A stretch of DNA of 31,615 nt from a virus, in IMG/VR virus record IMGVR_UViG_3300030333_008274, positions 1 to 31,615 of that record. The stretch is one strand, 5' to 3'. Shown here one piece after another: positions 1-31,615 of this stretch. Under the pieces are notes generated by a model. The model searched no databases, had not been told where the DNA came from, and worked only from the letters and a program-made list of their open reading frames with translations. Within the stretch, counting starts at the first letter, position 1, and each line of letters begins with the position of its first letter. The translations under genes were made by a program, and so were the position numbers.

Positions 1-1
1 C

Positions 2-1516
2 TTTGCAAAGATTGTTGCAGAAGTTTCTGAATCTGCCAACACTGATGAAGCTGGTAAGCTCTCATTCTTTGTAGCAGAAAGTGATGGTACTAACACTGCT
101 CTTACTGCTGGTTTAATCTTGGAAGGTGAGCACGCTACTGATGGTGAAGTAGATGTCACAATTGGTGCAGGAACAGCTTCGACCACCACAATCGCTGGTA
201 CTCTTACCATGGGTTCAACCGCCGCAATGACTAACGCAGGTTTGCTTTCGGTTGGAAACCAGTCAAATGTTACAGGTACTGGTGCTCTTGACTCCGGTTC
301 GATTACCGCCAACTTCGGAGCAATTGATAACGGCACGTCTGGTATCAGAACAAATACATTTACAGCTGAAACTTCAGTAGTACCAGATGCAGCCGATGGT
401 GCAACATTGGGAACGTCATCGCTTGAATGGTCTGATCTTTATTTAGCTGATGGTGCAGAAATATTATTTGGTAATGACCAAGAAATTAGACTTACTCATG
501 TAGCAGATCAAGGCTTAACACTTAAGCACACTGCTACTGCCGACGATAAGCCAGTTACTCTTACTCTTGCAACTGGTGAGACCGACATAGCTGTAGACGA
601 TATTATTGGTAAGATCTTATTCCAAGCTCCTGACGAAGGTACCGGTACAGACGCTATCCTTGCTTGTGCAGGAATCCAAGCTGTATCTGAAGGTGATTTT
701 GCAGCTGATAATAATGCTACAAGTTTACATTTCATGACTGGTGCTTCAGAAGCCGCAACCGCTAAACTTAAATTAACTTCAGCTGGTGTTCTTAACTTTG
801 ACGCTACAGTAAACGGAATAATTGGTGTGCAGGCAACAGCGCATGATGTTGCTGGAAAGAACATGACTGTTCAGGCTGGTGCAACAACTACTGGTACTGG
901 AGATGACAATATAGCTGGTGGTTCTCTTACTTTGTCTTCTGGTATTGGTAAGGGTTCTGGCGCTGCTGGTGGAGTTATAATTCAAGATTACATTTCAGGT
1001 GCATCTGGCAATGGTGCTCAAACTTCGTCACTAATTGCCAAGTTTACTACTGCTGGTAATGAGCTTCATCACTCAAGCACTTATGCTACTAACTCGCTAC
1101 CAAATATGCCTCTGGCTAACGACGCTATGTATGGTGAGTACATTTACTTTAACCCTCAAGGTCAGACAAACTTGACTGCTGGTAAGTTATACTACCTGCA
1201 CACTGATGGGAACTGGACTCTTGCTCAATCAAATGCAAACTCTACTGCTGGTAAAACTCAGCTGCTAGCTATTGCGGGTGGATCAACTCCACATACTCAC
1301 GGTATGTTAATTCGCGGTTTCTTTCACAACCACAGTTTTCTTGATGGTACTGCAGATGAAGGTATACCGGTTTATGTTTCTGATGGTACTGCTGGGTCTA
1401 TGGACTGCGCGGCACCTTCTGCTTCAAACATGTATGTGCGTGTTGTTGGTCATTGCATGGACAATGGCGGCATTCTCTACTTCAATCCTTCTTCAACTAG
1501 CATTAAGATTGCTTAA
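2..1516 (+). CDS. Tail-fibre-like virion appendage protein (5' partial)
   Basis: The reading frame is open from the left edge, so only the last 504 residues are visible and the true start lies outside the window. The TTG at 119 is an internal codon, not a start. The protein is rich in Thr, Ala, Gly, Ser and Asp with few Lys, Arg or Cys, as in beta-structured phage fibres. It contains a segment around 'SLEWSDLYLADG' followed by a Gly-rich region, a pattern I associate with fibre or appendage proteins of marine phages. The C-terminal third (HTHGMLIRGFFHNHSF region) is more globular and may be the receptor-binding or trimerising tip. It is followed 13 nt later by two Asp-box proteins in the same direction, which suggests a virion adhesion module. 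No S74 chaperone domain is evident. The structural role is inferred from composition and context. Confidence 0.7.
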   Translation, partial: FAKIVAEVSESANTDEAGKLSFFVAESDGTNTALTAGLILEGEHATDGEVDVTIGAGTASTTTIAGTLTMGSTAAMTNAGLLSVGNQSNVTGTGALDSGSITANFGAIDNGTSGIRTNTFTAETSVVPDAADGATLGTSSLEWSDLYLADGAEILFGNDQEIRLTHVADQGLTLKHTATADDKPVTLTLATGETDIAVDDIIGKILFQAPDEGTGTDAILACAGIQAVSEGDFAADNNATSLHFMTGASEAATAKLKLTSAGVLNFDATVNGIIGVQATAHDVAGKNMTVQAGATTTGTGDDNIAGGSLTLSSGIGKGSGAAGGVIIQDYISGASGNGAQTSSLIAKFTTAGNELHHSSTYATNSLPNMPLANDAMYGEYIYFNPQGQTNLTAGKLYYLHTDGNWTLAQSNANSTAGKTQLLAIAGGSTPHTHGMLIRGFFHNHSFLDGTADEGIPVYVSDGTAGSMDCAAPSASNMYVRVVGHCMDNGGILYFNPSSTSIKIA

Positions 1517-1529
1517 TAAGGGGTAAATT

Positions 1530-2666
1530 GTGGCTGACATTTTAGATATAAATGGTGTAGCTGCTGCTGACATTGGCTCAGTCAATTGCATTGAGAAAGC
1601 TAATATAGCTAGTATTAATGCTCTTGACGTGCCAGCATCTGGTCCTTCACGTCTGTTCATTGGTTTGGCCGATGCTCGTGTCGGTCAGGTTCCTATCGCA
1701 GATGTTGATGACGTAAATGATTGGGACGCCAATGTTTATTACGCACGAAATAATGATAATTGGGATCTCACAGACATCGCAGTTGGAAAAGATGGCAGTG
1801 GAAATAAGATGTACGCAGCTGTAATCAACGCTAACAACCCAGAGATTATCTATGCTAGTGAGTCTGACTTTTTAGCCCAAAACCAGTGGACAGAGGTTAA
1901 CCTTACACTCAAGCAACGCACGCTTCTTTGGGGTAACGATGTTTGGGTCTCCGCAGGAAACATGACATCGAGTGTTCAACACATCTATCGAAGTACAAAT
2001 GGGTCAACTTGGAGCGAGGTTGATATTTCTGGGCTTGGTAATATTAGCTCTCTCTATGCAAACGGGATCTGGGCTCTCACGACAACCGGAGACGGTACGT
2101 GGTTCATGGCGTGTAAAGGGGAGATTTACAAGAGCACCGATAATGCGTCTTCATGGTCTCTTGAGCACACGGTAAGTAATGTTAGCGACAGAATCTGGGA
2201 TTTAGTTATTACTAACAACACTCTCGTATGTTTGTATCAGGCTGGGGGGCCTAAGTTAATCAGTGCAGCACTCAGCGATACTACTGACTGGAGCAGTGCT
2301 GTAAGTGTTACAGGCACAGACAATCTTTCTCTTGGGGCCACAGCCAAACGTATGGCTGGTGGAAATGGGAGAGTTGTTGTTATTGACACTTCCAGGGCAA
2401 TAGGTTTTGATGTAAATGGCAAAACTATTACCGCACAGACCGATAGAGAAACCCTCCCCGACGAAGGAAACCTAAACTGCATTTGCACCGATGGTGCTGG
2501 AACCTTTTGGACGGGCAGTGATGGCGGAAATACTGGAACCGATGGTGGCGACATTTGTCGCAGTAACGATAATGGTGCGTCGTGGTCTCGAACTGTTCAT
2601 GGCGTTCAAGGCAATCAGACACGCAAGATCGAAGGCATCGGTGTAGATCTTTACCTACCACTTTAA
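1530..2666 (+). CDS. Asp-box (BNR) beta-propeller protein, putative tail adhesin 1
   Basis: 378 residues from a GTG start preceded by an AAGGGG Shine-Dalgarno sequence just after the upstream stop. The N-terminus carries short NGV/IxSIN repeats (INGVAAADIGSVN, NIASINAL), a motif I associate with marine phage virion proteins. Three Asp boxes of the S-x-D/N-x-G-x-S/T-W type are visible at about residues 155-161 (STNGSTW), 202-209 (STDNASSW) and 345-352 (SNDNGASW). Asp boxes sit in beta-propeller turns of sialidases, Vps10 and many adhesins, so a propeller that binds a surface glycan is plausible. No sialidase catalytic Arg triad could be assigned. It ends in DLYLPL, nearly the same tail as the next gene (DVYLPLT), so the two are tandem paralogues. 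Confidence 0.72.
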   Translation: MADILDINGVAAADIGSVNCIEKANIASINALDVPASGPSRLFIGLADARVGQVPIADVDDVNDWDANVYYARNNDNWDLTDIAVGKDGSGNKMYAAVINANNPEIIYASESDFLAQNQWTEVNLTLKQRTLLWGNDVWVSAGNMTSSVQHIYRSTNGSTWSEVDISGLGNISSLYANGIWALTTTGDGTWFMACKGEIYKSTDNASSWSLEHTVSNVSDRIWDLVITNNTLVCLYQAGGPKLISAALSDTTDWSSAVSVTGTDNLSLGATAKRMAGGNGRVVVIDTSRAIGFDVNGKTITAQTDRETLPDEGNLNCICTDGAGTFWTGSDGGNTGTDGGDICRSNDNGASWSRTVHGVQGNQTRKIEGIGVDLYLPL

Positions 2667-2673
2667 AAGATAA

Positions 2674-3807
2674 ATGGCTTATTCAGAAGTAAATAATATA
2701 GCAGGTTGCAGCATATCTGACGTTAACGGTGTAGCAAAAGATAGTATTAATTCTATTAATGGTATTACTCCAGGAACATGTGCAGCAGCTACTCGATGGG
2801 TGGCTGGCACTAACGAACAGTACGCTGGGTATGCAGCTCACAGCGACCTTACATCTTGGACCTTCTATGATAGAGTTGACGATGGTCACCCGTGTTCGTA
2901 TGATGTTGCCTATGGCAAAGATGCCAGTGGTAACGGCATTTATGTAATGAGCCAATCTTCTTCTACTAAAGAAGTGTCAGTCAGCAGCACGGATGTGACC
3001 GATGGTAACGCTTGGACACATAAGAATTTTAGTGGTTCGGGTGACTTCTATATGAATGTTGCATGGTCTAACGATGTTTGGATTACTGCTGGTATGGACG
3101 GCGATGCTTTCCGAAGCACCGATGGAGGCTCTAGTTGGTCTAAGATTGATCTTAGCGGAGTTACAGGTTACGATAGCAATGAAAACATCGAAGCATTAGC
3201 TGCCGATGGTGCTGGAAAATGGCTCATGGGGCAAGAAGATGATTTATTTTACAGTGATGATGATGGTGCTAGCTGGAGTCGCGTACATAGCTTTACCAAC
3301 ACATACGCTGTAAAGGGAATAGCTTATACAAACAACAGTTGGGTTGTCGCTTACGTTAGGACAACCGATAGTACAAAAACTTATATCAGATCAGCAGCTA
3401 GTTCTGATCTTACTACTTGGAGTAGCGAAGCCGGGGGCGGTACTTTGCAAAATCCTGATGTGATGGGCAACACTGGTGGGTTTGAACGAATTTCTATCGC
3501 CGCTGACGCTAGTGGCAGAATAGTAATATTGCCATTTAACAGACAAAAAATTGGATATGCAGATATCGATGGAACTAATACTCCTGCGAACTTTAATGTA
3601 GTAGATCTCTCAAGCACAGTGCCTTCTAACGAAGATCTGAAAGATGTAGCGACTGATGGAAGTACTTGGATTGCTTGTGGGCAAGATGGTGTTTTGCTAA
3701 AAAGCACAAATTCAGGAGTTTCATGGTCGCTTGAAGCGCAAGATATATACGATGCGAACCATGATATAATGTGCATTACAGCAGATGTATATTTACCTCT
3801 TACATAG
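2674..3807 (+). CDS. Asp-box (BNR) beta-propeller protein, putative tail adhesin 2
   Basis: 377 residues from ATG, 7 nt after the previous stop. It is paralogous to the preceding gene: the same kind of N-terminal repeat (SDVNGVAKDSINSINGI), the same WSNDVWITAG-type blade (WGNDVWVSAG in the neighbour), and the same C-terminal DVYLPL motif. Asp boxes are at about residues 148-155 (STDGGSSW), 194-201 (SDDDGASW) and 344-351 (STNSGVSW). The middle of the protein is much less similar to its neighbour than the two ends. That fits fast-evolving receptor-binding bodies on a conserved attachment region. It is the last gene of the rightward structural block and is followed directly by a bidirectional terminator. 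Function as an adhesin is inferred. Confidence 0.72.
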   Translation: MAYSEVNNIAGCSISDVNGVAKDSINSINGITPGTCAAATRWVAGTNEQYAGYAAHSDLTSWTFYDRVDDGHPCSYDVAYGKDASGNGIYVMSQSSSTKEVSVSSTDVTDGNAWTHKNFSGSGDFYMNVAWSNDVWITAGMDGDAFRSTDGGSSWSKIDLSGVTGYDSNENIEALAADGAGKWLMGQEDDLFYSDDDGASWSRVHSFTNTYAVKGIAYTNNSWVVAYVRTTDSTKTYIRSAASSDLTTWSSEAGGGTLQNPDVMGNTGGFERISIAADASGRIVILPFNRQKIGYADIDGTNTPANFNVVDLSSTVPSNEDLKDVATDGSTWIACGQDGVLLKSTNSGVSWSLEAQDIYDANHDIMCITADVYLPLT

Positions 3808-3815
3808 TAAATAAT

Positions 3816-3843
3816 AACGGGCGATGGAAAACCACCGCCCGTT
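3816..3843. terminator. Bidirectional intrinsic terminator between convergent blocks
   Basis: Inverted repeat AACGGGCGATGG / CCACCGCCCGTT with an AAAA loop and one internal A-C mismatch. An A-rich flank on the left and a T-rich flank on the right let it act in both directions. It separates the rightward virion genes from the leftward replication genes. Confidence 0.85.
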
Positions 3844-3845
3844 TA

Positions 3846-5138
3846 TTAATGTGAGTGAGAACAAGGTTGCTTTGTAAGTTTTAAAGATTCTACTTCAGCA
3901 TACATGTCCTCATTAAAGATAAGAGGTCTTGCTGCTCTACCAATGTTTAGGAATCTTTCGAAGATCAAACCATACTGAATTGGGTCGAGCCTAGTTATGT
4001 CTAGTGCGTAAGCTACTAAGCTACCAGCCGCACTACCTCTACCAGGACCTATGTATACACCTTCCTCTCTTGCCCCATTTAGGAACTCCCAGACTATCAA
4101 CATGTAGTCGGAGAAACCTATCTTCTTTATAGTCTGAAGTTCTGAATCAAGTCTCTGCCTGTAGACTTCGGGTGGCATACCTTCGAACTTCTCAAATAAT
4201 GCTTTCTTAGATACGTATTCTAACTCGTCCCAGGATGTGACTCCTTCGTCTAAATTTTTGAACTTGGGGTACCTGTTCTTTCTGTCAGAGAAATAGGAGT
4301 CAGAGTCAACCATGTCTGCTAAAGACGCAGTGTTACTTATAGACTCGTAAGGTAGCCCTTGTTCCATGGCTCTTTGCCACATCCAATCATGATTCCCTAC
4401 GTGAACATCAATGTCCCCGAAGGAGAATCTTTTCTCATCGCTTAGTACTGCATGTGTTTGCATGCATAAAGCTGCTTCGTGTAGCTGTTTGTCTAATTCG
4501 TGTGTGTAATGACAGTCGTTAGTAAGAACTAAGGGATAGTTTTTCTTTTTTGCTATTTCTAGCAGAACTTTATTGACTTTAACTTGGTCTTCCATCTCAT
4601 GTAGTTGGACTTCAACCATTAGTCTTTTCTCGAATAGAGAAGCGTGATGGTCCATCATCATTTCTGCTTCTTTTACTCTGTCGTGTAGGATTAGTTGAGA
4701 AATTCTCGACCCTAAACACGAGGTTGTTGCGCATAAGCCTTCTGTATGATCAGCTAAAATAGCATCATCGAGTCTTGGCTTGCGATACATTCCTTCCGTA
4801 TATGCTAGGGAAGATAATTTAAATAAGTTGTGTAGCCCTTTATTATTTAGAGCAATTAGAACTAGATGATAGTATGGTTCTCCAAGATCATCTACCTCTC
4901 TGACCGTTCGATCGTTTACAGTATAATAGGCTTCCATACCTATTATGGGTTTTATTCCAGCTTCCTTACATTTGTTGTGAAATCTAAAGGAGCCGCTGAC
5001 ATTACCATGATCAGTAATGGCAACGGCCCCCTGGTTTATAGACTTGACATACTCAGGTATGTTATCAACACGATTGATTCCATCAAGCAGGGAGTATTCA
5101 GTATGTAAGTGAAGATGAACAAATTGTTTGTCATTCAT
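3846..5138 (-). CDS. dnaE: DNA polymerase III alpha (DnaE-like) N-terminal fragment: PHP domain plus start of polymerase domain
   Basis: 430 residues against roughly 1,100 for a full DnaE. The PHP domain (about 1-280) keeps a full set of metal-ligand-type residues: HLHLH (H8-H12), D19, DHG (D43, H44), E69 in GMEAYY, H91, C141 in TSCLG, and D208/H210 in TNDCHY. A functional PHP 3'-5' exonuclease is therefore possible. The polymerase part begins normally with GPGRGSAAGS (364-373) and LIFERFLN, but after RAARP (405) the expected PD-x-D-x-DF catalytic motif is replaced by 25 unrelated residues and a stop. No remaining palm domain follows, because the terminator and convergent genes start at once. 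It is either a naturally split polymerase whose C-terminal half lies elsewhere or a decayed gene. Its start overlaps the upstream gene by 8 nt. Confidence 0.85.
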   Translation of the reverse strand: MNDKQFVHLHLHTEYSLLDGINRVDNIPEYVKSINQGAVAITDHGNVSGSFRFHNKCKEAGIKPIIGMEAYYTVNDRTVREVDDLGEPYYHLVLIALNNKGLHNLFKLSSLAYTEGMYRKPRLDDAILADHTEGLCATTSCLGSRISQLILHDRVKEAEMMMDHHASLFEKRLMVEVQLHEMEDQVKVNKVLLEIAKKKNYPLVLTNDCHYTHELDKQLHEAALCMQTHAVLSDEKRFSFGDIDVHVGNHDWMWQRAMEQGLPYESISNTASLADMVDSDSYFSDRKNRYPKFKNLDEGVTSWDELEYVSKKALFEKFEGMPPEVYRQRLDSELQTIKKIGFSDYMLIVWEFLNGAREEGVYIGPGRGSAAGSLVAYALDITRLDPIQYGLIFERFLNIGRAARPLIFNEDMYAEVESLKLTKQPCSHSH

Positions 5139-5382
5139 TTATCTTCCTTGTCAGACATTCTACTTGTGAGCTTGTCTCTATCCAGACACGAGCTCCACAA
5201 GATAGTGGTTTGTTTGGTCTATATATTACACGAGCAGCTTCTTTGCCGTCTTGGCCATAGATAACTGCTTCGTGACAATAGTCATTAGATTTATATGTCT
5301 TAACTGTTAGTACTGGTTCTTCCTCGTCATTTTTTCTATTGCTGCGTATCTTATGTTGGTTTACATGGATTTGTTTTCTCAT
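5131..5382 (-). CDS. Small conserved phage protein of unknown function
   Basis: 83 residues. The N-terminus MRKQIHVNQHKIRSNRKN and the C-terminal IYRPNKPLSCGARVWIET look like a small protein family I recall from phages and some bacteria, with no known function. Basic at the N-terminus, one conserved-looking SCGARVW block, no membrane segment. It is translationally coupled on both sides: its start overlaps the end of the zinc-binding gene upstream by 4 nt, and its end overlaps the dnaE start by 8 nt. It is therefore co-expressed with the polymerase fragment. Confidence 0.75.
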   Translation of the reverse strand: MRKQIHVNQHKIRSNRKNDEEEPVLTVKTYKSNDYCHEAVIYGQDGKEAARVIYRPNKPLSCGARVWIETSSQVECLTRKINE

Positions 5383-5825
5383 ATTAGTTCGTCGTTTTCT
5401 ATAGGTTTATTATAGCAGGATTTACAACTATAGCCAGTATATCTTACTGGCCATGGAGATTTACCCATACCTTCTGCAGTTTGCAGACACTCTATTGAAA
5501 ACCATTCTTTGCAATCAAAACATTGACCATGACTTTTTATTTTTGTTTCTCTATTGTTGGGAAGTTTACTAAATAACGCTTCTCCAGTTTCACTGCAGTA
5601 AGTTATTAGCTCTCCCTCCTCCATTTTACTCAGCATAAAGCTTATGTAATCTAACCCCTCTTTCAGCTCATGAAGCTGCGGTGAGGTCGGAGTCTGATTC
5701 TTTATCGTCTTGCATATCTTTACTACTTTCTTCACTTGGTTGTCTTGCACCTGAAACTTGGTAGCAAGCTTTTCGTATTTCAGAATATACTCCTGGGTCT
5801 TCGATAAGATATTGTCTAGCTCCAA
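5379..5825 (-). CDS. Zinc-binding hypothetical protein overlapping recA
   Basis: 148 residues from a TTG start that has a strong AGGAGG Shine-Dalgarno sequence 5 nt upstream. The C-terminal half has paired cysteines, C102-x2-C105 and C134-x2-C137 with C113 between, which suggests a zinc ribbon. The first 68 residues are helical and Lys-rich and lie out of frame inside the last 158 nt of recA. If this overlap is not translated, the alternative start is the ATG at 5621 (MLSKMEEGE), just past the recA stop. I favour TTG because of the good ribosome-binding site, but that sequence also encodes Gly-Gly-Lys of RecA and could be chance. Function unknown. Confidence 0.6.
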   Translation of the reverse strand: MELDNILSKTQEYILKYEKLATKFQVQDNQVKKVVKICKTIKNQTPTSPQLHELKEGLDYISFMLSKMEEGELITYCSETGEALFSKLPNNRETKIKSHGQCFDCKEWFSIECLQTAEGMGKSPWPVRYTGYSCKSCYNKPIENDELI

Positions 5826-6753
5826 TTTTTCCTCCTGAACACATTGTGATCTCTTCTTTACCTGGCAAAGCCAGCCTTACAGAAGGACCTGCGTATCGAA
5901 TTATTCCTAGATCTTTCGCATAAATTAATAGATCGGAATATGGGTCAATGCCTTTTCCACAAATAAACTGGAACTCTGCTGCTTGATTAAGAGCAGGGGC
6001 TAGTTTGTTCTTCTTTACTTTTACTTTCATATCAAGCACACCTGGTGCTGATGGAGAAGGCTTGGATGTAACTCTAAGTCGTAGTGATGCATAATAAGGT
6101 AATGCATTTCCACCACTTGTGGTTTCTGGATTGCCATACATTACACCAATTTTCATTCTGATTTGGTTAATAAATATATAGCAAACCTCATTATCTACAC
6201 ATATTTTTGAAAGACTTCTTAGAGACTTAGACATGATTCTGGGCAAGTCTCCTACGCCCATTTCATTCATTTGTCTTTTAGTTTCTTTCTCTGATTGTGC
6301 AGCATCTACTGAGTCAAATACTACCAGTCCTACCGCTCCAGACTTACCCAAGTCTACTGCTACTTGAAGAGCTTCTTCAGCAGTGTCTGGGTAACAGAAT
6401 ATAACTTTGTCTGGGTCGATTCCCATAGAACGAATAAGATCCAAGCCAGTTGTTCTTTCGAGATCAATGAAAACTGGTGGTCTAGTGTAGCCGTTCTGTT
6501 TAACAAATTCGCCCATGAGTTGCAGTGCTAACGAAGTTTTTCCTGCAGACTCGGGGCCAAATATTTCTACGATTCTATCCGTTGGAAAGCCGCCAATACC
6601 AAGGACACAGTCCAAGGCAAGGCTACCGGTACTTACTGATTGACATTCTTGTATTTTTGGTCCCAGAGATAATACATCTTTGCCAAACTTTTTAGTCAAA
6701 GCTTTAGCAATGGCATCGACTTCTGGGATGCCTGTTATCTTTTTTGTAGCCAT
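5668..6753 (-). CDS. recA: RecA recombinase
   Basis: 361 residues, close to the usual bacterial RecA length, and of bacterial type rather than T4 UvsX type. Walker A is GPESAGKT (66-73), Walker B is LVVFDSVD (143-150), NQIR is at 196-199, and the L2 DNA-binding loop follows the canonical pattern (GNPETTSGGNALPYYASLRL, 207-226). Glu99 in the FIDLER block matches the catalytic Glu region (FIDAEHA in E. coli). It polymerises on ssDNA and carries out ATP-dependent strand exchange, here for phage recombination-dependent replication and repair. The acidic C-terminal tail (SSKDMQDDKESDSD) is typical of RecA. The last 158 nt overlap the next gene out of frame. Confidence 0.97.
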   Translation of the reverse strand: MATKKITGIPEVDAIAKALTKKFGKDVLSLGPKIQECQSVSTGSLALDCVLGIGGFPTDRIVEIFGPESAGKTSLALQLMGEFVKQNGYTRPPVFIDLERTTGLDLIRSMGIDPDKVIFCYPDTAEEALQVAVDLGKSGAVGLVVFDSVDAAQSEKETKRQMNEMGVGDLPRIMSKSLRSLSKICVDNEVCYIFINQIRMKIGVMYGNPETTSGGNALPYYASLRLRVTSKPSPSAPGVLDMKVKVKKNKLAPALNQAAEFQFICGKGIDPYSDLLIYAKDLGIIRYAGPSVRLALPGKEEITMCSGGKIGARQYLIEDPGVYSEIRKACYQVSGARQPSEESSKDMQDDKESDSDLTAAS

Positions 6754-6774
6754 TTCTTTCCTTTTTGTTTTAGC

Positions 6775-7119
6775 TTATTTTTCTACCTCTTCAGGGTAGA
6801 TTAGTTGTTCGCCATCGTCAAATGTAATGATGGTTTTGTTTGCGGGGTGTGGTTTCACATGCACTCTTAAGAAATCTTCCATTGAGTCGAAGATAGCGAA
6901 CGATCCTCTTGGAGGTGGATACAACCAGTGGACAACTGCTTGTCCTGTGGCGTGCATCGTACCCTCAATAACAATACCCTCTCCAGATACCCCTGTCTCA
7001 TCTGCTCTTCTGCAGACTGTAAAGCTTCTGATGCCTTGAGGGGCTAGCTTTGCAGGTGGTTTGGGTTTCAAATCTGGTTCTGATATTTCTTCTTGATTAT
7101 TTTCTTCATTATTGGACAT
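6775..7119 (-). CDS. Conserved phage protein of unknown function
   Basis: 114 residues. A charged, Pro-rich N-terminal tail (about 1-28) is followed by a compact domain with the blocks RSFTVCRRADETGVSG, GTMHATGQAVVHWLYPP and FDSMEDFLRVHVKPHPANKT. This recalls a small family I have seen in phages and plasmids with the pattern RRxxDETGVSGxG...W...FDSxxDFLxxH. Predicted cytosolic and beta-rich. It sits between the nuclease and recA with 2 and 21 nt gaps, which suggests co-transcription with recA. No catalytic motif is evident. Confidence 0.7.
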   Translation of the reverse strand: MSNNEENNQEEISEPDLKPKPPAKLAPQGIRSFTVCRRADETGVSGEGIVIEGTMHATGQAVVHWLYPPPRGSFAIFDSMEDFLRVHVKPHPANKTIITFDDGEQLIYPEEVEK

Positions 7120-7121
7120 AT

Positions 7122-7595
7122 TTACTCCGAATTTTGCTGCTTATCTGGGTTGTAGACCTCAAAGCTTATTCTTCCTTCTTTTATTGCATCTCTTATTCTT
7201 CTTTGAACTTTGTTTAGTCTAGCATTTCCAGTCTTTACATCTAAAAATATTACTTTTACAATTACATTAGCTTTTCTATCTAGAATATCTGATAGACCAT
7301 CAAATACTACATAGTCTACAGGATCTCCTAGATGTCTAAAGTCCTTAGCATTATATTTGTCTTGTAACAAAGGTGCTAAGTGCTCCGTTGCAATACCTCT
7401 TATGGTATTTCTTGATCTGGCTAGAACTTCTTTTTTTATTTTAGGTATTTCCCTAGCTGTATAAAGTTCTTTCCAAATTTTAAAATTGTCGTCGCATTTT
7501 TCTATTAATTTTTCTTCTTTCTTTTTGTATAATTTGTACAAGATTATTATTGTTGCGACGTTTACAATGAATGATATTATGATTATAGTAGACAA
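7122..7595 (-). CDS. Membrane-anchored Holliday-junction-resolvase-related nuclease
   Basis: 157 residues. One N-terminal transmembrane helix (about 3-20) is followed by a Lys/Glu-rich linker and a PD-(D/E)xK-type domain resembling the family described as endonuclease related to archaeal Holliday junction resolvase. Visible matches are GIATEHLAPLL, DFRHLGDPVDYVVFDGL, and FLDVKTGNARLNKVQRRI. The D-x-K of LDVKTG is the expected catalytic strand, and the D of PVDY the metal-binding acid. Likely role: cleaving branched DNA during recombination or packaging, close to the membrane. It is adjacent to recA and starts 11 nt from the divergent cytidylyltransferase gene, so its promoter must lie inside that gene or it shares a very compact one. 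Confidence 0.8.
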   Translation of the reverse strand: MSTIIIISFIVNVATIIILYKLYKKKEEKLIEKCDDNFKIWKELYTAREIPKIKKEVLARSRNTIRGIATEHLAPLLQDKYNAKDFRHLGDPVDYVVFDGLSDILDRKANVIVKVIFLDVKTGNARLNKVQRRIRDAIKEGRISFEVYNPDKQQNSE

Positions 7596-7606
7596 GGTGT
7601 CTCCAT

Positions 7607-8044
7607 ATGATTTCTAGCTCCACCGAAGTATTAGTAACTGGTACCTTCAACGTTATGCATGCAGGGCATGTTAGGTTGCTGGAGTTTGCCTCCAGATACG
7701 GCAAAGTTACCGTTGGAATTAATGCTGACTCATACTTAAAAGAAAAGTATGGTGATCAAGCAGTATCACTTGTTGATAGAAGCTACGTGTTGTCCTCCTG
7801 CAAGTATGTCAACAACATTGTTATGTTTAGGGAAGACGAACCAAGTAATTTAATACTTAGGTTGCGTCCCAGATACTATATCAAGGGGCCTGATTATAGC
7901 AAGGAGGGTTTGATTGAGCTTGGTGCTATCCAAAGGGTAGGGGCAAAAGTGATCATACATCCAGCCCATAAAGAATACAATTCTTCTGAACTAGTCGATG
8001 CTCTGCCAGATACCGCTTTTGATAAATTAAACAAGTATTCTTAG
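7607..8044 (+). CDS. Cytidylyltransferase-family nucleotidyltransferase (TagD/HldE-C-like)
   Basis: 145 residues, one domain. The signature GTFNVMHAGH (12-21) contains the HxGH nucleotide-binding motif. The KGPDYSKE block (93-100) and the NSSELV block (125-130, where the family has an S/T-S/T motif) match RfaE/HldE C-terminal and glycerol-3-phosphate cytidylyltransferase-like enzymes. The reaction would be CTP or ATP plus a sugar or alcohol phosphate giving a nucleotide-activated product and PPi; the substrate cannot be told. It lies alone on the + strand inside a leftward block, 11 nt from one neighbour and 1 nt from the convergent gene. That suggests a cargo (auxiliary metabolic) gene, perhaps for host envelope or glycan modification. 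Confidence 0.85.
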   Translation: MISSSTEVLVTGTFNVMHAGHVRLLEFASRYGKVTVGINADSYLKEKYGDQAVSLVDRSYVLSSCKYVNNIVMFREDEPSNLILRLRPRYYIKGPDYSKEGLIELGAIQRVGAKVIIHPAHKEYNSSELVDALPDTAFDKLNKYS

Positions 8045-8045
8045 G

Positions 8046-8636
8046 TTATTCGCCACTAAAACACGAGTTAATTCTAAGCATTTTAAATATACCTTTCCCA
8101 ATCTTATCGATATTTTTCTGAGATATAGCAATATCTTCGTGGTAGCATATTATTTTTACAGAAGCTTCCATGAATCTCTGTTGATTTTCTGAATCTTTTA
8201 TATCTTTGTTCAAGGATATAATTTTACTATCTAAATCTATAGATACATCTTCTTCTTCCGAATGGTGCACTGCATAGACGTGTCCATCGTAAATAAAACT
8301 ATCAGGAATATATAAAGTGTTTACCATTTTTGTTTCCCAGAAGCTTCTAGCTTCGTTAACGACATGATTTTTCATCTTGTCCATTTGTAGTCTGTCGTCT
8401 TCTAGGATAGACGAAATAAGATCCTTTAGGGAAAGAAAATTCCCCTCAGGATCTTTGACGTGTAAAAATTTAAACTCAGAATCAAAGAACATATCAACTG
8501 CCGAGTCAAAAGCTTCTTGCAGATATTTCTTTTTTCTGAATTTTGGATGTTGCAGTTTTATATAATCATCTATAGCTTGTCTGAGTATAGCGTTTAATAA
8601 GACTTTGTAATCATAACTATCTTCTACCATTTTCAT
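8046..8636 (-). CDS. Conserved phage protein, two-part, unknown function
   Basis: 196 residues. The first part (about 9-80: LNAILRQAIDDYIKLQHPKF, FDSAVDMFFDSEFKFLHVKD) matches a pattern I recall from phage proteins of unknown function. The second part (about 110-196) has an order of elements (YDGHVYAVHH, SIDLDSKIISLNKD, QQRFMEASVKIICYHEDIAI) reminiscent of ImmA/IrrE-like metallopeptidases, but the HExxH zinc motif is absent (VKIICYHED at its place). It would be catalytically dead if the resemblance is real. Low certainty on that point. Its end meets the convergent cytidylyltransferase gene with a 1-nt gap. Confidence 0.6.
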   Translation of the reverse strand: MKMVEDSYDYKVLLNAILRQAIDDYIKLQHPKFRKKKYLQEAFDSAVDMFFDSEFKFLHVKDPEGNFLSLKDLISSILEDDRLQMDKMKNHVVNEARSFWETKMVNTLYIPDSFIYDGHVYAVHHSEEEDVSIDLDSKIISLNKDIKDSENQQRFMEASVKIICYHEDIAISQKNIDKIGKGIFKMLRINSCFSGE

Positions 8637-8642
8637 ATTGTT

Positions 8643-9089
8643 TTAATTTCCTGTGCTGCCCAAAGCTCCTGCTCCTCTATCGCTTATAGTAACGTTCTCT
8701 CTATATAATTCGTCCTCATCTACTTGCAAGAGTCTAAAGGGTATTACAGGTATCATAACCAATTGCGCTATCTTTTGTCCCGTTTTTATATATTTAGTTT
8801 CTTTTCCTATGTTATGTAGGTCGATAAATACCTCCCCATCATAGCCAGAATCAATGATGTGTGCTCCAGCAATCAAAGAATGCTTTGCGCCCATGCTACC
8901 CCTGTTGCAAACTTGCAGCATGTATCCGTGGGGTATTTCAAATTTCAATCCAGTACTTAATACCTGGTTTCCACCAGGCTCAATTGAGCAATGCTCACCA
9001 ATGTAAAATACATCTAGTCCTGCGTCGGACGGGTTTGCCCTAAGTGGCAAATTGACAGAATCTTCTATTCTTGAATATTTTATTATCAT
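8643..9089 (-). CDS. dut: dUTP diphosphatase (trimeric dUTPase)
   Basis: 148 residues, the usual size for the trimeric family. All five motifs are present: I NPSDAGLDVF, II NRGSMGAK (RSGLA-type in most members), III GAHIIDSGYDGE with the catalytic Asp, IV GQKIAQLV, and V RGAGALGSTG at the C-terminal arm. It hydrolyses dUTP to dUMP and PPi, keeping uracil out of phage DNA and supplying dUMP to thymidylate synthase (ThyX, at 29930-30640). The start overlaps the end of the ribonucleotide reductase gene by 4 nt (ATGA), so the two are translationally coupled. Confidence 0.96.
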   Translation of the reverse strand: MIIKYSRIEDSVNLPLRANPSDAGLDVFYIGEHCSIEPGGNQVLSTGLKFEIPHGYMLQVCNRGSMGAKHSLIAGAHIIDSGYDGEVFIDLHNIGKETKYIKTGQKIAQLVMIPVIPFRLLQVDEDELYRENVTISDRGAGALGSTGN

Positions 9090-11068
9090 GTAAAACTCAG
9101 TGTACAGGCTTCGCCGTCACAGAATTTATCTTCTGCTTCGTGCATCGAAGTCTTTAGTATTAGTGGTTTGAGATCTCGTGTCAGCTCATCGTACTGTTGT
9201 TTTTCTATCGCTATGTATGGTGCTTGTTCATATCCGTGCTCGCTAATAGGTAGCAAAGATATAGACTTTAATCTTGTTTCAAAGATTTCTAAGCATGGTT
9301 TTATATATTTCTCTTCATCTTTATTAAAAGTGGCAGTTATTGAGACCTGGTTGTCCGCCCAATATTTTTGCATGTCTGCTGCATCGCAGAACTGCTCCCA
9401 TATTGAAACGTCATCTTTAGATTTAGTAAAGTTTTCTTCCCGAACAGGGAATGAAACTACGTAAGTATTGTCTGCGTACTTATCTTTTTCTACCGGATAG
9501 CCTGCGTCTATCGCAGCATCTAGTAGCGAAGATCCTTCTTGTATTCTAATATTTCTTATGTAGTACTCGCTATGAGCATAGTGAATACCTGGCGTTGCAC
9601 CGCACAGCAGTGAAACTGTTCCAGAAGGTTTGACACTGGTAGTTTTTATAGAGCGCGGAACACATAGCCACTCTGAATAGATAACGTCTAGGTTTTGAAT
9701 ATAATCATAGCCTTCATCACACCATTGTAGAAAATTTCTTCTACCAAGTTTTCCTTTTGCTTGCTGAATACCACTCATTGAACAACCTATTCTTCGGTTA
9801 CGCATCATAACCTGATTAGTTTTTTGATTGTGTGTTGGTATCAAAGTAACAGTCTTTGCATAAAGATAAGCAAACTTAAGTGTACGCTTGAAGTCTTCTA
9901 TGTCGTCGTGATGTGCAGGAAAGGTTTCTACCAGGCAGCAGAGCTCGTGATCTTCCAAAGATTGTTCTGAGCATGGATTTGATCCAGCTACACGATAGTC
10001 TTTGTATGATGGTGGGTCTGCCATCCTTCCATAGTTTCTCATATTGTCTAGCCATATACATCCTGGCTCTCCATTTTGAGAAATAGATTCAGCCACGTTT
10101 GTGTAGTCCATTCCTACTTCAGCAAAAATACTGTTGTTGGATGCCCATCTACGATCCATCAAGGCTTCTTTATCTTGCTTCAGTTCTATAAACTCTTTGT
10201 CGTTGAAATCTCCAAACATAATTTCTGCAGTTCTTCTTACGCCACCACTAACTACGCATTTTCCTACATAATTAAATATATCTACAATCTCGGTAGAGGT
10301 TATGTAGTAGGGTTGAGCATCTTCACGATGTAGTACGTTCTTAAGATTGTTTACAAGCTCTTCCAGTGGCTCTGGTCCAGATGCCACCCCTCCAAAACCT
10401 TTGATTGGAGATCCCATTTCTCTTACTTGAGAGTAGTCTATGAATTTGGGTAGCTTGGTTTTACCAGCGTAAGCATTCAATACTATTGATAGCAGTTCTA
10501 CCCAACCTTCTCTTGAATCGTCTACGACAAATACTTCGTCCGATATTTCTGGGTTAGCAATTTTTACTTTGCCTGCACCCTTGGTGTCAGATCCTACACC
10601 TACACCAAACATTGACATGTCCATAAGAAAGCAGAACGGGGCTGCAAAGTCTATGTCTATGTTGGCTGTTGTTACAAAAGCGCAGTTGTTTAGTGCAGCT
10701 CCACCTTTATTGTAAATGAGATCAGTTCCCATCATCCACAGTCCACGCCCCGGAGGTGTAAACTTGAATTGCCACATACGTTCAAACATTTCTTGAGCAG
10801 ATCCTTGAGCTTTTCTATCGTCCCAAGGCAAGCCCATAGCTTTAGTATGTTGCTTTTGAATATTGTAGACTCCCTCTACGACCCTCTTGCAGGTCTGCCA
10901 AAACTCTTCAGTTTGGGTGTCTGAGATTGGTCTTGCATATGTTCTTTTGTATGTGAAATACCCTACTGGTCCCCAGTTGGGTTGTTTACCTATATAGTCT
11001 TCCAAAAAAGTGTCGCTAAGCGCGAAACTTCTAATCTTTCTTCCTTTGTGATGCTTCGCAATATACAT
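9086..11068 (-). CDS. nrdJ: Adenosylcobalamin-dependent (class II) ribonucleoside-triphosphate reductase
   Basis: 660 residues, the monomeric class II type. Key residues: C129 (NNC) and C377 (ELCC) form the redox pair, and C366 in NPCSE is the thiyl-radical cysteine with E368 nearby. The 366-377 spacing equals 408-419 in the Lactobacillus leichmannii enzyme. PSGTVSLL is at 481-488, and the C-terminal CDGEAC (C650, C655) is the shuttle pair. It reduces NTPs to dNTPs using B12, so it depends on host or environmental cobalamin. Compared with the 739-residue L. leichmannii enzyme it is shorter; I could not locate which insertion is missing. It is followed by dut with a 4-nt overlap and preceded by a small membrane protein with a TAATG overlap. 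Confidence 0.96.
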   Translation of the reverse strand: MYIAKHHKGRKIRSFALSDTFLEDYIGKQPNWGPVGYFTYKRTYARPISDTQTEEFWQTCKRVVEGVYNIQKQHTKAMGLPWDDRKAQGSAQEMFERMWQFKFTPPGRGLWMMGTDLIYNKGGAALNNCAFVTTANIDIDFAAPFCFLMDMSMFGVGVGSDTKGAGKVKIANPEISDEVFVVDDSREGWVELLSIVLNAYAGKTKLPKFIDYSQVREMGSPIKGFGGVASGPEPLEELVNNLKNVLHREDAQPYYITSTEIVDIFNYVGKCVVSGGVRRTAEIMFGDFNDKEFIELKQDKEALMDRRWASNNSIFAEVGMDYTNVAESISQNGEPGCIWLDNMRNYGRMADPPSYKDYRVAGSNPCSEQSLEDHELCCLVETFPAHHDDIEDFKRTLKFAYLYAKTVTLIPTHNQKTNQVMMRNRRIGCSMSGIQQAKGKLGRRNFLQWCDEGYDYIQNLDVIYSEWLCVPRSIKTTSVKPSGTVSLLCGATPGIHYAHSEYYIRNIRIQEGSSLLDAAIDAGYPVEKDKYADNTYVVSFPVREENFTKSKDDVSIWEQFCDAADMQKYWADNQVSITATFNKDEEKYIKPCLEIFETRLKSISLLPISEHGYEQAPYIAIEKQQYDELTRDLKPLILKTSMHEAEDKFCDGEACTLSFT

Positions 11069-11283
11069 TAGTAATATGCTCCATTTGAGTTGTTGTAATT
11101 GATCGCCTTTTTAAGAATGGCCAGCAATATTGCGGCTATTATGACGAGTAAAACGATCAGCATAATTATCGTCATGCCTACAATTTGCAAGACATATATT
11201 AACACTTTCAAAAGAAATTTTTTTACGCCGTTTGTAATTTTCTTAAAGAAATTTATCATTTTTGCGCTTGACTTTTTAAACAT
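11068..11283 (-). CDS. Small membrane protein
   Basis: 71 residues. A Lys/Phe-rich amphipathic N-terminal stretch (about 1-28) is followed by one long hydrophobic helix (about 29-58) and a short polar tail. The stop overlaps the nrdJ start (TAATG), so it is co-translated with the reductase. Size and shape would fit a holin-like or membrane-recruiting factor, but nothing specific identifies it. Confidence 0.6.
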   Translation of the reverse strand: MFKKSSAKMINFFKKITNGVKKFLLKVLIYVLQIVGMTIIMLIVLLVIIAAILLAILKKAINYNNSNGAYY

Positions 11284-11303
11284 GTTTGTTCTATTAGTGC
11301 GAG

Positions 11304-11576
11304 TTAATCCTCGCTATTAAATTTTTCGTCTATTATATCTTGTATGTGAAGATCGAGGTCTAGAGAACTTATGCCAAGCATAAATGCCAGCAGTTCTCTA
11401 GCCTCTTCGCTTTGACTTTCTTTTATATCTTTTAGTATTGCAATAAAACTGTAGTTTTCCTCTTCACTTAGGGTCATACAGTCTTGTATTACTTCTATTT
11501 GGTCGGCTATGTCACAGATTATTGTCTGTGCAACTTCTCTAGCTTCGTCATTATCTAGCGTTAACAGGGTTTTCAT
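11304..11576 (-). CDS. Small acidic hypothetical protein
   Basis: 90 residues, strongly acidic, predicted all-helical (DEAREVAQTIICDIADQIEV and the later EARELLAFML helix). No recognised motif. The start overlaps the upstream membrane protein gene by 26 nt, and it ends 20 nt before the next small membrane gene. Coupled translation in the early-gene run is likely. Confidence 0.6.
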   Translation of the reverse strand: MKTLLTLDNDEAREVAQTIICDIADQIEVIQDCMTLSEEENYSFIAILKDIKESQSEEARELLAFMLGISSLDLDLHIQDIIDEKFNSED

Positions 11577-11823
11577 TTGCTTCTCCTACTGCTCTAGTTA
11601 TCATTAAACTGATATTCACAAGTACTCCGCAGGTTATCGAACCTATCACCGAAGTGATGCTGTGAGAAATACTGCTTAGCAGAAGAAATGTAATTGCAAC
11701 GCATAATGCATCGGTAATAAAGAAATGCTTAAGCATAAATCTTTTTACCCATTCCGCAAAATGCATAAAGCTAAAGACAAAGCTTACCCAGGTTAAAAAA
11801 CCTAGGACTAGTCCGTCTACCAT
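11551..11823 (-). CDS. Multi-pass small membrane protein, holin-like
   Basis: 90 residues. I chose the ATG at 11823 because it has an AGGAGG Shine-Dalgarno sequence about 5 nt upstream; a GTG 15 nt earlier lies upstream of that site. Hydrophobic segments at about residues 5-20, 38-55 and 58-78 predict two or three transmembrane helices, with a charged C-terminus. That topology is compatible with a holin, and a cell-wall amidase lies at 30926-31615, but the distance makes the pairing speculative. Function otherwise unknown. Confidence 0.6.
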   Translation of the reverse strand: MVDGLVLGFLTWVSFVFSFMHFAEWVKRFMLKHFFITDALCVAITFLLLSSISHSITSVIGSITCGVLVNISLMITRAVGEANENPVNAR

Positions 11824-11831
11824 GGTGCCTC

Positions 11832-12062
11832 CTAGCACTTGTGTGTGTAGCCATCCTGACCTAAGATCAAGTTGACTTGAGTACCATCCTTATTGTCAGC
11901 AACTAGAATATGCACTTCGTCACTTTCGTCCCTCCAGACAGTTATATTCCAGCTGTTATCAGTCTGGATAATACTTATTGTATCTGAATCTGGATAAAGG
12001 TTTTGAATTACAATGTCGTTAGTTACAATGTATTCTTTGCTTGCCTCTATTGATTCATCCAT
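11832..12062 (-). CDS. Small hypothetical protein
   Basis: 76 residues from the ATG at 12062, which has a GGGAG ribosome-binding site about 5 nt upstream. A longer open frame exists upstream but overlaps the neighbouring gene and lacks such a site. Predicted beta-rich (IQTDNSWNITVWRDESDEVH). The gene starts with ATGGATGAATCAATA, very like the start of two upstream genes. Function unknown. Confidence 0.6.
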   Translation of the reverse strand: MDESIEASKEYIVTNDIVIQNLYPDSDTISIIQTDNSWNITVWRDESDEVHILVADNKDGTQVNLILGQDGYTHKC

Positions 12063-12072
12063 AGCTACTCCC

Positions 12073-12306
12073 TTATTTTTCTGTAAAAATAAATGTAAGT
12101 TCACCCCAAGGCACAAACATAACATCACCAACTGAATAGTATGATCTGTATCCATGCGCCTTTAGTTCAGTAAACTCAACAACTACACCTTGCGTTGTTA
12201 CATGCTTAATCTTAGCCCACTTTTCTACTGTATTGTTGGGCCATAATTTAATATGCCTACCCTCGTAGTTTAGATCTACCATGCTTTTGCTTACTGGTTC
12301 ATCCAT
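12073..12306 (-). CDS. Small hypothetical protein
   Basis: 77 residues. ATG start preceded by GAGGAG 5 nt upstream. Beta-rich, with Trp and aromatic residues (HIKLWPNNTVEKWAKIKHV, FVPWGELTFIF), perhaps an SH3-like barrel. The start lies inside the end of the preceding 56-residue gene (16-nt overlap), in an arrangement copied from the junction one gene upstream. Function unknown. Confidence 0.6.
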   Translation of the reverse strand: MDEPVSKSMVDLNYEGRHIKLWPNNTVEKWAKIKHVTTQGVVVEFTELKAHGYRSYYSVGDVMFVPWGELTFIFTEK

Positions 12307-12461
12307 TTCATCTCCTCTTCTGCAGCCTGGCGCATAAAGTCTTCGAAAGCTTCAGGTGATTTTTGGTTGTCGATATATCTGCATAAGAGACTAATAATTG
12401 ACAAGTCATTCCACCCAGTACTTTCTATGTACTTTTTGATAATTGTTATTGATTGGTCCAT
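12291..12461 (-). CDS. 56-residue hypothetical protein (short gene)
   Basis: Short frame starting MDQSITIIKKYIES and ending KWMNQ. It has a GGAG ribosome-binding site 5 nt before ATG. It fills what would otherwise be a gap between two genes and overlaps both, by 16 nt at each end. Helical, mildly acidic, one Cys. The upstream gene ends in KWTNQ and this one in KWMNQ because both stops lie in near-identical junction sequences that also carry the next gene's start. Function unknown. Confidence 0.6.
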   Translation of the reverse strand: MDQSITIIKKYIESTGWNDLSIISLLCRYIDNQKSPEAFEDFMRQAAEEEMKWMNQ

Positions 12462-13012
12462 TTCATCTCCACATGTAGGCTCATGCCTATTTGTTCAAGA
12501 ATTTTTCTTACTTCTAGCAGAGTATCCAACCTTTGTTTCCAAAAAGTCTTTACAATTCTGGCAGCTACTCTTGCCGACACTGTAGATGACATATAGCTAT
12601 CAGCCATACGTTCTATCACTACGGCTGCAGGACGCTTAGCTCCACGCTTACCGTAGTTCATAACTATGGCGTTTACTACATCGGATTTTTTAATAGAGTT
12701 ACCTCCTGTAATAGCGTCAGCCATCGAAGAAGCAACGCTATGGTAGTTGCTAGCTACTTGTATATTGTTTGCTAAATCAATCAGCAGTGCTCTAAAGCCT
12801 ATTTCATCTAGATCCCTAGCCTTTGGTATGTGTATCATGAGCTCTGTAGCCCACTCGTACAATGTCTTATCATAAAAGACAAAGTCCTTAACAAAGGCTG
12901 CGGTAACTTCAGAATATATTTCTGATCCTTCTTTAACAACATCTATGATTGTATTTGCTGAAACATCATAACTATCTTCTTCTGACGCTTGTTTTAATTT
13001 TTCATCATCCAT
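12446..13012 (-). CDS. Hypothetical helical protein
   Basis: 188 residues from the ATG at 13012 (MDDEKLKQ), chosen because GAGG lies 8 nt upstream. An ATG 21 nt earlier (13033) overlaps the previous stop but has no clear ribosome-binding site. Predicted almost wholly alpha-helical, with an acidic N-terminal tail and a basic C-terminal half (NYGKRGAKRPAAVVIERM, RVAARIVKTFWKQRL), which could contact nucleic acid. No recognised family. It overlaps the next short gene by 16 nt. Confidence 0.62.
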   Translation of the reverse strand: MDDEKLKQASEEDSYDVSANTIIDVVKEGSEIYSEVTAAFVKDFVFYDKTLYEWATELMIHIPKARDLDEIGFRALLIDLANNIQVASNYHSVASSMADAITGGNSIKKSDVVNAIVMNYGKRGAKRPAAVVIERMADSYMSSTVSARVAARIVKTFWKQRLDTLLEVRKILEQIGMSLHVEMKWTNQ

Positions 13013-13022
13013 AATTATTGCC

Positions 13023-13298
13023 TCAGTAATCATGCGGTAACTCCACGAGTGGTTCTCTACCGCTTTCCCTAATTGTATTTAGGGTAATGGTTATGTGTTT
13101 TGAAGTTGTGTGGCTTATAAAATCACCACCATCTTTAGCACTATAGTTCCAAACGATTGGTTTGTCATCGGAATAACCATATCTAGCTATTTTCAAAGCA
13201 TACGAATAAAGGTATGTGCCGTCGCTAGATAGGCTGCTCGTGCTTGAGGTCGCAGTCCTGCCCTCCAGCCACGCTTGTATCACTTCTTTCTGCCTCAT
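13023..13298 (-). CDS. Conserved small phage protein of unknown function
   Basis: 91 residues. It follows a pattern I recall from phage small proteins: R-x-x-EVIxAWxxGR, then SxSSLSSDGxxLYSYAL, then SHTTSKH. Beta-rich, no cysteines, predicted cytosolic. Its first 74 nt overlap the upstream gene out of frame. The ribosome-binding site (GGAA about 6 nt upstream) is weak, so it may depend on translational coupling. Function unknown. Confidence 0.65.
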   Translation of the reverse strand: MRQKEVIQAWLEGRTATSSTSSLSSDGTYLYSYALKIARYGYSDDKPIVWNYSAKDGGDFISHTTSKHITITLNTIRESGREPLVELPHDY

Positions 13299-13440
13299 CT
13301 TTTGTTCCGTGTTTTCTGAACTTTTTCAAATAAAGTGCAGGATTTTCAAGTAGTTGCTGTGCAATCTTTTCTGCACTTTCTCTATCGGGAGGTGAGAATT
13401 CCTCCTCGACCATGAGCTTAAGCTCTTCTATTCTTCCCAT
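13225..13440 (-). CDS. Small hypothetical protein, first gene after terminator
   Basis: 71 residues. The first about 47 residues (IEELKLMVEEEF, SAEKIAQQLLENPALYLKKF) are a clean helical domain. The last 24 are encoded in the region shared with the next gene and look unstructured. It starts about 20 nt after an intrinsic terminator on the same strand with no clear Shine-Dalgarno sequence, so it may be leaderless or nearly so, with a promoter overlapping the terminator. Function unknown. Confidence 0.5.
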   Translation of the reverse strand: MGRIEELKLMVEEEFSPPDRESAEKIAQQLLENPALYLKKFRKHGTKDEAERSDTSVAGGQDCDLKHEQPI

Positions 13441-13453
13441 AATTTAATCCATA

Positions 13454-13483
13454 GAAAAACCCCACCCAGCAAGCTGGGTGGGG
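13454..13483 (-). terminator. Intrinsic terminator after the SpoVG-family gene
   Basis: Perfect 11-bp inverted repeat CCCCACCCAGC / GCTGGGTGGGG closing on a CUUG-type tetraloop in the leftward transcript, followed by TTTTTCT. It stops leftward transcription coming from the SpoVG/Whirly block. The downstream genes therefore need their own promoter or read-through. Confidence 0.9.
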
Positions 13484-13505
13484 TGTAGTTTATTATTTGT
13501 CTTTA

Positions 13506-13886
13506 TTACCAGAGAGGTCGACGACCGTTTCCAGACTCACCTTCAGTAGAGTTTTCATTTGCCGCTGCATGTGCTTGGGCAGCTGTAGCTCTATTTTGTG
13601 TGCCTTCAGACTTCTGGTATTCATTGATAATGGCTGTATGAATCTCTTGCTTTACGGTATCCCTTACAGTTTCATCACCTACGAATCTTACGTCTTCAAA
13701 CCAGGTGTCATTACCTTCTTTGTCTTTGCCCTTGTGTTGAGGGGCTGAGCAGAATAGCCCTTTGGATCCATTTATAATTTTGAATCCATCTACTTCTAGT
13801 ACGTCATCAATTATTAACGACGCAAAGGCTACTATTTTGCCCTTGGGGTTGCGAACTTTTTTCACTTTGATCGAATAGCTGAACAT
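13506..13886 (-). CDS. SpoVG-family nucleic-acid-binding protein
   Basis: 126 residues. Residues 1-75 follow the SpoVG fold pattern: SIKVKKVRNPKGKIVAFASL, VDGFKIINGSKGLFCSAPQH and WFEDVRF, comparable with the VIDGNNGLFVAMPSKR region of Bacillus SpoVG. SpoVG proteins bind DNA or RNA and act as regulators. The C-terminal third is Ala/Glu/Asn-rich and disordered, ending in RRPLW, an exposed basic-aromatic tip that could dock a partner. AAGGAAG lies 6 nt before ATG. It is in the same block as the Whirly-like gene, which suggests a nucleic-acid-binding cluster. Its start region is overlapped by 80 nt by the 79-residue gene. Confidence 0.8.
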   Translation of the reverse strand: MFSYSIKVKKVRNPKGKIVAFASLIIDDVLEVDGFKIINGSKGLFCSAPQHKGKDKEGNDTWFEDVRFVGDETVRDTVKQEIHTAIINEYQKSEGTQNRATAAQAHAAANENSTEGESGNGRRPLW

Positions 13887-14046
13887 TATTTTCTTCCTTA
13901 TTTGTCAACTTGTTTTTACTTTGCCGTCTTGCTTCGATTATCCACGCAGCAATCATCGATGCGGCTACTTCTACAACTAACTCAGCTAGTTGCGCTATTG
14001 CTCTCTTCACCGCTGGTGTCGCCAGCAGACTCGTCAACCACCTCAT
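13807..14046 (-). CDS. Small protein overlapping two neighbours
   Basis: 79 residues. ATG is preceded by GGAGG with a 6-nt gap, one of the best ribosome-binding sites in the region. Residues 1-38 form a hydrophobic or amphipathic helix pair (AIAQLAELVVEVAASMIAAW), possibly membrane-associated, followed by a basic hinge and a Ser/Gln/Asn-rich tail. The first 65 nt lie inside the end of the acidic gene upstream, and the last 80 nt inside the start of the SpoVG gene. Only about 95 nt are private. The good start signal argues that it is real, but composition of the tail is not convincing. Function unknown. Confidence 0.5.
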   Translation of the reverse strand: MRWLTSLLATPAVKRAIAQLAELVVEVAASMIAAWIIEARRQSKNKLTNKEENNVQLFDQSEKSSQPQGQNSSLCVVNN

Positions 14047-14503
14047 TGTTTTCCTCCGTGTTGCTTAGGTTTTCTTCTGTTTCGACTTCTGTGTTAGCGC
14101 TTGCTTCTACTCCATCTGAATCTTCTGTACCTTGTGCAACATTAGAGAGGTCGGTGATATGTATTTCAACATCGTTCTTCTCTAGGAATACTCTGTAGAA
14201 ATAACCAATTGCGAAACTCATACCAATAAGTTGGTTGAATTTCATTTCACCAAACAGATCTCTAGTCTGGAGGAACTTTGCAAAGTTGACAATCAACTCG
14301 TCAAAGTCTTGCTTTGGTGTCTGTAGTACTTTGCCTAATAGGGCGTCCAGCAAGGTTCCAGAGTTCAACTCTATCTCGCCTTCTTCCGTTTTTACATTCC
14401 AAGTAGTATGCATACCTTGGGGAGCCTGAGCCTGGGCTTGAGCCCCTTCTTCTGCAGCTACTTCTTGCTCTTGTGTTTCTTCAGTATCTTGTACGTTTTC
14501 CAT
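13982..14503 (-). CDS. Acidic phage protein of unknown function
   Basis: 173 residues from ATG at 14503 (MENVQDTEE); an in-frame ATG at 14518 is possible. Both ends are disordered and rich in Glu, Asn, Ala and Gln. The centre (about 35-115: GTLLDALLGKVLQTPKQDFD, FAKFLQTRDLFGEMKFNQL) is a helical domain. The acidic tails could mimic nucleic acid or dock to a basic partner. It directly follows the Whirly-like gene and may be its partner. No family is recognised. Confidence 0.6.
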   Translation of the reverse strand: MENVQDTEETQEQEVAAEEGAQAQAQAPQGMHTTWNVKTEEGEIELNSGTLLDALLGKVLQTPKQDFDELIVNFAKFLQTRDLFGEMKFNQLIGMSFAIGYFYRVFLEKNDVEIHITDLSNVAQGTEDSDGVEASANTEVETEENLSNTEENNEVVDESAGDTSGEESNSATS

Positions 14504-14508
14504 ATATT

Positions 14509-14958
14509 TTAATCCCATCCTATTATCTTGGGTGCTGCAGACATAAATAGTCTGAGCAGTACTGTGTATTCTCCCCCAGTAATGGGGACTGATACAAATT
14601 TATTATTGTCTTGTGACTTGTTCTTTTCTCCTAGCCTCAACATGAAGGTGCCAGAGTATTTACCCTCTCCCGGAGTTATCTCCAGGGTTTTAACTATGGG
14701 TGATTCTGGCATTTGGTGTATCAGCTTGGGAGGTGCATCGGGATTTGTAAACCAGTTACATAAATCATTCATTCCCAGTGCAAATGTAATTTTATCTGTC
14801 CAGCTATATGACTTATCACCACTACCTGCTGCTACTTCTAGTAGGACAGCTCCATTTTTCTTTATTCTTCCACTCTCACCCTCTCTCGGAGGTATGATTG
14901 TGAACTGAGCAGCTCCTAGCTTTTTATATATACTAAAAACGCCTGGATATTGTCTCAT
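14509..14958 (-). CDS. Whirly-family ssDNA-binding protein
   Basis: 149 residues, about the size of the plant Whirly domain. The match runs along the whole chain: YKKLGAAQFTIIPP (11-24) at the place of the plant KGKAAL strand; GAVLLEVAAGSGDKSYSW (36-53) like GxxLLxFAPAAGxRQYDW; KITFALGMNDLC (56-67) like KQVFSLSVTEIG; TLEITPGEG (91-99); and VPITGGEYTVLL...APKIIGWD (124-149) like IPITRAEFAVL...MPYLLGWH. Whirly proteins form tetramers or 24-mers that bind ssDNA without sequence preference and aid organelle genome repair. In a phage next to RecA, SSB and PhoH, a replication or recombination ssDNA role is likely. Homology is by pattern recognition and not tested by profile search. Confidence 0.82.
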   Translation of the reverse strand: MRQYPGVFSIYKKLGAAQFTIIPPREGESGRIKKNGAVLLEVAAGSGDKSYSWTDKITFALGMNDLCNWFTNPDAPPKLIHQMPESPIVKTLEITPGEGKYSGTFMLRLGEKNKSQDNNKFVSVPITGGEYTVLLRLFMSAAPKIIGWD

Positions 14959-15215
14959 TCTTTCTCCTTATTTAACCATGTAAGTATTAATAAGCCTTGT
15001 CTAACAATGGCATTGGCGATCGTCTCGCCATTTTCTTTTATGTCGTTCATTACAATTTCCAAAATATTTTTCTCAGACACCTGTCTATCGGGCATACGCA
15101 TATCACTTATGCCAAGCTTAATAAAGACATTTGCTAATATTTCTAATTTATCTTCTAACTCTAATTCTTCTATATCTTCTAGTATAGTTTCAGTAATTCT
15201 ATCTCTATTCTTCAT
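14955..15215 (-). CDS. Small helical hypothetical protein
   Basis: 86 residues, all-helical and acidic (ITETILEDIEELELEDKLEI). Its stop overlaps the Whirly gene start by 4 nt, and an AAGGAG inside its last codons serves the Whirly gene. Its own start lies inside the end of the PhoH-like gene (11-nt overlap). Tight coupling suggests co-expression of PhoH, this protein and the Whirly protein. Function unknown. Confidence 0.62.
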   Translation of the reverse strand: MKNRDRITETILEDIEELELEDKLEILANVFIKLGISDMRMPDRQVSEKNILEIVMNDIKENGETIANAIVRQGLLILTWLNKEKE

Positions 15216-16083
15216 CCTTTCTTATTTCCATGTCTATGTCATGAATTAACTGAGGTATTCTACCTCGATATTGTTTTTTCAGCTCTATCTCGGAACTAAA
15301 GTTACATTTCTTAAAAGCATTTGAATTAACCATTTTGTACAATCCACTTTCTTCATAAGAAAACCTAGCATCTATTTGTGCAGGGTCTCCTAATATAATT
15401 AGTTTTGTACTTTCTGCAATCCTTGATACCACGGTTTTTAACTCGTGCCAATCAAGATTTTGCGCTTCGTCCAGAATAAATACAGAGTCTTCGTAATTGT
15501 TTCCTCTTGTATACTCTACTGGTACGAATTGTATCTTCTTTTTATCCTTTAGTAAAGAAATATATTTACCCTCAGAGCCTGTTAATTTTCTGAGGATAGA
15601 TTCATACGAAGCTATATGCGGTGCATATTTCTCTTGTATGTCTCCTGGTACCGGGCCGAATGTTCGGCCTCTACCTACTAGGTCTGTAGGTTTTGAGAGG
15701 TACATGGTTTTGTTATTGTCGAATAGTTCTTGGAGTGCATAAGCTAGAGCGACTGTTGTCTTTCCTGTTCCAGCTGCGCCTCTACATACGACTACTCTTA
15801 TATTGTCGTTGGTTAGCGAGTTTATAAATCCCGCTTGCCTTGCATCTCTCGATGCTATACCAAACAAACTAAAGTTTGGTGGTGTGAATACTTTTTTGAT
15901 TGTTTGTTCTTCAACCACTCTACACAAGTGATAGTCATTTTCTCCTAAGTCAGTTAGCAATATAAATGAATTAATTGCAAGATCTGTTGGTAGGTCTTGT
16001 ATGTATAATTCATTTTCGCTTGTTAAATCATTCAAATCTTCTTGTTGTACAAGGATCTTAGTTAAGGAACAATTGTTATTCAT
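15205..16083 (-). CDS. phoH: PhoH-like P-loop ATPase
   Basis: 292 residues. Walker A is GAAGTGKT (102-109), Walker B/DEAQ is VFILDEAQN (201-209), and GDPAQID follows around residue 235. KPTDLVGRGRTFG and KKQYRGR complete the PhoH pattern. The PhoH fold is a superfamily 1 helicase-like ATPase; phage copies are common in marine phages. Their role is unsettled: RNA helicase or nuclease-associated, or phosphate-stress related. The N-terminal 85 residues precede the ATPase core; I cannot confirm a PIN nuclease domain there. Confidence 0.92.
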   Translation of the reverse strand: MNNNCSLTKILVQQEDLNDLTSENELYIQDLPTDLAINSFILLTDLGENDYHLCRVVEEQTIKKVFTPPNFSLFGIASRDARQAGFINSLTNDNIRVVVCRGAAGTGKTTVALAYALQELFDNNKTMYLSKPTDLVGRGRTFGPVPGDIQEKYAPHIASYESILRKLTGSEGKYISLLKDKKKIQFVPVEYTRGNNYEDSVFILDEAQNLDWHELKTVVSRIAESTKLIILGDPAQIDARFSYEESGLYKMVNSNAFKKCNFSSEIELKKQYRGRIPQLIHDIDMEIRKDEE

Positions 16084-16086
16084 ATT

Positions 16087-16467
16087 TTATCCATTAAAGA
16101 TGTTGTCTAGCAGCCTAATGAGAGCGTTGTTGCTTCTTACAGTATATTTTGCAGGTATCATTTCCGTCCTAAGTAAAGACATATAATCTTCATCAAGCTG
16201 TTTATCCCTAGAAACACTTCTTTTAAAGAGTATTTCGTCAGGTACTTCTAATCTTACTACTTCGGTACCCGAAATATGAACTCCACATGCACTTTCTGCA
16301 ATGATTGGCCCTCTTGACTTTTTGATATCTTTTATATACTGCCTTATTTTACTCTTTCCGCTATAGTCTCTAATGTCTATAAATTTTATGTTTGGATTTT
16401 GCTCTATAAAGTTTTTTATTGCTGTTGTTTTACCCGAGCATGGTAGTCCTGTTATTTGAATTTTCAT
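16087..16467 (-). CDS. Small P-loop kinase-like protein
   Basis: 126 residues. Walker A GLPCSGKT (7-14) follows a first strand MKIQIT, and FIDIRD could supply the next acidic strand. Late Arg-rich segments (KRSVSRDKQ) resemble the lid of nucleotide or adenylylsulfate-type kinases. It is short for a nucleotide monophosphate kinase, so the substrate is open. It has a 3-nt gap to the PhoH gene and lies just downstream of the twin-hairpin terminator, so it starts a new transcription unit or depends on read-through. Confidence 0.7.
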   Translation of the reverse strand: MKIQITGLPCSGKTTAIKNFIEQNPNIKFIDIRDYSGKSKIRQYIKDIKKSRGPIIAESACGVHISGTEVVRLEVPDEILFKRSVSRDKQLDEDYMSLLRTEMIPAKYTVRSNNALIRLLDNIFNG

Positions 16468-16480
16468 GTTTTTCTTTTAT

Positions 16481-16543
16481 AAAAAAGAAGGAACTCAGAA
16501 TATTCTGAGTTCCTTCAGCAGGAACTAAGCTAAGCTTAGTTCC
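16481..16543 (-). terminator. Twin-hairpin terminator of the Ubl operon
   Basis: Two inverted repeats in series in the leftward transcript. The first (16521-16543, arms GGAACTAAGCT / AGCTTAGTTCC) includes the Ubl stop codon. The second is a perfect 30-nt palindrome (16487-16516, half-site GAAGGAACTCAGAAT) followed by a T-tract. The arms of both share GGAACT-like sequence, so alternative pairing is possible. Confidence 0.88.
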
Positions 16544-16751
16544 CTTTGACTGCGCCTGTAGCGAAGATTTCTGTAGCTCCATCAATTGAGGTAGAACCCC
16601 AAGCTTCAGGAGCTACGCCTTCACCATCAACAATAAGTTGTCGGCCATTAAGGCTGTGATCGGCTGCAAATTGAGCCAAAGTTGTACCGTCCTCTACCTG
16701 TACAGAAGAGGCACCTGGTCCTGGTACTCGGACTAGTGTTACGTATCGCAT
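16536..16751 (-). CDS. Ubiquitin-like (beta-grasp) modifier protein
   Basis: 71 residues. The layout is beta-grasp: two strands (MRYVTLVRVPG, SSVQVEDG), a helix (TTLAQFAADHSL), then GRQLIVDGEGV and a final strand DGATEIFATG, leading to an exposed C-terminus AVKGN. It resembles small bacterial and phage Ubl/MoaD-like proteins. The end is Gly70-Asn71 rather than a mature GG, so trimming of the last residue by the adjacent JAMM peptidase is a reasonable prediction. AGGA lies 6 nt before ATG inside the end of the E1-like gene, 4 nt away. Genomic coupling with E1-like, E2-like and JAMM genes is the main support for the call; the sequence alone is short. Confidence 0.75.
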   Translation of the reverse strand: MRYVTLVRVPGPGASSVQVEDGTTLAQFAADHSLNGRQLIVDGEGVAPEAWGSTSIDGATEIFATGAVKGN

Positions 16752-16755
16752 TATT

Positions 16756-17442
16756 TTATCCTAAGTTATGCGTAGTTATCTTTGGGTCCAGATTGAATAG
16801 GGTCTTCTTACTATAAGACCATTCGTTGTCTGAACGTTTACTGTTAAGCATCGCGCATATACAATGCACGGTATATGATGCAACCATAGAAACCAGCGTA
16901 GTACAAATGCGTAAATTACAAGGTCCTTCCGGCAAGTCTTTGTCGTCCATAAGACATTCAGACCAGGCATCTGTTTCTAGAACATCCATATTGTCAATAA
17001 TATTTAGTTCACCAAAATCAAAACCTAGTCTGGTTTCAAAAACTTTATTTACTTTCCAGTTCAACTTAAAAGTAGAGACTGATTCTTTTCTTGCAGACAT
17101 AGTGTCTACGGTAAGTACTAGGGGACCATCTAAAAGACTTTTGTGAGAGCTATCGAAAAAGTAATTGTGGGTTTCAACATTAATACTGGGGTTGAACCTT
17201 TGCAGCACGCTTTTAAAGGCTTCAACTTTTGGTTTGCCAACATGTTCGACATCATAAATCTGGTTTGGTAGATTATGATCTTCTACTATGTCTGCGTCCC
17301 ACACTCTAAAGTTGTGGAAGCCCATTTTTGCTGCAATCAGCCCTATGTGACTGCCTGTTGCCCCGACACCAACGATGTTTAGTGTCTGAGCATCTTCTGG
17401 TCCAAACCAGCCAGCATGTCTAAGAAAGCTTACTGATGACAT
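16756..17442 (-). CDS. ThiF/E1-like Ubl-activating enzyme
   Basis: 228 residues from the ATG at 17442, chosen because GGAG lies 6 nt upstream; an in-frame ATG 12 nt earlier has no such site. The Rossmann glycine motif GVGATG (25-30) is followed by DADIVEDHNLPNQ (49-61) and VGKPKVEAF, the standard ThiF/MoeB/E1 order. ThiF enzymes adenylate the Ubl C-terminal glycine. The usual Arg of NLNRQ is Asn60 here, as I recall for some phage ThiF-like branches. Candidate transfer cysteines are C163, C175 and C180. No CxxC zinc pair is evident. It overlaps the JAMM gene by 23 nt and is followed by the Ubl gene. Confidence 0.9.
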   Translation of the reverse strand: MSSVSFLRHAGWFGPEDAQTLNIVGVGATGSHIGLIAAKMGFHNFRVWDADIVEDHNLPNQIYDVEHVGKPKVEAFKSVLQRFNPSINVETHNYFFDSSHKSLLDGPLVLTVDTMSARKESVSTFKLNWKVNKVFETRLGFDFGELNIIDNMDVLETDAWSECLMDDKDLPEGPCNLRICTTLVSMVASYTVHCICAMLNSKRSDNEWSYSKKTLFNLDPKITTHNLG

Positions 17443-18619
17443 CTTCTTCTCCATTTAGTAAAGATATAGTTTCAAACCCTCCGCCCAACGAAGACGCGTA
17501 AGCGTCTAACCAAAAGTCAATTAGCTGCTCAGCGTACTCTGGACTAAGGTTGATGTCGCTAAGTTTGATTGCTATTTCATAAGCTACTGACAGTAATTTT
17601 GCGTCTACATTCTGATCTATGAGAGATTCAAATAAATCAAACTGTGCGGAAAGATTATCTTCTTGGTCGCATTGTATAACTGAGTCTTCAAACTCACGTA
17701 TTTCGCTTTCTGTTCCATTTAGTAGAGACACATAGATATTGAACTCTTCCTTAGTCATAACGTCCGACAGAAAAGAAACTAGCTTCTCTGCTTCCGTGTG
17801 ACATGAGTTTGTTATAGCTATGAGTTCACCTAGTTCTTGTATGTCTTCAAGGTAAGACTGATTTATTTCTTTACTTGAACTTGATACGGCCTGTACTTTT
17901 CTTTTTTTCTTTTTGTGGTTTTTTTTACCACCAGCGTAACTGGTGCTGGTGGAGCTGTGTGTCATTGCACCGTAGCCGCCATGCCAATCAAGCAAGCCTC
18001 CGCTTCTTGCGGGGACTTTTCTTTTGCTACCTACCCAAGCTGTAGCAACTGGCTTTTTCTTGAATTTAGCTTTTGCCTGAGCACTTATGTGTTCAAAGTC
18101 TGGCGTTTCAATAAGCAGTGGTACGTTTTCACACAGGATACCAGTTTCTGGATCCCAGATTCTTGAATAGTAATTGTCGCTCTTGTTAAAGATAAACATG
18201 ACTTGAGGCAAATCTACTTTGGCATCTTTTGCATTTTTGACAAGCTCTTGAAATTGTTTGTTGTCTTGTCCGCTTGGATTGACACCCATGTTGTGATGGG
18301 AATGACACCAGACAGTCAAGTTTCCTAAAATTTCATTTGCTTTTTCATTTCCGTGTTCTTCAACAAGTTCTCTATAAAATTTAACCATCATTTCAGGATC
18401 TGACTCGACTTCTGCTCCCGAACAATATTGCTCAGGAATATACATCTCGTACATCCTGTAGATGGTGTTGGCTCCTTCTTGAATTCTTTCTAGTCTGTGA
18501 AACCATTGAGCTTCTTTTGGAGCTATGTCTACGATATGTCGTATTGCAGATAAGTCTTCATACGAAATTTGTATATAGACGTTCTGATTGAGAATACGAA
18601 AGCCACCATTTGCTTTCAT
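17420..18619 (-). CDS. JAMM/JAB (Mov34/MPN) metallopeptidase with extended C-terminus
   Basis: 399 residues. The JAMM zinc motif is complete: HSH-x7-S-x2-D at H106, H108, S116, D119 (CHSHHNMGVNPSGQD), with E36 as the likely general base. JAMM proteins cut isopeptide or C-terminal peptide bonds of ubiquitin-like proteins, so maturing the Ubl or removing it from targets is expected. Residues 190-260 are basic and disordered (GGKKNHKKKKRKV), and 265-399 form an acidic helical tail not seen in minimal JABs, perhaps for target or virion binding. AAGGAAA precedes ATG. A strong hairpin without a U-tract separates it from the E2-like gene upstream. Confidence 0.92.
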   Translation of the reverse strand: MKANGGFRILNQNVYIQISYEDLSAIRHIVDIAPKEAQWFHRLERIQEGANTIYRMYEMYIPEQYCSGAEVESDPEMMVKFYRELVEEHGNEKANEILGNLTVWCHSHHNMGVNPSGQDNKQFQELVKNAKDAKVDLPQVMFIFNKSDNYYSRIWDPETGILCENVPLLIETPDFEHISAQAKAKFKKKPVATAWVGSKRKVPARSGGLLDWHGGYGAMTHSSTSTSYAGGKKNHKKKKRKVQAVSSSSKEINQSYLEDIQELGELIAITNSCHTEAEKLVSFLSDVMTKEEFNIYVSLLNGTESEIREFEDSVIQCDQEDNLSAQFDLFESLIDQNVDAKLLSVAYEIAIKLSDINLSPEYAEQLIDFWLDAYASSLGGGFETISLLNGEEDVISKLS

Positions 18620-18635
18620 TTTATTTCCTTTTGTT

Positions 18636-18659
18636 TAGATGGGGGCAAGCCCCCATCTA
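18636..18659 (-). other. Strong intercistronic hairpin without a U-tract
   Basis: Perfect 11-bp inverted repeat TAGATGGGGGC / GCCCCCATCTA with a CUUG-type loop in the leftward transcript, directly between the E2-like stop and the JAMM gene. The following leftward sequence is A-rich (AAACAAAAGG), so it is a poor intrinsic terminator. It may block 3' exonucleases or set different mRNA levels inside the operon. Confidence 0.75.
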
Positions 18660-18662
18660 TAT

Positions 18663-21416
18663 TTATTGATTGTTTGTAAGAGTTGCGTATGACACGTAGT
18701 TTGGTACACCTGCTGAGCGTAGTTCTTGGTTTTCATCCAGATTTTCTACTTGCTCTTCAGAAGTTGGAGAAGGTTCTCCTACTTCCAGTTCAGCTGGGTC
18801 TACAGGTCTTAAGGCTTCTGCCATAGCATCTAAATAGTCGTGATAGTTGTGAGTATCAATTGCTTGAATTTCCTCCACAGGGGGTTCTTCGATTATTTCT
18901 GGTTCAGGAATACTAATAAAAGTAGTTTCAAGATTAAGAGTTTCGTTTTCTTCGATCATGTTTGCTAGATCTTCTGCGATATTTTCCATACCTTCCTCTG
19001 TTGTGAGTGTGGTTTCTTCAGGATCGACTTCTTCAAGCTCGCCATCTAGATTGACTTGAGAAAGTTTAGGGAATTTATTGTAATTTCTACCCCACTGATC
19101 TGAAGAGTTTGCTGAAGTTACCCATCCCATTGCGCCGAATATTGCAGTTTTTAAGTCTGATTCTTCATAAGCCTTGTACAAGGTAGGTGAAGCTTCACCT
19201 AAGCAAGCGCTTCCATAGTAATCGTATAGCTTTGAGAAATCTTCCCAATTACTTGTATAGTAAGTTGAATAGTTTGCATGTGGATGTACCCAATATCTTG
19301 AACCATTTTTATCTAGACCAAAACAAGCATCTGTTGATGCTAAGGCTATGTACATGGCGGGGCTTAGAACTCGCCACCCGTTGTCGTGGTAGCTGGATCT
19401 AGTTGGCGTGCCAAACGCTATCTTTACCCTGTAAGGACCGCCTACCACTTTCTTGCAATCTTCACCTTTTTGACCGTAGTCAACTCTAATTATTACTGGC
19501 TTTGTTGTATGAAAACTCACTTCATATAGCTTGGGTATGAAATCGTCTTTGACTGCTGTATAGCCCGAGTCATAAGCTTTGCTTTCTATGAACTTTATCT
19601 TTTCAGAATCTTCTTCTTTGTAAATTGATCTTTTAAGCCTAGCCATCAGTGCAATTCTTGGGTCATCTTTAATAGATATGATTGCATCTTCTTGGAAGGC
19701 ATCTTCTCGAGTTTTGCCATCCCCCGTATTCCAAAAGTTTTCTTCGCTTGTGCGTTTATTAAAATCGTCATGTATGAGATGTGCCATTGCTGGTATGACA
19801 TAAGTTACATCGTCGATTATGATTCCCGATTTAGCTAAATTCTCAATAAAGTTTGGAATTTCAAGAGCTGTAGAATCATCTAGTAAAGATTCGATGGTTT
19901 TGTCGTTTTGTTTTTCAAGCTCTTCTATAACTTTATCAAGTTCTACAAGAGCTGGTTCGACACCCTCTACTTTCTTTTGAGCTTTTTCTTTTTCAGCAGT
20001 TAGTTTGGCAATTTCTTCTTTGAAATTAACTATGTACTCTTCGTATTGCTTAATGCGACTTTCGTTACTTTCAATCATATTGGTATTGTTGGCAACAGTT
20101 CCCCTGCTTTGTGAAATTGTTTTCTCAATACTTTTCTTGTTTTCTAAAGCTTGATTATACTCCGCAACATTAGAGTTGTTTGAAATCTCTGTATAATACT
20201 GTAGGTGCTTGAGGTGATTATCTTCAACTGTGTTTTCGTCTGAAGTAAAACTTTGATACTCCATATCGACGCTTTCAATATCCGTAAAAACTTCTTTAAG
20301 TCCATCCCAGTAGGTCATGTTGCGACCAAACTTTTCCCTAACCATTTTATAGTATTGTTCAGGGTTGGTGAACATCAATCCACCACGGTCAAACATATTT
20401 TTAAATAGTTGCGGAAAGAAATCTCTTGCTCGCTTGTATTTAAACACTTGCTCTATTGGTACTGTGACCATCATGTTTATAATTTTTGCTTTTTCCCAGG
20501 TAAGATTCTCTTGATTTAGAATCGTGTAATGGGCCGCATACAAAAATATATTTTTTTTATTATATAAATGCGAAATTCGCGATTGCTTTTTATCGTATTT
20601 AACCTTGCCTCCGCCACCTCTATATAGTGAGGTTAATTCAATTGCGGAAACAGAACCTGGTGTTTCGGAAAGTAGAGTTTTCCAAGTTAAGTCGTTTTGA
20701 GCAATATCGTTACCATCGGCAAAAGATATATCGCCAATTACATCTGCGTTATAAGAATTTCCTTTCCACATTGCAAATTTGTCAGTTCTGGCGTAAGTAC
20801 TTTGTCTTTTGCGTATTTGATTTCCTACAGAGCCAATAGTTGGTTGCAGTGTTAAAGATGTTAAATCTACGCAAGATCCAAAATGATCTATAATGTTCTT
20901 AGGAAGCTTAGAGTAGTAAACCGTACCATCTTCTTCGGTATATTTATTCATTTCGGATACATATACTGCATTCTCTATAGTCTCTGCAGTAAGTCTTGCG
21001 CGGTTTCTACTATATGTATTTGACATACGTTGTGTACGTGCATGTTCCAGATCTAGCTTGTATATTAGAAAAGTCTTTTCAGAATTGGGAGTTCTAATAG
21101 TCCAATCCTCAATATCTAATTGCTCAACCATAGCTTGTGGTCTGTCTTCTCCTGTATCTGACCAAGCGTAATGATAGCTTCTATTTTGATTTTCTTTATA
21201 CCAACTAACAAAATTCATAGCCATAAATTTGTTAAGGTCGCTTGATTTTCTATCAATCCTGTTGTTTACTTCTGCTTGTTGCCAGCCTTCACTCAAAGTA
21301 TCAACATAGTCGTCTTGACTTTCAGGCATTTCGTGATTGTAGTTTCTTACAGAGTAATAATGGTCACGACCACTATTGGCAAAAGCTAACATGTATTTTG
21401 GTAGTATTTTTATCAT
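18663..21416 (-). CDS. Large multidomain protein with E2-like (UBC-fold) domain
   Basis: 917 residues. About 1-400 is an unrecognised, aromatic-rich region; 420-515 is a coiled coil (EEIAKLTAEKEKAQKKVEG). About 620-785 resembles an E2: strands PYRVKIAFGT and MYIALAS, then HPH (711-713) where E2s have HPN, then YYGSACLGEAS with C738 where E2s have the active-site ICL, then helices ending VTSANSSDQWGRNY. The last 130 residues are acidic and Pro-rich with short helices. With Ubl, E1-like and JAMM genes in the same operon, an E2 role for C738 is a strong inference. A plain structural protein remains possible for the N-terminal part. It follows the zinc-ribbon gene by 9 nt. Confidence 0.75.
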   Translation of the reverse strand: MIKILPKYMLAFANSGRDHYYSVRNYNHEMPESQDDYVDTLSEGWQQAEVNNRIDRKSSDLNKFMAMNFVSWYKENQNRSYHYAWSDTGEDRPQAMVEQLDIEDWTIRTPNSEKTFLIYKLDLEHARTQRMSNTYSRNRARLTAETIENAVYVSEMNKYTEEDGTVYYSKLPKNIIDHFGSCVDLTSLTLQPTIGSVGNQIRKRQSTYARTDKFAMWKGNSYNADVIGDISFADGNDIAQNDLTWKTLLSETPGSVSAIELTSLYRGGGGKVKYDKKQSRISHLYNKKNIFLYAAHYTILNQENLTWEKAKIINMMVTVPIEQVFKYKRARDFFPQLFKNMFDRGGLMFTNPEQYYKMVREKFGRNMTYWDGLKEVFTDIESVDMEYQSFTSDENTVEDNHLKHLQYYTEISNNSNVAEYNQALENKKSIEKTISQSRGTVANNTNMIESNESRIKQYEEYIVNFKEEIAKLTAEKEKAQKKVEGVEPALVELDKVIEELEKQNDKTIESLLDDSTALEIPNFIENLAKSGIIIDDVTYVIPAMAHLIHDDFNKRTSEENFWNTGDGKTREDAFQEDAIISIKDDPRIALMARLKRSIYKEEDSEKIKFIESKAYDSGYTAVKDDFIPKLYEVSFHTTKPVIIRVDYGQKGEDCKKVVGGPYRVKIAFGTPTRSSYHDNGWRVLSPAMYIALASTDACFGLDKNGSRYWVHPHANYSTYYTSNWEDFSKLYDYYGSACLGEASPTLYKAYEESDLKTAIFGAMGWVTSANSSDQWGRNYNKFPKLSQVNLDGELEEVDPEETTLTTEEGMENIAEDLANMIEENETLNLETTFISIPEPEIIEEPPVEEIQAIDTHNYHDYLDAMAEALRPVDPAELEVGEPSPTSEEQVENLDENQELRSAGVPNYVSYATLTNNQ

Positions 21417-21425
21417 AGTGATCTC

Positions 21426-21656
21426 TCATTCCCCTTTCGGGATTTTTATTAAGTTGTAAAGAGTAGCAATGAGCTGTTTGGATTTTTCTTCAAACACTTC
21501 ATCCGACTCCATTGCTATTGGTTTGTTTTGGCCTGTGTAAGGCAAAGCTAGAGAGCAGCATTGACTGCATCTAAAGTCGTTTACATCTACTATATCGCCC
21601 TCTTCTATGAGCTCTGTATGGCCGCACTCGTCTACGTTGAGACAGATAAGTTTCAT
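21426..21656 (-). CDS. Small zinc-ribbon protein, first gene of the Ubl operon
   Basis: 76 residues from ATG at 21656 (MKLICLNVDECGH); a TTG 12 nt upstream is the alternative. GGAAG lies about 6 nt before ATG. Cysteines C5 and C11 (ICLNVDECGH) and C30-x2-C33-C34 (FRCSQCC) form a likely zinc ribbon. The second half is a charged helix. Its position at the head of the Ubl operon, 9 nt before the E2-like gene, suggests a partner, but zinc ribbons are also common in unrelated phage small proteins. An E3-like role would be speculation. Confidence 0.65.
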   Translation of the reverse strand: MKLICLNVDECGHTELIEEGDIVDVNDFRCSQCCSLALPYTGQNKPIAMESDEVFEEKSKQLIATLYNLIKIPKGE

Positions 21657-21736
21657 TGTTGCTTCCAATTTATTTGATTGTTGTTGTACTATATTAATAG
21701 CGTAATAAAACGCTAAATATGTACTAGGATATAGTT
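21657..21736. promoter_or_regulatory. Divergent promoter region with small inverted repeat
   Basis: AT-rich gap between the leftward Ubl operon and the rightward protease gene, so it must hold both start signals. TTGTTG (21681-21686) and TAATAA (21703-21708) at 16-nt spacing are a candidate rightward sigma70-type pair. TAGCG (21698-21702) and CGCTA (21711-21715) form an imperfect operator-like repeat. Matches are modest. Confidence 0.35.
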
Positions 21737-22411
21737 ATGAGTAAAATAAGTTTGTTTTTGATGTGCTCGCTAATGGCGTTTACGCCTAGCTGGAGCAATA
21801 CCAATACAGATGATTCAAACCTTGAAGTTCGAAAATCTGTCCCTGAAAAGGTCCTTCAAAACAGCGTTTGGCTAGGGCCAGAGTGGCTGTTTGGTTCAGG
21901 AGTAGGTACAGGCATAGCAGTCAAAATTGGCGATAGAAAAGCCATATTGAGTGCCGAGCATGTAGCTGCCGCAATGTATCCATTCGGTATAAATGTTTGT
22001 TCATTTGGTTACGATTGCGTAAGCGATGATGGTACATTTATTCTTGATTCGGCCAATGGTTTGGACGATGATTGGGCAATTTATTTCGTGGATGATTTTC
22101 CAGAAAAAGTAAAGCCTGCTTCTATTGCCAAAAAAGATCTCTCTGTTGGAGATGAAGTTTGGTCAGTAGGTATGGCGTGGGGGGATAGCCCAATGGTAGT
22201 TCCCGGTACAATAGCATGGGTTCACGAAGTAGGTGGTATCAAAATGTATACGGTGAACGGTTATTGTGTGCCCGGATTTAGCGGGGGTGGTGTATTTAAC
22301 AAAAAGGGAGAGTTAGTTGGTGTCAGTGTCGCTATAACGGTTAGCGAGATGGGACCACAAGAGAACTATGCAATTGTGATCCCAATCTCGCAGATACCGT
22401 TACTTAATTAA
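21737..22411 (+). CDS. Secreted trypsin-like serine protease
   Basis: 224 residues. A Sec-type signal peptide (MSKISLFLMCSLMAFTPSWS, cleavage near residue 20) is followed by a chymotrypsin-fold protease. The catalytic triad is H75 (LSAEHVA), D112 (DDDWAIY) and S182 (PGFSGGG). Three cysteines (88, 94, 177) could include a disulfide, which fits export. No PDZ domain. It is a lone + strand gene between leftward operons, with its own promoter region, so it looks like cargo (a moron). It may act in the periplasm or cell surface. Whether it processes virion proteins, attacks host defences or excludes other phages cannot be told. The stop is inside a palindrome shared with the convergent gene. Confidence 0.85.
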   Translation: MSKISLFLMCSLMAFTPSWSNTNTDDSNLEVRKSVPEKVLQNSVWLGPEWLFGSGVGTGIAVKIGDRKAILSAEHVAAAMYPFGINVCSFGYDCVSDDGTFILDSANGLDDDWAIYFVDDFPEKVKPASIAKKDLSVGDEVWSVGMAWGDSPMVVPGTIAWVHEVGGIKMYTVNGYCVPGFSGGGVFNKKGELVGVSVAITVSEMGPQENYAIVIPISQIPLLN

Positions 22412-22416
22412 GTAAC
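22399..22416. repeat. 18-nt perfect palindrome over convergent stop codons
   Basis: GTTACTTAATTAAGTAAC is fully palindromic and holds the stop codons of both convergent genes, which overlap by 4 nt. It could form a weak bidirectional hairpin, but it is AT-rich and lacks flanking T-tracts. Confidence 0.8.
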
Positions 22417-22602
22417 AATCATAGCGCTATCACGGGCAACAGGTACTCGGAAAAGGCGATAGGTGGTATCAGGGTTCTTCTGAACAAGAGTACGCTTTGC
22501 AGTACGCGCTGCGTCTCGTGAATGGAAGACCTGGCCACTCATTGCTTGAGTTCCGTTGGTTCCGCGAGCGATATAATAAATATAGTTAGGAACTGTATTC
22601 AT
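22408..22602 (-). CDS. Small conserved phage protein
   Basis: 64 residues (MNTVPNYIYYIARGTNGTQA), basic, beta-alpha arrangement with the SRDAARTAKRTLVQKNP helix. It resembles short phage proteins of unknown role that hold a Y-I-hydrophobic strand followed by a helix with 'A+xAK+' spacing. AGGAGG lies upstream of ATG at a good distance. Ends 4 nt into the convergent protease gene. Confidence 0.65.
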   Translation of the reverse strand: MNTVPNYIYYIARGTNGTQAMSGQVFHSRDAARTAKRTLVQKNPDTTYRLFRVPVARDSAMIVT

Positions 22603-22614
22603 TTTTCACTCCTC

Positions 22615-23511
22615 CTAAAAAGGTACGTTTTCATGTAAAATGTCTCCTTCAGGTACATCCTGGGGAGTAGTTTTCTGAATTACACCTGCTTTGTCTTTGT
22701 ACGAGGCCCATAATTCGTGACTAATAAATAAATCAGACATAGCTTTCCAGATATTTTGGTTTCTATAAGCCAGGTAGCTGGCGCCACTGTATGGGCCACC
22801 AGTTGTTTGGTAAGCTATATTTGATTTTGTCACTATATTGGGAAATTTCTCATATACTGAGATTAATTTTTTAAAAGATTCATCACTTAGAGCATATTCC
22901 CATCTATTGGCATACTTTTTAAATCTAGCCAATTGAACAACTATGTTCTGCTCTAGTGCGTCGGTCGAAGTACTTGCTTCTGCAGACAAGCATTGCTCTA
23001 GCATCCAAGGTTTAAGTATCTGAAGTACTCTTTCTCTATGAAATTTTGGTGCGTCTTTATGCAGGTAGAAGCTTTTTCGTTTTGGTGTGTAGGCAACAGC
23101 ACAATTAACAAAGTCAAAGCTTTCCAATATGTCGGTAGCTTTGCCTTGTATTTTGCTAATTATTTGGAAAGCTGTTGGATTTTCGGCGTTATCAAGTTTG
23201 TCAACCATAATGGTTGCTGCATTTTTAGTACGATAGATTTCTTGACTACTGAATTGCGAAAGAATTGATATCGCTTCTAATGCATTAGACTCTGATTCAA
23301 AATAAACATCAAAATCTGAATAATAGTCGGTCTTTATTTTAGTAATATTGCCTGATTCTCTAGGAGCAAATAGCAATGCCATCGAGTAACCACCAGCGAA
23401 TATAGGGTCTAGTTCTGTTATCTTTTGCAATCCAGGAATATTTGAGTGAATCTTTTGTATGTTTTCCGCTAGTGCAGAATTAATTTTTTCTGCTTTTATA
23501 TTGATTATCAA
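22615..23511 (-). CDS. Nucleotidyltransferase-fold candidate
   Basis: 298 residues from a TTG start with AGGAGG 6 nt upstream (inside the end of the Lon-like gene). Residues 38-71 hold FAGGYSMALLF followed by YSDFDVYF. That is the GG...DxD order of polymerase-beta-type nucleotidyltransferases, although the spacing between GG40-41 and D66/D68 (about 25) is longer than usual. FDFVNCAVAY (about 132-141) could be the third strand. If correct it would add nucleotides to RNA, protein or a small molecule. The C-terminal half is helical with aromatic patches. No close family is recognised. Confidence 0.5.
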   Translation of the reverse strand: MIINIKAEKINSALAENIQKIHSNIPGLQKITELDPIFAGGYSMALLFAPRESGNITKIKTDYYSDFDVYFESESNALEAISILSQFSSQEIYRTKNAATIMVDKLDNAENPTAFQIISKIQGKATDILESFDFVNCAVAYTPKRKSFYLHKDAPKFHRERVLQILKPWMLEQCLSAEASTSTDALEQNIVVQLARFKKYANRWEYALSDESFKKLISVYEKFPNIVTKSNIAYQTTGGPYSGASYLAYRNQNIWKAMSDLFISHELWASYKDKAGVIQKTTPQDVPEGDILHENVPF

Positions 23512-23513
23512 TT

Positions 23514-25298
23514 TCAGCCTCCTGAAAAGCCAACCCTCCCTTTATTGAGTGTGTCAGCCAAGATATTTGATACATCATCGGCGGTTATTTCTACGCATTG
23601 TTCATCATGAACGAGTATTCTAACTGCTGCTTTTCTTAAAAGCTTTTGAATTGTTCGTTTTATATCTCTGACGCCCGCCTGCATACAAATTCGCGCAAGC
23701 GAATCTTCAGTAAAGCTGATGTTGAAATCTTCTAGAGAGAAATCCTTTGTTACCTGTGGTATTAAAAACCTTTCAAGAATTTCTCTTCTTTCTTCTTTGT
23801 TGTATTGTCTGAATGTTATTATTTCAAATCTGTCTTTTAGGGCTGGAGGGATATTCTCTTCATAGTTGGCGGTACAAATAAACATAACCTTTGACAGATC
23901 TATTGGTGTTTCCAAGTATCTGTCAACGAATTCATTATTTTGTTCGGGATCCAGAAGCTCCAAAAGAGCTGCTGTAGGATTGCCTCTAGTTGAGTCCAGT
24001 TTATCTACCTCGTCTAAAAGAATTAACGGATCATATGTTTGGCAGTTTTTCAGACCAGAAATTATTCTTCCTGGTCTTGAAGCCACATATGTTCTTCTGT
24101 GTCCCCTTATTTCTGCTTCATCACCCATGCCGCCCAAAGCTATCTTTATTATTTTTCGATTAGTAGCTTTTGCTATAGATTTTGCAATACTGGTTTTACC
24201 AGTACCGGGAGGTCCTATAAAGCATATGACAGAGCCTCTACTTCCTTCTGAAAGTTTTTCAATTGTCATATGCTCAAGTATACATTCTTTAACTTGGTCC
24301 AAGCCGTAGTGGCTTTCATTAAGTATATTGATGAATTTTTTTAAATCGGGTTCTTCGTAAGAAAATTTTCCCCAAGGTAGCCCTTCCAACCAACCAAGAT
24401 ATTCTTTGACTGTTTGATATTCCAAAGAAGATGGTGGAAGCTCTTTAAGCCTTGTTCTTTCTTGTTGAATTTTTTCTTTTATTTCTGAAGGTAAATTTTT
24501 GGGTATTGGTTTTTGTTCAGAATCTTCTTCTCTCGACAAACTTTGAGATAAACTAAGAAGCAGCTTTTTAGCTTTTTCTGGATCAATTTTATCGGGTGTA
24601 TTATCTAGTGGGATAAAGACTCTTTTTGTTTTGAGTGATTCGCTTGGCGATCTGAGCTTAGTGAGCATTATAAACAGATTGCGTATAACGAATGTCACTC
24701 TGTCCAAGTTGCTTTTGTATTGTAGATACTCAAGTCTGTCTTCGCATTCTAATGGAAGGTCGTTGACGAGTATATTGGCAACTTTTATAAGATTCTTGGT
24801 GTTTTTAACTCGACGTTTCAAGCTTGATGAGAATATATTTTCGTTTTCTACAATATAAGAAATGAGCAAAGAAAGATCAGCTATAAGCTCTTCTTCTCCA
24901 GGAAGTATTTTATCCTGTATTTTGTTATAAGGAACATAATACTTGCTATTTTCTTTTAAATGTAAGTCCTTTATATTGGTTCTGAATAGAACTTTACATT
25001 TTACTAAAGTATCGAAATCACGAGTTTTTTTAGTAATCAACATTGCCACTACACCTATTGGTTCAGTAGCGTTGATTTTTTCTTCTTCGGTTGCACATAG
25101 CTCAAGAGCTATCGATCCTTCATTGGATATTGCAATAGCAAAGAAATCGTCACTTATTCCTGGCCTAAGCTCCACAACAGCTGTTTCAAATTTCTGTGCA
25201 GCTTCATGAGTTAGACTGAAACTAAAGATATTGTTTGGTATTGGTATACCTTCTTCTTTTGATAATATTGTTAAGGGTAAATTTTGCACGATAAGCAC
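23514..25298 (-). CDS. Lon-type AAA+ ATPase lacking the protease domain
   Basis: 594 residues versus about 780 for Lon. An N-terminal domain (1-220) and a linker are followed by a complete Lon AAA+ module: IKEKIQQERTRLKELPPSS and LGWLEGLPWG, Walker A GPPGTGKT (362-369), GGMGDEAEIRGHRRTYV, Walker B LILLDEVDK (425-433), sensor 1 in CTANY and the sensor 2 region GVRDIKRTI. The protein then stops after NKGRVGFSGG, just where the Ser-Lys protease domain should begin. So the ATPase can be active but no proteolysis is expected. GTG start at 25298, or a second in-frame GTG at 25289 with better Shine-Dalgarno spacing. Its leader is structured. It could act as an unfoldase, or poison host Lon hexamers. 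Confidence 0.9.
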   Translation of the reverse strand: MLIVQNLPLTILSKEEGIPIPNNIFSFSLTHEAAQKFETAVVELRPGISDDFFAIAISNEGSIALELCATEEEKINATEPIGVVAMLITKKTRDFDTLVKCKVLFRTNIKDLHLKENSKYYVPYNKIQDKILPGEEELIADLSLLISYIVENENIFSSSLKRRVKNTKNLIKVANILVNDLPLECEDRLEYLQYKSNLDRVTFVIRNLFIMLTKLRSPSESLKTKRVFIPLDNTPDKIDPEKAKKLLLSLSQSLSREEDSEQKPIPKNLPSEIKEKIQQERTRLKELPPSSLEYQTVKEYLGWLEGLPWGKFSYEEPDLKKFINILNESHYGLDQVKECILEHMTIEKLSEGSRGSVICFIGPPGTGKTSIAKSIAKATNRKIIKIALGGMGDEAEIRGHRRTYVASRPGRIISGLKNCQTYDPLILLDEVDKLDSTRGNPTAALLELLDPEQNNEFVDRYLETPIDLSKVMFICTANYEENIPPALKDRFEIITFRQYNKEERREILERFLIPQVTKDFSLEDFNISFTEDSLARICMQAGVRDIKRTIQKLLRKAAVRILVHDEQCVEITADDVSNILADTLNKGRVGFSGG

Positions 25299-25341
25299 CT
25301 ACCTTATATCAATGATATCTTTATAGATGCTTACCGTGCAA
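25284..25341 (-). promoter_or_regulatory. 5' leader hairpin masking the Lon-like gene start
   Basis: In the leftward mRNA, TTGCACGGTAAGCA (25328-25341) pairs with TGCTTATCGTGCAA (25284-25297) over 14 bp with one G-U wobble. The 3' arm contains part of the first GTG and all of the second, and the AAGGTAGG Shine-Dalgarno sequence lies just inside the loop. A nested palindrome ATATCA-A-TGATAT is in the loop. This would limit translation until the stem opens. Confidence 0.7.
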
Positions 25342-25366
25342 GCCCATTGGATTTAATTCCTATCTA

Positions 25367-26143
25367 TTAAACAATAATCTTCGAGCCTTTTCTAACAGAG
25401 ACTCTGAAAGCTCTGTAGGGGCTGTATCCGTTAACGAGTTCTGTGTAGTAAGCTTTAGTGGTTGTTCCTCCTGAGGCTGTGCCGCTGGAGGATCCTGGAA
25501 AGTATGCGGTGTATCCAGCTGCTTGACTAGCCGTTACACCCTCCTCTTCGCTGCTAGAAGCAGGTTTTGCTGGAGAGCTGTAAGGAGTATAACGAGATGT
25601 ACCGTAAGCTTGGTATTCGCTTTGCTCAACAAAATCGGTCTCTTCTTCATCCCAGGAGCAGTCTGGTTCCGAACATACAGTTTCCTGAACGTGATTCACG
25701 TAGCTTTTGTATTCTGATCCTGTGGGACGAACCCCTGAATCTTCAATATCCATTTGGGATAAGTTTGTAGTGGTAGAAGTACTATACGGGGTATAGTCCA
25801 CGCCGCTACCGACACTAACGTTAAGGTCGTATGTATCCATAGATACCAGGCCATTATCAAGCTCGCTGGGAACGCTACTAGAGTCCTCCCAATTGCTGTA
25901 AGGATCAAGCTTGAGGTCTTGGTAAGAATCCCCGTCGAAGTCTCCTCGTACATAATTAACGTCTCCGGATTCTACATTGGAAATAGACCAATGACCATCT
26001 TTTAGTTCGGAAAAGATGCTACCTGCTAAAGAAACTGCACGCTCTTGAGCTTCGTCAGCATCCTGTGCATCAGAAATTACTAGGTGTTGTTTTCCTGGCG
26101 TATCAGGAACCCAGTGTAATGTTACTTTGAATTTTTTAGCCAT
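25367..26143 (-). CDS. YxxY-repeat Ser/Thr/Tyr-rich protein
   Basis: 258 residues. An N-terminal domain (1-80: FKVTLHWVPDTPGKQH, SIFSELKDGHWSI) looks folded. Residues 100-245 are low-complexity, rich in Ser, Thr, Gly, Glu and Tyr, with six copies of a Y-x-x-Y motif at 117-120, 145-148, 177-180, 185-188, 211-214 and 240-243, mostly about 28 residues apart. The C-terminus (RVSVRKGSKIIV) is basic. Possibly a virion or cell-surface-binding protein, or a substrate for modification. There is no signal peptide. It sits just upstream of the Lon-like gene in the transcription direction. Function unknown. Confidence 0.65.
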   Translation of the reverse strand: MAKKFKVTLHWVPDTPGKQHLVISDAQDADEAQERAVSLAGSIFSELKDGHWSISNVESGDVNYVRGDFDGDSYQDLKLDPYSNWEDSSSVPSELDNGLVSMDTYDLNVSVGSGVDYTPYSTSTTTNLSQMDIEDSGVRPTGSEYKSYVNHVQETVCSEPDCSWDEEETDFVEQSEYQAYGTSRYTPYSSPAKPASSSEEEGVTASQAAGYTAYFPGSSSGTASGGTTTKAYYTELVNGYSPYRAFRVSVRKGSKIIV

Positions 26144-26150
26144 TTTTTTC

Positions 26151-26396
26151 CTATTGAAGGCGTTTAAGTACTGCCTTCGTCATTTCGTTGTTTTCTTCTT
26201 CAAGTGCTGAGATATTTTCCCTGAGGGAATCTATCTCGGATTTAAGCAACTTAATTTTTTCTTCTTCTACAGAAGAGGGTAATTCTTTATATCTAGCGTA
26301 ATGAATTATTATATTTACTAACCATTGAAAGCAGTAAGTAAATGAAATTAATCCAATAAGTGCCAGGCTATTTATCAGAATTGCTGGTACTGTCAT
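26151..26396 (-). CDS. Small membrane-anchored coiled-coil protein
   Basis: 81 residues. One N-terminal transmembrane helix (about 4-32) is followed by a Glu/Lys heptad coiled coil (EEEKIKLLKSEIDSLRENIS). This is the topology of an inner-membrane spanin, but no outer-membrane partner is seen nearby. Its start lies 29 nt inside the end of the preceding coiled-coil gene, so the two are coupled. Confidence 0.62.
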   Translation of the reverse strand: MTVPAILINSLALIGLISFTYCFQWLVNIIIHYARYKELPSSVEEEKIKLLKSEIDSLRENISALEEENNEMTKAVLKRLQ

Positions 26397-26586
26397 TTTT
26401 TGCTACCCGTTTTTTTGAAGTACTGCTTTTTGATAGCTTCTTTTCAAGTTCCTCAACTTTTGCAGAGAGCTTAGAATTACTGTTTTTCAATTCTGCAACT
26501 TCTTGCTTAAGTTTTTGAAGTTCGGCTATTTTTACTGCAAGTACTTGCTTTGTTTTCTGCAGTATATCTACTGGGTTATTTAGCAT
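26368..26586 (-). CDS. Small coiled-coil protein
   Basis: 72 residues. Residues 10-52 form a long heptad coiled coil (KQEVAELKNSNSKLSAKVEE), and the tail is Ser/Lys-rich and disordered. It has no membrane segment or catalytic motif. It overlaps the deaminase gene upstream by 11 nt and the membrane coiled-coil gene downstream by 29 nt. It may pair with that neighbour through its coiled coil. Confidence 0.62.
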   Translation of the reverse strand: MLNNPVDILQKTKQVLAVKIAELQKLKQEVAELKNSNSKLSAKVEELEKKLSKSSTSKKRVAKNDSTSNSDK

Positions 26587-26983
26587 TTATTTCTCCTAAA
26601 TCTTCTGGTTTCATTTGTACCCAGTTACCGGAGTAGTCTGTGTACCAAATATTTTGTATCTTAACACCTTGTTCTATTAAAGTAAATAAACAGCCATTGC
26701 ATGGTTTGCTGTAAGTAAGACAGCCACGCTTCGACATTCTTGTTACGTATATTTTAGCTTTTTTCCTTTTGTTTTTAGGAATTTTGTATAGAACATGTGT
26801 CTCTGCATGATACATCCTAACTATATAACCGTCTTCTTTTAAATAAGAAATTTGCGGTCTAGTTTTGTAATTGTTCCACCCGATGTAAGTTTCTTTTCCA
26901 ACTTTAGCTAAGGCGAAATGCCTATGCCCACCTGGTGGTGTCTGGTTCATTGCAGGATGTTTTTTTAATTTGTCATAGTACAC
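26576..26983 (-). CDS. Zinc-dependent cytidine/dCMP deaminase-fold protein
   Basis: 135 residues from GTG. The deaminase signature is present: HAE (H59, E61) in MYHAETHVLY and PCNGC (C95, C98), which bind the catalytic zinc. The rest follows the CDA fold, with KIYVTRM before the second motif and IQNIWYTDYSG after it. dCMP to dUMP conversion would feed ThyX, but a nucleic-acid or other substrate is possible because the chain is short and basic. The start is odd: the strong upstream AGGAG is better placed for an ATG that gives only a five-residue peptide (MPGVL) overlapping this GTG. Confidence 0.78.
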   Translation of the reverse strand: MYYDKLKKHPAMNQTPPGGHRHFALAKVGKETYIGWNNYKTRPQISYLKEDGYIVRMYHAETHVLYKIPKNKRKKAKIYVTRMSKRGCLTYSKPCNGCLFTLIEQGVKIQNIWYTDYSGNWVQMKPEDLGEINAK

Positions 26984-26992
26984 CAGGCATAA

Positions 26993-27616
26993 TTATTCTC
27001 CTCGTGTAGCTTTTTGAAGGTCTTCTTTTAAGTCATCTAGCTTATTAGGAACTCTTAAAATGTAAGCTGGATGCCAAGTGCAAAGCACTGGAATAGTCCA
27101 TCCATCAGTATGTTTGAGATTAAATTTATGGCCTCTGAGACTACCTTTCTTACCGTTAATAACGGATTTTGATACAGGTAGTTCTGCAAGCCACATCATA
27201 TAGTCTGAAGGAGACCTTCCAAGACAAACTATAGTTTTGGGTTTCAAGTCTATGATCTCTTTACAAATTTCATTGCCAAATTCTATCATTTCAAGCATAG
27301 TGGGTTTTCTATTGTTGGGCGGTCTATGCTTTATGACATTAGATATGTATATATCTTTCGTTATACCCAGTTCTACTAAAGTCTTTTGTAGCAATTGCCC
27401 AGCCCTGCCAACAAAAGGCTTTCCATACAAATCTTCTTCAGCCCCTGGAGCTTCACCTATTAGCATGATTTCAGGATTAGCTTGAGTTAAATTTACAGGT
27501 ATACCAGAGACATGCGTTTTACCCCAGGAAGCGGGGTATTCTTTAGAACCTAAGCATTCTTTACATGTAAAAGTTTCTTCCTGCTTGGTTTCTAATGGAG
27601 TAGAGATTGGTTGCAT
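26993..27616 (-). CDS. Family-4-like uracil-DNA glycosylase
   Basis: 207 residues. Motif A is GEAPGAEED (54-62), followed by GKPFVGRAGQLL (65-76), NVIKHRPPNNR (93-103) and the C-terminal WHPAYILR (181-188), the order of the iron-sulfur UDG family 4/5 and UdgX group. It would remove uracil from DNA or, as in UdgX, bind it. Two cysteines form CxxC (C18, C21), and the fourth is C118. The third expected cysteine (KCRPP in family 4) is His97, so the cluster ligand set is changed. It fits with the dUTPase and ThyX in a uracil-control set. Confidence 0.9.
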   Translation of the reverse strand: MQPISTPLETKQEETFTCKECLGSKEYPASWGKTHVSGIPVNLTQANPEIMLIGEAPGAEEDLYGKPFVGRAGQLLQKTLVELGITKDIYISNVIKHRPPNNRKPTMLEMIEFGNEICKEIIDLKPKTIVCLGRSPSDYMMWLAELPVSKSVINGKKGSLRGHKFNLKHTDGWTIPVLCTWHPAYILRVPNKLDDLKEDLQKATRGE

Positions 27617-27648
27617 TTTGTATTCCTGTTTAGTAATTCGATAGCAAT

Positions 27649-27966
27649 CTAATGGTATACTTCTTCGTTTGCTTGTTTCATCATAAGTATGACGGCTTCT
27701 TCTATTTCTTCTCTATCTTCTCCTTTCACGCCAGCTATTTCATCTTGAACTTCCATGAAAGCTATGCCGTAAGCTAATGCTACATTTTCGTAGCCTAATG
27801 ATTTGGGAGTATCGCCTTGAAGTATGCCATTTTTTAAAGCAGCTACGATTACTTCTTTTAATTTTATAGGATTTTTATCTGCTGAGATTTTAGATATATG
27901 TAAAAGTAAATCTAATATCTCGTCGTCAGACAGGTTTTTTATGTTTTGTTTGATTTTGTGATACAT
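27649..27966 (-). CDS. Small hypothetical helical protein
   Basis: 105 residues from ATG at 27966 (MYHKIKQNIKN). The open frame runs further upstream, but that part would lie in the terminator. All-helical, acidic C-terminus (EDREEIEEAVILMMKQ). It lies between the SSB terminator and the UDG gene, with no clear Shine-Dalgarno sequence. Function unknown. Confidence 0.55.
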   Translation of the reverse strand: MYHKIKQNIKNLSDDEILDLLLHISKISADKNPIKLKEVIVAALKNGILQGDTPKSLGYENVALAYGIAFMEVQDEIAGVKGEDREEIEEAVILMMKQANEEVYH

Positions 27967-27974
27967 TTTGTATA

Positions 27975-28010
27975 GTAAAAAATAGGTGCAGGGGTTAACC
28001 TGCACCTATT
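27975..28010 (-). terminator. Intrinsic terminator after ssb
   Basis: Perfect 12-bp inverted repeat AATAGGTGCAGG / CCTGCACCTATT with a six-base loop, followed by TTTTTT in the leftward direction. It ends the ssb transcript and separates it from the next gene. Confidence 0.92.
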
Positions 28011-28039
28011 AATTAACACCGTTATAGTTTTTTCAAGAA

Positions 28040-28468
28040 CTACATAGCTGGAGTTGCACTGGACATAGCCATTGCCATATCCATGTCTACAGCACCATTG
28101 TTGCTTGAAATCAGACCATCTTCGGTCTCGGTTGAACGAATCTTGTCAAGGAAGTGAACCTTGGCTGCAACCACCTCAAAGGTGTTATGGCGAATGCCAT
28201 TTGCGTCATCATATTGACGGGGACGAATGGTACCCTCGATACCAACTTTCGAGCCCTTTTGAAGGTACTTTGCGCACACTTCAGCAAGAGAGCCCCAAGC
28301 TACTACCGGGATCCAGTCAGTCTCACGAATAAGACGACGATCGTCACCTTGACCCGTGTAAAAACGACGATCAATAGCGACATTAAAGTTTGTTACACCA
28401 CGCCCAGAAGGAGTGTTGCGAAGTTCGGGATCCTTGCCGATGTTTCCAATACCAGTGAAGAAATTCAT
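28040..28468 (-). CDS. ssb: Single-stranded DNA-binding protein
   Basis: 142 residues from ATG at 28468 (MNFFTGIGNIG), chosen because it matches the usual SSB N-terminus; the open frame continues upstream. Bacterial-type OB fold: IGNIGKDPELRNTPSG, VTNFNVAIDRRF, TDWIPVVAWGSLAEVC, KGSKVGIEGTIRPRQY. It protects ssDNA in replication and recombination. The C-terminus is AMSSATPAM, with no acidic -DDDIPF tip, so recruitment of host SSB partners through that tip is not expected. It is followed by a strong terminator. Confidence 0.95.
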   Translation of the reverse strand: MNFFTGIGNIGKDPELRNTPSGRGVTNFNVAIDRRFYTGQGDDRRLIRETDWIPVVAWGSLAEVCAKYLQKGSKVGIEGTIRPRQYDDANGIRHNTFEVVAAKVHFLDKIRSTETEDGLISSNNGAVDMDMAMAMSSATPAM

Positions 28469-28552
28469 TGAATTATTGCTCCAATAATTATTTATATTTG
28501 ACAGCACAATACTGCCGCCCAAAAAGCGAGCGCAAGCGAAGCTACCCTTGAA

Positions 28553-28981
28553 TTACGGGTATACTTTGTCTAAGCCATGATGCTGATCTACGCATATGTT
28601 GGCTACAGTATCTGCTACTTTGTTATATCTGTTTGCAGAATGGGCTTTTACCCATCTTATTTTAAGGTTTTTAAAACCCTTAGTTAGCTCTATGACTTCT
28701 TCTGCTAGTTCTTTGTTTGCTTTAGGATTCATTTGTTCGGTAGCTATACCTATTGCATATGTTGAGTCAGAGCTTATTAGTATTTTTTCGTTAGTTAGTC
28801 TGTGTTTTACACACCAGCACAATGCCATTTTTATAGCACTTAGTTCTGCATAATTATTTGTTTTTTCTCCCAAATACTTATGGTCAATTTGAATTGATCC
28901 ATCATCGAATATGATTACAATAGCAGCTGCAGCAGCAAGATGTTTCTTTCTATATGAGCCGTCTGTGTAAATTTGTATCAT
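28553..28981 (-). CDS. rnhA: Ribonuclease HI
   Basis: 142 residues. All catalytic acids are present: D7 (YTDGSY), E46 (YAELSAI), D72 (SSDSTYA) and D124 (VADTVAN), with H114 (VKAHS) as the mobile His. It degrades RNA in RNA-DNA hybrids, here for primer removal. IRWVKAHSANRYN matches the family closely. It overlaps the DUF2061-like membrane gene upstream by 4 nt. Confidence 0.95.
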   Translation of the reverse strand: MIQIYTDGSYRKKHLAAAAAIVIIFDDGSIQIDHKYLGEKTNNYAELSAIKMALCWCVKHRLTNEKILISSDSTYAIGIATEQMNPKANKELAEEVIELTKGFKNLKIRWVKAHSANRYNKVADTVANICVDQHHGLDKVYP

Positions 28982-29193
28982 CTCTTAAGTATTCGCAACC
29001 AAAACCAATCATATAGAAAATACAAGATTGTTCCTATAAGATTGCCTACTATCGTAGTCTGTATAGAAGTTTCCCAATCTCTAACAAAGTATTGAGTTAT
29101 AGCTATATAAACAGGAATTGCTATGAAAAATCTCCATATTAAAGCTTTGGCTATAAGTAGCCTTGCACTAATATTACCTTTTTCTTCTTGCAT
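28978..29193 (-). CDS. DUF2061-like small membrane protein
   Basis: 71 residues. Two transmembrane helices flank a short loop, with the pattern KALIWRFFIAIPVYIAI and TTIVGNLIGTILYFLYDWFW typical of DUF2061. Members are found in bacteria and phages with unknown function. It overlaps rnhA by 4 nt, so it is in the same operon. Confidence 0.75.
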   Translation of the reverse strand: MQEEKGNISARLLIAKALIWRFFIAIPVYIAITQYFVRDWETSIQTTIVGNLIGTILYFLYDWFWLRILKR

Positions 29194-29205
29194 TTTTCTA
29201 TTAGC

Positions 29206-29424
29206 TCATTGAGATTCTGGTTTTTCTACACCAGCAATATATTTTTCAACGGCATTTATACAGTCGTCTGCTTCTGCGATTTCCTGTATCCATTTTTCTG
29301 CTTCTGCGAGTATATCGGAATGTTCACCTATTCCAACTGGATTTTCTAACAATACTTTCAAATTTGTAAGTGCTCTTGCTTTTTTTGCATTATAAGTAAA
29401 TAGTAATGCTTGGTTAATTTCCAT
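29206..29424 (-). CDS. Small conserved phage protein
   Basis: 72 residues, all-helical. The core ARALTNLKVLLENPVGIGEH, followed by ILAEAEKWIQEIAEAD, resembles small proteins I recall from marine phages. Function unknown. Its start is only 11 nt from the divergent HNH gene. Confidence 0.65.
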   Translation of the reverse strand: MEINQALLFTYNAKKARALTNLKVLLENPVGIGEHSDILAEAEKWIQEIAEADDCINAVEKYIAGVEKPESQ

Positions 29425-29435
29425 AATGTGTTTCC

Positions 29436-29816
29436 ATGGTAAAAAAATTTAAACGTAATTTGTATCGTAAAAAACGACCGCCCAAAAAGAAGAAGAGGCG
29501 TAGTAAAAAACGTTTCACTTCTAAAGCTGATAAAGCTTTATTGCGAGATTGGTCTCGCACAGTGAGAGAAAGAGATTCTTTCACTTGTAGATCTTGTGGT
29601 TCAAAAAAGAACTCCCACGCCCACCATATAGTATCAAAGTATTACGTACCCGAGTATACTTTGTTACTAGAAAATGGAATAACCTTATGCAAGGTTTGCC
29701 ATTTAGGTGAGAGGGGAGTGCATGGTAAAGGTCGGGCTCTAAATCGCTTTATAACCAAGTTGAGACGTATCTACAAGATGCATAATATAAAAGAAGCTGT
29801 GAAGCTTAATAAGTAA
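29436..29816 (+). CDS. HNH endonuclease
   Basis: 126 residues. Residues 1-30 are extremely basic (Lys/Arg-rich). The HNH domain follows: C51-x2-C54, HAHHIV with H61-H64, N80 in ENGITLC, then C85-x2-C88-H89. It could be a homing-type or packaging-associated nuclease, or a defence/cargo nuclease. It is the only + strand gene in this block, 11 nt from a divergent gene, and overlaps the small membrane gene at its end by 11 nt. That suggests recent insertion with mobility. No intron or intein context is visible. Confidence 0.85.
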   Translation: MVKKFKRNLYRKKRPPKKKKRRSKKRFTSKADKALLRDWSRTVRERDSFTCRSCGSKKNSHAHHIVSKYYVPEYTLLLENGITLCKVCHLGERGVHGKGRALNRFITKLRRIYKMHNIKEAVKLNK

Positions 29817-29928
29817 TTCTAGCTATTACGTCTCCTACCCAAAGTGTAGCTACGTAGCAGCTGACAAATATTGTACTAGCTATAACTGAGACTACTACAA
29901 AATCTTTTACTGTTATTTGTTTATACAT
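29806..29928 (-). CDS. 40-residue membrane protein
   Basis: Starts at ATG 29928, 1 nt after the ThyX stop (MYKQITVKDFVVVSV), although the open frame extends further upstream inside thyX. One transmembrane helix (about 8-32) with a short tail. It overlaps the convergent HNH gene by 11 nt. Weak ribosome-binding site, so translation may depend on coupling to thyX. Function unknown. Confidence 0.5.
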   Translation of the reverse strand: MYKQITVKDFVVVSVIASTIFVSCYVATLWVGDVIARITY

Positions 29929-29929
29929 T

Positions 29930-30640
29930 TTAATTTTCCGATTTAATACTACGGTATGCTCCAACTGTCTCTGGAAATAAATCGTAGGCAATCTCTAGGC
30001 AAGCTTGTGCAACTTTTTGTATTTCCCACTGTGCACCTGCATGCGTTCTTAAATCAACGAATTTAAGAAGGTTGCTGAGGTTGGTAGTTCCGTAATATTC
30101 CGTGTATAAGTTTTGAGGGAGAACACCGCGAGCTTGTTCTCTACAAACACCTTTTTCAATAAGTTCGTTGTAAAGTTCAAGGGAGTTTCTGTGGTGTTCA
30201 GTAATTGCATCATAAGCGTTTGTATGGCTATGAGCGTATTTTAATTCAGGGTTTATTTTTTGGTTTTCGTTGCTTGCCTGTCGGTTCGACTTGTGCTGCG
30301 TACGGAAACAAGTTGGTTCATAGAATTTGAGATCCACATCGGTATACCTCCTGGAGATCTCATTATACGACCAAGTACGATGACGGTGGTGCTGGCTACG
30401 AATATATAGAGGCACACAAAACCTAAAGGTGAGAACATTATGTTCAAGAGTGCTTGTATGTCTATGTTTAATAAGGTAGTTAATAAGTTTTTTATCTCTT
30501 GCATCTAGTTGATCCTTTTGGACACCAAAACTTACTCTAGCACTATTAACTACAGTTAAGTCGTCGCCCATGTGAGAAACGTAATCTACTTTTCCGATAT
30601 TATCTTCGTAAAGAAAAATAGATTTTGAGTATTCATCCAT
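29930..30640 (-). CDS. thyX: Flavin-dependent thymidylate synthase
   Basis: 236 residues. The ThyX signature RHRTWSYNEISRRY (86-99) fits the RHRxxSxNExSxRY consensus, and LEHNVLTFRF and QARGVLPQNLYTEYYGTTNL support it. It makes dTMP from dUMP with methylene-THF, NADPH and FAD, fed by Dut and perhaps the deaminase. The start is ATGGATGAATAC and overlaps the upstream gene by 8 nt. A membrane-protein-like frame inside it at about 30253-30504 is a shadow. Confidence 0.96.
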   Translation of the reverse strand: MDEYSKSIFLYEDNIGKVDYVSHMGDDLTVVNSARVSFGVQKDQLDARDKKLINYLIKHRHTSTLEHNVLTFRFCVPLYIRSQHHRHRTWSYNEISRRYTDVDLKFYEPTCFRTQHKSNRQASNENQKINPELKYAHSHTNAYDAITEHHRNSLELYNELIEKGVCREQARGVLPQNLYTEYYGTTNLSNLLKFVDLRTHAGAQWEIQKVAQACLEIAYDLFPETVGAYRSIKSEN

Positions 30641-30905
30641 CTTTTATCTCTTGTAAAAGTTTTACTGTTTCCGATTGAAGAATATAAGGATCTTCACATC
30701 GAAGAACTTTGACGCCAGTTTTTGCTACCGTTTTGAACGGTTTTCCATCAGGTGCAAGAGATCCAGCCATAAGGCTGATTCGCTTTGGAGTTTTTTTGAC
30801 AACTAATCCAACGATTAGTTTTAAGCCTCCATAACGAGCATTGCCTCCTGGATAAATAACTATATCTCCTTCTGAAATTTTGTTTCCTAGCATATCTAAA
30901 ATCAT
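30633..30905 (-). CDS. Small beta-barrel-like hypothetical protein
   Basis: 90 residues. The N-terminal DMLGNKISEGDIVIYPGG and LIVGLVVKKTPKRISL have the pattern of SH3-like barrel phage proteins. The C-terminus is helical (SETVKLLQEIKDG). Function unknown. It overlaps thyX by 8 nt and is coupled to it. Confidence 0.65.
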   Translation of the reverse strand: MILDMLGNKISEGDIVIYPGGNARYGGLKLIVGLVVKKTPKRISLMAGSLAPDGKPFKTVAKTGVKVLRCEDPYILQSETVKLLQEIKDG

Positions 30906-30925
30906 TTTATTTCCTGATTTTATGG

Positions 30926-31615
30926 TTAGTTTTTGATTTCTTTAAGTAGTTTGACAATATCAAGGTTTGCGCAATCTATTTTCCTGTTTGATTGATGATA
31001 GTGGCTTACATATCCTTTAAAGCTGCCATTCTTAACAGATGCTTCTGTTTTTCTGCTGGTCAGAAAATCACTTCTGCCTGATTCTGGCGCTTCCAATGGG
31101 ATGTCGTAAGCTTTATTACAAGCGACCCAAAGAGCTTTAAGTGCTTCAATCTGCACTGGGTAGAAGTCTAAAAAGTCTTCCATTTTTGAGCCATTGCAAA
31201 TTGCTCCACTAACTATTGGTCGTTTACCAAAGCCATTCTTTTCATACCAGTTTTGATATTTAGGATAGTAGGCATTAGCAATTTCTACTCCAATAGATTT
31301 TCCATTGATAGATCCTGCATGCCAAGCTTTGTGTTGTGTGTCTAGCATTTGGTAGATAGTGCCATCGTTGTCTATAAGGAAGTGTACAGATATACCTCTC
31401 TGGTTTAGAACTCTGGCGCAGGATTCTGAAGAAAGGCAAACATCCCAATGATTAACGAACATTGTCGGTTTGCGCTCGGGACTTCCGGAGCAGTCAGTGT
31501 ATGCACCCTTTCTTGCTTTAAATCCTTCTTTTTCGTCCCATAGAACAACTTTTGGCCACTCTATTTCAACTGGATCTCCGTTACAAATTATGTAACTGTT
31601 GTCTTTTTCTTTTGG
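30926..31615 (-). CDS. N-acetylmuramoyl-L-alanine amidase (Amidase_2), 5' partial
   Basis: The frame is open to the right edge, so the first visible 229 residues lack the true start; ATG at 31462 is internal (TMFVNHWD). Zinc-type residues are the H of VNHWD near the centre, the AWHAGS motif, and the late SHYHQ...KIDC block, comparable to the H-H-C set of T7 lysozyme. GTIYQMLDTQHKAWHAGS and SIGVEIANAY are typical. It cuts the amide bond between MurNAc and the stem peptide, for lysis or as a virion hydrolase. The region before it (CNGDPVEIEWPKVVLWD) may be a separate N-terminal domain. Confidence 0.9.
   Translation of the reverse strand, partial: PKEKDNSYIICNGDPVEIEWPKVVLWDEKEGFKARKGAYTDCSGSPERKPTMFVNHWDVCLSSESCARVLNQRGISVHFLIDNDGTIYQMLDTQHKAWHAGSINGKSIGVEIANAYYPKYQNWYEKNGFGKRPIVSGAICNGSKMEDFLDFYPVQIEALKALWVACNKAYDIPLEAPESGRSDFLTSRKTEASVKNGSFKGYVSHYHQSNRKIDCANLDIVKLLKEIKN

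Follow-up and report, generated by a model that had tools for sequence, protein, structure and literature searches.

Bacterial pathways that use ubiquitin-like proteins (Ubls) have mainly been studied as anti-phage defences. The 6d and 6e operons of Iyer et al. (2006) are bacterial sets of Ubl, E1, E2 and JAB genes, and have these four functions in common with the phage locus described here (PMC1779556). In Bil systems, as summarised in PMC11354881, Ubl, E2, JAMM peptidase and E1 likewise lie in one operon, and the JAMM enzyme exposes the Ubl C-terminus. CBASS Cap2/Cap3 systems also combine E1, E2 and JAB functions (PMC10097602), and in phages the lambda/T1 tail assembly proteins I and K pair a Ubl domain with a JAB peptidase (PMC1779556). 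The viruses considered here seem to possess a complete pathway of their own. A literature search limited to open-licence papers returned no description of a complete phage Ubl system. We analysed a phage operon that probably encodes a self-contained protein-conjugation pathway working like ubiquitination.

Operon architecture and genomic setting

The operon occupies positions 16,536-21,656 of the window, i.e., the whole stretch of 31,615 nt that was analysed. It reads leftward in the order zinc-ribbon protein, 917-residue protein, JAMM peptidase, ThiF/E1 enzyme and 71-residue Ubl (Table 1). ORFs, strand and spacing match the preliminary description of five leftward genes with small gaps or overlaps: 9 nt separate the zinc-ribbon-like gene from that of the 917-residue protein, 43 nt separate the latter from the JAMM gene, and 4 nt lie between the E1 gene (end at 16,756) and the Ubl gene. 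The JAMM gene overlaps the E1 gene by 23 nt with the orthologue-supported E1 start at 17,442, or by 35 nt with the alternative start at 17,454. In the zinc-ribbon-like protein, four cysteines (KLxC, DxCG, CxxC) are invariant among the aligned orthologues.

Table 1. Features of the operon and its downstream neighbours, in the direction of transcription.
Feature	Coordinates	Strand	Evidence
Zinc-ribbon-like small protein, 76 aa, operon gene 1	21426..21656	-	ORF, ATG at 21656
E2-like protein, 917 aa	18663..21416	-	ORF, coiled-coil matches, orthologue alignment
E2-like domain, invariant GP, HPH, CLG, D, WG, F	19032..19535	-	16 orthologues
HPH, residues 711-713	19278..19286	-	invariant 16/16
Cys738 of CLGE, predicted E2 catalytic cysteine	19203..19205	-	invariant 16/16
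GC-rich hairpin (10 bp), E2-like/JAMM intergenic gap of 43 nt	18636..18659	-	terminator-like score only on + strand
JAMM/JAB metallopeptidase, 399 aa	17420..18619	-	weak profile matches, invariant residues
JAMM core HSHHNMGVNPSGQD (H106, H108, S116, D119)	18263..18304	-	catalytic residues invariant 16/16
E1/ThiF-like adenylating enzyme, 228 aa (232 aa from alternative start 17454)	16756..17442	-	Pfam ThiF 6.7e-18
Cys175 (228-aa numbering), candidate E1 catalytic cysteine	16918..16920	-	invariant 16/16
Ubl, 71 aa, C-terminus AVKGN, sole lysine K69	16536..16751	-	AF2 beta-grasp, ubiquitin/ThiS matches
Two hairpins 3' of Ubl	16487..16543	-	sequence reading, terminator scoring
PhoH-like ATPase	15205..16083	-	downstream of operon in 18/18 records
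Conserved protein, 149 aa, no PHROG match	14509..14958	-	PhoH-linked in 17/18 records

The hairpin upstream of the JAMM gene is possibly an RNA processing or attenuation element. Two hairpins follow the Ubl gene, where a twin-hairpin terminator had been proposed: the hairpin at 16,487-16,516 has a T-run and forms an intrinsic-terminator-like site; the one at 16,521-16,543, as read from the sequence, overlaps the Ubl stop and has no T-run.

The order E2-like/JAMM/E1/Ubl/PhoH recurs in 17 other records, giving 18 with the window and 16 non-redundant systems, so the gene order is conserved in relatives, one of the checks set in the preliminary description. In the 18th record the locus ends before the position of the gene for the 149-residue protein. 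A Lon-like AAA+ protein was ruled out as a core partner as it is present in just 11 of the 18 records. Besides PhoH, which adjoins the operon, the window encodes DNA polymerase, UvsX, RNR and dUTPase, in agreement with the phage replication region named earlier as the setting; a head-maturation protease is encoded in the same contig.

The Ubl and its predicted enzymes

The Ubl matched no family by profile, and a sequence search of the PDB gave only a weak match to SAMP2 (E 0.37). Its AF2 model (pLDDT 90.7) is a beta-grasp, and the best PDB matches found with Foldseek are ubiquitin and ThiS, also MoaD-like proteins (TM 0.70-0.77). The model thus bears out the fold that had been predicted for this product. 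When 398 genomes of one bacterial phylum were searched with the Ubl, the sole match was an already known MAG contig.

Five relatives fuse two to four Ubl units head to tail. All 32 units compared close with KGN; a stop, another unit or a tail comes next, and tail lengths range from 0 to more than 30 residues. Gly70 is invariant in all 32 and always has Asn next to it; the C-terminus therefore carries a single Gly and an invariant Asn, and no GG. Lysine occurs only twice in the 2,175 body residues of these units, compared with 6-9% in other proteins of the window. The poly-Ubl fusions, the constant KGN unit ends and the near-absence of lysine in the units are new relative to the preliminary description. 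Because the Ubl is almost free of lysine, single tags are argued for rather than branched chains; K69 offers the sole position at which a chain could form.

The assignment of a ThiF/E1-like enzyme is confirmed: the Pfam ThiF match is above the cut-off, profile matches in the PDB include UBA5, ThiF, Cap2 and others, and the nucleotide-site residues G29/G31/G34, D53, D55, D117 and R122 (232-aa numbering) are invariant in the 16 orthologues, as is one cysteine. All 16 have another residue (NLPNQ or similar) where the NLxRQ motif of ThiF has its arginine. Cys175 is common to divergent operons and aligns with the cysteine of a crAss-like phage E1. Matches of the E1 to Listeria 'phage' sequences (H2-H5) were rejected, since these resemble fragments of bacterial molybdopterin loci.

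For the JAMM protein, profile matches are weak (PADLOC JAB 2.2e-5; Pfam Prok-JAB 0.0077) and a sequence search of the PDB gave no match. The intact motif reported in the preliminary description is nevertheless confirmed, as E36, H106, H108, S116 and D119 are invariant in 16/16 orthologues and fit E...HxH(x7)SxxD. In two relatives the C-terminal extension is a separate ORF.

The 917-residue protein consists of a variable N-terminal region, a coiled coil (~400-510), the E2-like domain (~628-795) and an acidic, disordered tail that ends in an aromatic Y-x-x-Y motif. HPH would be the counterpart of the E2 HPN motif; compared with classical E2s, it lies farther from the cysteine and at a less constant distance. 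Of 173 ORFs with 200 aa or more, 19 contain HPH...C[x]G, and each of these 19 immediately precedes the JAMM gene. Divergence is fastest in the full E2-like protein and slowest in Ubl and E1; the N-terminal part of the E2-like protein changes rapidly while HPH...C stays invariant. A pattern scan with the 917-residue protein alone was set aside.

The domain has a profile link to proteins of two divergent phage Ubl operons, L041 and L042 (E=1.8e-6, 0/100 shuffles). These proteins carry HPHxxxxGxxC, one with the exact H-to-C spacing of E2s, and are in turn linked, weakly, to Pfam Prok-E2_B (E 0.0009-0.004, 0/100 shuffles). The direct comparison with the CBASS-type Prok-E2_B was insignificant (10/100 shuffles better), the domain alignment gave nothing meaningful against Pfam, PHROGs and PDB sequences, and tblastn of the 917-residue protein against annotated phages gave no match. 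A domain model of modest confidence (pLDDT 69) matched phage proteins in BFVD, one of them named crAss-like phage cr128_1. Because Foldseek found no match to this model in the PDB, it is the profile links that argue for a UBC fold. The motif of the E2-like domain first noted is real, conserved and profile-linked, and the structural UBC match envisaged for residues 620-785 was not obtained; apart from this, the interpretation as a phage Ubl/E1/E2-like/JAMM operon in a replication region stands. Identification of the protein as an E2 is supported but not proven.

Proposed pathway and alternative readings

Since the kit is complete and some relatives encode head-to-tail tags, these viruses probably tag proteins in the infected cell. 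We infer the processing site, the thioester chain, the choice of substrate and the timing as follows. JAMM would cut near ...VKG-N, in a single Ubl as well as in every unit of a poly-Ubl precursor, probably exposing Gly70. The E1 would adenylate the processed end and take the Ubl as a thioester, probably on Cys175, and hand it on to Cys738 in the E2-like domain. The large, fast-evolving N-terminal and coiled-coil region would select the substrate, so that one polypeptide would act as both E2 and E3, and the Ubl would end up on a substrate lysine, from which JAMM may also remove it. In the early/replication phase, the tag would probably be placed on a group of host or phage proteins; the preliminary description had named host proteins, the virion or phage proteins, and host Ubl-based defences as possible targets. 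Several points weigh against this pathway: the altered NLxRQ arginine of the E1, the single Gly with its invariant Asn in place of GG, the unusual HPH-to-Cys spacing, and a modest E2-domain model that matched neither the PDB by structure nor, in the direct profile comparison, Prok-E2_B. We propose only tentatively, and with more doubt than conviction, that in several phage lineages single tags are put on host proteins in the infected cell, redirecting or disabling them, with the N-terminal region of the E2-like protein as a built-in, host-following E3. If true, this would be viral ubiquitination wholly encoded by a bacterial virus.

The same genes could form a sulfur-carrier module, in which a ThiS/MoaD/CysO-like Ubl receives a thiocarboxylate from ThiF and is trimmed by JAMM, in the way that Mec acts on CysO, with the 917-residue protein as a sulfur acceptor or unrelated enzyme. 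ThiS is among the closest folds of the Ubl, the nearest NCBIfam models of the E1 are ThiF, and Cys175 sits where the cysteine of ThiF would fall. However, no rhodanese, thiamine or molybdopterin genes were seen adjoining the operon, GG is lacking, the E2-like motif is always present, and lysine depletion would have no clear reason. The poly-Ubl fusions, KGN ends and lysine depletion speak for a JAMM-processed tag that is conjugated to proteins, and less for sulfur transfer, which we regard as unlikely. It is also unlikely that the 917-residue protein is a dedicated Ubl substrate or scaffold (e.g., virion-internal or replication-associated) instead of an E2, with HPH...C as a metal or structural site. 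Its size, coiled coil and disordered tail are compatible with this, HPH, Cys and the invariant Asp could bind metal, and a UBC structural match is missing, but the link to the HPHxxxxGxxC proteins and the constancy of the motif beside a diverging N-terminal part speak against it.

Hosts defend themselves against phages by Ubl conjugation (PMC10097602), and the PADLOC E1-E2/JAB models match the E1 and JAMM proteins, which would suit a counter-defence that poisons or mimics host Bil or CBASS Cap2/3, e.g., by a decoy tag or by JAMM stripping host conjugates. A complete pathway with tandem tag genes exceeds what a decoy needs, and the similarity to Bil or Cap proteins is only at superfamily level, making this explanation very improbable. 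For protein conjugation, the operon parts are small, separable and can be rebuilt in vitro, so tag conjugation by the phage system and its targets are directly testable.

Comparison with known systems

None of the definitions tested, for Bil, CBASS Cap2/3, PRTRC and lambda TAPI/K, fits the operon. With PRTRC, which we take to be the type of the 6d operons, the E1 scores 19.3 bits for PRTRC_ThiF against a cut-off of 144.75, and Pfam gave no Prok-E2_D match in the 917-residue protein. In comparisons by PADLOC, NCBIfam, PDB and Prok-E2_B, relationship to Bil or CBASS did not extend past the E1 superfamily level. Cap2 systems are not known to have a Ubl gene of their own, and it is their cyclase that is conjugated; no nucleotide cyclase was recognised within the operon.

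Whereas Cap2 is an E2-E1 fusion (PMC10097602), E1 and E2-like protein are separate genes here. According to the summary in PMC11354881, two beta-grasp domains are fused in BilA, BilD combines a pair of adenylation domains with a Cys domain, and BilB has a Cys-Glu-His-His motif after the Cys; the phage operon has a single-domain Ubl or poly-Ubl, a one-domain 228-residue E1 and HPH before the Cys. The lambda/T1 TAPI and TAPK genes, for Ubl and JAB/NlpC, lie in a tail cluster without E1 or E2 (PMC1779556), in contrast to a full pathway beside replication genes. Several of the 6d and 6e operons include a small metal-binding protein, comparable to the zinc-ribbon-like gene, and 6e operons have tandem Ubl proteins of two to three units (PMC1779556). 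However, they are bacterial operons, and the phage operon sits in a replication region. In 6e the E2 is inactive and the JAB is fused to the E1, whereas the phage genes are all separate, and 6d E2s have no His before the Cys (PMC1779556), where the phage protein has HPH. The tandem arrangement of Ubl genes and the conserved ends of their units also parallel eukaryotic polyubiquitin genes and bear on the origin of poly-tag precursors.

Among phages, the ThiF-JAMM operons of crAss-like/Flavobacterium phages (L007, L008, L009) encode a homologous E1 (hhalign 1.4e-21) and likewise hold a JAMM and an HSH...CxG protein, as well as a small protein with an N-terminus that, judged by eye, resembles a beta-grasp. 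Their Ubl and E2-like sequences are not significantly similar to those of the operon described here; the E2-like protein is shorter, and the single Ubl-like gene has a C-terminal extension and many lysines.

Gene layout and genomic setting

An ORF check confirmed the proposed five-gene operon, with all genes on the minus strand. Successive genes are separated by 9, 43, -23 (-35 if E1 begins at its other start codon) and 4 nt. Downstream of the Ubl gene lie two hairpins, the second being a strong terminator-like site of 13 pairs and a T-run. A further hairpin, in the gap that separates the E2-like gene from JAMM, is perhaps an RNA processing site.

The placement in a phage replication region, also claimed in the preliminary description, was borne out: genes for DNA polymerase, UvsX-like recombinase, ribonucleotide reductase and dUTPase flank the operon, PhoH adjoins it, and a head-maturation protease is encoded beyond the window in the same contig of the 43,837-base IMG/VR virus record. 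These genes identify the region as phage.

Searches with E1 and JAMM alignments located the operon in 17 further records. Since L013 and L014 are the same or almost the same here, as are L033 and L034, this amounts to 16 non-redundant systems, the window counted. The order Zn-ribbon, E2-like, JAMM, E1, Ubl, PhoH recurs throughout with few detection gaps; L035 lacks a Zn-ribbon match, and the contig end truncates L033. The operon is real and conserved. Within a bacterial genome collection, the sole match was a 15-kb contig assigned to a Gammaproteobacteria MAG, perhaps a phage caught in binning, so the host is uncertain.

Genes upstream of the operon differ among the relatives. The trypsin-like protease begins with a hydrophobic segment, a possible signal peptide. 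The Lon-like AAA+ protein shows N-terminal and lid similarity and stops after the lid; a protease domain was not found among the matches listed. Further away, an HD phosphohydrolase gene adjoins a PurZ-type gene, a pair which suggests that 2-aminoadenine (Z) DNA may be made by this phage.

Coordinates of the operon, related loci and neighbouring features
Feature	Record	Positions	Remark
Five-gene operon	window	16536-21656 (-)	
GC-rich hairpin	window	18636-18659	perfect 10 bp
Aromatic Y-x-x-Y after acidic tail	window	18663-18740	closes most E2-like proteins of the family
Trypsin-like protease	window	21737-22411 (+)	opposite strand, directly upstream of operon; in several close relatives
Lon-like AAA+ protein	window	23514-25298	in 11 of 18 records
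258-aa ORF	window	25367-26143	Y-x-x-Y repeated
Adenylosuccinate synthetase-like gene	G000:C1 (locus L059)	~38645-40223 (= 7646-9224)	beyond window; PHROG '2-aminooxy adenylosuccinate synthetase'
94-aa domain after four Ubl units	L019	11912-12193	layout like ubiquitin-extension proteins
Split JAMM gene	L003	6774-8008	C-terminal domain is its own ORF
Split JAMM gene	L018	7998-9253	C-terminal domain is its own ORF
Complete Ubl/E2-like (HPH...C)/JAMM/E1 operon	L041	3659-6624	gene order differs from L042
Complete Ubl/E2-like (HPH...C)/JAMM/E1 operon	L042	3943-6951	gene order differs from L041
PRTRC-like set	L043	3809-6723	viral-collection contig

Ubl precursors, E1 and JAMM

Sequence search gave no family match for the Ubl. 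The claimed beta-grasp fold is nevertheless predicted by an AlphaFold2 model from 11 aligned units (pLDDT 90.7), which Foldseek grouped with ubiquitin, ThiS and MoaD-like proteins (TM around 0.7, every E-value at least 0.001). Several relatives encode more than one unit. In one record, L019, a mono-Ubl is accompanied by a 383-aa gene of four units followed by an extra domain, for which Pfam and PHROG gave no match. Fused di- or tri-Ubl genes occur in L034, L036, L038 and L039, and two or three separate Ubl genes each in L035, L037 and L054.

All 32 units end in KGN. In some cases the reading frame stops there; in others it runs on into the next unit or into a tail of at most about 30 residues. 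Such fixed ends with varied continuation are the layout expected where a peptidase releases units at a constant site. Asn71 is invariant, including where the stop comes straight after it; the explanations we offer are a protease-recognition residue or the true mature end, so that the mature Ubl would end at Gly70 or Asn71.

With the terminal KGN left out, the 32 units contain 2 lysines in 2,175 residues, although their kinship means that they are not 32 independent draws. Arginine is kept, and lysine makes up 6.3-9.5% of 14 other window proteins. Protein stretches with few lysines have been associated with escape from unwanted ubiquitylation (PMC10169902). The depletion is consistent with lysine-directed conjugation that must spare its own tag, and speaks against Ubl chains, K69 excepted.

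The E1 matched Pfam ThiF (6.7e-18), and a profile of seven orthologues matched a ThiF-type protein (9egb/9egc), UBA5, ThiF and Cap2 in the PDB. JAMM family profile scores were weak; E36, H106, H108, S116 and D119 are unchanged in 16 of 16 sequences, in agreement with the intact motif described earlier.

The E2-like protein

For residues 620-785 of the 917-aa protein, where an E2-like domain had been proposed, the motifs stood and the UBC fold found no structural counterpart. HPH and CLG are present in all 16 orthologues, the remainder being only 20-35% identical. Neither Foldseek, with a model of residues 515-805 of modest confidence (pLDDT 69), nor HMMER found a PDB relative. The predicted order of strands, HPH, Cys and helices is that of the UBC fold, which is suggestive only.

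Stronger support came from two divergent phage contigs reached through E1. In L041 the genes are for a 73-aa protein resembling SAMP2 by a weak Pfam match, a 437-aa protein that contains HPHISSDGRPCWGN, JAMM and E1; L042 encodes a 397-aa protein with HPHYSERRYCAGN, JAMM, E1 and a 94-aa small protein. The L041 His-to-Cys distance is the same as in the eukaryotic HPN...C motif. The window family profile matched the L041/L042 proteins at E=1.8e-6 (best of 100 column-shuffled controls, 0.028), and these matched CBASS-type Prok-E2_B at 0.0009-0.004 (0 of 100 shuffles as good). Compared directly with Prok-E2_B, the window family gave no significant match, 10 of 100 shuffles being equally good. Across the loci compared, 173 ORFs reach 200 aa or more; 19 of them have the HPH...C motif, and each of the 19 is the gene immediately before JAMM. 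Searching viral models with the domain gave matches in other phages, one named crAss-like phage cr128_1, whose group possesses the same kind of operon. Because of these profile links, the motif placement and the viral-model matches, the 917-aa protein is likely, but not proven, to be E2-like.

The closing Y-x-x-Y motif (YTPYS and similar) also recurs in another small ORF of relatives, and is possibly a docking motif common to the E2-like proteins and the 258-aa ORF.

Window and L002 are 85% identical in Ubl, 82% in E1, 78% in the JAMM domain, 50% in the E2 domain and 35% in the full E2-like protein. Likewise, dN was lowest in Ubl and highest in the full E2-like protein; dS lay close to saturation or beyond it, which makes dN/dS no more than indicative. 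This divergence suggests that the fast-diverging N-terminal half may serve to select substrates and be under shifting pressure; host targets would fit that better than conserved phage ones.

Proposed conjugation and comparison with known systems

What the sequences themselves show is the presence and order of the genes, intact motifs, precursor layout and lysine depletion; precursor genes, lysine depletion and occurrence in several phage lineages go beyond the preliminary description. In the proposed mechanism, Ubl would be cleaved at the fixed site, form thioesters on Cys175 of E1 and then Cys738, and be transferred to presumptive substrates.

A viral-collection contig that may be a plasmid, L043, carries Prok-E2_D (1.6e-34), a PRTRC-C-like 73-aa protein and ThiF.

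The operon functions are those of Iyer's bacterial operons (PMC1779556) and Bil, whereas the architecture matched none of the tested definitions (Bil, CBASS Cap2/3, PRTRC, lambda TAPI/TAPK). Tandem Ubl is not new per se, since poly-Ubl proteins with two or three units occur in bacterial 6e operons (PMC1779556); in the open-licence literature searched, we found no description of a complete phage system with tandem Ubl. CrAss-like and Flavobacterium phages (L007, L008, L009, L074) have an operon of ThiF, JAMM, an HSH...CxG protein and a small beta-grasp-like protein, which bears the labels 'thiamine biosynthesis protein' and 'metalloprotease'; the thiamine label is probably wrong. By profile comparison, their E1 is homologous to that of the window family (1.4e-21) and their JAMM weakly so (0.0009), with no significant similarity among the remaining proteins. 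Given the E1 homology and these labels, phage Ubl modules may be commoner than annotation shows.
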